NCBI RefSeq assembly: GCF_001424425.1
Contig: NZ_LMPT01000021.1
Coordinates: 64,532 to 128,531, forward strand
Source of the DNA: Acidovorax sp. Leaf191
GTDB taxonomy: Bacteria; Pseudomonadota; Gammaproteobacteria; Burkholderiales; Burkholderiaceae_C
Length of the DNA: 64,000 bases
Direction: 5' to 3'
Positions 1 to 64,000 of the stretch are shown in pieces; the first letter of the stretch is position 1, and each line of letters begins with the position of its first letter. Under the pieces are notes generated by a model that did not search any database, had not been told where the DNA came from, and saw only the letters and a program-made list of their open reading frames with translations. The position numbers and the translations under genes were made by a program.

Positions 1-124
1 CTGGGCGCCGACCAAGAACGTGTCGCTCACGCTTGCCTACGTGGACCTGGGGCGCATCGTGCCGGGCATCACCAACAACCGCCGCCAGACAGGCTATTAC
101 CTGTCGGCCCAAGTCGCGTTCTGA
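1..124 (+). CDS. C-terminal end of a probable outer-membrane beta-barrel protein (partial)
   Basis: Only the last 40 codons are in the window, read in the frame that ends at the TGA at 122-124. The peptide alternates polar and hydrophobic residues (VSLTLAYVDLGRIV, then GYYLSAQVAF) and ends in an aromatic residue, Phe. A terminal beta strand ending in Phe is the classic assembly signal of outer-membrane barrels. From memory of gene order, a DUF3034-type protein often precedes a truncated globin and a so-called methylamine utilization protein in Burkholderiales, which fits the next two genes; that family assignment is an inference from context. Confidence 0.6.
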   Translation, partial: WAPTKNVSLTLAYVDLGRIVPGITNNRRQTGYYLSAQVAF

Positions 125-152
125 CGTACTGAGTGACGCACCGGAGTCCCCC

Positions 153-632
153 ATGATGAACAAACACCCCCTCCTCGCCTTGGGCCTGGCCGCGATGGCC
201 TGCATGGGCGCCCCTGCCGCGCTGGCGCAGGCCGCACCTGCGCCCAACGCCACCATGGCCGCAACGGCAGCACCCGCAGGCCTGTACCAGGCGCTTGGCG
301 AAAAGCCCGGCATCACCCGCCTGATGGACGACTTCGTGAACCGGGTCGTGAAGGATCCGCGCATCGGCGGGCACTTCAAGGATGTGAAGCCCCAGGCGCT
401 CAAGGACAGCCTGACCGACCAGATCTGCCAGCTCAGCGGCGGGCCTTGCAAGTATGAAGGCGCCGACATGAAATCGGCCCATGCCGACATGGACATCAAC
501 AAGGGCCACTTCAACGCCCTGGTGGAGGTGCTGCAAAGCGCCATGGATGCCCAGGGCATACCCTTCGTCCAGCAAAACCGCCTGCTGGCCCTGCTCGCGC
601 CCATGCACCGCGACGTCATCACCATCCGCTGA
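153..632 (+). CDS. Exported group 1 truncated hemoglobin
   Basis: 159-residue protein. Residues 1-27 form a Sec signal peptide with a hydrophobic core and an ALAQA cleavage site, so the globin should act in the periplasm; most truncated globins are cytoplasmic. The globin fold runs from about residue 44 to 159. His119 (GHFNALVEVL) fits the proximal heme ligand and Phe75 (HFKD) the CD1 phenylalanine. The usual B9-B10 Phe-Tyr pair reads Phe-Val (61-62), so the distal tyrosine that binds oxygen in group 1 proteins appears to be missing. A GGAG lies at 144-147; the ATG at 156 would give better spacing, so the start is uncertain by one codon. Probably co-transcribed with the cupredoxin gene 6 bases downstream. 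Ligand (O2, NO or other) unknown. Confidence 0.85.
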   Translation: MMNKHPLLALGLAAMACMGAPAALAQAAPAPNATMAATAAPAGLYQALGEKPGITRLMDDFVNRVVKDPRIGGHFKDVKPQALKDSLTDQICQLSGGPCKYEGADMKSAHADMDINKGHFNALVEVLQSAMDAQGIPFVQQNRLLALLAPMHRDVITIR

Positions 633-638
633 ATCGCC

Positions 639-1397
639 ATGAAAAACACTATTGTTTTGATAGCTGCTTGCGCTGTGTGGACGAGCGTCAGCGCCGGAAA
701 TGTCCAGATCCAGGTGCTGGACCGCGACGGCAAGCCCGTGCCCGACGCTGTGGTGGTGGTCTACCCCGGGGCCGCTACAGGCGCGCAGCCCAGCCTGCTG
801 CAGGCCAGCCCCACCATCGAGCAGGAAAAGATGCGCTTCGTGCCCGCCGTGACGGTGGTGCCCGCGGGTGCCACGGTGCGCTTTACCAACCAGGACCGGT
901 GGGACCACCACGTGCGGGGCAACCCCACGGGCGCGGCAGCGGCGGGTGCTGCTGCATCCGCCAGCAGCAACTTCGAACTGCGCCTGGCCGGCAAGGCCGA
1001 CGGCAAGCCCGCCAACTTTGCCGACGTGAAGCTGGACGCGCCCGGCGTAGTGCTGCTGGGCTGCCACCTGCACGGCTCCATGCGCGGCCATGTGTTCGTG
1101 ACCGATTCGGCCTGGACGCTCAAGACCGACAACGACGGCATCGCACGCTTCCCGGCCGTGCCGGACGGCGGCGCCCAGGTGCGCGTGTGGCATGCCGAAC
1201 AACTGGTGGACCTGCCGCGCAAGGCGCTGAACGTGGTGCCCGGCCCGGTGCTGGACACCGTGCAACTGAGCGTGGTGCCCCGCGTGCGCCGCGCACCGGC
1301 CGCCACGCCAGCCACGCCTTCCAATACGCCGGGTGGCCCGGCGGGGTCGTACAGCCTGGCGCCTGCGCATGGTGGGCATGCGCATTCCGGGAGCTGA
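639..1397 (+). CDS. Cupredoxin-like periplasmic protein (methylamine utilization protein family)
   Basis: 252 residues. Signal peptide 1-19 (cleavage after VSA). After an Ig-like N-terminal part (22-45), a cupredoxin domain contains VPAGATVRFTNQD (74-86), His90/His91, and the loop CHLHGSM with Cys142, His145 and Met148, which together make a plausible type 1 copper site. The family name comes from annotation habit; nothing here shows methylamine oxidation, and no mau genes are present. The Ala/Pro-rich C-terminus ends in a His-rich tail (AHGGHAHSGS). The codons for the hydrophobic core of the signal peptide (651-674) match a dispersed repeat of this genome. Six bases separate it from the globin gene, suggesting a joint periplasmic redox or copper role. 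Confidence 0.75.
   Translation: MKNTIVLIAACAVWTSVSAGNVQIQVLDRDGKPVPDAVVVVYPGAATGAQPSLLQASPTIEQEKMRFVPAVTVVPAGATVRFTNQDRWDHHVRGNPTGAAAAGAAASASSNFELRLAGKADGKPANFADVKLDAPGVVLLGCHLHGSMRGHVFVTDSAWTLKTDNDGIARFPAVPDGGAQVRVWHAEQLVDLPRKALNVVPGPVLDTVQLSVVPRVRRAPAATPATPSNTPGGPAGSYSLAPAHGGHAHSGS
651..674 (+). repeat. Half copy of dispersed repeat A inside a signal-peptide coding region
   Basis: The stretch contains ttttgatagctgcttgcgct, 18 of 20 bases shared with the antisense copy at 39526-39545 and close to the intergenic copy at 29077-29094. It lies in frame within codons 5-12 of the cupredoxin gene and encodes IVLIAACA. Confidence 0.6.
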
Positions 1398-1703
1398 CCG
1401 GTCGTCGCAGGGCAGGGCGTTCAAGCGCGCCTTCGCCCTCGGCCTCGCCCTTGGGCCCGGCCTGCACTTCATTGCACCACCCACACCGTTCACGCTGAGC
1501 TTGTCGAAGCGCATCGCAGGGCTTCGACAGCTCAGCCCGAACGGCTTGTGGTCCGAGCGAATGGTTGCCCGAAAGGTTGATTACCCGAGCGGGTGTTTAT
1601 CGGAAAGGGTCGTTGCCCGAGAGGCCGGTCGGGTGAACACATCGTTTTCGGAGCGCCGGGCGGGGCGGGCAGTTCAGCCTGCGCCGCTCACTCCTTGCGC
1701 GCC
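1398..1703. other. Gene-free convergent gap with repeats
   Basis: Between two convergent genes. It holds one full inverted copy of repeat B (1486-1544) and an imperfect tandem: gttgcccgaaagg at 1564-1576 recurs as gttgcccgagagg at 1612-1624, 48 bases apart. No convincing coding frame or T-run terminator seen. Confidence 0.6.
1486..1544. repeat. Repeat B, inverted-repeat (REP-like) element
   Basis: The left arm ccgttcacgctgagcttgtc (continuing gaagc) and right arm gcttcgacagctcagcccga (continuing acgg) are near-perfect reverse complements around a 10-base spacer. Related copies lie at 21426-21450 and 28068-28150. This kind of intergenic hairpin repeat is common in proteobacteria. Confidence 0.8.
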
Positions 1704-2693
1704 TCACCCCGGCAGCCTGAGCCCCATCGGTGTCGATGGCACGGTGATGGCGCTGCTCGTGTCACCGCCCAGCGCCGGGGCACTCACGCGGCCCTGTTTC
1801 ACGCTGCCGGCCGGTGCATTGAGATACAGGTACAGCGCTTGCGCATCCGTGTCGCTCAACTGGCCCAGCGATTCGAACGGCATCACCCGGATGGGCGTGC
1901 CGTCGGGCCGCTTGCCGGTGCGCAGCATCGCCACGAAGCTGGCGGCATTGGGGTAGCGCGCCATGGCGCTGTCGGCGTGCTGGGCGTTGGGGCGGATGTC
2001 CGCGGCCGCAGGCCAGTCGGGCGGGCCGCCCGGGATCTTGCCGCCTTCCAGCGTGGCACCGTGGCAGCCGATGCACATGTTGGCCACGTACTGGCCGTTG
2101 GCCAGCGTCACGCCGGCCGGCCCGGGGCGTGACGGCGCCAACTGGTGGTCGATGCGCGCAGCCGCGTCGGGGATCACGCCCAGGCCGTACAGCACCCAGG
2201 CGGGGCGGGGCAGGTCTACCACGGCCTCAGCCGTGCCTTCCTGGGGCGGCAACTGGCGCACGTAGGAAACCAGCGCGTTCAGGTCGTCGTTGGTGAAGCG
2301 GTTGTAGTCTTCGCTGGGCATCACCATCACGGGCCGGCCGTTGGGCTTGACGCCGTGGCGGATCACGCTGTTCCAGTCCTCGGGCTGGTAGCGGCCCACC
2401 ACGCCCGCCGCCGTGATGTTGGGGCCGACGATGCGCGTGCCCTTGCCGTCGTTCACGAACTCGCGGCCCGCTCCTTGCGCGCCATGGCAGTCGGTGCAGC
2501 CGCGCGATGCGTACAGGTAGCGGCCGCGTTCGATGGTCTGCGCATCGGTGGTGTAGGCCACGGGGCGGGGCTTGATGTCGATGTAGCGGTTGCGCCGCTG
2601 CTCTGCCAGGTACAGGCCGGTGGCTGCGGTGGCGGCAACAATCACGCCCAGCAGCAGTGCGCTGCCTGCGGTCCATTGGATCCAGCGTTTCAT
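1704..2693 (-). CDS. Membrane-anchored diheme cytochrome c
   Basis: 329 residues. The ATG at 2693 was chosen because AAGGAGAG precedes it by about 8 bases; the open frame extends further upstream without support. Residues 8-30 form an uncleaved-looking signal anchor. Two c-type heme motifs are present: CTDCH (66-70) and CIGCH (207-211), each followed by a possible axial Met (VMVMP near 125; VMPFES in the second domain). Two-domain cytochromes of this type pass electrons from periplasmic or membrane dehydrogenases to the respiratory chain. It lies downstream of the FAD dehydrogenase/ABC operon on the same strand, but 181 bases with a hairpin intervene, so co-transcription is not certain. It could serve as electron acceptor for that dehydrogenase (inference). 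Confidence 0.85.
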   Translation of the reverse strand: MKRWIQWTAGSALLLGVIVAATAATGLYLAEQRRNRYIDIKPRPVAYTTDAQTIERGRYLYASRGCTDCHGAQGAGREFVNDGKGTRIVGPNITAAGVVGRYQPEDWNSVIRHGVKPNGRPVMVMPSEDYNRFTNDDLNALVSYVRQLPPQEGTAEAVVDLPRPAWVLYGLGVIPDAAARIDHQLAPSRPGPAGVTLANGQYVANMCIGCHGATLEGGKIPGGPPDWPAAADIRPNAQHADSAMARYPNAASFVAMLRTGKRPDGTPIRVMPFESLGQLSDTDAQALYLYLNAPAGSVKQGRVSAPALGGDTSSAITVPSTPMGLRLPG

Positions 2694-2874
2694 GGTGGGG
2701 CCCCTCTCCTTTGACTTCGACTTCGAATGAATTCCGTGTTCAGGCGGCGGATTCTGATGTCGAAGAAGCGGTTTGGGGCACCCTGCTTTCGCAGGGTGTG
2801 GCAGGGCCGGTGACATTTGTCACAAACAGCCCGGCCGCGTGGAGCGGCGCCCCAGCCGGTCCAGCGTGCATCGC
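2694..2874. promoter_or_regulatory. Intergenic hairpin and 14-bp palindrome upstream of the cytochrome gene
   Basis: A perfect 8-bp stem with a TTTC loop lies at 2779-2798 (caccctgc/gcagggtg). No U-run follows on either strand, so it is not a standard terminator. A perfect palindrome gtgaca-tt-tgtcac at 2810-2823 looks like a repressor site. Either could isolate or regulate the cytochrome gene. Confidence 0.4.
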
Positions 2875-3945
2875 TCAACGCTCGATGGTCTTGTTCCAGC
2901 GCGTGTTCCAGGCGGGGCGGTTCGCGTTCACGCTGTCCCAGTCCAGCGTCACGGCGTTCTTCATCCACTGGCTGATCTGTGCCACCTGCGCCGCGCCCTC
3001 GCCCACGGCCGGTGCCTTGGGGTTGGTGGGGATCTGCGCGCCGAACTGCAGCACGTTGGCCTGCGCCAGGGGGCTCAGCAGAAACTCGGCCAGCTTTTGC
3101 GCCAGCTCGGGCTCGCTGTTCTTGGCGATCACGCACTGGCCGGTCATGAGCACCACCGAGCCCTCCTTGGGCTGCGCGTACTCCACCGGGATGCCCTTGG
3201 CCTTGAGCGCGGCCACGGCCGTGGGCGTGAGCGGGAACATCGCGGCTTCACCTGTCTGCACCATCTCGGAGATCTTGGCGGAGCTCGGGATGTACTCGAG
3301 CACGTTGGGGCCGATGGTCTTGGCCCAGTTGTTGAAGCCTGGCTCCACGTTCTTGTCGTTGCCGCCCTGGATGCGGTTGAACATCAAAAAGCCGTGCAGC
3401 CCGAACGACGACGACGGCATGGACTGGAACACCACCTTGCCCTTGTACTTGGGGTCCGCAAAGTCCATCCACGAGGTCGGCGCAGCCCAGCCCTTCTCGG
3501 TGAACATCTTGGTGTTGTAGGCGATGCCGGTCATGCCCAGGCTCACGCCGCTGGCCAGGTCGTCCTTGAAGCGGGCGGCCGGGTAGATGTCGTTCAGGTG
3601 CGGGTTGGGGCGCTGCTTCTCGCACAGGCCCATGCCCATGGCGCGCACCATGATGCCGTCATCGAGGAACATCACGTGCATCTGTGGCCGGTCCTTGTTG
3701 GCCTGCGCCTTGGCCAGGATGTCCGACGACGTGCCTGGCACCACCACGACCTTCACCCCATGGAGCTTCTCGAACGCCGGGAACACGTACTGCGTGTACG
3801 CCTTCTCCATGGTGCCGCCGTTCATGCCGATGTACAGCGTCTTGGTTTGTGCGGTGGCGGTACCGGCGGCCGCCAGGGCGATGGCAGCCGCCGCAGCCAG
3901 CAGGCCACGGCGCGGGGAGACGTTCGTGCGGAAAGCGAAGTTCAT
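2875..3945 (-). CDS. ABC transporter substrate-binding protein, polyamine/PotD-like family 1
   Basis: 356 residues. N-terminal signal peptide (about 1-33, cleavage near TATAQT); an SPRRGLL stretch precedes the hydrophobic core, so Tat export is possible but the motif is imperfect. The mature protein reads as a two-lobed extracellular solute-binding protein (LYIGMNGGTMEKAYTQYVFP, later GTSSDILAKAQANKDRP), as in iron/polyamine-type binding proteins. It is the last gene of the leftward uptake/dehydrogenase operon, 43 bases after the FAD subunit, and supplies the capture function for the two permeases and the ATPase. The substrate is not evident; a nitrogen-containing compound oxidised by the adjacent dehydrogenase is the natural guess. 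Confidence 0.85.
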   Translation of the reverse strand: MNFAFRTNVSPRRGLLAAAAAIALAAAGTATAQTKTLYIGMNGGTMEKAYTQYVFPAFEKLHGVKVVVVPGTSSDILAKAQANKDRPQMHVMFLDDGIMVRAMGMGLCEKQRPNPHLNDIYPAARFKDDLASGVSLGMTGIAYNTKMFTEKGWAAPTSWMDFADPKYKGKVVFQSMPSSSFGLHGFLMFNRIQGGNDKNVEPGFNNWAKTIGPNVLEYIPSSAKISEMVQTGEAAMFPLTPTAVAALKAKGIPVEYAQPKEGSVVLMTGQCVIAKNSEPELAQKLAEFLLSPLAQANVLQFGAQIPTNPKAPAVGEGAAQVAQISQWMKNAVTLDWDSVNANRPAWNTRWNKTIER

Positions 3946-3988
3946 GGTGATTGCCTTTCGGTGGGTCAGGGGGTGAAGGATCGGCGGC

Positions 3989-5164
3989 TCAATGGGCCGG
4001 CACTGTGGTTATCGGGGTGGCGTTATCGACAGGCGTCGGTGGTTCGTCGAATCGCGCCAGAGAAAACGCGTCGATCGGTGTGCTGGTGTGCCCGTCGCGC
4101 GCCAGTTCGGCCAGCACTTCGCCCACGGCAGGGCCGATCTGAAAACCCGCGCCCGCAAAGCCAAAGCCGTGGATCAGGCCGGGCGTGGTGCGGCTCTTGC
4201 ACAGCACGGGCTGGCGGTCGGGCAGGTAGCCTTCGGTGCCGCTCCAGGTGCGGATGAAGTGCGCGTGCTTCAGCGCAGGCAGCAGCTCGACCGCCTGCAC
4301 GGTGAGCGACGCAATGGCACTGCGCTCCGAGCGCGCGCGGTCGCCGTCGAGCCAGAAGCCCGACCCGCCGCCCAGCACCAGGTTGCCGCGCGCCACCTGG
4401 CGGCAGTAGATGCCACCGCCTTCCACGCCCAGGCTCCATTGCATGAAGTAGGGCAGGGGCTCGGTGACCATCATCGCGGGGTGGCCGGAGCGCAGCGGCA
4501 CCGGCTCGCCGAACTGCTCGGCCATGGCACCGGCCCAGGCGCCCGCGCAGTTGAGCACCACCGGCGCCTGCACCTGCAACGATGGGCCCGAATGCAGCGT
4601 GAACAACTGCCGGCCATCGTGTTCGATGTGTGTGAGCGGCGATCGCTCGAAGATCTGCGCACCCGCGCGCTGTGCGGCCAGCGCGAACGCGGGCGACACC
4701 AGGCGCGGGTTGGCCTGCCCGTCGTCCACGCACAGCGACCCGCCCACCGCCTTGCCGCCCAGCCACGGGCACTGTGCCCGCAGGCGCTCGCCGCTGATCA
4801 GCTCGATGCCCAGATCGAAGTCACGGCTCAGGTCGGCGTAGTGCTCCAGTGCGGCCATGTCCGCGTCGCTGCGCGCGATCTTGAAGTGCCCGGTGCGGGC
4901 GTACTCGCCATCGGTTCCGATGAGCGCGGGCAAGCGTGCCCAGATCTCGTGCGCGCGCTGCGCCAGCGGCAACTGGCTCAACGGGCGCCCCTGGCGGCGC
5001 ACGCCGCCGTAGTTCACGCCGCTCGAGCGCGAGCCGCACAGGTCGCGCTCCAGCAGCACCACGTCCACGCCCTGGCGGCGCAGGGCCAGCGCGGCCGATG
5101 CACCCACGATGCCGCCGCCCACGATGGCGACATCGGTCTTGATGGTTCGAGGCGTGCTGCTCAT
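3989..5164 (-). CDS. FAD-dependent oxidoreductase, DadA/opine-oxidase beta type
   Basis: 391 residues. The start at 5164 overlaps the stop of the preceding gene as ATGA. Dinucleotide-binding motif VGGGIVGASAALALRRQG (15-32), then the DAO fold to the C-terminal HGFGFAGAGFQIGPAVGE segment that contacts FAD. Proteins of this size form the catalytic beta subunit of heteromeric dehydrogenases (opine oxidase OoxB, hydrogen cyanide synthase HcnC, D-hydroxyproline and proline dehydrogenases) in which a BFD-type FAD subunit and a small [2Fe-2S] subunit complete the complex. Both partners are encoded immediately upstream. It probably oxidises a C-N bond of an imported amino acid, opine or amine derivative; the exact substrate is not visible. 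Confidence 0.88.
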   Translation of the reverse strand: MSSTPRTIKTDVAIVGGGIVGASAALALRRQGVDVVLLERDLCGSRSSGVNYGGVRRQGRPLSQLPLAQRAHEIWARLPALIGTDGEYARTGHFKIARSDADMAALEHYADLSRDFDLGIELISGERLRAQCPWLGGKAVGGSLCVDDGQANPRLVSPAFALAAQRAGAQIFERSPLTHIEHDGRQLFTLHSGPSLQVQAPVVLNCAGAWAGAMAEQFGEPVPLRSGHPAMMVTEPLPYFMQWSLGVEGGGIYCRQVARGNLVLGGGSGFWLDGDRARSERSAIASLTVQAVELLPALKHAHFIRTWSGTEGYLPDRQPVLCKSRTTPGLIHGFGFAGAGFQIGPAVGEVLAELARDGHTSTPIDAFSLARFDEPPTPVDNATPITTVPAH

Positions 5165-6567
5165 GCGCTGGCTCCCGCGTCGGTGGCCTGCCGTGCCTGC
5201 AGGTGGATCGGTACCGGTTTGATCGGCGCCTGCCCGCGCAGCCGGCCCACCCGTTCCACGGGCTGGCCGGTGGCCTGCGCCAGGATCTCGGCCGCCGCCA
5301 CGCCACAACTGCGGCCCTGGCAGCGGCCCATGCCCACGCGGGTGAGCGCCTTCAGGCGGTTCATTTCATCGGCACCGGTCTCGCGCACGCAGTCGCGCAG
5401 CTCGCCGGCCGTGATGTTCTCGCAGCGGCACACCACCAGCGCGTCGGGCGCGTGCGCGGCCCAGTCGGTGGGGAAGGGAAACGCGCGCTCCAGCCCGTGG
5501 CGAAACCGCACCAGGCGGTGGAGCTGTCCCTGCAGCGCCTGCATGCGCGCCGCATCCACGGCCGTCCCGTGGTCCTGCAGCAGTGCCAGCGCGGCCAGCT
5601 CGCCGGCCCACTCGGCCGCGTCGGCACCCAGGATGCCCGCGCCGTCGCCCGCCAGGTACACGCCCTGCACGCTGCTGCGGCCTGCGGCATCGCGCTCGGG
5701 CAGGTGGGCGCGGTGCATCGGTGCCCAGGCAAAGCGGCAGCCCAGCAGGTCGGCCAGCTGTGTTTCGGAGCGCAGTGCGTAGCCAAAGCCCACGGCGTCG
5801 CAGTCCAGCGTGTGTTCGCGCCCGGCGCCATCGGCCCACACCACGCCCGCCACGCGGCCGTCGCCCAGCACGCGCACCGGGCGGATGCCGCTGTGGATGG
5901 GCACGCCGTGCGCGCGCAGCCATCCCACGTAGTACACGCCTTTGGCAAACACCGCCGGCTGCGTGAGCATGGCGGGCACGGCGGCCAGCTGGTCGGCCAA
6001 GCGCGCGGTGTCGAGCACCGCAGCCACCATGGCGCCAGCCTTGGCGTACTGGTAGGCCACCAGGTACAGCAGCGGGCCCGTGCCCATCAGCACCACCCGG
6101 CTGCCGATGGCACAGCCCTGGAACTTGAGCGCCACCTGCGCGCCGCCCAGCGTGTAGACCCCCGGCAGCGTCCAGCCCGGCAGGGGCAGCACGCGGTCGG
6201 TGGCGCCGCTGGCCACGATGAGCTGGCCGTAGGGCACGGTGCGCGTGGTCTGCGTGGGGCCGTGCAACACGTCCAGCAGGCCGCCCTGCGCGTTCCACAC
6301 CAGGCTGTCGGGCTGGTAGTCGATCTTTGCGTGCAGGCCGTCCAGCGTGCCGTGCAGTGCGGTGGCACGCGCGGCCTCGGTGCCGTACAGCGTGGCGGGG
6401 GTGCGCTGGAAGTGCGCAGGCGGGCGGCGGTAGATCTGCCCGCCGCCGCGCGCGGCTTCGTCGATCAGCACCGGCCGCACGCTGTGGGCCGCCAGCGTCT
6501 GCGCGGCGCGGATGCCGGCCGGGCCTGCGCCCACGATCACGGGTTGCAAGGCAGGCGCCGTCGTCAT
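5161..6567 (-). CDS. FAD/NAD(P)-binding oxidoreductase with C-terminal BFD-like [2Fe-2S] domain (OoxA/HcnB type)
   Basis: 468 residues; start at 6567 overlaps the upstream stop (ATGA). FAD motif VGAGPAGIRAAQTLA at 12-26 and a second nucleotide-binding region in the middle (GSRVVLMGTGPLLYL). The C-terminal 89 residues carry four cysteines, Cys380, Cys382, Cys416 and Cys421 (CRC...GRCQGRSC), the ligand pattern of bacterioferritin-associated-ferredoxin-like domains. This matches the alpha subunit of opine oxidase and hydrogen cyanide synthase complexes, which carries electrons away from the catalytic FAD subunit encoded next. Confidence 0.88.
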   Translation of the reverse strand: MTTAPALQPVIVGAGPAGIRAAQTLAAHSVRPVLIDEAARGGGQIYRRPPAHFQRTPATLYGTEAARATALHGTLDGLHAKIDYQPDSLVWNAQGGLLDVLHGPTQTTRTVPYGQLIVASGATDRVLPLPGWTLPGVYTLGGAQVALKFQGCAIGSRVVLMGTGPLLYLVAYQYAKAGAMVAAVLDTARLADQLAAVPAMLTQPAVFAKGVYYVGWLRAHGVPIHSGIRPVRVLGDGRVAGVVWADGAGREHTLDCDAVGFGYALRSETQLADLLGCRFAWAPMHRAHLPERDAAGRSSVQGVYLAGDGAGILGADAAEWAGELAALALLQDHGTAVDAARMQALQGQLHRLVRFRHGLERAFPFPTDWAAHAPDALVVCRCENITAGELRDCVRETGADEMNRLKALTRVGMGRCQGRSCGVAAAEILAQATGQPVERVGRLRGQAPIKPVPIHLQARQATDAGASA

Positions 6568-6905
6568 GGCTGGCCCCCGCTGGCAAAGGTGGCCGCGTCG
6601 GCAGCTTCTGTGCGCAGCGCCATGCCGGGGGTGATGAAGGTGCTGCAGGCGCGCAGGCGCTCGCCGCTGTCGGTCGTCACCCAGCAGTCCTGGCAGGCGC
6701 CCATCAGGCAAAAGCCTGCGCGCGGCTCGTGGCTGAACTCATTGCGGCGCAACTGTGCGCGCTGGGTGAGGATGGCCGTCAGCACGGTGTCGCCTTCCAG
6801 CGCCGTGGTGGGGCGCCCGTCCAGCGTGAAGGGCACGGCGCGGCGCGTGGTCTCTGCCACGCGGTGCAGCAAGGCGGTATTCACAGTCATTGCAGTCGCG
6901 CTCAT
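6564..6905 (-). CDS. Small [2Fe-2S] ferredoxin-like dehydrogenase subunit (HcnA type)
   Basis: 113 residues. Cysteines at 66, 71, 74 and 87 (CLMGACQDC ... RAC) fit the C-x4-C-x2-C-xn-C pattern of plant-type [2Fe-2S] domains found in gamma subunits of these dehydrogenases. The start at 6905 abuts the stop of the permease gene; an internal ATG at 6890 is an alternative. Its stop overlaps the next gene start by ATGA, giving tight translational coupling expected for subunits of one complex. Confidence 0.85.
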   Translation of the reverse strand: MSATAMTVNTALLHRVAETTRRAVPFTLDGRPTTALEGDTVLTAILTQRAQLRRNEFSHEPRAGFCLMGACQDCWVTTDSGERLRACSTFITPGMALRTEAADAATFASGGQP

Positions 6906-7700
6906 CTACTTCCGTCCTACCAGCACGCGGTCGAGGCCATACACGCGGTCCAGCAGCACCATGGCAAAGGCGGTCACCGCCACCATCAGCGCCGACACGG
7001 CCGCCATCAGCGGGTCGATGGATTCGGTGGCATACATGTACATGCGCACCGGCAGCGTCACCGTGCTGGGCGAGGTGACGAAGATCGACATGGTCACTTC
7101 GTCGAAGCTGTTGATGAAGGCCAGCATCCACCCGCCCGTCACGCCCGGCAGAATCATGGGCAGCGTGAAGCGCGTGAACACCGTGGCCTGGCTGGCGCCC
7201 AGCGACAGGGCTGCGTGCTCCGCGCTGCGGTCAAACCCCACCAGCGCCGCCACCACCAGGCGCAGCGTGTACGGCGTGACGATGAGCGCGTGCGCCACCA
7301 CCAGCCAGCCAAAGCTGCCCGTGCCGCCGATCAGCGCGAACAGGCGCAGCAGGGCCACGCCCAGCACCAGGTGCGGGATGATCAGCGGCGACAAAAACAG
7401 CCCATTGAGAAAGCCGCGCCCGGGGAAGTCGTAGCGCGTGATGGCAATGCCCGCGGGCACTGCCAGCACTGTCGCCAGCGTGGCAGACGCCAGCGCCAGC
7501 CACAGGCTGTTCCAGAACGACTGCATGAAGTCCGGGTGGTCGAACACCGCCTTGAACCAGCGCAGCGAGAACTCGGTGGTGGGCAGCGTCAGCGTGTTGT
7601 GCGGCGTGAAGGCGACGATGCACACCACCAGCAGCGGGGCCAGCATGAAGGCGATGACGAGCGCGTTGAACGCGAGGGCGATGGGGCCGTTCTTGTGCAT
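6906..7700 (-). CDS. ABC transporter permease, PotC-like
   Basis: 264 residues with about six hydrophobic segments (first at 9-30). The EAA-type loop EHAALSLGASQATVFTRFTL is the ATPase contact typical of binding-protein-dependent permeases. It pairs with the permease encoded upstream, forming the membrane channel of the importer. Ends directly at the [2Fe-2S] subunit gene, so transport and oxidation are in one operon. Confidence 0.88.
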   Translation of the reverse strand: MHKNGPIALAFNALVIAFMLAPLLVVCIVAFTPHNTLTLPTTEFSLRWFKAVFDHPDFMQSFWNSLWLALASATLATVLAVPAGIAITRYDFPGRGFLNGLFLSPLIIPHLVLGVALLRLFALIGGTGSFGWLVVAHALIVTPYTLRLVVAALVGFDRSAEHAALSLGASQATVFTRFTLPMILPGVTGGWMLAFINSFDEVTMSIFVTSPSTVTLPVRMYMYATESIDPLMAAVSALMVAVTAFAMVLLDRVYGLDRVLVGRK

Positions 7701-7795
7701 GGATCAGGACTCCCGCCGGGCCGCCCCAAGGGAGGCCTGCGCCCCCTGGGGGAGCAGCGAATACACGAAGTGGTGGAGCGTGGGGGTCGTCATGT
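7701..7795. repeat. Short GC-rich palindromic spacer between the two permease genes
   Basis: The only sizable gap within the operon. It contains inverted blocks (ccccaaggg, then gccccctgggggagcagcg) followed by aatacacgaagtg. From memory, similar sequence recurs at gene junctions in Comamonadaceae; copy number cannot be checked here. A processing or mRNA-stability role is possible. Confidence 0.4.
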
Positions 7796-8692
7796 TCATC
7801 CCAAAGACTTCTTGTAACGGCCTTCAACCAGTCGGTTGTAGCTCAGCATCACCACCAGATTCGCCACCAGCAAGGTCAGCGCAATGGCGGCGCCCAGCGG
7901 CCAGTTCAGCTCGTGCAGGTACTCGTCGTACACCACCGTGGCCACCATCTTCAGCCGCCGCCCGCCCAGCAGTCCGGGAATGGCGAACGAGCTGGCTGCC
8001 AGGCCGAACACGATCAGGCTGCCCGACAAGATGCCCGGCAGCACCTGCGGCAGCACGATGCGCCGCAAGGTGGTGAAGGGCGAGGCCTGCAGCGACAGCG
8101 CGGCGTTCTCCACGCCCGGGTCCAGCTTCTGCAGCGATGTCCACACGGGGATCACCATGAACGGCAGCATCACGTGCACCAGCGCCACCACCACGGCGAT
8201 CTCGGTGTAGAGCATCTTCACCGGGCCGATGCCGACCAGGCCGAAGGCCGCGTTCACCAGGCCTTCGGGGCCGAGCAGCATGCTCCAGCCAAAGGCCCGC
8301 ACCACCACCGACACCAGCAAGGGCGCCAGCACCACCAGCAGCAGGATGGAGCGCCACGGGTTGCGCATGCGGCTGAGCACGTACGCCTCGGGTGCGCCAA
8401 TCGCTACGCAGATCAGCGTGACCAGCCCGGCGATCCAGAACGTGCGCCAGAAGATCGCGTGGTAGTACGAATCGGCAAACACATGGCGGTAGTGCTCCAG
8501 CGTGAACTCGCCCGCCTTCACCCCTGTGGCCGGGTCGAACGCGTTGAACGACAGCACCGCCGTGAGCGCCAGCGGCACCAGCAACAGCACGGTGAACAGC
8601 AGCAGCGCCGGGCCGGACAGCCACCAGGGCATGGCCTTCTTGCCCAGCAGCGGGTGGGGCGCTGCGGACAGGGTCGATGGGGCGGCTGTCAT
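7796..8692 (-). CDS. ABC transporter permease, PotB-like
   Basis: 298 residues. After a polar N-terminus, a first transmembrane helix (about 24-48) and five more, with the ATPase-contact loop ENAALSLQASPFTTLRRIVL. This is the N-terminal-type permease of spermidine/putrescine-family importers. The start ATG overlaps the stop of the ATPase gene (ATGA). Confidence 0.88.
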   Translation of the reverse strand: MTAAPSTLSAAPHPLLGKKAMPWWLSGPALLLFTVLLLVPLALTAVLSFNAFDPATGVKAGEFTLEHYRHVFADSYYHAIFWRTFWIAGLVTLICVAIGAPEAYVLSRMRNPWRSILLLVVLAPLLVSVVVRAFGWSMLLGPEGLVNAAFGLVGIGPVKMLYTEIAVVVALVHVMLPFMVIPVWTSLQKLDPGVENAALSLQASPFTTLRRIVLPQVLPGILSGSLIVFGLAASSFAIPGLLGGRRLKMVATVVYDEYLHELNWPLGAAIALTLLVANLVVMLSYNRLVEGRYKKSLG

Positions 8693-9783
8693 GGCGTGGC
8701 CTCGGCCTCGGCGCCAGCCACCGCGGATTCATCGGTGGGCAGCAGGCGCATGCAGTGGTCGGGCCAGTCCAGGCCCGTGCGGTCGCCTTCGTCCAGCGCG
8801 TTGCGGCCGTCGTTGGGCACCAGCACCATCAGGTCGCCCAGGGGGGTGCCCACGCGGTACAGCCACTGGCTGCCCAGAAAGAAGCGTTCGCGCACTTCGC
8901 CGTCGATGCGGCCCTGCACTGCGGGCACCAACTGCAGCTTTTCAGGCCGCACGCTCAGCAGCACGGCCGCGCCGGGGCGAAACTGTGCGCCGTCCACCCG
9001 CACCTCGATGGGCCCGGCGCCCACGTGGGTGTGGGTGCTGTTGGCCGATGTGACCTTGCCAGGCACCAGGTTGGCCTTGCCCACGAAGGTGGAGATGAAG
9101 CGGGTGCGCGGGTGCTCGTACACGCGGTGCGGGTGGTCGATCTGCGTGGCGCGGCCGGCCTCCATCACCACCACGCGGTCGCTGATGGACATGGCTTCGC
9201 TCTGGTCGTGCGTGACCATCACCGTGGTGGTGCCCACCTTGCGCTGGATCTGGCGCAGCTCGAACTGCATCTCCTCGCGCAGCTTGGCGTCCAGGTTGGA
9301 CAGCGGCTCGTCCAGCAGCAGCACGGGCGGCTCGATGACCAGTGCGCGCGCCAGGGCCACGCGCTGGCGCTGGCCGCCCGACAGTTCGCGCGGGTAGCGC
9401 GTGGCGTGCGGCTCCAGGTGCACGAGGCCCAGGGCCTGTGCCACCCGGTCCTTGCGCTCGGCCTTGGGCACCTTGCGCATCTCCAGGCCAAAGCTCACGT
9501 TGTCGGCCACCGTCATGTGCGGAAAAAGCGCATAGCTCTGGAACACGATGCCCAGCCCGCGCGTGTTGGCCTTGGCGTGGGTGATGTCGCGCCCGTCCAG
9601 CTCGATGCGGCCGCTGCTCACCGCCTCGAAGCCCGCCACCATCTGCAAGGTGGTGGTCTTGCCGCAGCCCGAGGGGCCGAGCAGGGAGACGAATTCGCCT
9701 TTTTCCACCGTGAGGTTCATGGACTGCACCGCGCAGGTGCTGCCGTAGAACTTGGTCACATCAGTGAGTTGGAGGAAGGACAT
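8689..9783 (-). CDS. ABC transporter ATP-binding protein, PotA-like
   Basis: 364 residues. The start at 9783 was chosen because the ABC domain begins there; the frame upstream is unsupported. Walker A GPSGCGKTT (36-44), signature LSGGQ (133-137), Walker B LLLDEP (154-159), and a C-terminal TOBE-like regulatory domain (about 240-364). Energises import by the two permeases. First gene of the leftward operon, opposite the IclR gene. Confidence 0.9.
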   Translation of the reverse strand: MSFLQLTDVTKFYGSTCAVQSMNLTVEKGEFVSLLGPSGCGKTTTLQMVAGFEAVSSGRIELDGRDITHAKANTRGLGIVFQSYALFPHMTVADNVSFGLEMRKVPKAERKDRVAQALGLVHLEPHATRYPRELSGGQRQRVALARALVIEPPVLLLDEPLSNLDAKLREEMQFELRQIQRKVGTTTVMVTHDQSEAMSISDRVVVMEAGRATQIDHPHRVYEHPRTRFISTFVGKANLVPGKVTSANSTHTHVGAGPIEVRVDGAQFRPGAAVLLSVRPEKLQLVPAVQGRIDGEVRERFFLGSQWLYRVGTPLGDLMVLVPNDGRNALDEGDRTGLDWPDHCMRLLPTDESAVAGAEAEATP

Positions 9784-9987
9784 GGGGGCCTTTCTTCGGG
9801 TTCCGGTTTCTTGCCAGGCGCGTGCTCTGACGGCGCGGCGCATGGATGTCTTTGTGCCGGGCGGCCTTTGCCAAACAAGGTGCCTTGGCACCGCTGCACC
9901 GCGGCGGTGCATGGGATCGTTCAGGATGGGGGTGCCCGGCGTTTTCAGTTCACTCTATTGCAACAACCGAACCAGATCGCACCGGGT

Positions 9988-10004
9988 ATTCCACTAATCA
10001 GAAT
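9988..10004. promoter_or_regulatory. Operator-like palindrome 1 (probable IclR-family site)
   Basis: attccactaatcagaat: ATTC/GAAT arms, imperfect toward the centre. Its centre is exactly 30 bp from that of palindrome 2, about three helical turns, as expected for a cooperatively bound dimer pair. Confidence 0.5.
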
Positions 10005-10017
10005 TTTTCTTTAAATT

Positions 10018-10034
10018 ATTCCGATCATTGGAAT
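10018..10034. promoter_or_regulatory. Operator-like palindrome 2 (probable IclR-family site)
   Basis: attccgatcattggaat: perfect ATTCC/GGAAT arms with a 7-base spacer, 44 bases before the regulator start. IclR-family proteins often bind GGAA/TTCC-type inverted repeats and repress their own gene, so autoregulation is likely. Confidence 0.55.
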
Positions 10035-10077
10035 GTGATGGGTAAAATGGAACCTATCTATTCCGCAGGAACGACGC

Positions 10078-10950
10078 ATGGAAGCAGCAACCGCAGGCAC
10101 GGGCGGTGTCCCCCGGGTCTTTGCCCTCATCCGCGCCCTGGTGGCCGTGCAGGCCGAGGGCGGCCGGGTCACCCAATTGGCGCGTGCCATCGGCCTCACC
10201 CAGGGCACCACGCACCGTTTGCTGCAGTCGCTGGTGGCCGAAGGCATGGTCGAGCAGGACGAGCGCAGCAAGCTCTACCGGCTGAGCATGGACTTCTTCG
10301 CCCTGGCTGCGCGCGCTGGCAACCCGGGCGACCTGCGCAGCCTGTGCCGCCCGGCATTGCTGCGGCTGTGCGGCAGCCTGGGCGACAGCATCTTTTTGCT
10401 GGCGCGCAGCGGCTTCGACGCCATCTGCCTGGACCGCAGCGAGGGGCCTTTCCCGATCCGCTCGTTCACCGGCGACATCGGTGGCCGCGTGGCGCTGGGG
10501 GTGGGGCAGGGCGCGCTGGCCATCCTCGCGTTCCTGCCCGAGGCCGAGCGCGAAGAGGTCATCCGATTCAACCTGTCCCGCGTGCGCGAGTACGGCGTGT
10601 ACGACGAGGTGTATTTGCGTACCGAGATCGAGCGCGTGCGCCAGCAGGGCTACGCAGGCCGCAACACCGGCCTGCTCGAAGGCATGGCCGGTGTGGCCGT
10701 GCCCATCTGTGATCGCGAAGGCCGCGCCGTGGCGGCGTTGAGCGTGGGCACCATCGCCGACCGCCTGAACGCCGACCGCATGCCCACCGTGGTGGAACTG
10801 CTCAAGCGCGAGGCGGCCGCGATCGGGCCGAAGATCAACCCGTTCGATGCGACGCTGAGAAGGCCTGCGCAGAGCCTGGCGGGCTCGCCGCCCGAGCAGC
10901 GGTTTATGCCTGGCGCAGACCCGGCCTTGCTGCCGGGGCGTCCCGACTGA
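10078..10950 (+). CDS. IclR-family transcriptional regulator
   Basis: 290 residues. N-terminal winged helix-turn-helix (about 12-70: VTQLARAIGLTQGTTHRLLQ) and C-terminal effector domain with GRVALGVGQGALAILAFLPE and GYAGRNTGLLEGMAGVAVPI, typical of IclR. AGGAAC lies 7 bases before the ATG. It is divergent from the ABC/dehydrogenase operon and most likely controls it in response to the imported substrate. The last 30 residues are disordered. Confidence 0.9.
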   Translation: MEAATAGTGGVPRVFALIRALVAVQAEGGRVTQLARAIGLTQGTTHRLLQSLVAEGMVEQDERSKLYRLSMDFFALAARAGNPGDLRSLCRPALLRLCGSLGDSIFLLARSGFDAICLDRSEGPFPIRSFTGDIGGRVALGVGQGALAILAFLPEAEREEVIRFNLSRVREYGVYDEVYLRTEIERVRQQGYAGRNTGLLEGMAGVAVPICDREGRAVAALSVGTIADRLNADRMPTVVELLKREAAAIGPKINPFDATLRRPAQSLAGSPPEQRFMPGADPALLPGRPD

Positions 10951-11021
10951 CGAGCAACCGCGCGCATCCTGGCCTGCCGCTGTGCGATGCGCGCCCTGGC
11001 CTGCCACACACCACAACGCAG

Positions 11022-11657
11022 ATGCACACACACCCTACGTCCTCATCGCTGCCACCGCTGCCCGAGCCATCGCCGGTGTGCGACGCCCTGGCCACCGCGC
11101 TGATGGACGACCCGTTCTACCAGGCCGTCACCGTCGACAGCGCACACGACCCCGCACTGCGCCACCGCGTGCTGGCGCAATACTTTGCGCTGGCCATGGA
11201 CGAGGCCAATGCGGTGGGCGAGGTGATGGTGTCGGGTGATGACGGCGCAGCGCTGTGGGCCACCAGCCGGGCCACCGCCAGCGAGAAGGCGGTGCACAGT
11301 GCGCGGCGCACCGAGGGCCTGGCCCGCTGCCTCGGCCCCATGGGTTTTGACAACTACCAGCGCATCGGTGCCGCGATGGAGGCGCAGGTGCCTGACCCGC
11401 TGCACGCTGCGTGGTACCTGTCGATCCTGGGGGTGCGCCCCGCAGCGCGGGGCCGCGGCGTGGCGCAGCGCTTGGTTGCGCAGACCTTGGCCCGCGCAGA
11501 TGTGGCAGGCGCCACCTGTTATCTGGAGACCTTCAACCCGCTCAGCCTGGCGTTCTATCGACGCCTGGGCTTCGTGCGCGAGGTGCCCTGTGTGGAGCCT
11601 GTCTCGGGCCGTGCCTACTGGCTCATGGTGCGCGAGGCCAGGCCGCCGCGCGCCTGA
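11022..11657 (+). CDS. GNAT-family N-acetyltransferase
   Basis: 211 residues. The acetyl-CoA loop LGVRPAARGRGVAQRLV (about 146-162) matches the R/Q-x-x-G-x-G/A motif A, followed by NPLSLAFYRRLGF (motif B). The long N-terminal half (Pro/Ser-rich then helical) is not diagnostic and the substrate is unknown. Runs in the same direction as the IclR gene but with 71 bases between. Confidence 0.8.
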   Translation: MHTHPTSSSLPPLPEPSPVCDALATALMDDPFYQAVTVDSAHDPALRHRVLAQYFALAMDEANAVGEVMVSGDDGAALWATSRATASEKAVHSARRTEGLARCLGPMGFDNYQRIGAAMEAQVPDPLHAAWYLSILGVRPAARGRGVAQRLVAQTLARADVAGATCYLETFNPLSLAFYRRLGFVREVPCVEPVSGRAYWLMVREARPPRA

Positions 11658-11840
11658 TGGCACGGGGGTGGGCGCCGTGAGACGCCGCAGCGTGGTGCCA
11701 CGTCTTCCCACCCTCTGCGCACCTGCCCCCTGCAATAGCCTGTACCCGCCTGTACCGGCCCGAATCGACCCTGGCAATGGGGTGATCCGCCCGTTCATTC
11801 CGTGATTGATGCCGCGGTTTGTCCATAGTATGGTGGGCCT
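11658..11840. other. Intergenic region with promoter for the diguanylate cyclase transcript
   Basis: No gene seen. A sigma-70-like promoter TTGATG (11806-11811), 17-base spacer, TATGGT (11829-11834) predicts a transcript start near 11841, at the 5' edge of the structured leader. Confidence 0.45.
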
Positions 11841-11944
11841 ACAAGAGAACAAGTCATGCAGCAGGAGTAGCCTCGTGCGAGGTCCTGCCGGTCTGGCAGG
11901 GGAGCGCGCGGACGAAGTCCGGCATGTGAGAGGGAAGCAAAAAG
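11841..11944 (+). ncRNA. Candidate structured 5' leader of the diguanylate cyclase gene
   Basis: Three adjacent hairpins: cctc/gagg at 11871-11882, cctgcc/ggcagg at 11884-11900, cggac/gtccg at 11909-11921. They are enclosed by a five-pair helix, catgc 11855-11859 with gcatg 11922-11926, giving a multi-branch junction that closes just before the ribosome-binding site (GAGAGGGA, 11928-11935). The CCUC arm of hairpin 1 could alternatively pair with that GAGG. Not recognised as a known riboswitch; it lacks the c-di-GMP-I (GEMM) signature bases. Structure inferred by eye. Confidence 0.4.
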
Positions 11945-13444
11945 ATGAAGCGTGATGTGCGCCTGGCGGCGCTGTTGTTGATCGCCGTGTACCTGTCGGT
12001 CGCCTCCACCACGGCGTGGCAGATCTGGTCCGCGCGGGATCACTCGCTGGCAGAAACCGACACCCAGAACCTGAACCTGGCCCAGACGCTCAACACCTAC
12101 ACCGAAGGCGTCATCACCCAGAGCGCCATGCTGCTGCTGGACTTCAGCGAGCGGCTGGAGGCCGAGGGCACCGGGCCGGGCCACCTGCAGCGCCTGCAGC
12201 GGCTGATCGACCGGCAGGAGCCCCTGCTCAACCAGCTCAACAGCCTGGTCATCTATGACGACTCTGGCCGCTGGCTGATGACGTCCACCGGCAAGGTGCC
12301 CGCGCAGGTCAGCGGCCTGGACAGGGCATTCTTTGCGCACCACCGTGGCAACCCGTCGCCCGAGCCCTTCATCGGCCCGCCCATCCAGAGCCGCTCCACC
12401 GGGGACTGGGTCATCACCGTGAGCCGCCGGTTCGACGGCCCAAACGGGCGCTTTGCGGGCGTGGTGGTGATCAGCCTGGGCATCAAGAGTTTTCTGGAGC
12501 AGTTCGGCAAGGTCGATGTCGGCACGGAGGGCGCCATCGGCCTCACCACCACCGGCGGCCAGATGCTGGTGCGCTACCCCTACCGTGAGCAGGACATGGG
12601 CCGTGACTTCTCCAAGTCTGCCAACTTCCAGCGCTTCTATTCGGGTGCAACCGCCGGCACTGCGTCGTTCAAATCCGGCATCGACGGCATACACCGGCTG
12701 TACGCTTATCGCAAGAGCGACCGCTATCCCCTGACCACCACGGTGGCCGTGGGCAAGGACGAAGCCCTGGAGGGCTGGTGGCGCCAGGCGCTGCTGACGG
12801 CGGGCGTGGTGGGTGCGTTGCTGGTGGGCATCACGGTCATCGGGTGGCACCTGCTGATCGACATCCGCCGCCGCACCCGCGCCGAGGCATCGCTGGTCGC
12901 CGCCCGGGAAGACCTGCTGCAGGTGAACCAGAAGCTCGAAGCCCTGGCTGCGCAAGACCAGTTGACGGGCCTGGCCAACCGCCGGTGTTTCGACGACATC
13001 CTGCACACCGAATGCCGGCGCGCCAGCCGCGAAGGCACGCCGCTGTCGCTGCTGCTCATCGACGTGGACCACTTCAAGGGATTCAACGACACCTACGGCC
13101 ATGTGGAGGGTGATGCCTGCCTGCAGGCCGTGGCCCGGTGCCTGTTGCAGCATGCGCAGCGCCCGGGGGACCTGGTGGCGCGTTATGGGGGCGAGGAGCT
13201 GGCGATCATCCTGCCCAACACCGACCTGGACGGGGCGCTGGTGGTGGCCGAGGTGGTGCGCAGGCAGGTCGAGGCGCTGGCGGTGCCACATACCGGCAGC
13301 GCGTTCGGCTGCGTCACGGTGAGTGTCGGGGCCGCGACGATGGCGGGGCCCTATGCGGAGGGCTGCGAGCGGCAGCTCATCGAAACGGCAGACGGCGGCC
13401 TGTACCGTGCCAAGACGGCGGGGCGCAACCGGGCTGCGGTTTGA
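11945..13444 (+). CDS. Membrane diguanylate cyclase with periplasmic sensor domain
   Basis: 499 residues. Transmembrane helix 7-29, periplasmic PDC/dCACHE-like sensor (about 35-275), second helix about 281-303, then a GGDEF domain. The active-site signature is GGEEL (415-419), a common functional variant, and an RxxD inhibitory site (RPGD, 406-409) lies five residues before it, so product inhibition by c-di-GMP is expected. LTGLANRR opens the catalytic domain. Makes cyclic di-GMP in response to an extracytoplasmic signal. Sits alone behind the structured leader, which may tune its translation. Confidence 0.92.
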
Positions 13445-13538
13445 CCTGCCCGTAGCGGCCACGGGCGGTGCAGGTGTCCTTGGGCGACACCCGCAGGTCA
13501 CAAGGATGGTGCAGTTCTAAAACTAAAGGCAGTCGCTG

Positions 13539-13567
13539 ATTCGGTAAAACCGAATACAAAGTTCGGT
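13539..13567. promoter_or_regulatory. Tandem mutually exclusive inverted repeats before a membrane-protein gene
   Basis: attcggt-aaa-accgaat (13539-13555) is a perfect 7-bp palindrome, and a second ttcggt at 13562-13567 can pair with the same accgaa arm. Could be an operator pair or a small switch. It lies 70 bases upstream of the next start codon. Confidence 0.35.
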
Positions 13568-13636
13568 TCAAGCTGGTGTGTCTTGCCGTCTGCCGTCCCC
13601 ATACTCGGCACTTGCCGTTTTGAAAGGACGCATTCG

Positions 13637-14044
13637 ATGTTTTACGCAATCAGCTGGTTTCTGTCGTTCATGCTGCTGGCCCTGTGGTCCGTGGTCTGCT
13701 GGGGCGTGCATGCGGTGACGCTGTGGGCTGTGTCCAGCGCAGGGGCGTTGTCGGCGGGAACGTCGGCGATGAACGCCGTGTTGCTGCCTGAGTGGGTCCG
13801 GGCGTGGATGCCGCCGCAGCTGGCACGGGAGCTGGAGTCCGTGATCGCCTCGGCAGGCCCGGTGGTCCAGGGCGCCCTGGAAGCCGTTCCAGCGCTGTCC
13901 GGCACGGTGTCGGTTCTGGCGTGGGCCCTGTGGGGCCTGGGGGCCGCCGTACTGCTGGCGCTGGCCATCGGTGCCCACGTGTTGATCGCGCTGTGGAAGC
14001 GCCGCGGCGCCGGGCCGCGCGCTACCGCTGTGCCCGTCCGCTGA
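13637..14044 (+). CDS. Small membrane protein of unknown function
   Basis: 135 residues; start chosen at 13637 because GAAAGGA lies 8-14 bases upstream. Two hydrophobic helices, about 2-27 and 92-118, flank an amphipathic Ala/Leu-rich segment with LPEWVRAWMPPQLARELESV; the C-terminus is basic (WKRRGAGPRA), so it should face the cytoplasm. Single-gene unit ending in a strong terminator. No family recognised. Confidence 0.7.
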   Translation: MFYAISWFLSFMLLALWSVVCWGVHAVTLWAVSSAGALSAGTSAMNAVLLPEWVRAWMPPQLARELESVIASAGPVVQGALEAVPALSGTVSVLAWALWGLGAAVLLALAIGAHVLIALWKRRGAGPRATAVPVR

Positions 14045-14059
14045 CGGATGCTTGAAGAT

Positions 14060-14106
14060 GGCCGCTGCGCCTGGCCTGCATTGCAGGACGGCGCAGCGGC
14101 CTTTTT
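14060..14106 (+). terminator. Rho-independent terminator
   Basis: Twelve-bp perfect stem ggccgctgcgcc (14060-14071) / ggcgcagcggcc (14090-14101) with an 18-base loop that itself contains a ctgca/tgcag stem, followed by TTTTT. Ends the small membrane-protein transcript and lies just past the stop of the convergent sigma factor gene. Confidence 0.85.
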
Positions 14107-14116
14107 GTGTCTGGTA

Positions 14117-14914
14117 CTACTGCAGCGCGGCGTGGAGATCGCACTCGATATTGCGCACGCCCAGCGGCAGCACGCACAGGGCCACGCCGTCGAGCGTGAG
14201 CACCAGGCCCAGCTGGCCGCCCACCTGCACCACCCCGCAGGACGTGGTTGGCATGCGGGTGGTGGCTGGACGGGTGATGGCCGAAGACGCGCTGATGGGG
14301 GGCTGGCGCACCATGGCCCACAGGGTTTGCGGGTCGCGCCATTGCAGGGACTGCAGGTAGACGCGCAGGACCGCAGGGTCGTGGCCATCGCCCTCGCTGT
14401 CGCCCCGCGCCGGGGTGTGCTCGCCACGGCCTGCTGCCTGCCGCAGCTTGTGCAGTGCCCGGCGGATGTGCTGCCGGCTGGCGGCTTCGGTGCGGCCGCT
14501 CGCCGATGCGATCTCCGCATGGCTGGCCTCAAACACCTCGTACAGCAGCACGGCAGCGCCCTCGGTGGGGCTCAGGCAGGCCGCCAGCAGGCGCAAGGCG
14601 TGGGCCACTTCTTCGGCCAGCGCCGCATCGCTCTCGGCCGACGGCGCCGCGGCGGGCGCCTGTGGCGTGGCTGCCTCGGCCAGCCACTGCTGCATCCAAT
14701 CGCGTCTGCGCAGCCGGTCGATGGCCAGGTGGCGCACCACGGTCAGCAGCCAGGCCTGGGCGGTATTGAGCGCGCGCGTATCGGCCTCCAGCGCGCGGAT
14801 GTAGGCGTCCTGCACCGCATCCTCCGCCTCTGCCGGGCCCAGCAGCCGCGTGGCGGCCCGCACCAGGCGGCTGCGGTCGGTGTCGATCAGGGCCATCCGG
14901 TATTCGTCGTGCAT
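14117..14914 (-). CDS. ECF-type RNA polymerase sigma factor with C-terminal extension
   Basis: 265 residues from the ATG at 14914. Region 2: SRLVRAATRLLGPAEAEDAVQDAYIRALE, with the conserved AEDAVQDAY core; then DRLRRRDWM. Region 4: LSPTEGAAVLLYEVFEASHAEIASASGRTEAASRQHIRRALHKLRQ. About 85 residues follow, ending in a hydrophobic segment (VGGQLGLVLTLDGVALCVLP) that is unusual for a minimal ECF factor and resembles the SnoaL-like tails of some ECF groups. No anti-sigma gene is adjacent; the tail may take over that role (inference). Divergent from the ClpP-like gene. Confidence 0.82.
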   Translation of the reverse strand: MHDEYRMALIDTDRSRLVRAATRLLGPAEAEDAVQDAYIRALEADTRALNTAQAWLLTVVRHLAIDRLRRRDWMQQWLAEAATPQAPAAAPSAESDAALAEEVAHALRLLAACLSPTEGAAVLLYEVFEASHAEIASASGRTEAASRQHIRRALHKLRQAAGRGEHTPARGDSEGDGHDPAVLRVYLQSLQWRDPQTLWAMVRQPPISASSAITRPATTRMPTTSCGVVQVGGQLGLVLTLDGVALCVLPLGVRNIECDLHAALQ

Positions 14915-15004
14915 CGGCAAATCTTGCCACAGGCCTGCTGGGCGCGCGGATGTCACGAAACCGGCGCGCCGTTCGTCAAGGCAGTTCCACTACAAGGATT
15001 CACC

Positions 15005-15601
15005 GTGAACAGCCCAGACACCCCCGCACCGTCCAGCGCCACCGAGCCGCGCACCTCCTACCTGGAGGAGAAAGCCTTCAAGGCCCGCACCCTGCTGATC
15101 TTCGGCACCGTGACCGATGTGATCGCGGCCGATGTGACGCGCCGCCTGATCGCGCTGGACGCCGAGAGCGCCGACCCCATCGACGTGCTGGTCAGCTCGC
15201 CAGGCGGGCACCTGGAGTCGGGCGATGCCATCCACGACATCGTGCGCTTCATCGGTGCCCCGGTGAACATGATCGGCACCGGCTGGGTGGGCAGTGCCGC
15301 CACGCACCTGTACCTGTCCGTGCCCCGCGAGCGGCGCTACTGCCTGCCCAACACGCGCTTTCTGATCCACCAGCCCAGTGGCGGTGCGGGCGGGCCGGCC
15401 AGCGACATCGCCATCCAGGCCCGCGAGATCGTCAAGGCCCGGGAGCGCATCGCACGCACCATCGCGCGCGAAACCGGCAAGCCGCTGGCCGTGGTGCTGG
15501 AGGACATCGAGCGCGACCGCTGGTTGTCGGCCGAGGAGGCGGTCGAGTACGGCCTGGTTTCGAGGGTCATCGAGCGCAAGATTGAACTCAGGGCCACTTA
15601 A
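15005..15601 (+). CDS. ClpP-like ATP-dependent serine protease subunit
   Basis: 198 residues from the GTG at 15005; AAGGA precedes it by 6 bases. The ClpP catalytic triad is intact: Ser97 (GWVGSAATHLYL), His122 (NTRFLIHQPSGG) and Asp171 (ERDRWLSAEEAVEYGLV). Core strands VLVSSPGGHLESGDAI match the ClpP handle region. It lacks an adjacent ClpX/ClpA gene and differs from housekeeping ClpP around the serine, so it is probably an accessory paralogue forming its own or a mixed barrel. Ninety bases separate it from the divergent sigma factor. Confidence 0.87.
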   Translation: MNSPDTPAPSSATEPRTSYLEEKAFKARTLLIFGTVTDVIAADVTRRLIALDAESADPIDVLVSSPGGHLESGDAIHDIVRFIGAPVNMIGTGWVGSAATHLYLSVPRERRYCLPNTRFLIHQPSGGAGGPASDIAIQAREIVKARERIARTIARETGKPLAVVLEDIERDRWLSAEEAVEYGLVSRVIERKIELRAT

Positions 15602-16029
15602 AGTTGCGCGTGTTGGTCAAAAAGGTGGCGCGCTACACGGGCTCTAAGGTCGTCAGCACCACTATTGCATCGCGGTGTTGGGGGGGCTATTGTTGAGACC
15701 CTTCGCCTTCAATGCTGAGTTAGCAGCGGAGCATCATTCATATTCCTTTTGGTCAATTCCGCTTTCAGTATTGGTAAGCGTCCAGCGGCAACGCACAACA
15801 CCGTGCCTCGCGCCCGCGACGGTTGGCTCGACATTACCGCGATGATTGGCGATTCGATAAATAACAAAATTTCATTTTCTGTTTGATAAAGGCATATCCG
15901 ATTTAAAGGCTGTGCGAGCACGAGCTCCCATGATAATTTAATGCACAGTGCGTGGATTTGGCGGGCAGATCCACGCCCCCAGGCTCAGCACGAGCCAATG
16001 GTGGTATTAAAATTCGTGAGGAATTCAAG
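15602..16029. other. Left part of the AT-rich island; no intact gene
   Basis: Base composition shifts from GC-rich to AT-rich at about 15.7 kb. A run of seven G lies at 15680-15686. Between stops at 15716-15718 and 15884-15886 there is a 55-codon open frame with no good start, reading ...FSIGKRPAATHNTVPRARDG then WLDITAMIGDSINN..., which may be the tail of a lost gene. The segment 15886-15950 is AT-rich and could hold the promoter of the next operon. A GTG at 15952 opens the downstream frame but looks non-coding. Confidence 0.5.
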
Positions 16030-16857
16030 TTGGTAATTCAGAAAAAGACTGTTGAGCAGGTCGCGCAGAAAGCAAGTATCTGTCTAAAAAATAGAGAGAA
16101 TGTACCGACCGCTCCGCTTTGGCATCTGGGGAAGGCTCAAGTCTTCGGTGTCACAGAGGGTTTTGATTTGGTGCAAAGTACAATTGACTATCTTGCCTGT
16201 AAAGCCAAAATAAACTCCAGTTTTACAGATGATGAAAAAGAATTTTTAGTCAATATTTATGAGGCTTTTTGGTGGGGTGGGAAGTATCTAGGTTTTTCTG
16301 AGGCGGCGCTGCTCGCCAATCATTATGTTCATGGCGGCGGGCATGAGGTTATACTGAATCCATTTGTCTATCGGTATTCTGTTATTGTTCAAGATGCAAT
16401 TGTTGCTTTGAAGAAATATATTTCAAATAGACAAAATACCAATAAATTTTTTGCGATTGCTAAAACGTCTGACGTGGAATTTCAACGTTCCAAATTTGCG
16501 GATCCTCTCCGCTCGCAAAATCGGCATAAACCCACTCAAGGAAACATTGTCACAAATGATGGTACTTTGAAGGCTGAAGAAATCAATGTTCGCTTGAAAT
16601 ATACTGACAACCGTTTTTACTTGATGGCGGCGACTTCGTATCAAAGGAATTTATTCTTCACTCGTTGGAGTGTCAGCAGTCTGTATGACTTTGTTGATTA
16701 TGCCGATGAGCAGGATGATAAAAATATCACCGAAATACCTCTGAATGGTCGGAAATTGCGATTGCCAGATGGGTTGTCTAACCATATGGAAAAGATAGGG
16801 ATTGCAAAGAAATTTTGGTACCGTGTTGAGTGGCATGAGCATTGGAGGGTGGGGTAA
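16030..16857 (+). CDS. Unrecognised AT-rich protein, first gene of island operon
   Basis: 275 residues if started at the TTG at 16030, which has GAGGA at 16017-16021 (8 bases upstream); the frame opens at a GTG at 15952, but those extra 26 codons look like non-coding DNA. Codon use is AT-rich, unlike all neighbours. The N-terminal half is helical (VEQVAQKASICLKN; SSFTDDEKEFLVNIYEAFWW) and includes EAALLANHYVHGGGHEVILN; the C-terminal half is mostly beta (INVRLKYTDNRFYLMAATSY; RWSVSSLYDFVDYADE). No signal peptide or membrane helix. The stop overlaps the next gene (TAATG). An orphan secreted-effector or toxin role is an inference from composition, layout and partner; no family recognised. Confidence 0.7.
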   Translation: MVIQKKTVEQVAQKASICLKNRENVPTAPLWHLGKAQVFGVTEGFDLVQSTIDYLACKAKINSSFTDDEKEFLVNIYEAFWWGGKYLGFSEAALLANHYVHGGGHEVILNPFVYRYSVIVQDAIVALKKYISNRQNTNKFFAIAKTSDVEFQRSKFADPLRSQNRHKPTQGNIVTNDGTLKAEEINVRLKYTDNRFYLMAATSYQRNLFFTRWSVSSLYDFVDYADEQDDKNITEIPLNGRKLRLPDGLSNHMEKIGIAKKFWYRVEWHEHWRVG

Positions 16858-17312
16858 TGCGTTTAATGTTGAAATTATTATTTTTTTTACCTTTGTTGGT
16901 GATCTTGTTGGTAAGTTTCGTTGCTTGGAAATCAAGGTCTGGGCATGAATGCTTCGTGTTTGCGGATTCTTATGTCGAAATTGCTCAGTTAAATATCGAT
17001 GGCCGCAAGCACTATCTATATTCGATGGTCTCAGGATTTCAGGACAAGTCGAGGGGCGTGGCAATTTCAAATGACGTTATTCCTGAAATAATGTGCGATT
17101 ACTCAAGCACTGGTCGTCGAATCAATTTGACAGATATCGAGGAAGGCCAGGCCATAAAAAAACTGGTCATCAGGCGAGTGGCCCCCTCTGACTTTCGGCT
17201 CGACGTCATTTATGGAGGACCGGCGCGAGCCAGTCAATTTCCTGGGATGTCTGGTGTCATCGTTGAGATAGATGGCAAGCCAATCCATCGAATATCACAG
17301 CAGCCGGGGTAA
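16857..17312 (+). CDS. Unrecognised single-helix membrane protein, second gene of island operon
   Basis: 151 residues; the ATG at 16857 overlaps the previous stop and follows GGAGGGTGGGG. Residues 1-26 form one transmembrane helix or uncleaved signal (LMLKLLFFLPLLVILLVSFV); the remaining 125 residues are a probably periplasmic beta-rich domain (CFVFADSYVEIAQLNIDGRK, later GGPARASQFPGMSGVIVEID). AT-rich like its partner. Membrane-anchored periplasmic proteins in this position are often immunity factors for an effector encoded just upstream; that is a hypothesis. Confidence 0.7.
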   Translation: MRLMLKLLFFLPLLVILLVSFVAWKSRSGHECFVFADSYVEIAQLNIDGRKHYLYSMVSGFQDKSRGVAISNDVIPEIMCDYSSTGRRINLTDIEEGQAIKKLVIRRVAPSDFRLDVIYGGPARASQFPGMSGVIVEIDGKPIHRISQQPG

Positions 17313-17320
17313 ACACCCGT

Positions 17321-18229
17321 CTATTGCGCCCGCCCCGCGCATTCCCCCACCACCCAGTCCCTGAATGCCTTCACCAGCGGTGTCTGCGCCCGCGCCTCCG
17401 GGTAGACCAGGTAGTACGCATCGGTGCTGGTCAGCACCTGGTCCGACAGTTCCACCAGGCTGCCGGCTGCCAGCTCCTGCGCGATCAGAAACCGCGGCAG
17501 CAGCGCGGCGCCCAGGTGGGAGACGGCGGCCTGGGCGATCATGGAGAAATGCTCGGACTGCGGCCCGCGCAGCGCCAGCGCGGCCGGGGCGCCCACCAGG
17601 TCGAACCATTCGGCCCACTGCGTGGGGCGGGTGCTTTGCTGCAGCAGCACCACGCGGGTCAGATCCTGCGGGGTGCGGATGGCATGGCGGTCGCGGTAGG
17701 CGGGGCTGCAAACGGGCACGGTTTCTTCGTGCATCAGGTATTCGCACACGGCGCCGGCCCAGTGCGGGGCACCGAAGTGGATGGCCGCGTCGAATGGCGT
17801 GCCCGCAAAGTCGAAGGGCTCGGTGCGGGCCGAGAAGTTGACCATGGCCTCGGGGTGCAGCGCCATGAAGCCCGCCAGCCGCGGGATGAGCCAGCGGGTG
17901 GCCAGGGTGGGCAGCACCGCCAGGTTGAGCAGGCCGTCGGTGCTGGCAAAAGCCATGGCCTTCTGGGTGCTGGCCGACAGTTGCTGCAGCACGGCCTGCA
18001 CGTCGGCGGCGTAGACGCGGCCGGCGTCGGTCAGCACCACGCGCTGGCGCACGCGGTGAAAGAGGGCGGTGCCCAGTTGCTCCTCCAGCTGCCGGATCTG
18101 GCGCGACACGGCGCTTTGTGTGAGGTGCAGTTCCTCGGCAGCGCGCGACACGCTCTGGTGGCGGGCCGCGGCTTCGAAGGCCAGCAGATCGGCGGTGGAG
18201 GGCAGGAAGGAGCGGCGCAGCATGGTCAT
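17321..18229 (-). CDS. LysR-family transcriptional regulator, GcvA-like
   Basis: 302 residues. N-terminal winged helix-turn-helix (HQSVSRAAEELHLTQSAVSR, about 24-43) and a periplasmic-binding-like effector domain (from about 95). ATG at 18229; a second ATG two codons later is possible. The GcvA-like features are the LAVLPTLATRWLIPRL and SEHFSMIAQAAV segments. Divergent from the ALDH gene and probably its activator. Confidence 0.9.
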   Translation of the reverse strand: MTMLRRSFLPSTADLLAFEAAARHQSVSRAAEELHLTQSAVSRQIRQLEEQLGTALFHRVRQRVVLTDAGRVYAADVQAVLQQLSASTQKAMAFASTDGLLNLAVLPTLATRWLIPRLAGFMALHPEAMVNFSARTEPFDFAGTPFDAAIHFGAPHWAGAVCEYLMHEETVPVCSPAYRDRHAIRTPQDLTRVVLLQQSTRPTQWAEWFDLVGAPAALALRGPQSEHFSMIAQAAVSHLGAALLPRFLIAQELAAGSLVELSDQVLTSTDAYYLVYPEARAQTPLVKAFRDWVVGECAGRAQ

Positions 18230-18478
18230 GCGTAGGGGGAATGATGAGCGCCGGCAGGGCGTGGGCTGGCCGCGCCGCTGGCGCTGGCTGGTGGCGCGGC
18301 GGTGGCGCTGGTATTTTCAGGGACTTCATTCTCGAATGTGATCAAGTAGTTCCGTTTTTTTGCTATCCAGCACTGCGGTATTGGCGGATATTGGCGGGCA
18401 TCGGCGCACCTGCGGCATCTTGCGGGCTGCGCCTGTTCATCTTTTTTGTCCTTGTCGTTCCGATCTTTGCGAGCCGCC
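18230..18478. promoter_or_regulatory. Divergent LysR/ALDH control region
   Basis: 249 bases. It contains the palindrome cattc-tc-gaatg at 18327-18338 in an AT-richer part (18313-18362), the best candidate LysR-binding site, and T-rich tracts. No gene seen. Confidence 0.45.
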
Positions 18479-20023
18479 ATGTCCGCCACACCTGCTGCCA
18501 CCTCCCTTGTGTCCGAAGTCGATCAACTGCTGCAACGCCTGGGCGTTTCGCGTGCGGCCTACAGCGGCGGCAGTCTGCCGGTGCGCTCGCCCATCACGGG
18601 CGAGGCGATCGGTGCGGTGCCGGAGGCCTCGCCGGCCCACGCTACGGCCGCCATTGGTCGCGCGCACGCCGCGTTCCAGCTGTGGCGCGATGTGCCTGCG
18701 CCCCGCCGCGGCGAGCTGGTGCGCCTGCTGGGCGAAGAGCTGCGCGCCGCCAAGGCGGACCTGGGCCTGCTCGTGACCATCGAGGCGGGCAAGATCCCGT
18801 CCGAAGGCCTGGGCGAAGTGCAGGAGATGATCGACATCTGCGACTTTGCGGTGGGTCTGTCGCGTCAGCTGTACGGCCTGACGATTGCCACGGAGCGCCC
18901 CGGCCATCGCATGATGGAAACCTGGCACCCGCTGGGGGTGTGCGGCGTGATCTCGGCCTTCAATTTCCCGGTGGCCGTGTGGTCCTGGAATGCGGCGCTG
19001 GCGCTGGTGTGCGGTGATTCGGTGGTGTGGAAGCCGTCTGAAAAGACCCCCCTCACGGCCCTGGCCACGCACGCCATTGCGCAGCGCGCGGTGGCCCGCT
19101 TCAACGCAGCCGGTGGCGGCGCACCCGAAGGCCTGCTGGAGCTGCTCATCGGCCAGCGCGACATCGGCGAAGAGCTGGTGGACGATGCCCGCGTGCCGGT
19201 GCTGTCGGCCACGGGCTCCACCGCCATGGGCCGCGCGGTCGGGCCGCGCCTGGCGGCGCGCTTTGCACGCGGCATTCTGGAGCTGGGCGGCAACAACGCC
19301 GCCATCGTGGCCCCCTCGGCCGACCTGGACCTGGCGCTGCGCGGCATTGCGTTCGCTGCCATGGGCACGGCGGGCCAGCGCTGCACCACGCTGCGCCGCC
19401 TGTTCGTGCACGAGAGCATCTACGACCAGCTGGTGCCCCAGCTGGCCAAGGTGTACGCCAACGTGCAGGTGGGCGACCCCCGCGCGGCCGGCACCCTGGT
19501 GGGCCCGCTGATCGACCGCCAGGCTTTCGACGGCATGCAAAAGGCCCTGGAGCAAAGCCGCGCACTGGGCGCCACGGTGCACGGCGGTGGCCGCGTGGAA
19601 GGCATTGGCGGTGCCGACGCGCACTACGTGCGCCCCGCGCTGGTGGAGCTGAAGGCGCACGAAGGCCCGGCCCTGCACGAGACCTTTGCGCCCATCCTGT
19701 ACGTGGTGCGCTACAGCACGCTCGATGAAGCCATCGCGATGAACAACGCGGTGGGCGCCGGCCTGTCGTCGTCGATCTTCACGCTCAATGTGCGCGAGGC
19801 CGAGCAGTTCATGTCGGCCGCCGGCTCGGACTGCGGCATCGCCAATGTGAACATCGGGCCCAGCGGTGCCGAGATCGGTGGCGCGTTCGGCGGCGAGAAG
19901 GAAACCGGTGGCGGGCGCGAGGCCGGGTCGGACAGCTGGAAGGCCTACATGCGCCGCGCGACCAACACCATCAACTACTCCACGGCGCTGCCGCTGGCGC
20001 AAGGTGTGACGTTCGATGTGTGA
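18479..20023 (+). CDS. amaB: ALDH7-family aldehyde dehydrogenase (piperideine-6-carboxylate / aminoadipate-semialdehyde dehydrogenase)
   Basis: 514 residues from the ATG at 18479. Catalytic Cys302 (TAGQRCTTLRR) and Glu268 (GILELGGNNA) are present; the ELGGNNA variant and the C-terminal segment NVNIGPSGAEIGGAFGGEKE are hallmarks of the antiquitin/ALDH7 group. That family oxidises alpha-aminoadipate semialdehyde in lysine or pipecolate breakdown, using NAD(P)+. The name amaB follows the Pseudomonas enzyme, which it resembles from memory. Leads a rightward cluster with a FAD oxidase, binding protein, aminotransferase and ThDP enzyme. Confidence 0.85.
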   Translation: MSATPAATSLVSEVDQLLQRLGVSRAAYSGGSLPVRSPITGEAIGAVPEASPAHATAAIGRAHAAFQLWRDVPAPRRGELVRLLGEELRAAKADLGLLVTIEAGKIPSEGLGEVQEMIDICDFAVGLSRQLYGLTIATERPGHRMMETWHPLGVCGVISAFNFPVAVWSWNAALALVCGDSVVWKPSEKTPLTALATHAIAQRAVARFNAAGGGAPEGLLELLIGQRDIGEELVDDARVPVLSATGSTAMGRAVGPRLAARFARGILELGGNNAAIVAPSADLDLALRGIAFAAMGTAGQRCTTLRRLFVHESIYDQLVPQLAKVYANVQVGDPRAAGTLVGPLIDRQAFDGMQKALEQSRALGATVHGGGRVEGIGGADAHYVRPALVELKAHEGPALHETFAPILYVVRYSTLDEAIAMNNAVGAGLSSSIFTLNVREAEQFMSAAGSDCGIANVNIGPSGAEIGGAFGGEKETGGGREAGSDSWKAYMRRATNTINYSTALPLAQGVTFDV

Positions 20024-20179
20024 CCTTGCGTTCCCCCTGAGTCGCCTGCGGCGCCTTCCCCCGAAGGGGGACGCCGCCAGCGCGGCGGGGCGGCCCTTGC
20101 GCGGCGGCCGCTGGCCCACGCCGCGCCAGTCGTGAAGCCCCATCGGCAAACTCACTGTTGTAGCGTGTGAACGGTACCC
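20024..20179. repeat. GC-rich palindromic spacer after the ALDH gene
   Basis: Nested inverted repeats (gccttcccccgaagggggac; gccgccagcgcggcgg) form a strong potential stem-loop in the mRNA between the ALDH and FAD oxidase genes. No T-run, so rather a processing or attenuating structure than a terminator. The style resembles the spacer at 7701-7795. Confidence 0.45.
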
Positions 20180-21370
20180 ATGGCCTCTGATTCCTCTCAC
20201 TTCGTCATCATCGGCGGCGGCGTCATCGGCAGTGCCATCGCGTACTTCCTCACGCTGCAGCAGCCGGGCTGCGCGGTGGTGGTCGTCGAGCGGGACCCGA
20301 CCTATGCGCGCGCATCGTCCGCGCTGTCGGCCAGCTCCATCCGCCAGCAATTTTCTACCGACATCAATGTTCAGATCTCGGCCTACGGCATCGGCTTTCT
20401 GCGCCATGTGAACACGCTGCTCGCCTGCAACGGCGATGCGCCGGATGTGGGCCTGCACGAGGGCGGCTATCTGTACCTGGCTACCGCGGCCGGCGAGGCC
20501 ACGCTGCGCGAGAACCATGCGCTGCAAAAGCGGCACGGCGCTGATGTGGCGCTGCTCAGCCCGCAGCAGCTGTCCGGGCGCTTTCCGTGGCTGGCACTGC
20601 AGGACGTGGTGCTGGGGTCGCTCGGGCTGTCGGGCGAGGGCTGGTTCGACGGCTACCTGCTGCTGACCGCGCTGCGCAGGAAGGCGCAGAGCCAGGGCGT
20701 GCGCTACGTGGCCGGTGAAGCCGTGGGACTGCAGATGGCCCGCAGCGGCGGCGTGCAGCACGTCACCAGCGTGCAACTGAAAAGCGGCGATGCCCTCCCG
20801 TGCAGCTATGCGGTGAATGCCGGCGGCCCCTGGGCGGCGGCCATTGCAGGCTGGGCAGGCATCGACCTGCCCGTGGTGGGCAAGCGCCGCACGGTGTTCC
20901 ACCTGGCCAGCCCTGCGGCGCTGCCGGGCTGTCCGCTGATCATCGACACCAGCGGCATCTGGCTGCGCCCGGAGGGCAAGGGCTTCATCTGCGGCTTTGC
21001 GCCGCAGGCTGGCGACGATGCCGACTTTGCGCCGCTGGAGCCTGAGCACCACGCTTTTGAAGACCACGTGTGGCCGACCTTGGCCGAGCGCATTCCGGGC
21101 TTCGAGGCACTGCGCATGCAGGGCGCCTGGGCGGGCTACTACGAGATGAACACCTTCGATCACAACGCCATCGTGGGCCTGCATCCAGCGTGCGACAACT
21201 TCGTGCTGGCCAACGGGTTCTCGGGCCACGGCCTGCAGCAATGCCCTGCCGTGGGGCGCGGCCTGGCCGAGCTGATGCTGACGGGGCGCTACCAGAGTCT
21301 GGACCTGTCGCCGCTGTCCATCGAGCGCATTGCGCGCAACGAGCCGCTGCTGGAAAAGAACGTGATCTGA
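20180..21370 (+). CDS. FAD-dependent oxidoreductase, DAO/sarcosine-oxidase-like family
   Basis: 396 residues. FAD motif IIGGGVIGSAIAYFLTLQQP (9-28) then ERD; C-terminal FAD contact VLANGFSGHGLQQCPAVGRG. The ASSALSASSIRQQFST segment after the first strand is typical of the DAO branch related to dimethylglycine/sarcosine dehydrogenases. It likely oxidises an amino acid or imino acid upstream of the aldehyde handled by the neighbouring ALDH; if the pathway is lysine/pipecolate breakdown it would be the pipecolate-oxidising step (inference). Confidence 0.8.
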   Translation: MASDSSHFVIIGGGVIGSAIAYFLTLQQPGCAVVVVERDPTYARASSALSASSIRQQFSTDINVQISAYGIGFLRHVNTLLACNGDAPDVGLHEGGYLYLATAAGEATLRENHALQKRHGADVALLSPQQLSGRFPWLALQDVVLGSLGLSGEGWFDGYLLLTALRRKAQSQGVRYVAGEAVGLQMARSGGVQHVTSVQLKSGDALPCSYAVNAGGPWAAAIAGWAGIDLPVVGKRRTVFHLASPAALPGCPLIIDTSGIWLRPEGKGFICGFAPQAGDDADFAPLEPEHHAFEDHVWPTLAERIPGFEALRMQGAWAGYYEMNTFDHNAIVGLHPACDNFVLANGFSGHGLQQCPAVGRGLAELMLTGRYQSLDLSPLSIERIARNEPLLEKNVI

Positions 21371-21557
21371 ATGCACGCCGCAACCCGCAACCCTTGGTCC
21401 TGGATATGCCCCGCGCCGGCGCCCGGCTTCGACAAGCTCAGCCCGAACGGTCGGGGTGAGACCTGAAGCCGGGCGCCTCCCCAAGCGGGACCGCAATACC
21501 TTTTTTCCTTTTCCCTTTTTCCCTTTGCCAACCACAACACCACCGGAGACAACGACC
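21371..21557. repeat. Repeat B half-copy in a 13-bp inverted repeat, then a polypyrimidine leader
   Basis: Repeat B sequence cttcgacaagctcagcccga at 21427-21446 sits inside a perfect 13-bp inverted repeat, ggcgcccggcttc (21418-21430) and gaagccgggcgcc (21465-21477). A T/C-only stretch follows (about 21500-21527), then CCGGAG before the next start. The hairpin may set the expression of the binding protein relative to the enzymes. Confidence 0.55.
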
Positions 21558-22472
21558 ATGGCAACTTCCCGCACCCCTTTCACCGCGCTCGCCGCAGGCC
21601 TGACCCTGGCCTTCGCCACCTTGGCGCCCGCACACGCGCAGACACCCGCCACCCCCACGCTGGAGAAGATCAAGGCATCGGGCAAGGCCGTGCTGGGCGT
21701 GCGCGAGACCTCGCCACCCATGGCTTACGCGCTGGGCGCGAATGAAAGGTACGTGGGCTACCACGTGGAGCTGTGCGAACGCGTGCTGAAAGAAATCGTG
21801 CCCGACGCCAAGCTCGAATACATGGCCGTCACCGCGCAGAACACGCTGCCCCTGGTGCAGAACGGCACGCTCGACATCGGCTGCGGCCCCACCACCAACA
21901 ACACCGCGCGCCAGCAGCAGGTGGCCTTTGCGGTGACGACCTATGTGAGCGAGGTGCGCATGGCGGTGCGCAAGGATTCGGACCTGAAGTCCATCAGCCA
22001 GTTGGGCAACCGCACGATCGCGGCGTCCACCGGCACCACAGCCGTGCAGCTGCTGCGCAAGCAGGAGCGCACACTGGGCGCACCCGTCAAGACGGTGTTG
22101 GGCAAGGACCACCACGAGAGCTTCATGCTGCTCGAATCCGGCCGCGCCGATGCCTTCGTGCTGGACGACAACCTGCTGGCGGGCCTGATCTCCAACTCCA
22201 AGGACCCGTCGGCCTACCGCATCGTGGGTGAGCCGCTGGGCGCCGAGCCGATCGCGCTGCTGTTCCGCAAGGACGACCCCACCTTCAAGGCTGCGGTGGA
22301 CGGCGTGCTCACGCGCCTGATGCAAAGCGGCGAGATGGAAAAAATCTACACCAAGTGGTTCGTGAACCCCATTCCGCCCAAGAACATGAGCCTGAACCTG
22401 CCGCTGGGCACCACGCTGCGCCAGCTGTTCGCCACGCCCAACGACAAGCCCCTGGAGTCCTACCAGCAATGA
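21558..22472 (+). CDS. Amino-acid ABC transporter substrate-binding protein, GltI-like
   Basis: 304 residues; GGAGA precedes the ATG at 21558. Signal peptide about 1-28 (APAHAQ). Two-lobe polar amino-acid binding protein: RETSPPMAYALGANERYVGY, DIGCGPTTNNTARQQQVAFA, and STGTTAVQLLRK for carboxylate contact, all close to glutamate/aspartate-type binding proteins. No permease or ATPase gene is nearby, so it must share a transporter encoded elsewhere. Its stop overlaps the aminotransferase start. Confidence 0.87.
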   Translation: MATSRTPFTALAAGLTLAFATLAPAHAQTPATPTLEKIKASGKAVLGVRETSPPMAYALGANERYVGYHVELCERVLKEIVPDAKLEYMAVTAQNTLPLVQNGTLDIGCGPTTNNTARQQQVAFAVTTYVSEVRMAVRKDSDLKSISQLGNRTIAASTGTTAVQLLRKQERTLGAPVKTVLGKDHHESFMLLESGRADAFVLDDNLLAGLISNSKDPSAYRIVGEPLGAEPIALLFRKDDPTFKAAVDGVLTRLMQSGEMEKIYTKWFVNPIPPKNMSLNLPLGTTLRQLFATPNDKPLESYQQ

Positions 22473-23710
22473 ACGCCGCCCTCCCTGCCGCAGCCCTCCC
22501 TGCCACCGCCTTCCGCGCGGCCGACCGCATCAGCGCCATCGGTGTGTCGGACATCGTGCGCATCACGCAGGCCGCCAATGAATTGAAGCGCCAGGGCCAG
22601 CCCGTGATCGTGCTGGGCCTGGGCGAGCCGGACTTCGACACGCCCGTGCACATCCAGGAGGCTGCGCAGCGCGCCATGGCGCGGGGCGACACGCACTACA
22701 CCGTGCTCGACGGCACGCCGGAGCTCAAGGCTGCCATCCAGCTCAAGTTCCGCCGCGACAACGGCCTGGATTTCGCCACGAACGAGATCACCGTGGGCGC
22801 CGGTGCCAAGCAGGTCATCTACAACGCGCTGATGGCCAGCCTGAACCCCGGCGACGAGGTGATCCTGCCCGCGCCGTACTGGACCTCGTACGCCGACATG
22901 GTGCTGATCGCCGGTGGCGTGCCCGTGGTGGTGCCGTGCAGCGAAGACAACGGCTTTCGCATCACGGCGCAAGAGCTCGATGCGGCCATCACGCCGCGCA
23001 CGCGCTGGGTGTTCATCAACTCGCCGTCCAACCCCAGCGGCACGGCCTACAGCGCCGAGCAACTGCGGCCCCTCCTGGAAGTGGTGCTGCGCCACCCGCA
23101 GGTGTGGGTGCTGGCGGACGACATCTACGAGCACATCCTGTACGACGGCCATGCGTTTGCCACGCCGGTGGCGGTGCTGCCTGCGCTGCGGGACCGCACG
23201 CTCACGGTGAACGGCGTGTCCAAGTCGTACGCCATGACGGGCTGGCGCATCGGCTACGGCGCGGGTCCGCGCGCGCTGATCGCGGCCATGGCGGTGGTGC
23301 AGAGCCAGGCGACGTCGTGCGCGTCGTCCATCAGCCAGGCCGCGGCGGTGGCGGCGCTCACCGGCCCGCAGGACATCGTGGCCGAGCGCTGCCGCGAGTT
23401 CCAGGCGCGGCGCGACCTGGTGGTGGCATCGCTCAACGCATCGCCGGGCTTGCGCTGCCGCGTGCCCGAGGGGGCGTTCTACACCTTTGCCAGCTGCGAA
23501 GGCGTGCTGGGCCGCACCACACCGGGCGGCGCGCTGCTGCGCACGGACGCCGATTTTTGCGACTACCTGCTGCGCGAGTTCCACGTGGCCGTGGTGCCGG
23601 GCAGCGTGCTGGGGCTGGCGCCGTATTTCCGTATCTCGTACGCTGCCAGCATGGCTGATCTGCAAGAGGCCTGCGCACGCATCCGCCGTGCGTGCGAGGC
23701 GCTGCGTTGA
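22469..23710 (+). CDS. Class I/II PLP-dependent aminotransferase (aspartate aminotransferase-like)
   Basis: 413 residues; ATGA overlap with the binding-protein gene. The PLP lysine is Lys252 (VSKSYAMTGWRIGY); Asn188 (NSPSNPSG) and the LADDIYEHILYDG strand complete the cofactor site. Pattern of subgroup I-gamma aspartate aminotransferases, which take many amino acids. Likely removes the amino group from the imported amino acid or a catabolic intermediate. Confidence 0.88.
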   Translation: MNAALPAAALPATAFRAADRISAIGVSDIVRITQAANELKRQGQPVIVLGLGEPDFDTPVHIQEAAQRAMARGDTHYTVLDGTPELKAAIQLKFRRDNGLDFATNEITVGAGAKQVIYNALMASLNPGDEVILPAPYWTSYADMVLIAGGVPVVVPCSEDNGFRITAQELDAAITPRTRWVFINSPSNPSGTAYSAEQLRPLLEVVLRHPQVWVLADDIYEHILYDGHAFATPVAVLPALRDRTLTVNGVSKSYAMTGWRIGYGAGPRALIAAMAVVQSQATSCASSISQAAAVAALTGPQDIVAERCREFQARRDLVVASLNASPGLRCRVPEGAFYTFASCEGVLGRTTPGGALLRTDADFCDYLLREFHVAVVPGSVLGLAPYFRISYAASMADLQEACARIRRACEALR

Positions 23711-23754
23711 CCCGCTGTTTTTCTTGTTTGATTTCTCGTTCCGGACCTTTTGAT

Positions 23755-25452
23755 ATGACCACGCCTTCCACCTCCAGCCCCGCCCAGAGCCGCACCGGCG
23801 GCCAGATCCTGGTCCAGCAGCTCATCACCCACGGTGTGCAGCAGCTGTTCTGCGTGCCGGGCGAGAGCTACCTGGCCGTGCTCGATGCGCTGCACGATGC
23901 GGACATCGGCGTGACGGTGTGCCGCCAGGAAGGCGGCGCGGCCATGATGGCCGAGGCGCAGGGCAAGCTCACGGGGCAGCCGGGCATCTGCTTCGTGACA
24001 CGCGGGCCGGGCGCGACCAATGCGTCGGCCGGCGTGCACATCGCGCACCAGGACTCGACGCCCATGATCCTGTTCGTGGGCCAGGTGGCGCGCGGTGCCA
24101 TGGGGCGCGAGGCGTTTCAGGAGCTCGACTACAGCGCGGTCTTCGGCACCATGGCCAAGTGGGTGGTGCAGATCGACGACCCGGCGCGCGTGCCCGAACT
24201 CATCTCGCGCGCCTTCCACGTGGCCACCTCGGGCCGCCCCGGCCCGGTGGTGGTGGCCCTGCCCGAAGACATGCTGACAGAGGCGGCCACCGTGGCCGAC
24301 GCGCTGCCCTACCAGGTCACCGAAACCTACCCCGGCGCCGCGCAGATGGCCGAGCTGGCCGAGCGCCTGGGCAAGGCGAAGCAGCCCGTGGCCATCCTGG
24401 GCGGCAGCCGCTGGTCCGAGCAGGCGGTGCGTGAGTTCACGGCCTTTGCTGCAGATTGGTCGCTGCCCGTGTACTGCTCGTTCCGCCGGCAGATGCTGTT
24501 TGCCGCCACGCACGCCTGCTATGGCGGCGACCTGGGCCTGGGCGTGAACCCCAAGCTGCTGGCGCGCATCCGCGCATCCGACCTGGTGCTGGTGGTGGGC
24601 GGGCGCCTGTCCGAAGTGCCGTCGCAGGGCTATGAGCTGTTCGACATTCCCACGCCCGCGCAGCCCTTCGTGCATGTGCATGCCGACGCCGATGAGCTGG
24701 GCAAGCTCTACCGCCCCACGCAGGCCATCCACGCCACGCCGCAGGCCTTTGCCGCGGCCTTGAACGCGGTGCGCCCTACGGCGCCGGTGCCGTGGAAGGC
24801 CCACACCGAAGCCGCCCATGCCGACTACCTGGCCTGGAGCGACCCGACGCCCATCCGCATCCCTGGCGACCTGCAGATGGGGCAGGTGATGCAGCACCTC
24901 AAGGACGTGCTGCCCGCCGACACCATTTTCTGCAACGGCGCCGGCAACTTCGCGACCTGGATCCACCGCTTCTGGCCCTTCACCACGTTTGCGAGCCAGC
25001 TGGCGCCCACCAGCGGGTCGATGGGCTACGGGCTGCCCGCCGGTGTCGGCGGCAAGCGGCTGTGGCCGCAGCGCGAGGTGGTGATCTTTGCGGGGGACGG
25101 CGACTTCCTGATGCATGGCCAGGAGTTCGCGACCGCCGTGCAGTACGGCCTGCCGATCATCGTGGTGCTGCTGGACAACGCCATGTACGGCACCATCCGC
25201 ATGCACCAGGAGCGCGAGTACCCGGGCCGCGTGAGCGCCACGGCGCTCAAGAACCCCGACTTCAAGGCCTACGCCCAGGCCTTCGGCGGCCATGGCGAGC
25301 GTGTGGAGCGCACCGAAGACTTCGCCCCCGCACTGGCCCGCGCACGCGCGAGCGGCCTGCCCAGCGTGCTGCACTGCCTGATCGACCCCGAGGCGATCAC
25401 GCCCACCGGCACGCTGCAGGGCATCCGCAAGGCGGCGCTGGCCAAGCAGTAG
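23755..25452 (+). CDS. Thiamine-diphosphate enzyme, acetolactate synthase-like
   Basis: 565 residues from the ATG at 23755. Three-domain ThDP fold: N-terminal PYR domain with the catalytic Glu (CRQEGGAAMMAEAQGKLTG), middle domain (about 205-335), and PP domain with the ThDP motif GDGDFLMHGQEFATA ending in LLDN. Known relatives include acetolactate synthase, benzoylformate and oxalyl-CoA decarboxylases. With an aminotransferase just upstream, decarboxylation or ligation of a 2-oxo acid is the natural guess. Last gene of the rightward cluster. Confidence 0.85.
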   Translation: MTTPSTSSPAQSRTGGQILVQQLITHGVQQLFCVPGESYLAVLDALHDADIGVTVCRQEGGAAMMAEAQGKLTGQPGICFVTRGPGATNASAGVHIAHQDSTPMILFVGQVARGAMGREAFQELDYSAVFGTMAKWVVQIDDPARVPELISRAFHVATSGRPGPVVVALPEDMLTEAATVADALPYQVTETYPGAAQMAELAERLGKAKQPVAILGGSRWSEQAVREFTAFAADWSLPVYCSFRRQMLFAATHACYGGDLGLGVNPKLLARIRASDLVLVVGGRLSEVPSQGYELFDIPTPAQPFVHVHADADELGKLYRPTQAIHATPQAFAAALNAVRPTAPVPWKAHTEAAHADYLAWSDPTPIRIPGDLQMGQVMQHLKDVLPADTIFCNGAGNFATWIHRFWPFTTFASQLAPTSGSMGYGLPAGVGGKRLWPQREVVIFAGDGDFLMHGQEFATAVQYGLPIIVVLLDNAMYGTIRMHQEREYPGRVSATALKNPDFKAYAQAFGGHGERVERTEDFAPALARARASGLPSVLHCLIDPEAITPTGTLQGIRKAALAKQ

Positions 25453-25582
25453 GCGGCGGCCCCGAGCGGGTGGGCGCGCGCGGCCAGGCCGTGCCATTTG
25501 TTACACGATGGTGGGGCGCGGGGCCCGGGTGGGGCCTTGGGGCGTGGAATGATCCACATCCCCATCCATTTCACACGTTCCC

Positions 25583-26668
25583 ATGCCCGCCCACAAACAT
25601 GCCGACGCCCTGGTGTATGCCAGCAGCCAGGTGATCCTGACCGACATCTCGTACACATCGTTCACCTACCCGGGCGACCAGGAGGCGCTGGCGACGCTCA
25701 AGGGCATTCCGGGCGCGGGGCAGCTGCTGTCGTGGCTGGACGCCAATTTTTCCGAGCAGATCACGCACCTGAACAACAACGAGCAGATGGTGCGCATCAA
25801 CGCCAACAACTATGGCTCGCTGTATGCGCTGGTGGAGCGCTGCTGCGCCATCCTGTCGTGCAAGGTGCCGGATGTATACATCACCACCAACCCCGAGCTC
25901 AACGCCTATACGTCGGGCCAGCGGCGCACCTGCATCGTGCTGCACAGCGGCCTGGTGGAGGCGCTCACGCCCGACGAGCTGTGCTTCGTCATCGGCCACG
26001 AGGTGGGCCACATCAAGGCCGCCCACGGGCTGTACCGGCAGCTGGGCGACATGCTGATCCGCTACTGGGACATCTTCGCGTCGGTCGTGCCGATCCCCGG
26101 CGTGGGCATGCTGCGCATTCCGCTGCTGCTGGCGTACTGGGAGTGGTACCGCCGGGCCGAATTCACCTGCGACCGCGCGGGCCTGCTGTGCCTGCAGAAC
26201 CTGGGACCCGGCCTGAGCGCGCTGGCCAAGCTGTCGGGCAAGGTCACGGGCTACGAAGACGAGCGCAACATCGAAGAGACCATCGCGCAGACCGAGGCCC
26301 ACAAGGAGGTCAACAAGCTGGTGCAGCTGGTGTCCATCATGGAAAACTCCAGCACCACGCACCCCTTCATCCCGGTGCGCCTGAAGGCCCTGAAGGAGTA
26401 CGCGGGCGGCGAGCAGTACCGCGAGATTCTGGCGGGCAACTACCGCCGTGACGTGCCGCAGCTGGCCGCTGCACCTGCAGCACTGGCCGCGCCCGGCGAC
26501 GAGGCTGCGGGCGGCGATACGGCTGCGCTGCCGCAGCCCGGCACCACCGCCAGCGCTGGTGCCGGTGCTGGTGCTGGTGCTGCGGACGCCGCTGCGCCCT
26601 TGCTGGCCGCAGGTGCGCAGGCGGTGGACAAGTGGAAGAACTCGGCCGCCGGCCTGTTCAAGCGGTAG
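25583..26668 (+). CDS. M48-family zinc metallopeptidase
   Basis: 361 residues. Zinc motif HEVGH (139-143) and third ligand Glu193 (RRAEFTCDRAG), diagnostic of M48. Unlike HtpX it has no clear N-terminal transmembrane pair; one hydrophobic stretch follows the zinc motif (FASVVPIPGVGMLRIPLLLA). The C-terminal 70 residues are Ala/Gly-rich. Probably protein quality control. A separate unit between the catabolic cluster and dinB. Confidence 0.88.
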   Translation: MPAHKHADALVYASSQVILTDISYTSFTYPGDQEALATLKGIPGAGQLLSWLDANFSEQITHLNNNEQMVRINANNYGSLYALVERCCAILSCKVPDVYITTNPELNAYTSGQRRTCIVLHSGLVEALTPDELCFVIGHEVGHIKAAHGLYRQLGDMLIRYWDIFASVVPIPGVGMLRIPLLLAYWEWYRRAEFTCDRAGLLCLQNLGPGLSALAKLSGKVTGYEDERNIEETIAQTEAHKEVNKLVQLVSIMENSSTTHPFIPVRLKALKEYAGGEQYREILAGNYRRDVPQLAAAPAALAAPGDEAAGGDTAALPQPGTTASAGAGAGAGAADAAAPLLAAGAQAVDKWKNSAAGLFKR

Positions 26669-26740
26669 GCTGGAATGGCGGGGGTCGCAGGATAGGCCTG
26701 CACCCCGCCTGCGGCGCAGACACCGCGCAAAATAGCGGGT

Positions 26741-28039
26741 GTGACCGATCCTTCGCCCGACGCCTCTGCGCCTTCATCTGCTGACGCGCCATCTGCCGCC
26801 ACGGCATCGAGCGGCCGCCTGCGCCGCATCGCACACCTGGACATGGACGCGTTCTTCGCGTCGGTCGAGCTGCTGCGCTACCCGCAGCTCAAGGGGCTGC
26901 CCGTGGTCATCGGCGGCGGGCGGCGCAAGGTGGACGAGTTGCTGCTGCGCGGCCCGGACGGCTCCGAGGAGCGCGAGCGGCGCTTCATCCCGGTGGAGGA
27001 TTTCCCGCTGCTCAAGGACTACGTGGGCCGCGGCGTGATCACCACGGCCACCTACCCTGCGCGCCAGTTCGGCGTGGGCTCGGCCATGGGCATGATGAAG
27101 GCGGCCCGGCTGTGCCCGCAGGCCATCGTGCTGCCGGTGGACTTTGACGAGGTGCGGCGTTTCTCGCGCCTGTTCAAGAGCACCATCACCGACATCGCGC
27201 CGGTGATGCAGGACCGGGGCGTGGACGAGGTGTACATCGACTTCACCGACGTGCCCGGCGGCCAGCGCGAAGGGGGCCGCGTACTGGCGCGGCTCATCCA
27301 GAAAAGCATCTTCGACGTGACGGGGCTCACCTGCTCGATCGGCGTGGCGCCCAACCGGCTGCTGGCCAAGATGGCGAGCGAGTTCAACAAGCCCAACGGC
27401 ATCTCCATCGTCTACGAGGACGACCTGCAGACGAAGATCTGGCCCTTGAACGTGCGCAAGATCAACGGCATCGGCCCCAAGGCGGGCGAGAAGCTGGCGG
27501 GCCTGGGCATCCACACCATCGGCGAGCTGGCCGCGCAGGACCCGCAGTGGCTGATTGCGCGCTTTGGCAAGTCCAGCGGTGCCTGGATGCACCGCGTGGC
27601 CTGGGGCCGCGACGACAGCCCGGTGGTGACCGAGAGCGAGCCGGTGAGCATGAGCCGCGAGACGACGTTCGACCGCGACCTGCACGCCGTGCGCGACCGG
27701 GCGGAGCTGTCGGCCATCTTCACCGACCTGTGCGAGCGCGTGGCGGGCGACCTGCAGCGCAAGGGCTATGTGGGCAAGACCATCGGCATCAAGCTGCGCT
27801 ACGACGACTTCAAGATCGCTACCCGCGACCAGACGCTGGACCGCTACACCCAGGACGCCGCCACCATCCGCCGCACGGCGGGCCTGTGCCTCAAGCGCGT
27901 GCCGCTCGACCGGAAGCTGCGCTTGCTGGGCGTGCGTGTGGGCACGCTGGAGCGGGAGGGCGATGTGCCGGACGGCACCCCGGAGCCGCGCGCGAGCCGG
28001 GTGCGCGAAGCGGACCCCCACACCCGATCGCTTTTTTAG
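26741..28039 (+). CDS. dinB: Y-family DNA polymerase IV
   Basis: 432 residues from a GTG. Catalytic carboxylates Asp34 (HLDMDAFFASVE), Asp162 and Glu163 (VDEVYIDFTD). Thumb helix-hairpin-helix (INGIGPKAGEKLAGLGIHTI) and little-finger domain present. Residues about 61-97 form a charged insertion between the conserved VVIGG and VITTATYPAR strands, absent from E. coli DinB as remembered. The C-terminal SLF is a degenerate clamp-binding tail. Makes error-prone bypass of damaged templates. No LexA-type CTGT-N8-ACAG box seen upstream. Confidence 0.9.
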   Translation: MTDPSPDASAPSSADAPSAATASSGRLRRIAHLDMDAFFASVELLRYPQLKGLPVVIGGGRRKVDELLLRGPDGSEERERRFIPVEDFPLLKDYVGRGVITTATYPARQFGVGSAMGMMKAARLCPQAIVLPVDFDEVRRFSRLFKSTITDIAPVMQDRGVDEVYIDFTDVPGGQREGGRVLARLIQKSIFDVTGLTCSIGVAPNRLLAKMASEFNKPNGISIVYEDDLQTKIWPLNVRKINGIGPKAGEKLAGLGIHTIGELAAQDPQWLIARFGKSSGAWMHRVAWGRDDSPVVTESEPVSMSRETTFDRDLHAVRDRAELSAIFTDLCERVAGDLQRKGYVGKTIGIKLRYDDFKIATRDQTLDRYTQDAATIRRTAGLCLKRVPLDRKLRLLGVRVGTLEREGDVPDGTPEPRASRVREADPHTRSLF

Positions 28040-28067
28040 GGGGCCGGTCCCGTTGCACTCGAACAAT

Positions 28068-28150
28068 GCTTCGGGCTGAGCCCTTCGACAGGCTCAGGAG
28101 AGGCTTGTCGAAGCCTTGCGCGGCGCTTCGACAAGCTCAGCGTGAACGGT
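28068..28150. repeat. Repeat B, double copy
   Basis: gcttcgggctgagcccttcg, then ggcttgtcgaagcc and gcttcgacaagctcagcgtg: two inverted copies back to back between the convergent dinB and queF genes. They can form extended hairpins and may serve as a bidirectional mRNA 3' end. Confidence 0.8.
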
Positions 28151-28193
28151 TTCAGGTGCTTTTATGCCGACCCATCGGGGGTCCCCAGCAGGG

Positions 28194-29039
28194 CTACTGC
28201 CGCGCCGTGCGCACGTTGCGCGGCAGGCCTTGCGGGTGGCTGGTGCGCAGCGGGTTGATGTCCAGCCCGCCGCGGCGCGTGTAGCGCGCATACACCGTGA
28301 GCTTGATGGGTTTGCAGCGGGTCCACACGTCCATGAAGATGCGCTCCACGCACTGCTCGTGGAACTCGTTGTGGTTGCGAAAGCTCACCAGGTACTGCAG
28401 CAGGCCTTCCTGGTCGATCTGCGGGCCGCTGTAGCTGATCTGCACGCTGCCCCAGTCGGGCTGGCCGGTCACTAGGCAGTTGCTCTTGAGCAGGTTGCTG
28501 GTCAGCACCTCGGTCACGGGCGGCTGGCCCACTTCGGCGGTCAGCAGCTCGGGGGCGGGCTGGTACTGCGTGCATTCCACGTCCAGGCGGTCCAGGCTCA
28601 GGCCGTCGAGCTCGTGCACGGGCTCCTGGTCGAAAAGCTCGGGGCCGATGAGCCGCACACCCACGGTGGCCGGGTGCTCGCTGCCGCGCCAGGCGGCTTC
28701 GCTGATGTCGGCGCGGATGCGCGCCTGCACCTCGGCCGCATCGGCAAAGCGCGTGTTGTTGAAGCTGTTCAGGTACAGCTTGAAGGACTTGCTCTCCACG
28801 ATGTTGGGCGTCTCGCACGGCACGGTGATGTGCGCCAGCGCCACCTGCGGCTTGCCGCGCTGGTTGAGCCACGACAGCTCGAACGCCGTCCACAGGTCGG
28901 CTCCGAAGAAGGGGGCTGCGCCGGTGACGCCGATCTCGGCCCGTTTGCCTGCACGAGGGATGGGGAACAGCAGCGATGCGTCGTACTGGTCGATGTAGGC
29001 AGAGGATTTGCCGAGTTGGGATTGTTCTGGGGTGTTCAT
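28194..29039 (-). CDS. queF: NADPH-dependent 7-cyano-7-deazaguanine reductase (long, QueF-II type)
   Basis: 281 residues, the size of E. coli QueF with two tandem T-fold halves. Catalytic Cys188 and Asp195 ([15 protein letters not shown]) form the thioimide with preQ0; [14 protein letters not shown] (82-95) is the family's NADPH/substrate motif. Reduces preQ0 to preQ1 for queuosine in tRNA. Single gene, repeat A in its upstream region. Confidence 0.95.
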
Positions 29040-29068
29040 GCGGTGCCCGTGGACGGTGACGGGTGGTT

Positions 29069-29133
29069 TGCTATGTTTTTAATAGCTGCTAGCGCTCATG
29101 GGACAAGCGGTAGGGGCTGTTTTTATTCAAATT
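29069..29133. repeat. Dispersed repeat A, full-length copy
   Basis: tgctatgtttttaatagctg, then ctagcgctcatgggacaagc and ggtaggggctgttttt: a partly palindromic element (tagctgctagcgct ... agcggtagg) between queF and the oxygenase gene. Other copies or halves: 651-674, 39522-39557, 44070-44115, 59226-59290, 59696-59750. Confidence 0.7.
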
Positions 29134-29134
29134 C

Positions 29135-29989
29135 TTACTTGAATTCGCGCTCGCGCAGCCACTTGGTGGCGATCCACTTCTCGCCGGCGATCACCGGGGC
29201 GCCGCCGTGCAGGGTGCGGGTGGAGGGGTGGGGCCGCTCGTAGCTGAAGAACACGGCGTTGCCGCGCTGCGGCCCGACCTCGACATGCACATCCGGGAAG
29301 GTGGTGCCGCCGCCTTTTTCGGGCGTGTTCAGGTACATCACCAGCGTGCCCACGCGCTGCCCGCCGCGCTTGACGATGGTGGGCGTGCCGGGCTCGGCGG
29401 GGTCGAAGTAGTCGTAGTGCGGCTTGTACTCGGCGCCAGGGCGGTAGTGCAGCACCTGCAGGCCTTCGCCGTTTTCGATGGGCCAGTTCAGCAGGCGGGC
29501 GATGCGCGTTTCGATGCGCTGCAGCAGTTCGCCTTCGCCGCGCTGAAAGAACATGCCGTCGCTGGTGCGGTCGTCGTTGATCTCTTCGCCGCCGGTCTTG
29601 GTGGCCACGGTGAGCGAGCGTGCCATGCGCGGCTCGGCCGCGGCGATCAGGGCGTCGCATTCTTCGGGCGAGAGCAGGTTGCCGAACACCACGATGCGCG
29701 GCTGGGCCATGGCCAGCAGCACGTGCACCACGCGGTCGCCGCAGTCCACCTGCGCGGGCGAGTCGCCCAGCTGCGGCTCGGGCACCGGCACGGCACTGGG
29801 CTGGCCTTGCTGCACGGCCAACTCGTTGAGGTGGTCCTGCAGCGTCACTTCCATGGCATCGGCGGCCACGTCCTCGTCCCAGCCGGCATCGCGCATCGAC
29901 TGCAGCACCACCGGCGCGGCATAGCCGGCCTGGGCCTGCTCGATGATCCAGCGGCGCAGTTCAGGGGTGATCGTTTGGGCGGTCGTCAT
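29135..29989 (-). CDS. 2-oxoglutarate/Fe(II) oxygenase, prolyl 4-hydroxylase-like
   Basis: 284 residues; start 29989 preceded by GGAGAG. The P4H alpha-type double-stranded beta helix has iron ligands His191 and Asp193 (YKPHYDYFDP) and His261, and Lys271 (GEKWIATKWL) to bind 2-oxoglutarate. An N-terminal helical region (1-60: ITPELRRWIIEQAQAGYAAP) may bind a partner. Bacterial relatives hydroxylate proline in EF-Tu or peptides; the target here is unknown. Confidence 0.9.
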   Translation of the reverse strand: MTTAQTITPELRRWIIEQAQAGYAAPVVLQSMRDAGWDEDVAADAMEVTLQDHLNELAVQQGQPSAVPVPEPQLGDSPAQVDCGDRVVHVLLAMAQPRIVVFGNLLSPEECDALIAAAEPRMARSLTVATKTGGEEINDDRTSDGMFFQRGEGELLQRIETRIARLLNWPIENGEGLQVLHYRPGAEYKPHYDYFDPAEPGTPTIVKRGGQRVGTLVMYLNTPEKGGGTTFPDVHVEVGPQRGNAVFFSYERPHPSTRTLHGGAPVIAGEKWIATKWLREREFK

Positions 29990-30151
29990 ATTAGCTCTCC
30001 ATACAACAGGCACAACCAGAGGCCGGCAGCCGCGCGTGGGCGCGCTGTGCCGGGCCAGGGACGCCGTCGTCCCCCTGCACGCGCGCCGTGCGGCGCAACG
30101 GTCGGCGCAAGGGGCGACGCAAACGCGGCGGAGCCGCTCAGGGCCATGCCC

Positions 30152-30922
30152 TCATCCTCTGCGAAAGACGAGGCGCTCCGGCGAGGAGGCCCCGGGGGCG
30201 AAAGCATAGCCGTCCAGGTCAAAACCTTCCAGTTTGTGCGGTGTCGCCACGCGGTGGGTGACGGCGTAGCGCGCCATCAGCCCGCGTGCGCGCTTGGCAT
30301 GGAAGCTGATGATCTTGTAGCCGGTGTCCTTGAAGTCTTCGAACACGCAGTCGATGACGCGCGCCTTGAGCGCCTTGCGGTCCACGGCCTTGAAGTATTC
30401 CTGCGAGGCGAGGTTGATGACCACGGGCGTCTTGTCGGCGCGCAGGCGGGTGTTCAGGTGCTCGGCGATCTGGCTGCCCCAGTAGTCATACAGGTTGCTG
30501 CCAGCCTCGGTGGCCAGGCGCGTGCCCATCTCCAGCCGGTAGGGCTGCATGCGGTCCAGCGGGCGCAGCACGCCGTACAGGCCGCTCAGGATGGCCACAT
30601 GGCCCTGGGCCCAGGCCAGGTCGTCGGCAGACAGCGACCGGGCCTGCAGGCCGTCGTACACGTCGCCGTTGAAGGCCAGCGCCGCCTGGCGCGAGTTGGT
30701 GGCGGTGAAGCGCGGGCGCCACGCCTGGTAGCGGGCCACGTTGAGCTCGGCCAGCTTGTCGCTCAGGTCCATGAGCGAGGCAATGCTCTGCGGTGAATGG
30801 GTGCGCAGCACGTCGATGAGGGCGCTCGACTGCGGCACGAACTGCGGCGTGGTGTGCGGCAGGCCCTCGGGCAGGGGCGTGTCGTAGTCGAGCGACTTGG
30901 CGGGCGAGAGCAGGAACAGCAT
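30152..30922 (-). CDS. yaaA: Peroxide stress protein YaaA (UPF0246/DUF328)
   Basis: 256 residues from the ATG at 30922 (MLFLLSPAKSLDYD), the conserved start of the family. Signature stretches GLYGVLRPLDRMQPYRLEMG and NLASQEYFKAVD are intact. In E. coli YaaA limits intracellular iron and DNA damage under peroxide stress and has a DNA-binding fold. The upstream frame (to 31087) is unsupported. Confidence 0.93.
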   Translation of the reverse strand: MLFLLSPAKSLDYDTPLPEGLPHTTPQFVPQSSALIDVLRTHSPQSIASLMDLSDKLAELNVARYQAWRPRFTATNSRQAALAFNGDVYDGLQARSLSADDLAWAQGHVAILSGLYGVLRPLDRMQPYRLEMGTRLATEAGSNLYDYWGSQIAEHLNTRLRADKTPVVINLASQEYFKAVDRKALKARVIDCVFEDFKDTGYKIISFHAKRARGLMARYAVTHRVATPHKLEGFDLDGYAFAPGASSPERLVFRRG

Positions 30923-31117
30923 GGGCAGGGCCGGAGCGGTGGTCGGTGGAAAGAGGGGGGGCAGGCTGCCTGCATCGCGGTGATGCGGCAACCCCGGGGC
31001 CGGGGAGGCGGTCGCCCTGCGGCGGGGTTGCAGCAGCGGGCGACGGACAAAATGGTAACTGCTGCAGCGGGCCTTGGGGCCGCCCACGGTGATTGGCCTG
31101 GGAGCGGCCCGCCCATG

Positions 31118-31146
31118 AAAAAGGCGGCCCAGAGAGCCGCCTTTTT
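31118..31146 (-). terminator. Rho-independent terminator of rne
   Basis: aaaaaggcggc / gccgccttttt around a 7-base loop: an 11-bp stem including the A/T flanks, usable in both directions. It lies 45 bases after the rne stop, separating rne from yaaA. Confidence 0.85.
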
Positions 31147-31190
31147 CGGAGTCACGCCGTGAAAGCGTCAGCAGGGGGCCGAAGCCGCGC

Positions 31191-34100
31191 TCAGGCCGCG
31201 GGCGGCTTCTCGAACGGCAGGGTCAGGTCCGACAGGTCGCGGCGGGTTTCCACCAGCACCAGCGGGCCTTCGTCCAGCACCACCACGGGCGGGCGCTCGC
31301 GGGGCACGTGGATGGGGCGCGGCTCGGCAGCGATGGCGGCCTGCACGGCGGCGATCTTGTCGGCATCCGAGTTCACCCACTGCAGGCCCGACGATGCGGC
31401 CACCTGCTGCAGCTCGCTCACGGGCAGCGTGAAGGCTGCCACGCGGGGCATGGACTCTGCCGCGGCGGCAGCGGGAGCGGCTGCCGAGGGCGCGGCTGCA
31501 CGGGGTGCTGCGGCGGCCGGGGCCGGCGCCGGTGCAGCTGCAGCAGCAGGCACCGCGGCGGGTGCCACCGGAGCGGGGGCTGCCACCGGGGCCGGCACTG
31601 CAGACGCGGTGGGCACTGCCACAGCGTCGGCGGCCACCACGGGTGCGGCGTCTGCTGGCGCGGCCGGGGCTGCGCTGAAGTAGCTGCGGCGGGGTTGGCC
31701 GTCCTGCTCGGCGGCTGGAGCCGCTGCGGCGGCATCCTGCGGCGCGGCCACGGTGGGGTCGAAGTCCAGCATGGCCGGGGCGGCGGCAGCGGCGTCGGCG
31801 TTGTCGCGCGGGCCACGGTCGCCACGTTCGCGGCGGTCACGGCCGTAGCGGTCGCGCGAGCGGCGTTCGCGGCGCTGCTCTTCGCTGGCGGGGCCTCCGT
31901 TGCCGTTGCCACTGCCATTGGCGTTACCTGCGGTTTCGTTGCCGGTCAGGTCCAGGTCGGGCAGCGAGCCCAGGGGCGAGGTGTCGACGAAGTCGCCAGC
32001 CACGGGTGCGGCAGCAGCGGCTGCTGCGCCGGCTTCCTGGCCTTCGGCGTTGCGGGGGGCGCGTTCGCCGCGTTCACCGCGGTTGCCACGCTCGCCACGT
32101 TCACGGCGCGGGCCGCGCTCGCCACGGGGTGGCTGGCCGGCTGCGGCGTCTGCTGCGGCAACCTGGCCGTTCGGGCCTTCCACCTGGGCTTGCGCTGCGG
32201 TGGCGTCACCGTTCACGCCGGCGGCCTGGTTGCGGCTCTCGGCATCGCGGCGGCTGCGGCCACCGTCGCGGCCATTGCGGCCTTCACGGGGCTCGCGGCC
32301 GCCCTCGCGGGGGTCGCGGCCTTCGCCTTCGGGGCGGCGTTCTGCGTCACGCTGTGGGCGACCCTCGGCGTCGCGGGGGCCACGGCCTTCGGCCGGGCGC
32401 TCGCCACGGGGGCGGCGGTTTTCACCGTTGCCTTCGCGGTGGCCGTCACGGCCGCCGCCTTCACGCTGCGCGTCGCGGTTGCCGCCGCCATCGCGGCCGC
32501 CACGGCCTCGGCCGCGGCCTTCGCCGTTGCGGCCGTCGCGGCGGGGTTCGCCACGGGCGGTGGTGTCAGCGGCCGGCGCGGGCGCCGGTGCTGCCACGGG
32601 TGCCGGGGCTGCGGCGGGCGGGGTGCCGAAGCCGAACAGGCTCTTGAGCCAGGCGAAGAAGCCTTGCTCCTGCGGTGCTGCGGGGGCAGGTGCTGCCGCA
32701 GGGGCTTGTGCCGGGGCGGGTGCGGGTGCGGCGCTGCCTGCGCCATGGCGCGGCGGCTGGCCGGCGCGCGGTGGGCGGGCCGCGCCTTCGGGGCGGGGCT
32801 CGGCCACGGGTGCGGGTGCATCGGGCAGCACGCCCTTGATGACGGGGGTCTGCTTGTTGGTGGGCTCTTGCGAGCGGCGCGTCACGGCGGTGGGGTCTTC
32901 CACTTCTTCGGCGAGCTTGTAGCTGGCTTCGATGTGGTCCAGGCGCGGGTCGTCGTGCTTCAGGCGCTCCAGGCGGTAGTTGGGGGTTTCCAGCGTCTTG
33001 TTGGGCACCATCAGCACGGCCACGCGCTGCTTGAGTTCGATCTTGGCGATCTCGGTGCGCTTTTCGTTCAGCAGGAACGAGGCCACTTCCACCGGCACCT
33101 GGCAGTGCACGGCGGCCGTGTTGTCCTTCATGGACTCTTCCTGGATGATCCGCAGGATCTGCAGGGCCGAGCTTTCCGTGTCGCGGATGTGGCCCGAGCC
33201 GCCGCAGCGCGGGCAGGGGATGGACGAGCCTTCGGACAGGGCGGGCTTCAGGCGCTGGCGGCTCATTTCCATGAGGCCGAACTTGCTGATGGTGCCGAAC
33301 TGCACGCGGGCGCGGTCCTGGCGCAGCGCGTCGCGCAGGCGGTTTTCCACTTCGCGGCGGTTCTTCGACTCTTCCATGTCGATGAAGTCGATGACGATCA
33401 GGCCGCCCAGGTCGCGCAGGCGCATCTGGCGGGCCACTTCGTCGGCGGCTTCCAGGTTGGTGCGGGTGGCGGTTTCCTCGATGTCGCCGCCCTTGATGGC
33501 GCGGGCCGAGTTCACGTCCACGGACACCAGCGCTTCGGTGTGGTCGATCACGATGGCGCCGCCCGAGGGCAGTTGCACGGTGCGGGCGTAGGCCGACTCG
33601 ATCTGGTGCTCGATCTGGAAGCGGCTGAACAGCGCGGCGTCGTCGCGGTAGCGCTTCACGCGGGCGGCATGCTCGGGCATGACGTGCGCCATGAACTGGT
33701 GCGCCTGCTCGTAGATGTCGTCGGTATCGATGAGGATGTCACCGATGTCGTTGTTGAAGTAGTCGCGGATCGCGCGGATGACGAGGCTCGATTCCTGGTA
33801 GATCAGGAAGGCGCCCTTGCCGCCCTTGGCAGCGCCGTCGATGGCGGTCCACAGCTTGAGCAGGTAGTTCAGGTCCCACTGCAGCTCGGGCGCGGTGCGG
33901 CCGATGCCTGCGGTGCGCGCGATGATGGACATGCCGTTCGGGTATTCGAGCTGGTCCATCGCCTCCTTGAGCTCGGCGCGGTCCTCGCCCTCGATGCGGC
34001 GCGATACGCCACCGCCGCGGGGGTTGTTGGGCATCAGCACGACGTAGCGGCCGGCCAGCGAGACGAAGGTGGTGAGCGCCGCGCCCTTGTTGCCGCGCTC

Positions 34101-34418
34101 TTCCTTTTCGACCTGGACCAGCAGCTCCTGGCCCTCACGGATCACTTCATTGATGCGTGCCTGGCTGGGCGAGACGCCGGGGGCGAAGTAGCTGCGCGAG
34201 ATTTCCTTGAACGGCAGGAAGCCGTGGCGGTCTTCGCCGTAGTCGACGAAGCAGGCTTCCAGCGAGGGCTCGACGCGGGTGACGACGGCCTTGTAGATGT
34301 TGCCCTTGCGCTGTTCGCGCCCTTCGATCTCGATTTCGTAGTCGAGGAGCTTTTGTCCGTCGACGATGGCCAGGCGCCGTTCTTCGGGCTGCGTGGCGTT
34401 GATGAGCATCCGCTTCAT
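31191..34418 (-). CDS. rne: Ribonuclease E
   Basis: 1075 residues. N-terminal catalytic half: S1 domain (about 37-120), 5'-sensor, DNase I-like domain with the metal ligands Asp301 ([14 protein letters not shown]) and Asp344 (IVIDFIDME), and zinc-link Cys402/Cys405 (CPRCGGSG). The C-terminal half (about 560-980) is disordered, first Pro/Ala-rich, then Arg/Gly/Asp-rich ([23 protein letters not shown]), as expected of RNA-binding degradosome scaffolds, and ends in a conserved-looking tail ([20 protein letters not shown]). Essential mRNA decay and rRNA/tRNA processing enzyme. Divergent from rluC, as in many proteobacteria. The DNA of the scaffold part is internally repetitive. Confidence 0.96.
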
Positions 34419-35016
34419 GATGCGATTCCTTCCGTGTTTCGCGGACGGCAGCGGTGCAGCTCACCTTCCGACAGGGAGGGCTGCGCGGGCTGCCGCCCAC
34501 AGTTTCCAAACCAATACAACAAGCTCTACAGGAGCTGTGAATGCCTGGACTGACGCATCGAAACGAAGGGAATTGCCGGGGATGCCAATGATCTGCAGCG
34601 CTCTAGCGCAGCATCGTGAGGCAGGGGCGCGTGGATGGGGGCGAGTGGTAGGAGCGCAGTTTTGCTAGCAAAAGAGTAGCTGGTTGCGCTTGCTGGCTGG
34701 GCGCTGAGGGCGATTTTGAGCGTGCAGCCAAAGGCCGCAGCCTCCGCCACAAGGTCACCATCCATGCCATCAACAACCACATGCTCGCTTCGATCCGCTG
34801 GCAGGTGGCGCCCGGGTGGGGTGCATCTGCCAGCTTCTGGGATTCCGTATCAGTGTTTCAATCTGTCAGCCCGCCGCGCGCTGTGCAGGCCACCACAGGC
34901 ATCTGGCCTGCAATCTGCGTGCACGACACCCGTTGGCATCGACGTGCCTGAACGTGGGGCAAGGGCTGTGTGGACTAAACTCCAGACAAATCAACCACTT
35001 ACATGACAACGCGCAG
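34419..35016. other. Long divergent region between rne and rluC
   Basis: Almost 600 bases without a credible gene. A possible leftward rne promoter is TTCACA (34541-34536) and TGTATT (34518-34513), spaced 17, giving a leader of about 90 bases. An agctc/gagct hairpin lies at 34522-34536 and a palindrome ttttgctagcaaaa at 34660-34673. In E. coli the long rne leader mediates autoregulation by RNase E; a similar role here is only inferred. Toward rluC, ATGACA (35003-35008) and CATTAT (35025-35030) are a weak promoter. Confidence 0.5.
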
Positions 35017-36030
35017 GTGAAACACATTATAGGGGCCAAACCGCCCGCAGCGGCTGCGGGGCTTCCCGCAGTCCGCATGGTGGAGGTCGACGAAGACTCC
35101 GCGGGCCAGCGGCTCGATAACTTTTTGATACGCCATTTGAAGGGCGTGCCCAAGACGCACGTCTATCGGATCATCCGCAGCGGCGAGGTGCGCATCAACA
35201 AGGGCCGTGCGAGCGCCGACACCCGGGTGGAGGCGGGCGACGTGGTGCGCCTGCCGCCGGTGCGCATCTCCGACAAGGTGGCCGACAAGGCCGAGCGCCC
35301 CGCGCCCGCGCGCGAATTCCCGATCCTGCTCGAAGACGAGCATGTCATCGCCATCGACAAACCCGCCGGCGTGGCGGTACATGGCGGCAGCGGCGTGAGC
35401 TTCGGGGTGATCGAGCAATTGCGCCAGGCACGCCCGCAGGCGAAGTTCCTGGAGCTGGTGCACCGGCTGGACCGCGACACCTCGGGCATCCTGCTGGTGG
35501 CCAAGAAGCGCTCGGCGCTCACCCACCTGCAGGACCAGTTCCGGGAGCGAGAGACCGGCAAGACCTACCTGGCGCTCGTCACCGGCGTCTGGCCGGCCAA
35601 CAAGAAGGTCATCGACCTGCCGCTGCACAAATACCTGCAGGCCGACGGCGAGAGGCGCGTGCGCGTGACCACGGCCGACGACCCGGACGGCATGCGCTCC
35701 ATCACGCTGGTCAGGGTGCGCAGCACGATCCCTGCGCGCCCGGCCCAGGGCCTGCCGGTGATGTCCCTGCTGGAGGTGACCATCAAGACTGGCCGCACCC
35801 ACCAGATCCGGGTGCACCTGGCCAGCCAGGGGCACGCCATCGTGGGGGACGACAAGTACGGGGACTTCGACCTCAACAAACGCCTGCTGAAGTTGGGCAT
35901 GAAGCGCATGTTCCTGCATGCGTGGCGGTTACAGTTCAATCACCCCGCCTCGGGCGAGCGCGTGGCGCTGAACGCCGACCTGCCGCCCGAACTGGCCGAC
36001 TTCGTGACCCCAGCGCCCGACCAGGCGTGA
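35017..36030 (+). CDS. rluC: 23S rRNA pseudouridine synthase C
   Basis: 337 residues if started at the GTG at 35017; the ATG at 35077 (MVEVDEDSAGQRLDNF) is a serious alternative because neither has a clear ribosome-binding site and a possible -10 lies at 35025. S4 domain (about 30-90), then the RluA fold with catalytic Asp in HRLDRDTSGILLVAKK, plus GRTHQIRVHLASQGHAIVGD. Modifies three uridines of 23S rRNA in E. coli. Followed 8 bases later by a HAD phosphatase gene. Confidence 0.9.
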   Translation: MKHIIGAKPPAAAAGLPAVRMVEVDEDSAGQRLDNFLIRHLKGVPKTHVYRIIRSGEVRINKGRASADTRVEAGDVVRLPPVRISDKVADKAERPAPAREFPILLEDEHVIAIDKPAGVAVHGGSGVSFGVIEQLRQARPQAKFLELVHRLDRDTSGILLVAKKRSALTHLQDQFRERETGKTYLALVTGVWPANKKVIDLPLHKYLQADGERRVRVTTADDPDGMRSITLVRVRSTIPARPAQGLPVMSLLEVTIKTGRTHQIRVHLASQGHAIVGDDKYGDFDLNKRLLKLGMKRMFLHAWRLQFNHPASGERVALNADLPPELADFVTPAPDQA

Positions 36031-36038
36031 CACCACCC

Positions 36039-36713
36039 ATGCCCGCCTCCAGCTTCCGCCCCCGCCGCTTCGACCTCATCGCCTTCGACTGGGACGGCAC
36101 CCTGTTCGACTCCACCGCCATCATCGTGCGCTGCATTCAAGAGGCGGTGCGCGATGTGGGGGGCACCGTGCCCTCGGACAAGCAGGCCGCCTACGTGATC
36201 GGCATGGGGCTGATGCAGGCCCTGGCCCACGCTGCGCCCGATGTGCCGCCCGAGCGCTACACCGACCTGGCCAACCGCTACCGGTTTCACTACGTGCAGC
36301 ACCAGGACGACCTGAGCCTGTTCGAGGGCGTGCTGCCCCTGCTGAACGACCTGCGCGAGCGCGGCCACCTGCTGGCCGTGGCCACGGGCAAGAGCCGCCG
36401 CGGGTTGGACGAAGTGCTGCACACCGTGCAGCTGCGCGGCATGTTCGACGGGTCGCGCACCGCCGACCAGACCGCGGGCAAGCCGCACCCGCTGATGCTG
36501 CAGGAGCTGATGGCCGAGTTCGACGTGCCGCCCGCGCGCCTGCTCATGATCGGCGACACCACCCACGACCTGCAGATGGCGGTGAACGCCGGCTGCGCGA
36601 GCGTGGGCGTGAGCTACGGCGCGCACGAACCCGAGGTGTTCGGTGCGCTCGAGCCCCTGCACGTGGCGCACTCGGTGCGCGAGCTGCACGACTGGCTGCT
36701 GCACAACGCCTGA
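36039..36713 (+). CDS. HAD-superfamily phosphatase, phosphoglycolate phosphatase-like
   Basis: 224 residues from the ATG at 36039. HAD motif I DWDGTLFDS (nucleophile Asp), motif II ATGKSRRG, motif III Lys in GKPHPLML, motif IV MIGDTTHDLQMA. Cap helices typical of the Gph group. Substrate unproven. In line with rluC, Rieske and S49 peptidase genes, an order common in betaproteobacteria. Confidence 0.88.
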   Translation: MPASSFRPRRFDLIAFDWDGTLFDSTAIIVRCIQEAVRDVGGTVPSDKQAAYVIGMGLMQALAHAAPDVPPERYTDLANRYRFHYVQHQDDLSLFEGVLPLLNDLRERGHLLAVATGKSRRGLDEVLHTVQLRGMFDGSRTADQTAGKPHPLMLQELMAEFDVPPARLLMIGDTTHDLQMAVNAGCASVGVSYGAHEPEVFGALEPLHVAHSVRELHDWLLHNA

Positions 36714-36718
36714 CCGCC

Positions 36719-37090
36719 ATGGCCACCGACAGCATGATCCCCTTGTGCGGCAGCGGCGACCTGGTCGACGGTGGCCTGGCGGTGCCTTTCGACGTGGTGT
36801 ACGCGGGCCAGACCTGCCGGGCGTTTGCCATCCGCTACCGCGGTGTGCCCCATGCCTACCTCAACCGCTGCACGCACGTGCCCATGGAGATGGACTACCA
36901 GCCAGGCCGCTTTTTTGACGACACCGGCCAGTGGCTGCTGTGCGCCACGCACGGGGCCGCCTACCTGCCCAGCACGGGCGAATGCGCAGGCGGGCCGTGC
37001 CGGGGCGGGCTGGTCAAAATCCCTCTGACGGAAAGCGATGGTGCAGTGCACTGGCATACTGGCCACCATCTGCAGCCCATCGCGTTCTGA
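36719..37090 (+). CDS. Small Rieske [2Fe-2S] protein
   Basis: 123 residues, 5 bases after the phosphatase gene. Cluster ligands Cys51-x-His53 (RCTHVPMEMDY) and Cys75-x2-His78 (LLCATHGAAY). Whole protein is one Rieske domain, like ferredoxin components of oxygenases, but no oxygenase is nearby. Two extra cysteines (89, 94) follow. Electron partner unknown. Confidence 0.88.
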   Translation: MATDSMIPLCGSGDLVDGGLAVPFDVVYAGQTCRAFAIRYRGVPHAYLNRCTHVPMEMDYQPGRFFDDTGQWLLCATHGAAYLPSTGECAGGPCRGGLVKIPLTESDGAVHWHTGHHLQPIAF

Positions 37091-37156
37091 AAAACCTCCC
37101 CCAGGTCCGATGCAGCGGCAGTCAGCGCCGGCTGCACCGTGCCAGGACCCCATGAC

Positions 37157-38206
37157 ATGACGACCGATTCCCAACAGCCCGGTTCTTCGGGCTTTGACCC
37201 CAAGAGCAACCCCGCGCCCGATCTGTGGGCGCAATCAGCTACAAACTCAGGAGCATCTGTGAGCGACTCATCGCGTGAACCCGGCTGGGAGCGCGCCACG
37301 CTGGAAAAGCTGGCCTTCGCCACCCTCAACGAGCAGCGCAGTGCGCGCCGCTGGAAGATCTTCTTTCGCCTGACCTGGCTGGTGCTGGTGGCCGCCATTG
37401 CCTTCATGGCACTGCGCCAGGCATCGCCCAGCGCCACCAAGACCTCTCCCCACACCGCGGTGGTGGACATCAAGGGCGAAATCGCCGCCGGGGCCGAGGC
37501 CAGTGCCGAGTTCGTCGTGGCCGCCATGCGCAGCGCGCTGGAAGACGAGGGCTCGCAGGCACTGGTGCTGCTCATCAACTCGCCCGGCGGCAGCCCCGTG
37601 CAAGCCGGCATCATCAACGACGAGATCGTTCGCCTGAAGGCCAAGCACGGCAAGCCGATCTATGCGGTGGTGGAAGAAACCTGCGCCTCGGCCGCGTACT
37701 ACATCGCGGCGGCCGCGGACGACATCTACGTGGACAAGGCCAGCATCGTGGGCAGCATCGGTGTGCTGATGGACGGATTCGGCTTCACCGGCACCATGGA
37801 AAAGCTGGGCGTGGAGCGCCGCCTGCTGACGGCCGGCGAGAACAAGGGTTTTCTGGACCCGTTCAGCCCGCAGACCGAAAAGCAGCGTGCCTATGCGCAG
37901 ACCATGCTCGACCAGATCCACCAGCAGTTCATCGGCGTGGTGAAGGCAGGCCGTGGCGACCGCCTCAAGACCACGCCCGATACCTTCAGCGGCCTGTTCT
38001 GGACCGGCCAGCAGGCCGTGGAAATGGGTCTGGCCGACAAGCTGGGTAACCTGGATTACGTGGCCCGCGAAGTGGTCAAGGCCGAGGAAATCATCGACTA
38101 CACCCGCCGCGACAACGTGGCGGAGCGCCTGGTCAAGCGCTTTGGCGCGGCCATCGGTGTGGGTGCGGTCAAGTCGCTGGCCTGGGCCGGCCCCCAGCTG
38201 CGCTGA
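37157..38206 (+). CDS. S49-family signal-peptide-peptidase-like protease (SppA type)
   Basis: 349 residues from the ATG at 37157. Cytoplasmic N-tail 1-66, one transmembrane helix 68-86, then a ClpP-like fold with Ser178 (EETCASAAYYIAAA) and Lys230 (GENKGFLDPFS), the Ser/Lys dyad of short SppA proteins. It cleaves leftover signal peptides or membrane proteins in the envelope. The N-tail codons 27-35 include a fragment (aatcagctacaaactcagga) reminiscent of repeat A half-copies, not conclusive. Confidence 0.9.
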   Translation: MTTDSQQPGSSGFDPKSNPAPDLWAQSATNSGASVSDSSREPGWERATLEKLAFATLNEQRSARRWKIFFRLTWLVLVAAIAFMALRQASPSATKTSPHTAVVDIKGEIAAGAEASAEFVVAAMRSALEDEGSQALVLLINSPGGSPVQAGIINDEIVRLKAKHGKPIYAVVEETCASAAYYIAAAADDIYVDKASIVGSIGVLMDGFGFTGTMEKLGVERRLLTAGENKGFLDPFSPQTEKQRAYAQTMLDQIHQQFIGVVKAGRGDRLKTTPDTFSGLFWTGQQAVEMGLADKLGNLDYVAREVVKAEEIIDYTRRDNVAERLVKRFGAAIGVGAVKSLAWAGPQLR

Positions 38207-38330
38207 GCAAGCCGGGCGCCGTGGCGCCATGGCGCCACTTCGCCGGTGTGTGCTTCGGCCATGGGGTGCGCACCGGACACGCACCGGACATGCACCGGAC
38301 ATGCACCGGACCATCATCCAAGCCTTCCTG
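38207..38330. repeat. Perfect 18-bp palindrome and a 4x11-bp tandem repeat
   Basis: gtggcgccatggcgccac at 38221-38238 is a perfect palindrome. Four units of gcaccggacat (last letters vary) follow at 38270-38313. The array is non-coding, between the S49 gene and its terminator; copy number may vary between strains. Confidence 0.8.
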
Positions 38331-38367
38331 CCCCGTGCAACGTCACCGTTGCGCGGGGTTGTTTTTT
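38331..38367 (+). terminator. Rho-independent terminator of the S49 peptidase transcript
   Basis: cccc-g-tgcaac / gttgc-gc-gggg stem with a GTCACC-centred loop, then TTGTTTTTT. Confidence 0.7.
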
Positions 38368-38386
38368 GGGGGGTGTGCAGTGGGGG

Positions 38387-39568
38387 TCAGCTGTCGGTGC
38401 CGGCCGGTTTGCGCTGGCGGGAGCCGTCTTCCAGGATGATGTCGTCCGCGACCAGCTTGCCGGTGTCGTCCCACTGCTTGCGCGCCGTGAGGCGCGTGCG
38501 GCCCCGTGCGTCGGGGGTGGTGGCGTACTGCTCCTCCATCGCCAGGCGGCCGTTATCGTGGAAGGCCTGCTGCGTGCCCACCGGCCACTGGTCCGCGTTG
38601 AGCTGGTCGCGGCGTGCCAGCTTGCCGTCGTCGCGGTACATCTCGCGCAGCAGGCGGGCCTGCGGGCCGGTGCCGCTCCAGGTGCTGCGCTCGCGAACGG
38701 ACCCGTTCAGGTACCAGCGCTCCACCTGCACCTCGCGACCGCCTTCAAAGTTGCGCTGCTCGATCGGCTGGCCCGAAGACCCATAGCGCCGGGTCATCAG
38801 CAACTGGCCGCGCGTGTCCCGCAAGCTGCGCTCGTCCGGCGTGAAGACCCGCTCTTCGCGCAGCACGCTCTTGCCGCCCTCGGTGTAGAAGCTCCGGTGC
38901 ACCCGCCGACCATCCACCACCGATTGCTGGGCGGCGACGACGCCGTCGCTCGACCATTCGGTGGCGCTGAGCACGCGGCCCTGGTCGTAGCGCAATTGCG
39001 CAGACCGCGCGCCGCTCTCGGCAAAGAGCTCGGTGTCGGTGGCGCCGTCGAAGCCGCAAAGCTTGCGGTCGTCGGGCAGCACGCTGGCGCGCGGGCACAG
39101 CAGGCGCATGGGCTGGCTCTTGCTGTTGTATTCCAGGTGAAAGACTTCCTCGCCGTCGCTGTGGAACGACACGCGTTCCAGGCGCCCGGAGGCGTCGTAG
39201 CGGCGCACGGCGCCTTGCGTGCGGCCGTTGTCGACGGTCTCTTCGCGGCGCACCTTACCGTTCGGCCAGAACTCCACCACCCGTCCCTGGCTGTTGCCGC
39301 GCTCGTTCACGGTGCGCTCGCGCAGCAGGCGGCCCTCGCGGTCGAACATGCGTTCCTGCCCGATGAACCTGCCATTGCGCAGTTCTTGCTCGCGCTGCAG
39401 GTGGCCGGTGTCCTCTTCGCGGCAGCGCACCTGGCCCGACTTGCCGGCCAGTTCCGCGCCGTTGGAGACATTGAGGGGCTGGCCGTCCAGTTCGCAGCGA
39501 ATGATCGCGCTGACGCTGGATGTATAAGCGCTTGCAGCTATCAAAAGTATAGTGGCAGTGTGCTTCAT
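38387..39568 (-). CDS. Secreted MORN/YwqK-like repeat protein
   Basis: 393 residues; signal peptide 1-21 (MKHTATILLIAASAYTSSVSA). The body is a run of short beta units of the type G.....R.YDASGRLERVSFH, FWPNGKVRREETVDNG and FHDNGRLAMEEQYA, as in MORN-like YwqK antitoxin-annotated proteins. One cysteine pair region (RLLCPRASVLPDDRKLCGFD) interrupts them. The family label antitoxin is from annotation custom; no toxin gene is adjacent and export argues for an envelope role. The codons for ILLIAASA coincide with repeat A. Confidence 0.7.
   Translation of the reverse strand: MKHTATILLIAASAYTSSVSAIIRCELDGQPLNVSNGAELAGKSGQVRCREEDTGHLQREQELRNGRFIGQERMFDREGRLLRERTVNERGNSQGRVVEFWPNGKVRREETVDNGRTQGAVRRYDASGRLERVSFHSDGEEVFHLEYNSKSQPMRLLCPRASVLPDDRKLCGFDGATDTELFAESGARSAQLRYDQGRVLSATEWSSDGVVAAQQSVVDGRRVHRSFYTEGGKSVLREERVFTPDERSLRDTRGQLLMTRRYGSSGQPIEQRNFEGGREVQVERWYLNGSVRERSTWSGTGPQARLLREMYRDDGKLARRDQLNADQWPVGTQQAFHDNGRLAMEEQYATTPDARGRTRLTARKQWDDTGKLVADDIILEDGSRQRKPAGTDS
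39522..39557 (-). repeat. Dispersed repeat A half-copy inside a signal-peptide coding region
   Basis: On the minus strand: actatacttttgatagctgc, then aagcgctta. Shares ttttgatagctgc-nn-gcgct with the copy at 651-674. Encodes TILLIAASAY of the MORN-like protein. Confidence 0.6.
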
Positions 39569-39593
39569 GGGGGTGGCTCCAGGTCGCCCGGCT

Positions 39594-40394
39594 TTACCGG
39601 CCCAGCGCGAACACGACCGGCGTGCGGTTGTCGGGCGCCGCGGGCTGCTGGCGCCACTGGCGCACCAGCTGGCTCTGGATGCGGGCCTCTGGCAAGGTCA
39701 GGCCGCTGGCCAGCGCCAGGCGGGTGTGGGGTTGCAGGGTCTGCACCAGGGCCTGCCACAGCGCCGCGTTGCGGTAGGGCGTCTCGATGAACAGCTGGGT
39801 CTGGCCGGTTTTCAGGGCCAGGCCCTCCAGCTCCTTGATGCGCAGGGTGCGCTCCTGCGCATCCTGCGGCAGGTAGCCCACGAAGGCAAAGTTCTGCCCG
39901 TTGAGCCCGCTGGCCGCCAGTGCCAGCAGCAGCGACACCGGCCCGACCAGCGGCACCACGCGGATGGACAGGTCGTGCGCCGCGCGCACCACGGACGAGC
40001 CGGGGTCGGCCACGGCAGGCATCCCGGCCTCGCTGACCAGGCCGATGTCGTGCCCCGCCAGCGCGGCGGCCAGCAGGGGGCGCGCGTCGAACGGCGCCGA
40101 GCCTTTGTCGCCGTGGTCGCCCTTCTTGTGCACCTCGCGCGGCAGTTCGGTGATCTGCTGCTGCTGCAGGGGCGCGGCCAGCGGGTGCAGTGCGTCGATG
40201 CGCTTGAGGTAGGCGCGGGTGCTCTTGGCGTTTTCGCACACCCAGTGCGTCAGGCGCGCGGCGGTCTGCAGGGTGCTGTCGGGCAGGGCGTCCTGCAGCG
40301 GGGCGGTGGTGTCGCAGCCGAAGTCGAGCGGGGCGGGTACGAGGTAGAGCGTGCCCGTGGCCGATGGCGCCGGTGTGGTGGCGGAGTTGGTCAT
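39594..40394 (-). CDS. Tetrapyrrole-methylase-family SAM-dependent methyltransferase, RsmI-like
   Basis: 266 residues. GTLYLVPAPL at the start, LVSEAGMPAVADPGSSVVRAAHD (SAM-binding loop) and VPLVGPVSLLLALAASGLNG follow the RsmI/corrin methylase plan, and FVGYLPQDAQERTLRIKELE matches the RsmI helix-turn. It is shorter and more diverged than RsmI, which methylates C1402 of 16S rRNA, so the target may differ. Start overlaps the maf stop (ATGA). Confidence 0.8.
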   Translation of the reverse strand: MTNSATTPAPSATGTLYLVPAPLDFGCDTTAPLQDALPDSTLQTAARLTHWVCENAKSTRAYLKRIDALHPLAAPLQQQQITELPREVHKKGDHGDKGSAPFDARPLLAAALAGHDIGLVSEAGMPAVADPGSSVVRAAHDLSIRVVPLVGPVSLLLALAASGLNGQNFAFVGYLPQDAQERTLRIKELEGLALKTGQTQLFIETPYRNAALWQALVQTLQPHTRLALASGLTLPEARIQSQLVRQWRQQPAAPDNRTPVVFALGR

Positions 40395-40990
40395 GGCAAC
40401 ACCAGGCCCGCGGCGCGCAGCATGCGGCAGGTGCGGATCAGCGGCAGGCCGATGAGGGCCGTGGGGTCGTCGCTGTGGATGGCGTCGAGCAGCGCAATGC
40501 CCAGGCCTTCGCTCTTGGCGCTGCCGGCGCAGTCATAGGGTTGCTCGGCGCGCAGGTAGCGCTCGATCTCCGCATCGGAGAGGTCGCGGAATGTCACTTC
40601 CACGGGCGCCAGGTCGACCTGCTTGAACCCCGTGGCCGCGCACACCACCGCCACGGTGGTCTGGAAAATCACCGTCTGCCCGCGCATCTGGCGCAGTTGC
40701 TGCACGGCGCGCTCGTGCTCGCCGGGCTTGCCCAGCGGCGTGCCGGCCAGGTCGGCCACCTGGTCGGAGCCGATGACCACGGCCTGTGGGTACTGCTGCG
40801 CCACGGCGCGGGCCTTGGCCAGGGCCAGCCGCAGCGCCAGGGTGCGGGGGGCTTCGCCGGGCTCGGGGGTTTCGTCCACATGGGGGGCCGCCACGTCGAA
40901 CGGCAGGCGCAGCCGTTCCAGCAATTCACGCCGGTAGCGCGAGGTCGAGCCCAATACCAGAGGGCGTTGCAGGGGAGGGGATTGAAGCAT
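40391..40990 (-). CDS. Maf-family nucleotide pyrophosphatase (YceF-like)
   Basis: 199 residues. LVLGSTSRYRRELLERL near the N-terminus, DETPEPGE and VIGSDQVADLAGTPLGKPG are the Maf substrate motifs, with SAKSEGLGIALLDAIHSDDP toward the end. The YceF branch hydrolyses 7-methyl-GTP in E. coli. Divergent, by only 25 bases, from the DUF177 gene. Confidence 0.9.
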   Translation of the reverse strand: MLQSPPLQRPLVLGSTSRYRRELLERLRLPFDVAAPHVDETPEPGEAPRTLALRLALAKARAVAQQYPQAVVIGSDQVADLAGTPLGKPGEHERAVQQLRQMRGQTVIFQTTVAVVCAATGFKQVDLAPVEVTFRDLSDAEIERYLRAEQPYDCAGSAKSEGLGIALLDAIHSDDPTALIGLPLIRTCRMLRAAGLVLP

Positions 40991-41009
40991 GCGCCGATTC
41001 TCTTACACT
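40982..41009 (+). promoter_or_regulatory. Promoter predicting a leaderless DUF177 transcript
   Basis: TTGAAG (40982-40987), 16-base spacer, TACACT (41004-41009). Transcription would begin at about 41016, the A of the DUF177 start codon. The -35 overlaps the first codons of the divergent maf gene. Confidence 0.45.
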
Positions 41010-41015
41010 GCCGCC

Positions 41016-41567
41016 ATGACCAAGGAATTCTCCCCCCAGCGCCTCGACGTGAAAGCCTTTGCGCAGGCGGGCGGGCGGCTGTCGGGCCACGAGTCGCTGC
41101 TGAAGTACGAACGCCTGGCCCAGGAGGCCAAAGGCCTGCACCCGGACCTGATGGTGGACTGGGAGGCCCTGGGCGAGGTGCGCACTGCGCTGGGCGGCAT
41201 GGGGCAGGTGTGGCTGCGCATCAAGGTCACCGCCAGCTTCCCCATGGAATGCCAGCGCTGCCTGACCCCGGTGGACGTGCCCCTGGAGGTCGACCGCGAG
41301 TTCCGCTTCGTCGCCGACGAGGCCACGGCCGAAGCGCTGGACGACGAGAGCGAGGAAGACCTGCTCGCCATGACCCGCGAGTTCGACCTGCGCGAGTTGA
41401 TCGAAGACGAACTCCTGATGGCGCTGCCCGTGGTGCCCAAGCACGACGAATGCCCGACCTCGGTGCCCATGGCATCGACCGACGACGACTTCGAGGAAGC
41501 CAGTGCCGACAAGCCCAATCCCTTCGCGGCCTTGGCGGGTTTGCGCAAGGACACCAAGGGGCAGTGA
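41016..41567 (+). CDS. DUF177 (YceD-like) protein
   Basis: 183 residues from the ATG at 41016. Conserved CQRCLTPVDVPLEVDREFRF with a Cys pair, and EFDLRELIEDELLMALPVVPKH then C, the YceD core. YceD is always next to rpmF in proteobacteria and affects 23S rRNA accumulation in plants and bacteria. Here it starts the rpmF-plsX-fab run. Confidence 0.92.
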   Translation: MTKEFSPQRLDVKAFAQAGGRLSGHESLLKYERLAQEAKGLHPDLMVDWEALGEVRTALGGMGQVWLRIKVTASFPMECQRCLTPVDVPLEVDREFRFVADEATAEALDDESEEDLLAMTREFDLRELIEDELLMALPVVPKHDECPTSVPMASTDDDFEEASADKPNPFAALAGLRKDTKGQ

Positions 41568-41667
41568 GCCGCGCGAAGGGGCTTGCCGACCAGGCTGTCG
41601 CCCTGTGCCGACACGTGGAGGATGAGTCGCCCGAAAGGGTATAGACAGCCCACAAAATCATTTGGGT

Positions 41668-41673
41668 TATAAT
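41668..41673 (+). promoter_or_regulatory. -10 element of the rpmF promoter
   Basis: Perfect TATAAT within gggttataatcg, 80 bases before the rpmF ATG. No good -35 at standard spacing. Confidence 0.55.
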
Positions 41674-41752
41674 CGAGGGCTTCACGCGAATCCCCTCGTG
41701 TCTTAATGGGCTGATCGCGTATTTACCAACCTATTCAAGACCAGGAGCCATC

Positions 41753-41935
41753 ATGGCCGTTCAGCAAAACAAAAAGTCCCCTTCCAAGCGCGGTATGCAC
41801 CGTTCGCACAATGCCCTGAATGTGCCGGGCATCGCAGTGGAACCCACCACCGGTGAAACCCACCTGCGTCACCACATCAGCCCCAACGGTTTCTACCGTG
41901 GCCGCCAAGTGCTGAAGAACAAGTCCGAAGCCTGA
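41753..41935 (+). CDS. rpmF: 50S ribosomal protein L32
   Basis: 60 residues, usual length. [20 protein letters not shown] is the typical start. CAGGAG lies 10 bases before the ATG. No zinc cysteines: the C-minus form ([19 protein letters not shown]). Confidence 0.97.
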
Positions 41936-41951
41936 CCTTCGCACCATCCAC

Positions 41952-41992
41952 AGGCCCGTTGCTACTGAAAGCGTAGCGCGGGCCTTTGTTTT
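41952..41992 (+). terminator. Hairpin with T-rich tail between rpmF and plsX
   Basis: aggcccg / cgggcct stem enclosing gctac/gtagc, then TTTGTTTTGG. Probably a partial terminator so that L32 exceeds PlsX expression. The inner gctactgaaagcgtagc resembles a shortened repeat A core. Confidence 0.6.
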
Positions 41993-42042
41993 GGTTATTG
42001 CATTTCATCGCTGGCCCCTGCGGCCAGTCAGACTAGTCGCCC

Positions 42043-43098
42043 ATGATCACACTGGCTGTTGACTGCATGGGGGGCGACCATGGCCCCCGCGTCACGCTCG
42101 CGGCGTGCCGTCAGTTTCTCGACAATCATCCGGATGCCCGCTTGCTGCTCGTCGGCCTGGCGGACAGCCTGCAGTCGTTTTCGCACGAACGGGCCACGGT
42201 CGTCGTCGCCACCGAAGTGGTGGCGATGGATGACCCTGTGGAGGTGGCGTTGCGACGCAAGAAGGATTCGTCCATGCGTGTGGCCATCCAGCAGGTCAAG
42301 GATGGCGCTGCGGCCGCTGCCGTTTCGGCCGGCAACACCGGCGCATTGATGGCGATCGCACGCTATCTCCTGAAGACCCTCGACGGCATCGACCGCCCGG
42401 CGATAGCGACGCAGTTGCCCAATGCGGTCGGTGGTGCCACCACGGTGCTGGACCTGGGGGCCAATGTGGACTGCTCGGCCGAGCACCTGCTGCAGTTCGC
42501 CGTCATGGGGTCTGCGCTGGTGTCGGCCTTGCAGGACGGCGGCGAGCCGACGGTCGGATTGCTGAACATCGGCGAAGAAGTCATCAAGGGCAGCGAAGTC
42601 ATCAAAAAAGCCGGTGAATTGCTGCGATCTGCTGCCAACTCCGGCGATCTGAACTTCTTTGGCAATGTGGAAGGCAACGACATCTTCAAGGGCACGGTCG
42701 ATATCGTGGTCTGTGACGGTTTCGTGGGCAACGTGGCGCTCAAGGCGAGCGAGGGCGTGGCCTCGATGATCATCGGGGCGCTGAAGGCCGAGTTCTCGCA
42801 CAACATCTTGACGAAAATCGCGGCCATCGTCGCCTATCCGGTGCTAAAAGCGCTGATGAAGCGCATGGATTACCGCCGGTACAACGGCGCGGCGCTTTTG
42901 GGGCTGCGCGGACTGGTGTTCAAGAGCCACGGATCGGCTGACACAATGGCTTTCGAGCAGGCTTTGAACCGGGCGTATGATGCAGCCCGCAACAACCTGC
43001 TCGACCGTGTCCGGACCCGGATTGCGCATGCGGCACCGCTTCTGGCGCCCGCAGATGCCCAGCCCCAACCTGGCGTAGCGGCGACGACGACACATTGA
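42043..43098 (+). CDS. plsX: Phosphate acyltransferase PlsX
   Basis: 351 residues. [14 protein letters not shown] start, [19 protein letters not shown] and [17 protein letters not shown] are family signatures. Converts acyl-ACP to acyl-phosphate for phospholipid synthesis. Stop overlaps fabH start (TGATG). Confidence 0.96.
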
Positions 43099-44075
43099 TG
43101 AGACGCTACTCCCGCATTACCGGCACCGGCAGCTACCTGCCTCCCCGCCGGCTGACCAACGCCGACCTAGTGGCTGAACTGGGCCAGCGCGGTATCGAAA
43201 CCTCGGATGAATGGATCGTCGAGCGCACCGGCATCCGGGCGCGCCATTTCGCTGCGCCGGACGTGGCCTGCAGCGACCTCGGTCTGGAGGCCGCGCGCCA
43301 TGCACTGCAGGCGGCGGACCTGCAGCCCACGGATATCGACCTCATCATCGTGGCCACGTCCACCCCGGACATGGTGTTCCCCTCCACCGCCTGCATATTG
43401 CAGAACAAGCTGGGTGCCAATGGCTGCCCTGCCTTCGATGTCCAGGCGGTGTGCAGCGGTTTCGTCTATGCGCTCACCGTGGCCGACGCCATGATCCAGT
43501 CGGGTGCAGCCAGCCGCGCGCTCGTGGTGGGCTCGGAGGTGTTCAGCCGCATCCTTGATTTCAACGACCGCACCACTTGCGTGCTGTTCGGCGACGGCGC
43601 CGGTGCCGTGGTGCTGGAGGCGTCGGACACGCCGGGTATCTTGTCGAGCGACCTGCATGCCGACGGCAAGCACGTCGGCATCCTGTGCGTGCCGGGCAAT
43701 GTGTCTGGCGGTCAGGTGCTGGGCGACCCGGTGCTCAAGATGGATGGCCAGGCCGTGTTCAAGCTGGCGGTGGGTGTGCTGGAGAAGGCGGCCCATGCGG
43801 TGCTGGCCAAGGCGGGCCTCGCCGAAGCCGATATCGATTGGCTGATTCCTCACCAGGCCAACATCCGCATCATGCAAAGCACGGCCAGGAAGCTCAAGCT
43901 GCCCATGGACAAGGTGGTGGTCACTGTGGACCAGCACGGCAATACGTCGGCGGCGTCCATTCCGCTGGCACTGGACCACGGTGTGCGCACCGGCCAGGTC
44001 CAGAAGGGGCAAACCCTGCTGCTCGAAGGCGTGGGCGGTGGCTTCACCTGGGGTGCCGTGCTCCTGAAGTTATAG
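43098..44075 (+). CDS. fabH: 3-oxoacyl-ACP synthase III (KAS III)
   Basis: 325 residues. Catalytic Cys119 ([12 protein letters not shown]), His252 ([10 protein letters not shown]) and Asn282 ([10 protein letters not shown]). Starts fatty acid elongation from acetyl-CoA and malonyl-ACP. Its stop codon TAG lies in the first bases of a repeat A copy. Confidence 0.97.
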
Positions 44076-44115
44076 CTTTCAGCGCTTGCCGGGCAAGCGT
44101 GAGGGCAAGATTTCA
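44070..44115. repeat. Dispersed repeat A, degenerate copy at the fabH end
   Basis: ttatagctttcagcgcttgc, then cgggcaagcgtgagggcaag: the agcgcttgc/gcaagcg arms form a hairpin between fabH and fabD. The element supplies the fabH stop. Confidence 0.55.
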
Positions 44116-44136
44116 ACCATATTTCTGGATTTTTTC

Positions 44137-45087
44137 ATGAAGACTTTTGCATTTGTCTTTCCAGGACAAGGCTCTCAGTCCGTGGGCATGCTGGACGCCT
44201 GGGGCGACAACGCGGTGGTCGCGCAGACCCTGCAGGAGGCCTCGGATGCACTCGGCGAAGACGTCGGCCAGCTGATCAAGGACGGCCCCAAGGAAGCGCT
44301 GGCACTGACCACCAACACGCAGCCGGTGATGCTGGTGGCGGGTGTCGCGGCCTGGCGCGTGTGGCGTGCCGAAGGTGGCGCGCTGCCGGCTGCCGTGGCG
44401 GGGCATTCGCTGGGCGAATACTCGGCACTGGTGGCGGCGGGGGTGCTCACCCTGGCGCAGGCCGCGCCGCTGGTGCGCCTGCGCGCAGCGGCCATGCAGG
44501 AAGCCGTGCCGGTGGGTACGGGCGCCATGGCCGCCATCCTGGGCATGGACTCCGCCAAGGTCATCGCGGGTTGCGTCGAGGCACTGGCTTCGTTCGGGCC
44601 CGGCACCTCCGAAGTGGTCGAGGCGGTCAATTTCAACGACCCGATCCAGACCGTGATCGCGGGCACCAAGACGGGCGTGGACAAGGCCTGCGAAGTGCTC
44701 AAGGCTGCAGGCGCCAAGCGTGCGCTGCCTTTGCCGGTGTCTGCGCCGTTCCACTCCAGCCTGATGAAGCCTGCGGCCGAGAAGCTGCGCGTGGCGCTGG
44801 CCGAGGTGGTGCTCGCGGCCCCGCAGATTCCCGTCCTGAACAATGTGGACGTGGCCGTGCAGAGCGATGCCGATGCGATCCGCGATGCGCTGTACCGCCA
44901 GGCTTTCGGTCCGGTGCGCTGGGTCGAATGCGTGCACGCCCTGAAGGCGCGTGGCATCACCCACATCATCGAATGCGGCCCCGGCAAGGTGCTGGCCGGC
45001 CTCACCAAGCGCATCGACCCCGAGCTGGTCGGTGGCTCTGTATTTGATCCGGCCTCGCTGGCCGAAACCCGGGAGTTGCTGGCATGA
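44137..45087 (+). CDS. fabD: Malonyl-CoA:ACP transacylase
   Basis: 316 residues from the ATG at 44137. Ser91 in GHSLGEYSAL, FPGQGSQ motif at 8-14, and the active-site His in SAPFHSSLM. Loads malonate on ACP. Stop overlaps fabG start. Confidence 0.97.
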   Translation: MKTFAFVFPGQGSQSVGMLDAWGDNAVVAQTLQEASDALGEDVGQLIKDGPKEALALTTNTQPVMLVAGVAAWRVWRAEGGALPAAVAGHSLGEYSALVAAGVLTLAQAAPLVRLRAAAMQEAVPVGTGAMAAILGMDSAKVIAGCVEALASFGPGTSEVVEAVNFNDPIQTVIAGTKTGVDKACEVLKAAGAKRALPLPVSAPFHSSLMKPAAEKLRVALAEVVLAAPQIPVLNNVDVAVQSDADAIRDALYRQAFGPVRWVECVHALKARGITHIIECGPGKVLAGLTKRIDPELVGGSVFDPASLAETRELLA

Positions 45088-45830
45088 CGGAAACCTCATC
45101 GGCAGCGCAGGTCGCGCTGGTCACCGGCGCATCGCGCGGCATCGGCGCGGCCATTGCACTGGAGCTTGCCGTGCGCGGCTACCAGGTGGTGGGCACTGCC
45201 ACTACGGACGAAGGCGCACAGCGTATCAGCCAGGCGCTTGCGGCCTACCCAGGCTGCCGCGGCGCGAATCTGAACGTCAACGACATGGCCGCCATCGATG
45301 CGCTGCTGGACACCATCGTCAAGCAGCAAGGCGGCCTGCACGTGCTGGTGAACAACGCAGGCATCACCCGCGACACGCTGGCCATGCGCATGAAGGACGA
45401 CGACTGGGATGCGGTGCTCGACACAAATCTCAAGGCCGTGTTCCGCATGAGCCGCGCCGCCATCCGTCCGATGATGAAGCAGCGTTTCGGGCGCATCATC
45501 AGCATCACGAGCGTAGTGGGTGCGTCCGGCAATCCGGGGCAGGCCAACTACGCCGCGGCGAAGGCGGGCGTGGCCGGCATGACGCGCGCACTGGCCCGTG
45601 AGCTGGGCAGCCGCAGCATCACCGTCAATTGCGTGGCACCCGGTTTCATCGAGACGGACATGACCTCCGTATTGGCCGAAGAGCAGCAAAAAGCGCTCAA
45701 TGCGCAGATCCCGCTGGGCCACATGGGCAAGCCCCAGGACATCGCGCATGCGGTCGCCTATCTCGCCTCGCGCGAGGCTGGTTACGTGACGGGGCAGGAG
45801 TTGCACGTCAATGGCGGCATGTACATGTAA
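45084..45830 (+). CDS. fabG: 3-oxoacyl-ACP reductase
   Basis: 248 residues. NADP motif TGASRGIGAAIA (14-25), NNAG, catalytic Ser (SITSVVG) and YAAAK. C-terminal HVNGGMYM is characteristic. Confidence 0.96.
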   Translation: MTETSSAAQVALVTGASRGIGAAIALELAVRGYQVVGTATTDEGAQRISQALAAYPGCRGANLNVNDMAAIDALLDTIVKQQGGLHVLVNNAGITRDTLAMRMKDDDWDAVLDTNLKAVFRMSRAAIRPMMKQRFGRIISITSVVGASGNPGQANYAAAKAGVAGMTRALARELGSRSITVNCVAPGFIETDMTSVLAEEQQKALNAQIPLGHMGKPQDIAHAVAYLASREAGYVTGQELHVNGGMYM

Positions 45831-45893
45831 TTAATGAAAGATAACGCCGCTTCATCCGGACGGCGGGCTGTTTAGGGCTTCTCCTTAAGCAGC

Positions 45894-46172
<279 letters not shown>

Positions 46173-46221
46173 GCGGCGCACTGCGCCTGACTCAAGCGAT
46201 CAGCTAGAAGGTTTTTCACGC

Positions 46222-47466
46222 ATGAGCCGTCGTCGCGTTGTCGTGACCGGCCTGGGATGCGTCAGCCCCGTGGGCAACACGGTGGCCGAGTCCTGGGCCA
46301 ATCTCCTTGCCGGCCAGTCCGGCATTGACCTCATCACCAAGTTCGATGCGTCGAACTTCGCCTGCAAGATTGCAGGGGAGGTCAAAGGTTTCGACCTGGA
46401 TTCGTACATCAGCGCCAAGGATGCGCGCGCGATGGACAGTTTCATCCACTTCGGCATTGCCGCTGCTGCACAAGCCGTGCAGGACGCGGGCCTGCCGACA
46501 GGTGAGGCGCTCAGTGAAGAATTGGCCACGCGCATCGCCTGCGTGATTGGCTCCGGGATCGGTGGCCTGCCACTGATCGAGAACACCCATGCCGAACTCA
46601 CCAGCCGGGGGCCGCGGCGCGTCACGCCGTTCTTCGTGCCGGCCTCCATCATCAACATGGTGGCGGGGCATGTGTCCATGCGGTTTGGCTTCAAGGGGCC
46701 GAACCTCGCCGTGGTGACTGCCTGCACAACGGGCCTGCACTGCATCGGCGAGGCAGGCCGCATGATCGAATACGGGGATGCCGACGTGGTGGTGGCCGGT
46801 GGGACCGAATCCACCGTCTCCCCGCTGGGCATCGGCGGCTTTGCCGCCATGCGTGCGCTGTCGACGCGCAACGATGATCCCAAGACAGCATCCCGCCCCT
46901 GGGACAAGGACCGCGACGGTTTTGTGCTGGGCGAGGGCGCCGGGGTCATGGTGCTCGAGGAGTACGAGCATGCCAAGGCCCGCGGCGCCAAGATCTACGC
47001 CGAACTGAGCGGCTTCGGCATGAGTGCCGACGCCGGCCACATGACGGCACCCAACATGGATGGCCCCCGCCGCGCGATGCTCAACGCCTTGCGCAATGCG
47101 GGCATGAATGCCGATCAGGTGGACTACCTGAACGCGCACGGTACGTCCACGCCGCTGGGCGACCTGAACGAAACGAATGCCATCAAGGCGGCCTTGGGCG
47201 ACCATGCCTACAAGACCGTCGTGAGCTCGACCAAATCCATGACCGGCCATCTGCTGGGTGGAGCGGGCGGCATTGAAAGTATTTTCACCGTGCTGGCGCT
47301 GTACCACCAGAAGGTGCCGCCCACGATCAACCTGTTCAACCAGGACCCCGAGTGCGATCTCGATTACTGCGCCAACACGGCCCGTGACATGAAGATCGAC
47401 GTGGCCGTGAAGAACAACTTCGGCTTCGGGGGCACCAACGGCACGCTGGTGTTCAAGCGCGCCTGA
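46222..47466 (+). CDS. fabF: 3-oxoacyl-ACP synthase II
   Basis: 414 residues. Catalytic Cys168 ([13 protein letters not shown]), His in [11 protein letters not shown] and His in [11 protein letters not shown]. Elongates acyl-ACP, condensing type II. 49 bases after acpP. Confidence 0.97.
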
Positions 47467-47574
47467 ACCTGGTGTCCATTGCTTCGCGGTAGACGCTGTG
47501 GGGTGAGGCTTGACGCCAACGCCTGGCATGCGGTTCTCTGAGTCGCCAGCCTTCGGGATGAGGCATCCGTTCCC

Positions 47575-48081
47575 ATGACCCCGCTGGCGCGACACGCCCC
47601 CGCAGTGAACTATCCTTTCGGACGCAGCAGCGTCCTTGCGGGTTTTCTGCTCGCCGTGGTGGCCTGGGGCGCTGGTGGATTGGCGGCCTGGGCATTGCAG
47701 GGCACCCGTGTGGGCGTGCCGTGGTCCGTGTGGATGGCGGTGGGTGTGTGGCTTGTTGCCGCCATCTGTGCGGTTCATTTCTGGCGCCATCAGCCAGTGG
47801 GCATGCTTCGCTGGGACGGTCAGTCCTGGTCTGTCGTTTTGGCGGCCGGGCACGCCGATGCACAGGTCCGGGCACTTTCCGGCCCGCCGGAAGTCTTTCT
47901 CGACATGCAATCGCACTTGTGGGTGCATGTCTCGCCCGCAGGGCGTCGCGATCTCTGGCTGTGGCTGGGGCGTTCAAGCCAGCCCGAGCGTTGGATGGAT
48001 ATGCGCCGTGCGGTATATTCGCGCGCCAAGCCGGGCGTTGACCCTGACGCAATCGCCCCGGCTGGTAGCCCAGGGGCGTGA
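47575..48081 (+). CDS. Membrane protein of unknown function upstream of rpoE
   Basis: 168 residues. Two transmembrane helices (about 21-41 and 49-69), then a soluble domain with short Trp-rich strands (MLRWDGQSWSVVL; LWVHVSPAGRRDLWLWLG). The layout of a two-helix hairpin plus beta domain recalls YgfX/CptA-like proteins, but the sequence is not clearly that family. It lies 13 bases before rpoE on the same strand, so it may feed into the envelope-stress circuit. Confidence 0.75.
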   Translation: MTPLARHAPAVNYPFGRSSVLAGFLLAVVAWGAGGLAAWALQGTRVGVPWSVWMAVGVWLVAAICAVHFWRHQPVGMLRWDGQSWSVVLAAGHADAQVRALSGPPEVFLDMQSHLWVHVSPAGRRDLWLWLGRSSQPERWMDMRRAVYSRAKPGVDPDAIAPAGSPGA

Positions 48082-48094
48082 TTTTCGAGCATCA

Positions 48095-48721
48095 ATGACT
48101 GTAAATACGCCTTCCCCTTCCGAGGACAGTGATCTCCAACTGGTGGAGCGCACGGTTGCGGGCGATCAGCGTGCCTACGAGTTGCTGGTCATCAAGTACC
48201 AGCGCCGCATCGAGCGGCTGATCGGCCGGATGGTTCGAGATACGGACATCATCCCGGACATCGCGCAGGAAACCTTCATCCGGGCCTACCGTGCCCTGCA
48301 CCAGTTTCGCGGCGAGGCCCAGTTCTACACCTGGCTCTACCGGATTGCGGTGAACACGGCCAAAAAAGCGCTCATGGACATGAAGCGCAACCCGGTCATC
48401 TCGGAGAATGCGCTGAGAGGGAATGACGATGAGGATGAAACTTCCCGCCTCGGACATGAACTAACCAGCGAAGAAACCCCCGAAACCGTACTCGCTGCCC
48501 GAGAAATCGCGCAAGCCGTCAATGCGGCGATGGAGGCGTTGCCCGAGGATCTGCGCCAGGCGGTGACGCTGCGCGAGATCGAAGGGTTGAGTTACGACGA
48601 GATCGCCCTGGCGATGGGTTGCCCCATCGGCACCGTGCGGTCGCGGATTTTCAGGGCGCGGGAGGCCATTTCGGCCCGGGTGCGTCCCTTGCTCGAAAAC
48701 CAGACGGGCAAACGGTGGTGA
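48095..48721 (+). CDS. rpoE: Extracytoplasmic stress sigma factor sigma-E
   Basis: 208 residues from the ATG at 48095. Region 2: DIAQETFIRAYRALHQFRGEAQFYTWLYRIAVNTAKKAL; region 4: LPEDLRQAVTLREIEGLSYDEIALAMGCPIGTVRSRIFRA, both very close to AlgU/RpoE. Controls envelope repair genes; followed by its anti-sigma genes. Confidence 0.96.
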   Translation: MTVNTPSPSEDSDLQLVERTVAGDQRAYELLVIKYQRRIERLIGRMVRDTDIIPDIAQETFIRAYRALHQFRGEAQFYTWLYRIAVNTAKKALMDMKRNPVISENALRGNDDEDETSRLGHELTSEETPETVLAAREIAQAVNAAMEALPEDLRQAVTLREIEGLSYDEIALAMGCPIGTVRSRIFRAREAISARVRPLLENQTGKRW

Positions 48722-48730
48722 GGTGATGAA

Positions 48731-49402
48731 ATGAACAAGGCTGTAGCAAACATCGAATTGGCGGATCGCTCCATGGCGGACAGTACGGACAAACGAGAAC
48801 AACTTTCTGCGCTGGCGGACGGGCAGTTGCAGGGCGCTGAGCTGGCGGATGCGCTCGCTTACGCCGGCCAGGACGAAGAGGCCATGGCGACCTGGCAGCT
48901 GTACCACCTGGTGGGCGACGTGCTGCGTTCACCCGAGTTGGCGCAGCCCATGGACACGGGTTTCATGGCCCGTCTGCGCACGGAGCTGGCCAAGGAGCCA
49001 CTGCCGGTGCGTGCGCAGGAGCCTGTGCAGGTGGCCGTGGTGGCCCCCAACGCGACGGCCGCTGCGAACGCTTCGGTGTTCCGCTGGAAGATGGCTGCTG
49101 GATTTGCGTCGATGGCGGCAGTCGCGGCCATCGGCTGGTCCTCGCTGTCCACGCTGCAAGGAAGTCCTGGTCAGGCGCCGGCCGGCGCGCAACTGGCCCA
49201 GCAATCGGTCGAGCGCCCGGCAGCAGGCGCCGCGGCCGCGCCCGTGGTGGCTGTGGCCGATGCGGATGGTCAGCAGGTCATGATCCGCGACCCGCGCCTG
49301 GACGAGCTGTTGGCCGCACACAAGCAGTTTGGAAGCACCTCGGCCCTGCAGATGCCCGCAGGTTTCTTGCGCAATGCCACCTTCGAGACTCCCAGCCGCT
49401 GA
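48731..49402 (+). CDS. rseA: Anti-sigma-E factor RseA (MucA-like)
   Basis: 223 residues. Cytoplasmic N-terminal domain with REQLSALADGQLQGAELADA, which binds sigma-E, a transmembrane helix at about 119-137, and a periplasmic tail ending in LQMPAGFLRNATFETP. Nine bases after rpoE. Confidence 0.9.
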   Translation: MNKAVANIELADRSMADSTDKREQLSALADGQLQGAELADALAYAGQDEEAMATWQLYHLVGDVLRSPELAQPMDTGFMARLRTELAKEPLPVRAQEPVQVAVVAPNATAAANASVFRWKMAAGFASMAAVAAIGWSSLSTLQGSPGQAPAGAQLAQQSVERPAAGAAAAPVVAVADADGQQVMIRDPRLDELLAAHKQFGSTSALQMPAGFLRNATFETPSR

Positions 49403-49435
49403 CCGCCGGGTTCCCATCGGCATCGAGGTCGTGCG

Positions 49436-50515
49436 ATGAACCCGTCAGGAGCCACAGCCAGCCCCACCATGTCTTTGTATCGATGGATCAAGGCGCCTGC
49501 CTTGGCGGCGCTGTGCATGCTGGGCGCGTCTTGCGCAGTCGGCGCACCGCAGGCGGGGGCTTCGGCACCTTCATCGACCGTCGACGCTGCACCGGCCGCG
49601 GCCGAGCGCACGGTGGTGCAGTGGATCGAGCGCATGCACCGCGCGCCCTGTGCCAAGCCTTATGTCGGGACTTTCGTGGTCCTGTCTGCCACCGGTGCCA
49701 TGGCCAGCTCGCGGATCTGGCAGGCATGCGATGCCCAGCAGCAGATGGAGCAGGTCGAGGTGCTGAGCGGCACTCCCCGCGTCATCTTCAGGCGCAACGA
49801 CGAAGTGCGCACGTTCTGGCCGCAGACGCGGGTGGTGCGGATGGACCGGCGGGAGGCGGCGGGTCTTTTCCCGCGCGTTCCTGCCGTCGATGGAGCGTCC
49901 ATTTCCCAGTTCTATGTCTCCAAGCCTCTGGGCCAGGAGCGGGTTGCCGGGCTGGTGGCCGACGTGGTCTGGTTCAAGCCGCTGGACGGCTTGCGGTTTG
50001 GCTACCGGCTCTGGAGTGAAAAAGAGACGGGCCTGGTGGTCAAGCTCCAGACCCTGGCGCCCGACGGGCGCGTGCTTGAGCAGTCGGCCTTCTCGGAGCT
50101 GGACCTCAATGCATCGGTGCGTGCCGATCAGCTGTCGCGGCTGATGGACGCGACCGCTGGCTACAAAGTGGTGGCGCCAGCGGTGGTCAAGACGACCGCC
50201 AAGGACGAGGGCTGGTCGCTGCGGCAGCCCGTGGCCGGCTTCGTGCCCGTGAGCTGCCACAAGCGGGCGGTGTCTGCGACCGACGACGCCCAGGGCGTGC
50301 TGCAGTGCCTGTATTCCGATGGACTGGCATCCGTGTCGCTGTTCATGGAGGCGTTCGACGCACAACGCCACCCCGCCCAGCCGCAGGTCTCCAGCATGGG
50401 CGCCACTCAATTGCTCGCGCAGAAGATCACGCCCGAGGTGTGGCTCACGGCGGTGGGCGAGGTCCCCATGCACACCCTGCGCCTCTTTGCGGGCCAGCTT
50501 GAACGCACGCGCTGA
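49436..50515 (+). CDS. rseB: Sigma-E regulatory protein RseB (MucB-like)
   Basis: 359 residues. ATG at 49436 follows GAGGT; a second ATG at 49469 begins a better signal peptide (MSLYRWIKAPALAALCMLGA). Periplasmic lipid/outer-membrane-protein sensor that shields RseA from cleavage: VVQWIERMHRAPCAKPYVGT, GLRFGYRLWSEKETGLVVKL are family segments. Confidence 0.9.
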   Translation: MNPSGATASPTMSLYRWIKAPALAALCMLGASCAVGAPQAGASAPSSTVDAAPAAAERTVVQWIERMHRAPCAKPYVGTFVVLSATGAMASSRIWQACDAQQQMEQVEVLSGTPRVIFRRNDEVRTFWPQTRVVRMDRREAAGLFPRVPAVDGASISQFYVSKPLGQERVAGLVADVVWFKPLDGLRFGYRLWSEKETGLVVKLQTLAPDGRVLEQSAFSELDLNASVRADQLSRLMDATAGYKVVAPAVVKTTAKDEGWSLRQPVAGFVPVSCHKRAVSATDDAQGVLQCLYSDGLASVSLFMEAFDAQRHPAQPQVSSMGATQLLAQKITPEVWLTAVGEVPMHTLRLFAGQLERTR

Positions 50516-50585
50516 GCGCGTCGGGCCCGCCGCGGCTTCGCTGTCCGGTGCCGCGTTGCGCGGCACGCGATCGTTCTTTTGCCGG

Positions 50586-50611
50586 GGAACCATTTGCACG
50601 CACTTTCTTCA
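50586..50611 (+). promoter_or_regulatory. Possible sigma-E promoter of mucD
   Basis: GGAAC at 50586-50590 and TCTTCA at 50606-50611 are spaced about like a sigma-E -35/-10 pair (GGAACTT, TCTGA). A partial match only; autoregulation of mucD by sigma-E is known in related bacteria. Confidence 0.3.
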
Positions 50612-50664
50612 CAGTTACACACAGTTGTATGACGGCATTCGTAACATTTCACGAAAGGTCAAAG

Positions 50665-52137
50665 ATGTCGAAGTTTGATGGAACCGTGCTGCGCTCGTGG
50701 GCGCTCGCTTCGGTGTTGGTGGGTGTGGCTGGTACGGCAGGTTTGCTGCCGCTGGCGGCCCTGGCGCAGCCCGCGGCGGCTGTGCGTGGCCTGCCCGATT
50801 TCACCGACCTGGTGGATCAGGTGGGGCCTTCCGTGGTCAACATCCGTACCGTGGAGAAGGCGTCCAGCCGTTCTGGTGCCAATGGCATGGACGAGGAAAT
50901 GCTGGAGTTCTTCAAGCGTTTCGGCGTGCCCATCCCGAATGCGCCGCGGCAGCAGCGCCCTCAGCGGCCGCAGCAGGACGAAGAGGCGCAGCCGCGCGGC
51001 GTGGGTTCGGGCTTCATCCTGACGGCCGACGGCTTCGTGATGACGAATGCCCACGTGGTCGAGGGGGCCGACGAGGTCATCGTGACGCTGACCGACAAGC
51101 GTGAATTCAAGGCCAAGATCATCGGTGCCGACAAGCGCACCGACGTCGCGGTGGTCAAGATAGAAGCCACGGGCCTGCCGGCCGTCAAGGTGGGCGATCT
51201 GAGCCGCCTTCGCGTGGGCGAATGGGTGATGGCCATCGGCTCCCCCTTCGGCCTGGAGAACACGGTCACGGCGGGCATCGTGAGTGCCAAGCAGCGCGAT
51301 ACGGGCGACTACCTGCCCTTCATCCAGACGGATGTGGCGATCAACCCCGGCAATTCCGGCGGGCCGCTGATCAACATGCGCGGCGAGGTGGTCGGCATCA
51401 ACAGCCAGATCTATTCGCGCTCGGGTGGGTTCATGGGCATCTCGTTTGCCATTCCGATGGACGAGGCGATCCGCGTGAGCGAGCAGTTGCGCGCGTCGGG
51501 CCGTGTGACCCGGGGCCGCATCGGTGTGCAGATCGGTCAGGTCACGCGCGATGTCGCAGAGTCCATCGGCCTGGGCAAAGCGCAGGGCGCACTGGTCACC
51601 GGCGTCGAGTCGGGCTCCCCTGCCGACAAGGCCGGCGTGGAGGCGGGCGACATCATCACGCGCTTTGACGGCAAGCCGATTGAAAAGGTCGCCGACCTGC
51701 CGCGCCTGGTGGGCAACACCAAGCCCGGCAGCAAGAGCACGGTGACGGTGTTCCGCCGGGGCGCCTCGCGGGACCTGGGCATCACCATCGCCGAGATCGA
51801 GCCGGACAAGCCGGTGGCCAAGGCGCCGGAGCGCGAAGAAAAACCCAAGGCTTCTGCAGCCGCCCAGCAGGTGGGCCTGGCGGTCACGGAGTTGACCGAC
51901 GCGCAGAAGAAAGAGCTCAAGATCAAGGGCGGCGTGGTGGTGGCCGCTGCCACCGATGGGGCCGCGCGAGCGGGCCTGCGCGAGGGTGATGTGATCCTGT
52001 CGATTGCCAACGCCGAAGTGGCGGGCGTGAAGGAGTTCGAGGCGGTGCTGTCGAAGGCCGACAAGACCAAGGCGATCAACGTGCTGTACCGCCGCGGCGA
52101 ATGGGCGCAGTACGCGCTGATCCGCCCCGCCCGCTGA
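50665..52137 (+). CDS. mucD: Periplasmic serine protease, DegP/MucD type
   Basis: 490 residues from the ATG at 50665 (AAAGG upstream). Signal peptide 1-35 (LAALAQP). Catalytic triad His130 (MTNAHVVEG), Asp160 (DKRTDVAVVKI), Ser231 (NPGNSGGPL). Two PDZ domains (about 285-375 and 395-485). Degrades misfolded envelope proteins and damps the sigma-E signal. Last gene of the operon. Confidence 0.95.
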   Translation: MSKFDGTVLRSWALASVLVGVAGTAGLLPLAALAQPAAAVRGLPDFTDLVDQVGPSVVNIRTVEKASSRSGANGMDEEMLEFFKRFGVPIPNAPRQQRPQRPQQDEEAQPRGVGSGFILTADGFVMTNAHVVEGADEVIVTLTDKREFKAKIIGADKRTDVAVVKIEATGLPAVKVGDLSRLRVGEWVMAIGSPFGLENTVTAGIVSAKQRDTGDYLPFIQTDVAINPGNSGGPLINMRGEVVGINSQIYSRSGGFMGISFAIPMDEAIRVSEQLRASGRVTRGRIGVQIGQVTRDVAESIGLGKAQGALVTGVESGSPADKAGVEAGDIITRFDGKPIEKVADLPRLVGNTKPGSKSTVTVFRRGASRDLGITIAEIEPDKPVAKAPEREEKPKASAAAQQVGLAVTELTDAQKKELKIKGGVVVAAATDGAARAGLREGDVILSIANAEVAGVKEFEAVLSKADKTKAINVLYRRGEWAQYALIRPAR

Positions 52138-52374
52138 CCTGGGGCCTGGCGCGCTCGAAGGGGCTGTGACAGCGTCATGACCCCTTCGCCGCCAAGCCTT
52201 TTGCGGGGAGGTGCACTATTTTTTGGGCCGCGGAAAAAAGTCTTTGCACTCACTTGAAGTTAGCTTTCGCTTACATGCGTGCCGGCCTATCAATCGTTTT
52301 CGATAGAATACGGGCACCTGTTCAAACCTTAACTGTATATTGAATGGCGTCGGGTTCACGATGCGGGATGCCAG
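52138..52374. promoter_or_regulatory. mucD 3' hairpin and AT-rich promoter region
   Basis: cgaagggg (52156-52163) / ccccttcg (52181-52188), with an inner tgac/gtca stem, forms a long hairpin after mucD; no U-run follows. Further on, TAGAAT at 52304-52309 is a probable -10 element. Confidence 0.45.
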
Positions 52375-52389
52375 TGTGCGATGCACAGC

Positions 52390-52457
52390 TGATCCACAGC
52401 TCACCCACAAGTTGTCCAGCGTTGTTGTTGTGCTAATTGTGAATAAGCTGTGTATAA
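52390..52457. promoter_or_regulatory. Cluster of DnaA-box-like sites
   Basis: Two perfect TTATNCACA boxes on the minus strand, tgtgaataa (52438-52446) and tgtgtataa (52449-52457), start 11 bases apart. On the plus strand TGATCCACA (52390-52398) is one mismatch and TCACCCACA (52401-52409) two mismatches from consensus. A palindrome tgtgcgatgcaca lies next to it at 52375-52387. Confidence 0.55.
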
Positions 52458-52527
52458 AATTCCTGTTGCACCGTGACAACTCCCCTCAGATGCAGTCGGG
52501 CGGGCTTTTTTCGGCGGGCTTTTTGCC

Positions 52528-52606
52528 TACAATGAAGTTCCAACTATCGCAGTTGCCAATGATTGTTGGTTCAGGGCGCGTCGCCATTCGACGCGCCCTT
52601 TTTTCT
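52528..52606 (+). ncRNA. Candidate small RNA or leader RNA upstream of lepA
   Basis: TACAAT at 52528-52533 is a good -10 (the -35 is poor). From about 52540 the RNA could fold as caact/agttg (52541-52555), ccaa/ttgg (52556-52569) and a strong terminator hairpin. Total about 65 nt, ending at the T-run. No reading frame. Either an independent small RNA or the attenuated leader of lepA. Confidence 0.4.
52574..52604 (+). terminator. Strong rho-independent terminator upstream of lepA
   Basis: Perfect 10-bp stem gggcgcgtcg / cgacgcgccc, loop CCATT, then TTTTTT. Only 41 bases before the lepA start. Confidence 0.85.
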
Positions 52607-52645
52607 TGTGTGCGCCGTTTTAATTCAATCACTTGACGTTTTTCG

Positions 52646-54456
<1,811 letters not shown>

Positions 54457-54457
<1 letters not shown>

Positions 54458-55434
54458 TGCTTCAGTTCATGCAGATCCTGACGTCGGCCGTGCTGGCCAT
54501 TTTTGCGGGCTACATCGGCGCTTGGTACTTCGGCGCCATCGAGGGCAATTTCGCGCTGCTGCTGTTCCTGGCGACCGTGGTCACGGGCGCCTATTGGCTC
54601 GCGGAGCGCTTTTACTTCCTGCCCCAGCGGCGCCGCGCCGCGCAGGCGGTGGAGGATGCGGCCGTCCAGCGCCGGGCCGAGCTGGACCGCATGGGCATCG
54701 AGAAGGTCGACGTGGACGTCCAGGAGGCCAAGGGCCGCCTGCTCATGCAGCCCTGGTGGCTCGACTGGACGGCGGGCCTGTTTCCGGTCATCGTGGTGGT
54801 GTTCCTGCTGCGCTCCTTCCTGTTCGAGCCCTTCAAGATCCCGTCGGGGTCGATGATTCCCACGCTGCTGGTGGGCGACCTGATCCTGGTGAACAAGTTC
54901 ACCTACGGCGTGCGCCTGCCGGTGATCCACACCAAGATCATCGAAGGCAGCAAGCCCCAGCGCGGCGACGTGCTTGTGTTCCGGTACCCGCCCCAGCCGA
55001 CGCTCGACTACATCAAGCGTGTGGTGGGCGTGCCGGGCGACGAGGTGGCCTACCTGAACAAGCGTCTCACGATCAATGGAAAGGCCGTGGACACGAAGGC
55101 GCTGCCCGACTTTTTTGAAGAAGACTCGATGCGCTACTTCAAGCAGTTCGAGGAGCAGCTTGGCGCGCAGCCGCACCGCCTGTTGAACAACCCGGATGTG
55201 CCTGCGTTCGTGCAGGGCGCTTCCAACTTTGCGAACCGCCAGAACTGCCGCTACAGTGTCGAAGGGGTGGTCTGCAAGGTCCCCGAGGGCCATTACTTCA
55301 TGATGGGTGACAACCGCGACAACTCCCTGGATTCACGCTACTGGGGATTCGTGCCCGAGGGCAACATCGTGGGCCGGGCCTTCTTTGTGTGGATGAATTT
55401 CGGTAATCTCAAGCGCATCGGTTCGTTCAACTGA
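54457..55434 (+). CDS. lepB: Signal peptidase I
   Basis: 325 residues. Helices at about 2-24, 31-49 and 107-124. Catalytic Ser132 (PSGSMIPTLLVGD) and Lys187 (DYIKRVVGVPGDEV), plus GDNRDNSLDSRYWG. Cleaves Sec signal peptides at the outer face of the inner membrane. Its stop overlaps a short upstream frame of the next gene. Confidence 0.96.
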
Positions 55435-55469
55435 TGAACGGTCTGCTCATACAACGGAGAGGGGAAAAA

Positions 55470-55835
55470 ATGCATCGTAGTAATCTCATTCGCCGGTCTC
55501 GCCAGCGGGGTCTGTCGTTCATCGGTGTAGTGTTCATCGGGGTGCTCGCCGTGGCTGCTTTTGCGATCGGCGGGCAGTCCATACCGATTTTTCTGGAGTA
55601 CCAAGCCATTGGCAAAGCTGCTGCCAAGGCGGCGAAAGAAGGCAACACGGTCGCTGAGATTCGTGCGATCTTTGATCGTGCGGGAGCTATCGACAACATC
55701 AGCTCCGTGCAAGGCAAGGACCTTGAAATAGCGAAAAGTGGTGACAAGACCATAGTCTCCTTCAAATACTCCCGCGAAATCGCCCTGGCAGGCCCCGCGT
55801 TCCTTGTCTACCGCTTCGAAGGACAGACCAAGTAG
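55470..55835 (+). CDS. DUF4845 membrane protein
   Basis: 121 residues from the ATG at 55470, chosen because GGAGAGGGG precedes it; an ATG at 55434 overlapping lepB is possible. Basic N-terminus then [20 protein letters not shown], a prepilin-like hydrophobic start, and a small soluble domain. Always found between lepB and rnc in betaproteobacteria; function unknown. Stop overlaps the rnc GTG. Confidence 0.88.
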
Positions 55836-56518
55836 TGCATCCAGGTCTCCAATCGCTGCAGGCCCGCCTGCAGCATGTTTTCTCCAATCCTGCGCTGCTC
55901 CAGCGCGCCACGACGCACCGCAGCTTCTCGGCCGACCACAACGAGCGCCTGGAGTTTCTCGGTGATTCCGTCCTGAACCTGGCCGTCGCCAGCCTGCTGT
56001 ACCAGCGGCTGGCCTACCTGCCCGAAGGTGATCTCTCCCGCGTCCGCGCCAATCTGGTCAAGCAGGACACGCTGCACCAGCTCGCGCTGCACCTGAGGGT
56101 GTCCGAGGTGCTGCGCCTGGGCGAGGGCGAATCCAAATCGGGCGGCCAGCAGCGGCCCTCCATCCTGGCGGATGCTCTGGAGGCGCTCATTGGTGCGGTG
56201 TACCTCGATGCGGGGTATTCCGCGGCCGAGGCACTGGTGCACCGGCTGTTCCAGGGCGTGGAGATCAATCCCCAGATGCAGGCGGCCTCCAAGGACGCCA
56301 AAACCGCGTTGCAGGAGTGGCTGCAGGGCCGCAAAATGAAGCTGCCGCAGTACAAGGTGGTGGCGACGGTGGGTGCCGCCCACCGCCAGACCTTTGACGT
56401 CGAGTGCGATATCCCCGAACTGTCCCTCACCGAACGCGGCATCGGCGGCTCGCGCCGCGCGGGCGAGCAGGCGGCTGCGGCGGCCATGCTGGCTACATTG
56501 AAAGCAAAGAATCTATGA
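55835..56518 (+). CDS. rnc: Ribonuclease III
   Basis: 227 residues from a GTG that overlaps the previous stop (TAGTG). Signature [11 protein letters not shown] (37-47) with Glu40 and Asp44; the second metal site is in [14 protein letters not shown]. dsRNA-binding domain about 153-225. Processes rRNA precursors. Confidence 0.96.
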
Positions 56519-57525
56519 ACGACGACGCAACCCACGATGTGGCCGGTGAGGAAGACAGCGTGCCGAGCGCCGGTGTCCAGAACGATCTGGAGGCCATGCT
56601 CGCAGCATCGCGTCCTCCCGCAGCGGTGCAAGGCCAGCGCTGTGGGGTGATCGCCATCGTGGGCAAGCCCAACGTCGGCAAGTCCACGCTGCTCAACGCG
56701 CTGGTGGGCCAGAAGATCAGCATCACGTCGCGCAAGGCCCAGACCACGCGCCACCGCATCACCGGCATCCGCACGCGCGAGCTCACGCAGTTCATCTTCG
56801 TCGATACGCCCGGTTTCCAGACGCGCCACGCCACCGCGCTCAACAAGTCGCTCAACAAGACGGTGATGGGCGCGATCGGCGATGTGGACCTGATTCTCTT
56901 CGTGGTCGAAGCGGGCAACTTCACGCTGGCCGATGCCAAGGTGCTGTCGCTGTTCAAGCCCGGCATCCCCACGCTGCTGCTGGCCAACAAGCTCGACATG
57001 ATCCACCGCCGCGCCGAGATCGCGCCCTGGCTCAAGAGCATGCAGGAGCGCCATCCGTTTGCCGAGTTCGTGCCCATGTCGGCCAAGAACAAGGGCGATA
57101 TCGAGCGCCTCTTCGGCATCTGCGCCAAGTACCTGCCCGAGCAGGGCTGGTGGTACGCCGAGGACGAGCTGACCGACCGCAGCGAGAAGTTCCTCGCCTC
57201 CGAGACCGTGCGCGAAAAGCTGTTCCGCTTCACCGGCGACGAGTTGCCCTACACCTCGACCGTCGTCATCGACAAGTTCGAAGAGGAAAAGAGCAAGCAG
57301 CACAAGCGCCTGGTCAAGATCGCCGCCACTATCGTGGTGGAGCGCGACAACCACAAGATGATGGTCATCGGCGACAAGGGCGAGCGCCTGAAGCGCATTG
57401 GCACCGAGGCGCGGCAAGAGCTCGAAAAGCTCATGGACGCCAAGGTGTTCCTCGAACTCTGGGTCAAGGTGCGCTCGGGCTGGGCCGACGACGAGGCGCG
57501 TGTGCGCTCGTTCGGCTACGAATGA
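56515..57525 (+). CDS. era: GTPase Era
   Basis: 336 residues; ATGA overlap with rnc. G1 GKPNVGKS (50-57), DTPGF, NKLD, and the C-terminal KH domain ([20 protein letters not shown]). About 40 extra N-terminal residues precede the G domain compared with E. coli. Needed for 16S rRNA maturation and 30S assembly. Confidence 0.96.
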
Positions 57526-57667
57526 GCCGCCGCCACAGCCGGCACATTCGGTAGCAGCCTGCTCTGTTCTGTTGCCTGTGGAACCACAACGCCCGGCCCG
57601 CTGCTCTCTGCCCGGGGCGGCAGCGTCCCTTTGACGGTCCCTGACCTGCATCCGAAGACCCACCACC

Positions 57668-58435
57668 GTGGCTGCCGCCAAGCGCATCGCCGATGAACCC
57701 GCCTTCGTGCTGCACAGCTACGACTGGAGCGAGTCCAGCCTGATCCTGGAGGTGTTCTGCCGCCGGCAGGGCCGCGTGGCGCTGGTGGCCAAGGGGGCCA
57801 AGAAGCCCACCTCCAACTTCCGCCCGGTGCTGCTGCCATTGCAGCCCCTGCTGCTCACGTACACCTTGTCGGGTGATGGCAGTGCCGATATCCACACGCT
57901 CAAGGGCGCGGAATGGGTGGGCGGCCATGTGATGCCCACGGGCGACGCGCTGCTCTCGGGGCTGTACCTCAACGAATTGCTGCTGCGCCTGCTGGCCCGG
58001 GTCGACCCGCACACAGCCCTGTTCGACGCCTATGCAGGCGTGGTGCGCGTGCTGGCCAGTGAGCATGGCGATGCCCTGGAGCCCGTGCTGCGCAGCTTCG
58101 AGCTGCTGTTGCTGCGCGAGATCGGCCTGCTGCCCAGCCTGGACGCCCAGACCATGACCCTCGCGCCTCTGGAGCCCGCCACCCGCTACACGCTGGTGGC
58201 CGAGGGCGGCTTGCGCGCAGCCTCGTCGGCCGACCGGGCCAGCTTGCAGGGCCACCAGTGGCAGGCGCTGCAGCGGGCCCTTGACGACGGCACCGCCAGC
58301 TACACCGCCACGCTGCGGGCCTGCGCGCCGGTGGCGGCCGAACTCAAACCCCAGCTGCGCGCCGTGCTGCAATACCATTGCGGCAGCCCGACGCTGCGCA
58401 CCCGCCAGCTCATGATCGACCTGCAGGCCCTATGA
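57668..58435 (+). CDS. recO: DNA repair protein RecO
   Basis: 255 residues from a GTG at 57668. OB-fold start ([20 protein letters not shown]), then the helical domain ([20 protein letters not shown]). Lacks the zinc cysteines, as in other proteobacteria. Recombination mediator loading RecA. Stop overlaps pdxJ. Confidence 0.93.
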
Positions 58436-59226
58436 ACCAGCCATTCCACACCAGCCCCAGCCGTCCTTCGCACCCGACCACCGCCTTGTCGGTCAACGTC
58501 AACAAGGTCGCCCTGTTGCGCAACACGCGCCATCTGGGCATTCCCAGCGTCACCCGCGCGGCCGAGCTGTGCCTCCAGGCGGGCGCGCAGGGCATCACGG
58601 TGCACCCCCGGCCCGACGAGCGGCACATCCGCGGCCATGACGTGTTCGAGCTGGCCACGCTGATGAAGGCCTGGCCGGACCGCGAATACAACATCGAGGG
58701 CAATCCGTCGCAGAACCTGATGGACTTCATCCGCCAGGTGCGCCCGCACCAGGCAACCTTCGTACCGGACAGCGAAGACCAGTTCACCAGCGACCACGGC
58801 TGGAGCTTTCCGCAGGATGCCGAGCGCCTGCAACCCCTGATCGCCGAATGCAAGGCCCTGGGCGTGCGCGTGAGCCTGTTCATGGACCCGGTGCCCGAGC
58901 AGATGGCCGCAGCCAAGGCGGCAGGCGCCGACCGCGTCGAGCTGTACACCGAGCCCTATGCCGCCGCCTGGGGCACGCCCCAGCAGGACGAGCAGCTGGC
59001 ACGCTACCGCGATGCCGCCCAGGCGGCGCTCGATGCGGGCCTGGGGGTCAACGCGGGCCACGACCTGAACCGCGACAACCTGGCCGCCTTCGTGCGCGAC
59101 GTGCCCGGCGTGCTGGAAGTCTCCATCGGCCACGCGCTGGTCGCCGACGCGCTGGAGCTGGGATACGCGGCCACGGTGCAGGCCTACCTGGCGTGCATCC
59201 ACACGGGTGCGGCCGCGAACCGTTGA
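58432..59226 (+). CDS. pdxJ: Pyridoxine 5'-phosphate synthase
   Basis: 264 residues from the ATG at 58432. [45 protein letters not shown] and [14 protein letters not shown] are family blocks. Makes PNP from 1-deoxyxylulose-5-phosphate and aminoacetone phosphate, supplying PLP used by enzymes such as the aminotransferase at 22.5 kb. Confidence 0.96.
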
Positions 59227-59290
59227 TGCTCCTTATTTGATAGCTGGTGGCGATTGACAGGCAAGCGGTAGCCACCTTTTTGACTCACAA
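59226..59290. repeat. Dispersed repeat A copy before acpS
   Basis: gctccttatttgatagctgg, then tggcgattgacaggcaagcg and gtagccacctttttgac. The whole pdxJ-acpS gap is made of it, ending 3-5 bases before the acpS start codon, so it forms the acpS leader. Confidence 0.65.
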
Positions 59291-59292
59291 CC

Positions 59293-59709
59293 ATGATCTA
59301 CGGCATTGGTACCGACATCTGCGACGTGCGGCGCATCGCCGCCAGCCTGGAGCGCCACGGCGAGCGCTTCGCCCAGAAGGTGCTGGCCGATGGCGAACTG
59401 GCGACCTGGCGCGAGCGGAGCAGCCGCTGGCCCGACCGGGGCCTGCGCTACCTGGCCACCCGCTTTTCGGCCAAGGAGGCCTTCAGCAAGGCCATAGGCC
59501 TCGGGATGCGCATGCCCATGACCTGGCGCCACTGCGAAGTGGCCAAGCTGTCGACCGGCCAGCCCGTGATCGTGCTGCACGGCGCTCTCAAGGACTGGTT
59601 CGAAGCGCGGGGCCTGACGGCACACCTGAGCGTGACCGACGAGACCGACTACGCCGCCAGCTTCTGCGTCGTCGAGAGAATGCAAGATAAATCGGCCCCT
59701 ACCGCTTGA
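59293..59709 (+). CDS. acpS: Holo-ACP synthase
   Basis: 138 residues. [12 protein letters not shown] with the metal Asp and [13 protein letters not shown] with the catalytic Glu. Transfers phosphopantetheine from CoA to Ser37 of AcpP. The last codons (SAPTA, stop) lie in repeat A sequence, so the C-terminus was probably set by the repeat. Confidence 0.95.
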
Positions 59710-59750
59710 TTGGCAAGCGCTGGCAGCTATTATTTGTATAGCAAATTATT
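59696..59750. repeat. Dispersed repeat A copy after acpS, inverted
   Basis: ctaccgcttgattggcaagc, then gctggcagctattatttgta: the element in the opposite orientation to 59226-59290. It holds the acpS stop and the nagZ upstream region. Confidence 0.65.
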
Positions 59751-59759
59751 GTGGAACCC

Positions 59760-60851
59760 ATGACCGAACACGCACCCCTGATCCTCGACGTGGCTGGCAC
59801 AGAGCTCACCGCCGCAGACCGCCGCCGCCTGGCCCACCCGCTGACCGGCGGCGTCATCCTGTTTGCCCGCAACTGGACCGACCGCACGCAGTTGCTGCAG
59901 CTCACCAGCGCCATCAAGGCCGTGCGCGATGACCTGCTGATCTGCGTGGACCACGAAGGCGGCCGCGTTCAGCGCTTTCGCACTGACGGCTTCACGCATG
60001 TGCCGCCGATGCGCGCCCTGGGCGAGCTATGGATGGATGATAGACAGGGCGCCAAGGCCATTGCCGGCAGCGGCGCCCTGCGGGCCACCAATGCCGCCAC
60101 AGCCGCGGGCTATGTGCTCGGCAGCGAACTGCGCGCCTGCGGCGTGGATTTCAGCTTCACGCCGGTGCTGGACCTGGACTGGGGCGAAAGCGGCGTCATC
60201 GGCGACCGGGCCTTTCACCGCGACCCGCGCGTGGTGGCGCTGCTGGCCAAGAGCCTCATGCACGGCCTGCTGCAGGCCGGCATGGCCAACTGCGGCAAGC
60301 ACTTTCCGGGGCATGGCTTTGTCAAAGCCGACTCGCACACCGAAGTGCCGGTGGACAAGCGCAGCCTCAAGGCCATCCTGGCCGACGACGCCGCGCCGTA
60401 CCCCTGGCTCAGCACCACGCTCACCAGCGTGATGCCGGCGCACGTGGTCTACCCCAAGGTGGACAGCCGTCCCGCGGGCTTCTCCCAGCGCTGGCTGCAG
60501 GACATCCTGCGCCGCCAGATGCGTTTTGACGGCGCCATCTTCAGCGACGACCTCAGCATGGAAGGTGCGCGGCGGCTGGACGGCCAGGTGGTCAGCTACA
60601 CCGATGCGGCGGTGGCGGCCCTGGAGGCCGGCTGCGACCTGGTGCTGCTGTGCAACCAGAGCGTGGGCGACGGCCGGGCGGTGGATGAACTCATCGACGG
60701 CCTGGAAAAAGCCCAGGCGCAGGGCCTGTGGAAGCCCAGCGTGGACAGCGAGTCGCGCCGCCTGGCGCTGCTGCCCGAAACGCTGCCCCAGCCCTGGGAT
60801 GAGCTGATGTACCAGCCTGCGTACATGCAGGCGCTCGACCTGCTGCCCTGA
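59760..60851 (+). CDS. nagZ: Beta-N-acetylhexosaminidase NagZ
   Basis: 363 residues from the ATG at 59760; a GTG at 59751 is in frame. GH3 fold with KHFPGHG loop (MANCGKHFPGHGFVKADSHT) carrying the catalytic His/Asp dyad and nucleophile Asp in IFSDDLSMEGARR. Removes GlcNAc from anhydro-muropeptides in peptidoglycan recycling. Last gene of the lepA block. Confidence 0.95.
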   Translation: MTEHAPLILDVAGTELTAADRRRLAHPLTGGVILFARNWTDRTQLLQLTSAIKAVRDDLLICVDHEGGRVQRFRTDGFTHVPPMRALGELWMDDRQGAKAIAGSGALRATNAATAAGYVLGSELRACGVDFSFTPVLDLDWGESGVIGDRAFHRDPRVVALLAKSLMHGLLQAGMANCGKHFPGHGFVKADSHTEVPVDKRSLKAILADDAAPYPWLSTTLTSVMPAHVVYPKVDSRPAGFSQRWLQDILRRQMRFDGAIFSDDLSMEGARRLDGQVVSYTDAAVAALEAGCDLVLLCNQSVGDGRAVDELIDGLEKAQAQGLWKPSVDSESRRLALLPETLPQPWDELMYQPAYMQALDLLP

Positions 60852-60929
60852 CGCAGCGGCGGAAACCGCGGGCCAACCACCGCGAGCCGCCAGCTACCAG
60901 CCGCTCAACGGGGACAGCACGGCCAGGCG

Positions 60930-61679
60930 TTACGGCGCAGGTGCAGTGGGGGGCGATGCCGGCGGTGGGCTGATCGCCACGCTCGCCTCTGCCGACGGCG
61001 CGGCTGTGGCTACGCCTGCAGGTGCCGGTACGGCGGGCGGCACCACCGGGCCAGGCACCCCCTGAAACCGCCGCACCACGCGCTGGAACACCAGCGCATT
61101 CGGAATCTGCAGCCACGCCACGTGTTCTGCCGTGGCGCCATGGTCTTCCAGCGTGGTGTACAGCAGGTTGATGTCTACCACGCGGCCCTTGGCGCCGGGC
61201 TTCTCGGCCGTGTCCAGCACCTCGATGTAGTCGCCGATCCGAAACGGCCGCACCGTGAAGATCAAGAGCGCGCAAAACAGGTTGGACAGCACGCTCCACG
61301 CGGCAAAGAACGCCACCGCGCCCACGGTGGCAAAGCCGGTGAAGGCCGTCCAGAGCACCGTGGCCGACACGCCCATGCGTTCGAGCACCAGCAGCGCCGC
61401 GCTGGCCACGACCACCCAGCGGATCAGCCCGTTCATGGGCACGACCAGTTCGTCGGGCACCTGGTAATGGGTGCTGGCGCGGCGCACGATGCGGCGCAGC
61501 ATGCGCTGCAGCAGCCAGGCGACCAACAGGATCAGCAGAATCTGAACGCCGGGAATGATGACTTCCAGCCAGTCCTGGATCCAGTCGGGCAACCGTGTCT
61601 TCAGAACCTGCATGCGCGAGACCGCAGAGCGTGCATTGCGTTCGGTGGCGTCAAACGAGAAGGCGGAAAAGAGACTCAA
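60930..61679 (-). CDS. Small mechanosensitive channel (MscS family)
   Basis: 249 residues if started at the TTG at 61679 that overlaps the previous stop (TTGA); the ATG at 61613 is the alternative. Helices about 40-60, 80-100 and the pore helix VGAVAFFAAWSVLSNLFCAL, then the MscS beta domain (FRIGDYIEVLDT ... GRVVDINLLYTTLEDHG). The cytoplasmic cage is short and replaced by a Pro/Ala-rich tail. Osmotic safety valve of the inner membrane. Confidence 0.85.
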   Translation of the reverse strand: MSLFSAFSFDATERNARSAVSRMQVLKTRLPDWIQDWLEVIIPGVQILLILLVAWLLQRMLRRIVRRASTHYQVPDELVVPMNGLIRWVVVASAALLVLERMGVSATVLWTAFTGFATVGAVAFFAAWSVLSNLFCALLIFTVRPFRIGDYIEVLDTAEKPGAKGRVVDINLLYTTLEDHGATAEHVAWLQIPNALVFQRVVRRFQGVPGPVVPPAVPAPAGVATAAPSAEASVAISPPPASPPTAPAP

Positions 61680-62713
61680 TTGCGCAATTGCTCCAGGGTG
61701 TCCATCTGCATTTCAAAACTGAAGAACCGGTTGCGGCCCTGTGCCTTGGCGGCGTACAGGGCCTGGTCGGCCCGCATGATCATGCTCTCGGCGTTGGTGC
61801 TGTCGTCGGGCACGCAGGTGGTGATGCCGCCAGACAGGGTGAGCGTACTGCCCAGGGGCGAGCCCGGGTGGGGCAGGGCGCGCACCTTGAGCAACTGGCC
61901 CAGCGCGCGCGCAAAGGTCATGGCGCCCGAGCGCGGCGTGTTGGGCAGGATGAGCGCGAACTCCTCGCCGCCGTAGCGCGAGGCCACGTCCCGCGGCCGC
62001 ACGCACACTTCACGCAGCAGCCGGCCCACCTCCTTCAGGCACGCATCGCCCTGCACATGGCCGCTGGCGTCGTTGAAGAGCTTGAAGTGGTCCAAATCGC
62101 ACAGCATCAGCGTGAGCGGCGTTCCGTCACGGCGCGCCGCCAAAATCTCGTTGTGCAGGATGCGGTCGAAGCCGCGGCGGTTGACCAGCGCGGTGAGGGC
62201 GTCGACCTCCACCATTTCGTTCAACCGCTGGTTGGCCAGGTGCAGTTCGGCCGACATCGACACCAGCCGGCGCCGCATGTCCAGCAGGCGCCGCATGGCC
62301 CGCAGCTTGGCCATGAGCACGATGGGCTTGACCGGCTTGACGAGGTAGTCGTCGCCGCCCACTTCGATGCCGCGCCATACGTCCAGCTCGTTGTCCAGTC
62401 CGGACAGGAAGATGATCGGCGTCCAGTCGCCGGCCTCGCTCTCGCGCATCTGCTGCGCCACCCAGTAGCCATCCTTGCCGGGCAGCCGGATGTCCAGCAG
62501 CACCAGGTCGGGCCGGTGGGCCTTGAACAGTTGCAACGCGGCGTCGCCCTCGGGCGCTTCGAAGATGTCGGTGACTCCCGCATGCCGCAACTCAGCCACC
62601 AACGCAGCGCGCACGGAACCCTGGTCTTCCACCACCAGGACCGAGAACCCGCCGCCGCCCGATGGCGGGGGCTGCGTGGGGGGATAGGGCGTGCTGCTGG
62701 ATGTGAATGGCAC
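61676..62713 (-). CDS. Response regulator diguanylate cyclase (REC-GGDEF)
   Basis: 345 residues. REC domain (about 23-145) with phospho-acceptor Asp74 (LVLLDIRLPGKDG) and Lys in LVKPVKP; a short coiled linker; GGDEF domain with GGEEF (248-252) and inhibitory RPRD (239-242). A cytoplasmic two-component output making c-di-GMP; its histidine kinase is not in the window. N-terminal 22 residues are Pro/Gly/Ser-rich. Confidence 0.93.
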   Translation of the reverse strand: MPFTSSSTPYPPTQPPPSGGGGFSVLVVEDQGSVRAALVAELRHAGVTDIFEAPEGDAALQLFKAHRPDLVLLDIRLPGKDGYWVAQQMRESEAGDWTPIIFLSGLDNELDVWRGIEVGGDDYLVKPVKPIVLMAKLRAMRRLLDMRRRLVSMSAELHLANQRLNEMVEVDALTALVNRRGFDRILHNEILAARRDGTPLTLMLCDLDHFKLFNDASGHVQGDACLKEVGRLLREVCVRPRDVASRYGGEEFALILPNTPRSGAMTFARALGQLLKVRALPHPGSPLGSTLTLSGGITTCVPDDSTNAESMIMRADQALYAAKAQGRNRFFSFEMQMDTLEQLRN

Positions 62714-62784
62714 GGTGACTCCTCAGGCCTGTTGAACGCGGCAAGGGCGCAATCACCCGGGAAGCCCCGGATGCCAGGGCTCTT

Positions 62785-64000
62785 TCAGGATTCGCGGCGC
62801 AACGCAGGGAACAGGATCACGTCGCGGATGCTGGGGCTGTCGGTCAGCAGCATCATGAGGCGATCGATACCGATCCCGCAACCCCCCGTGGGCGGCATGC
62901 CGTATTCCAGCGCCCGCACGAAGTCGTGGTCGTAGAACATGGCTTCGTCGTCGCCGCCGTCCTTGGCGGCCACCTGGGCATGGAAGCGCGCAGCCTGGTC
63001 CTCGGCGTCATTGAGCTCGCTGAAACCATTGCCGAACTCGCGCCCGGTGATGTACAGCTCGAAGCGCTCGGTCACCTCGGGGCGGGTGTCGTTGGCACGG
63101 GCCAGCGGCGAGATTTCAGTGGGGTGCTCCATGATGAAGGTGGGCAGCCACAGCTTGTCTTCCACCGTCTCTTCGAAATACAGCACCTGCAGGCTGGCCA
63201 GCGAGCGCGTGGACAGCTTGTTCTTTTCTTCGTTCAGGCCCAGCTTCTTGAGGGCGCTGATGAGCCAGGCGGCGTCGTCCACATGGGCGCCGGCCTCGGT
63301 GTACTGGAAGATCGCTTCGCGGATCGTCAGGCGCGCGAACGGCTGCGACAGGTCGACCGCGCGGCCCTGGTAGGTCAGCTGCAGGCTGCCCGTGGCCTTG
63401 AGCGCCACTTCGCGGATCAGCGTCTCGGTGAAGTCCATCAGGTCCAGGTAGTTCCAGTACGCCGCGTAGAACTCCATCATGGTGAACTCGGGGTTGTGGC
63501 GCACCGAGATACCTTCGTTGCGGTAGCTGCGGTTGATCTCGAACACCCGCTCGAAGCCGCCCACGATCAGGCGCTTCAGGTACAGCTCGGGCGCGATGCG
63601 CAGGTACATCTCCTGCTCGAGCGCGTTGTGGTGCGTGACGAACGGCTTGGCGTTGGCACCACCCGGGATGGGGTGCAGCATGGGCGTTTCGACTTCCAGG
63701 AAGCCGTGGCTCACCATGAATTCGCGCAGCCCGCTCACCGCCTTGCTGCGCGCCATGAAGCGCTTGCGGGCCTGCTCGTCGGTGATCAGGTCGACATAGC
63801 GCTGGCGGTACTTCTGCTCCTGGTCGGCCATGCCGTGGAACTTGTCGGGCAGCGGGCGCAGGCTCTTGGTGAGCAGGCGCAGGCCCGTGACCTTGATCGA
63901 CAGCTCGCCGGTCTTGGTCTTCATGAGCGTGCCTTCGGCGCCCACGATGTCCCCCAGGTCCCAGTGCTTGAAGGCGGCGTACAGCTCCTCGCCCACGGCA
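62785..64000 (-). CDS. lysS: Lysyl-tRNA synthetase, class II (5' end beyond the window)
   Basis: About 405 C-terminal codons are present; the start lies right of position 64000. Class II motifs: motif 1 [20 protein letters not shown], motif 2 [20 protein letters not shown], motif 3 [13 protein letters not shown]. Part of the N-terminal anticodon-binding OB domain is visible at the window edge ([20 protein letters not shown]). Charges tRNA-Lys. Confidence 0.97.

Follow-up and report, generated by a model that had tools for sequence, protein, structure and literature searches.

T6EC1 and T6IC1, a DUF3289 effector and its DUF943 immunity protein, are encoded in a T6SS operon (PMC11148199, Mol Syst Biol 2024). 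In Aeromonas jandaei, a DUF3289 effector was demonstrated by competition assays to belong to an antibacterial T6SS effector-immunity pair; it is called orphan in contrast to three effectors encoded next to secreted core components (PMC12135965, PLoS Biol 2025). Colicin M and its orthologues are described as lipid II hydrolases with the essential motif DxYD(x5)HR (PMC8469651). Tandem, non-identical immunity copies are reported from the esaG strings of the T7SS (PMC9484751).

Here, we describe a two-gene locus of Acidovorax sp. Leaf191 (genome of 5.87 Mb in 24 contigs), located in a 64,000-nucleotide stretch of DNA which was analysed as a whole and is called the window below. From its sequence and that of its relatives, the locus probably represents a horizontally acquired orphan effector-immunity pair with T6SS-type export, periplasmic action and a membrane-anchored immunity protein. 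Like T6EC1/T6IC1, it would combine a toxin, in our case a predicted one, with a partner that carries one N-terminal helix and a periplasmic domain (157 aa in T6IC1). T6EC1 acts in the periplasm and is T6SS-operon encoded, and one copy of the present pair, that of genome G827, adjoins a T6SS cluster. Unlike T6EC1, which is described as a specialised PAAR protein (PMC11148199), gene 1 exhibits neither a PAAR domain nor a match to PF11692, and DUF943 is not matched by gene 2. The orphan location is shared with the A. jandaei pair, while the antibacterial function is in our case predicted from sequence. In contrast, that pair belongs to another Pfam family, and its 95-aa immunity protein is described as carrying a signal peptide along with three membrane helices (PMC12135965).

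Composition and boundaries of the insertion

An abrupt change of composition between about 15.7 and 17.3 kb, pointed out in the first-pass annotation, is borne out by the GC profile of the window. Gene 1 and gene 2 together have a GC content of 42.3% as computed on the window sequence, whereas the 1,492 overlapping windows of 1,280 bp elsewhere show a minimum of 57.4% (0.574; mean 0.672, sd 0.033). The 500-bp profile falls from 0.70 over 0.54 to 0.39 and 0.40 and returns over 0.56 to 0.71. At third codon positions, the GC content (GC3) is 0.40 in gene 1 and 0.48 in gene 2 versus 0.87-0.90 in three neighbouring genes. Milder GC dips (0.56-0.59) occur in the window at 52001-53000 and 55001-56000.

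The stretch is an insertion relative to the congener G187, in which the same two flanking genes are adjacent, separated by 53 bp and without any insert. The gene order of G187 agrees with that of the window on both sides, where it comprises a GGDEF gene, a dehydrogenase gene and part of the next gene. In a blastn comparison, the alignment of the two genomes ends at window position 15595 and restarts at 17332. GC profile and alignment together define an AT-rich insert of approximately 1.7 kb at about 15596..17331, to which no strand is assigned; relative to the empty site, the boundaries 15602..17312 given at first are therefore correct to about 20 bases. Among the matches listed, 22 insert-free genomes have strong matches to both flanks. 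Since these flanks lie far apart or on different contigs in 21 of them, G187 is the only informative empty site. A search with 3.3 kb around the pair against 47 genomes of the genus gave, among the matches listed, a full-length match for G000 (the host) and G414 only, and gene 2 is likewise present in 2 of these 47 genomes.

On its left side the insert is flanked by a ClpP-like protease gene (15005..15601, plus strand; the match corresponds to residues 334-514 of the ORF 14048-15601, and the start codon was picked by inspection). On its right side follows a LysR-family regulator gene, assigned by a profile match (17321..18229, minus strand), the last 11 bases of which lie beyond the stretch aligned with G187. 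Both genes are counted as flanks outside the insert. The leader of the insert (15602..16029, plus strand, 428 bp) has an intermediate composition of 51% GC. Neither a third gene nor the remains of a mobile element were recognised there, and the loci of homologues with which the leader was compared showed no remnant in it either. No tRNA was found at the insert and no repeat is common to its two ends; repeat, promoter and terminator scans of the insert gave nothing helpful.

Two overlapping genes and their products

Gene 1 (16030..16857, plus strand), delimited by its ORF and its homologues, encodes a predicted soluble effector (toxin) of 275 aa. Its TTG start codon is preceded by GAGGA (16018..16022, plus strand), which, read from the sequence, is the likely ribosome-binding site. 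A longer ORF with a GTG start at 15952 is less likely because the homologues begin at approximately the same place as the TTG start; those with a comparable start have 264-278 aa. Neither a signal peptide nor a strongly hydrophobic stretch like that of gene 2 is recognisable, in good agreement with the soluble protein of about 275 residues proposed in the first-pass annotation. In an alignment of nine sequences, the invariant residues include H98, D122, S154, R165, D193, R195, Y219, D220 and D247, which are possibly catalytic. Gene 1 shows no recognisable toxin fold and no recognisable catalytic motif, and its AlphaFold2 model, calculated from a two-sequence input, is unusable (mean pLDDT 39.9).

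Gene 2 (16857..17312, plus strand), likewise supported by ORF and homologues, encodes a predicted immunity protein of 151 aa with an N-terminal membrane helix and a predicted periplasmic domain. Its start codon ATG shares one base with the stop codon TAA of gene 1, which ends at 16857; the overlap TAATG had been noted before and is confirmed on the sequence. The single N-terminal membrane helix claimed earlier is found again in the hydrophobicity profile, where residues 4-22 (codons at 16866..16922, plus strand) form the one strong stretch, and in the AlphaFold2 model. The latter, also from a two-sequence input, has a mean pLDDT of 40.8 and is unusable apart from this helix (residues 2-27, confident up to about residue 24).

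Most homologues of gene 2 carry a different kind of anchor. A lipobox was found by pattern in nine of 12 sequences and, by eye, as LMAC in L017, while the two Acidovorax sequences have the hydrophobic helix instead. Outside Acidovorax, gene 2 thus looks like a lipoprotein gene. Two cysteines, C32 and C80, are invariant in the 11 aligned sequences, as expected of an oxidised periplasmic domain. Anchor type and invariant cysteines together suggest a domain located in the periplasm, so that the toxin should act in the periplasm as well. The two proteins diverge at different rates: between Acidovorax and the gammaproteobacteria, gene 1 retains 43-49% identity and gene 2 only 22-31%.

Searches for known families

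That neither protein could be matched to a known family, as stated in the first-pass annotation, holds for searches in Pfam, NCBIfam, PHROGs and PADLOC and for profile searches against PDB sequences. Gene 1 has no match in the first four collections and gene 2 has weak matches only. Nine gene 1 and 11 gene 2 sequences, each compared with Pfam at E up to 10, revealed no credible family, where the HMMER filters discard most matches above E of about 0.1 even at this setting. Among PDB sequences, no credible match was found for either protein. The pair would thus be a known kind of system represented by a new family, so far unannotated; a description of this family under another name may already be in print.

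Several weak matches were inspected and set aside. Mss4 was matched by two of nine gene 1 members (best E 0.0088) and DUF4969 by three of 11 gene 2 members at a best E of 0.0003; where coordinates are shown, which is the case for one member, the DUF4969 match covers residues 3-51 and stays under its cut-off. Against PDB sequences, the profiles A1 and A3 mainly retrieved leucine-rich-repeat chains, the best at E 0.0007 (chain 4psj 'OR464', over 27 residues, none of its stretches being sufficient by itself), and A4 gave two matches with E above 1; we regard all of them as chance. With single sequences as queries, gene 1 (P0001) retrieved DAZ-like chains at E 0.22, and gene 2 (P0002) nothing.

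Some features of the locus would also fit a toxin/antitoxin or anti-phage (abortive infection) module that operates inside one cell, namely the two overlapping genes, the foreign composition and a weak ThaI/REase-like match in gene 2 (E 0.003 and 0.006). The ThaI match is below the Pfam cut-off, starts inside the membrane helix and occurs in two of 11 members. A partner predicted to sit in the envelope could not neutralise a cytoplasmic toxin, and since it is envelope-anchored, it would be unsuited to a cytoplasmic abortive-infection pair. PADLOC has no match for gene 1 and a single one for gene 2, which is not credible (E 0.0064, residues 17-90). Relatives are absent from the phages searched (gene 1) and from the viral contigs searched (both genes). 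The defence alternative raised in the first-pass annotation thus finds no support, and we consider such a module most improbable.

The general plan shared with T6EC1/T6IC1 and its 157-aa, one-helix partner (PMC11148199) raises the question whether gene 1 might be a T6SS effector of the DUF3289/colicin M type that degrades lipid II and has diverged beyond recognition by Pfam; gene 2 would then correspond to DUF943 or to a colicin M immunity protein. The short stretch YDF, present in all nine gene 1 sequences, also occurs in the colicin M sequence DKYDFNASTHR (PMC8469651), and it is the only thing that gene 1 and colicin M have in common. Unlike in colicin M, the motif DxYD(x5)HR is absent from gene 1: in nine out of nine sequences the first D and the HR are missing, while YD(F) is kept. 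No colicin M chain occurs among the PDB sequence matches. PF11692 (DUF3289) gave no match in the nine gene 1 members at E up to 10, where the HMMER filters apply, nor in the host genome, while an E. coli control was matched. DUF943 is not among the 11 families matched by the 11 gene 2 members at E up to 10. All in all, such an origin appears improbable. As a side result, ybfC of E. coli K-12, tried as a DUF3289 protein, proved not to be one, and DUF3289 is not listed for five annotated T6SS plasmid regions (four from other Enterobacterales and one from E. coli) in the PLSDB gene table, which is incomplete.

Distribution of homologues

The nearest relative is found in Acidovorax sp. Leaf78 (locus L002, genome G414), with 98% identity in gene 1; this strain was also the only one retrieved in a scan of genome contigs. 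Within the family, gene 1 occurs in one of 398 genomes, which is the host itself, and the same holds for 398 genomes of the phylum. In 260 genomes of its own order we found gene 1 itself and a weak match in G1422, which was rejected (E 0.003, with a stop inside). Six out of 369 genomes of the class gave a match at E up to 0.01: the host itself, the long homologues in G635, G639 and G694, a remnant in G491, and a chance match in G708, which has an E of 0.0094 and falls in an unrelated 422-aa ORF. Within the orders of G694, G639 and G635, gene 1 was detected in 2 of 5, 1 of 20 and 7 of 24 genomes, respectively. The genome draws from family, class, orders and phylum overlap one another. No relatives of either gene were found in plasmids. 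This patchy spread marks gene 1 as an accessory gene; a housekeeping role of its homologues, which would have spoken against the proposed function, is not what the distribution shows.

Pairing, decay and amplification

Carriers of the pair, including G414, amount to 13 genomes. In seven of them (G000, G414, G635, G694, G806, G827 and G841) both genes are intact and adjacent. At all seven intact loci, gene 1 is directly followed on its own strand by a homologue of gene 2, which overlaps it or lies within about 10 bases, and no intact gene 1 without a partner was seen among the 13 genomes. Together with the TAATG overlap, this describes an effector-type gene followed by a dedicated, apparently co-transcribed partner.

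In the remaining six carriers, gene 1 is broken or fragmentary. A broken gene 1 stands beside a full-length open partner in three genomes, being frameshifted in G842 and reduced to remnants in G843 and G491. In the other three, the partner is lost or not judgeable: G639 has a stop in gene 1 and a partner cut short near a contig end, and in G840 and G825 the gene 1 fragments lie close to contig ends. Broken copies are few in number, and because the genomes of most relatives are drafts split into many contigs, an assembly error could lie behind a single frameshift. At locus L034 of G806, one gene 1 is followed by four tandem partner copies which are 85-92% identical, the fourth being cut by the contig end. 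Effector-immunity pairs are expected to lose the toxin while the immunity gene stays, and also to multiply their immunity genes.

Several non-identical copies in a row are also known from the esaG strings, which differ in secretion system, toxin and phylum (PMC9484751). Within the L034 array (8094-9804), the residue after the lipobox cysteine is Gly in copies 1-2 and Asp in copies 3-4. An Asp at this position keeps lipoproteins at the inner membrane in E. coli, and the two kinds of copies may be sent to different membranes. In L006 of G639 (2290-2456), the partner is cut after about 13 residues by a sequence unlike the other partners, near the contig end; by eye, this is perhaps an insertion sequence. 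Two loci, L031 of G635 (3-857) and L035 of G842 (3790-4923), carry a second two-gene pair just upstream of a homoserine dehydrogenase gene, which in both cases adjoins the gene 1/gene 2 pair. In L031, the downstream gene of the second pair appears to encode an N-terminal membrane helix, and Pfam recognises ankyrin repeats in its product; the combination recalls certain T6SS immunity proteins.

These data also have to be compared with the idea that the two genes form an accessory pair without toxicity, such as a cytoplasmic enzyme whose partner is a lipoprotein of the envelope. The toxicity of gene 1 is so far a prediction, and its dN/dS values of 0.22 and 0.42 in two close pairs fit ordinary purifying selection. 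The four-copy partner array, the partner kept beside a broken gene 1 and the faster divergence of the partner are difficult to reconcile with such a role, as are the T6SS linkage in G827 and the presence in one of 398 genomes of the family. We therefore regard a non-toxic function as quite improbable.

Relation to type VI secretion

A link to a secretion machinery comes from G827, in which the pair has ABC-transporter genes on one side and a T6SS cluster on the other; it shares the strand of the cluster and stands directly upstream of tssA. The cluster has the order tssA-tssB-tssC-hcp-tssE-...-clpV; tssA, tssB, tssC, hcp, tssE, a ClpV-type ATPase and one ABC-transporter gene were assigned by Pfam and the rest by position and sequence. 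The gene 1 remnant of G825 stands beside ABC-transporter genes similar to those of G827. This T6SS linkage is seen at one of 13 carrier loci, several others of which reach contig ends within a few kb. The host itself possesses a T6SS, on another contig than the window, for which Pfam identified Hcp, TssK, TssL, TssM, TssC, TssE, TssF, TssG and a ClpV/TssH-type ATPase, and a separate search TssB. The first-pass annotation had suggested to look for VgrG, Rhs, PAAR or defence genes in the neighbourhood of homologues. VgrG, Rhs and PAAR genes were not recognised, but one homologue adjoins tssA. In the window itself, no VgrG, PAAR or Hcp gene was recognised by eye among the ORFs between 9 and 24 kb, three of the neighbours being profiled.

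Across genomes, carriage of the pair and of a T6SS are not associated. VipA/TssB was found in 5 of 12 carriers, compared with 10 of 39 genomes that lack the pair (Fisher P = 0.30), a count in which G491 is not part of the carrier set and the non-carriers all come from three gammaproteobacterial orders. Within these three orders, the numbers are 3 of 10 carriers and 10 of 39 non-carriers, again without association. Intact pairs occur in G635 (99% complete) and G841 (96%), both without VipA, and none of the five genomes from the order of G694 and G806 has VipA.

These observations would fit an effector-immunity pair exported without a T6SS, e.g., by tailocin-like or bacteriocin-type release, the linkage in G827 then being coincidental or secondary. 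Against this reading, no signal peptide, receptor-binding, translocation or lysis function is recognisable in gene 1, and its homologues with a comparable start have just 264-278 aa. The co-directional adjacency to tssA in G827 also speaks against this reading, which we consider unlikely. Because of the missing VipA association and the intact pairs in the VipA-less G635 and G841, T6SS delivery is the best but unproven route. The case for an effector-immunity function is firmer than that for the export machine.

Proposed function

The effector/immunity reading of the first-pass annotation gains support from the seven out of seven paired loci, the lipoprotein signals, the four-copy array, the three loci with a broken gene 1 and the pair adjoining a T6SS cluster, all of which are arguments from anatomy and evolution short of proof. 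Under this reading, the insert would be a two-gene cassette acquired by horizontal transfer. Gene 1 would encode a toxin made in the cytoplasm without a signal peptide, most likely a T6SS cargo effector, which is delivered into neighbouring Gram-negative cells and acts in the periplasm or at the periplasmic face of the inner membrane. The product of gene 2 would be anchored in the inner membrane, by its N-terminal helix in Acidovorax sp. Leaf191 and by a lipid in relatives, with its domain facing the periplasm, and would neutralise the toxin delivered by sister cells. As for the target, we infer toxicity and a periplasmic site of action; peptidoglycan or its lipid precursor would be the likeliest point of attack, a guess made because of the location of the partner and nothing else.

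A more far-reaching version would see in gene 1 the founder of a new toxin superfamily: neither its fold nor its target in the envelope would be found in any known T6SS effector or bacteriocin, and it would move between distant proteobacteria as a two-gene cassette together with a fast-evolving lipoprotein guard that in one case was multiplied to four copies. This is possible but rather doubtful at present.

Orphan effector-immunity pairs located far from T6SS genes escape searches that are based on neighbourhood. For the present pair, we know an insertion site as well as relatives in distant lineages, among them one copy linked to a T6SS and one array of several immunity genes, which makes it a good test case for the movement of such cassettes, their decay and the orphan immunity genes that are left behind. 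It may also be a source of a new antibacterial activity, and would gain in importance if structure or assay revealed a new fold or target.
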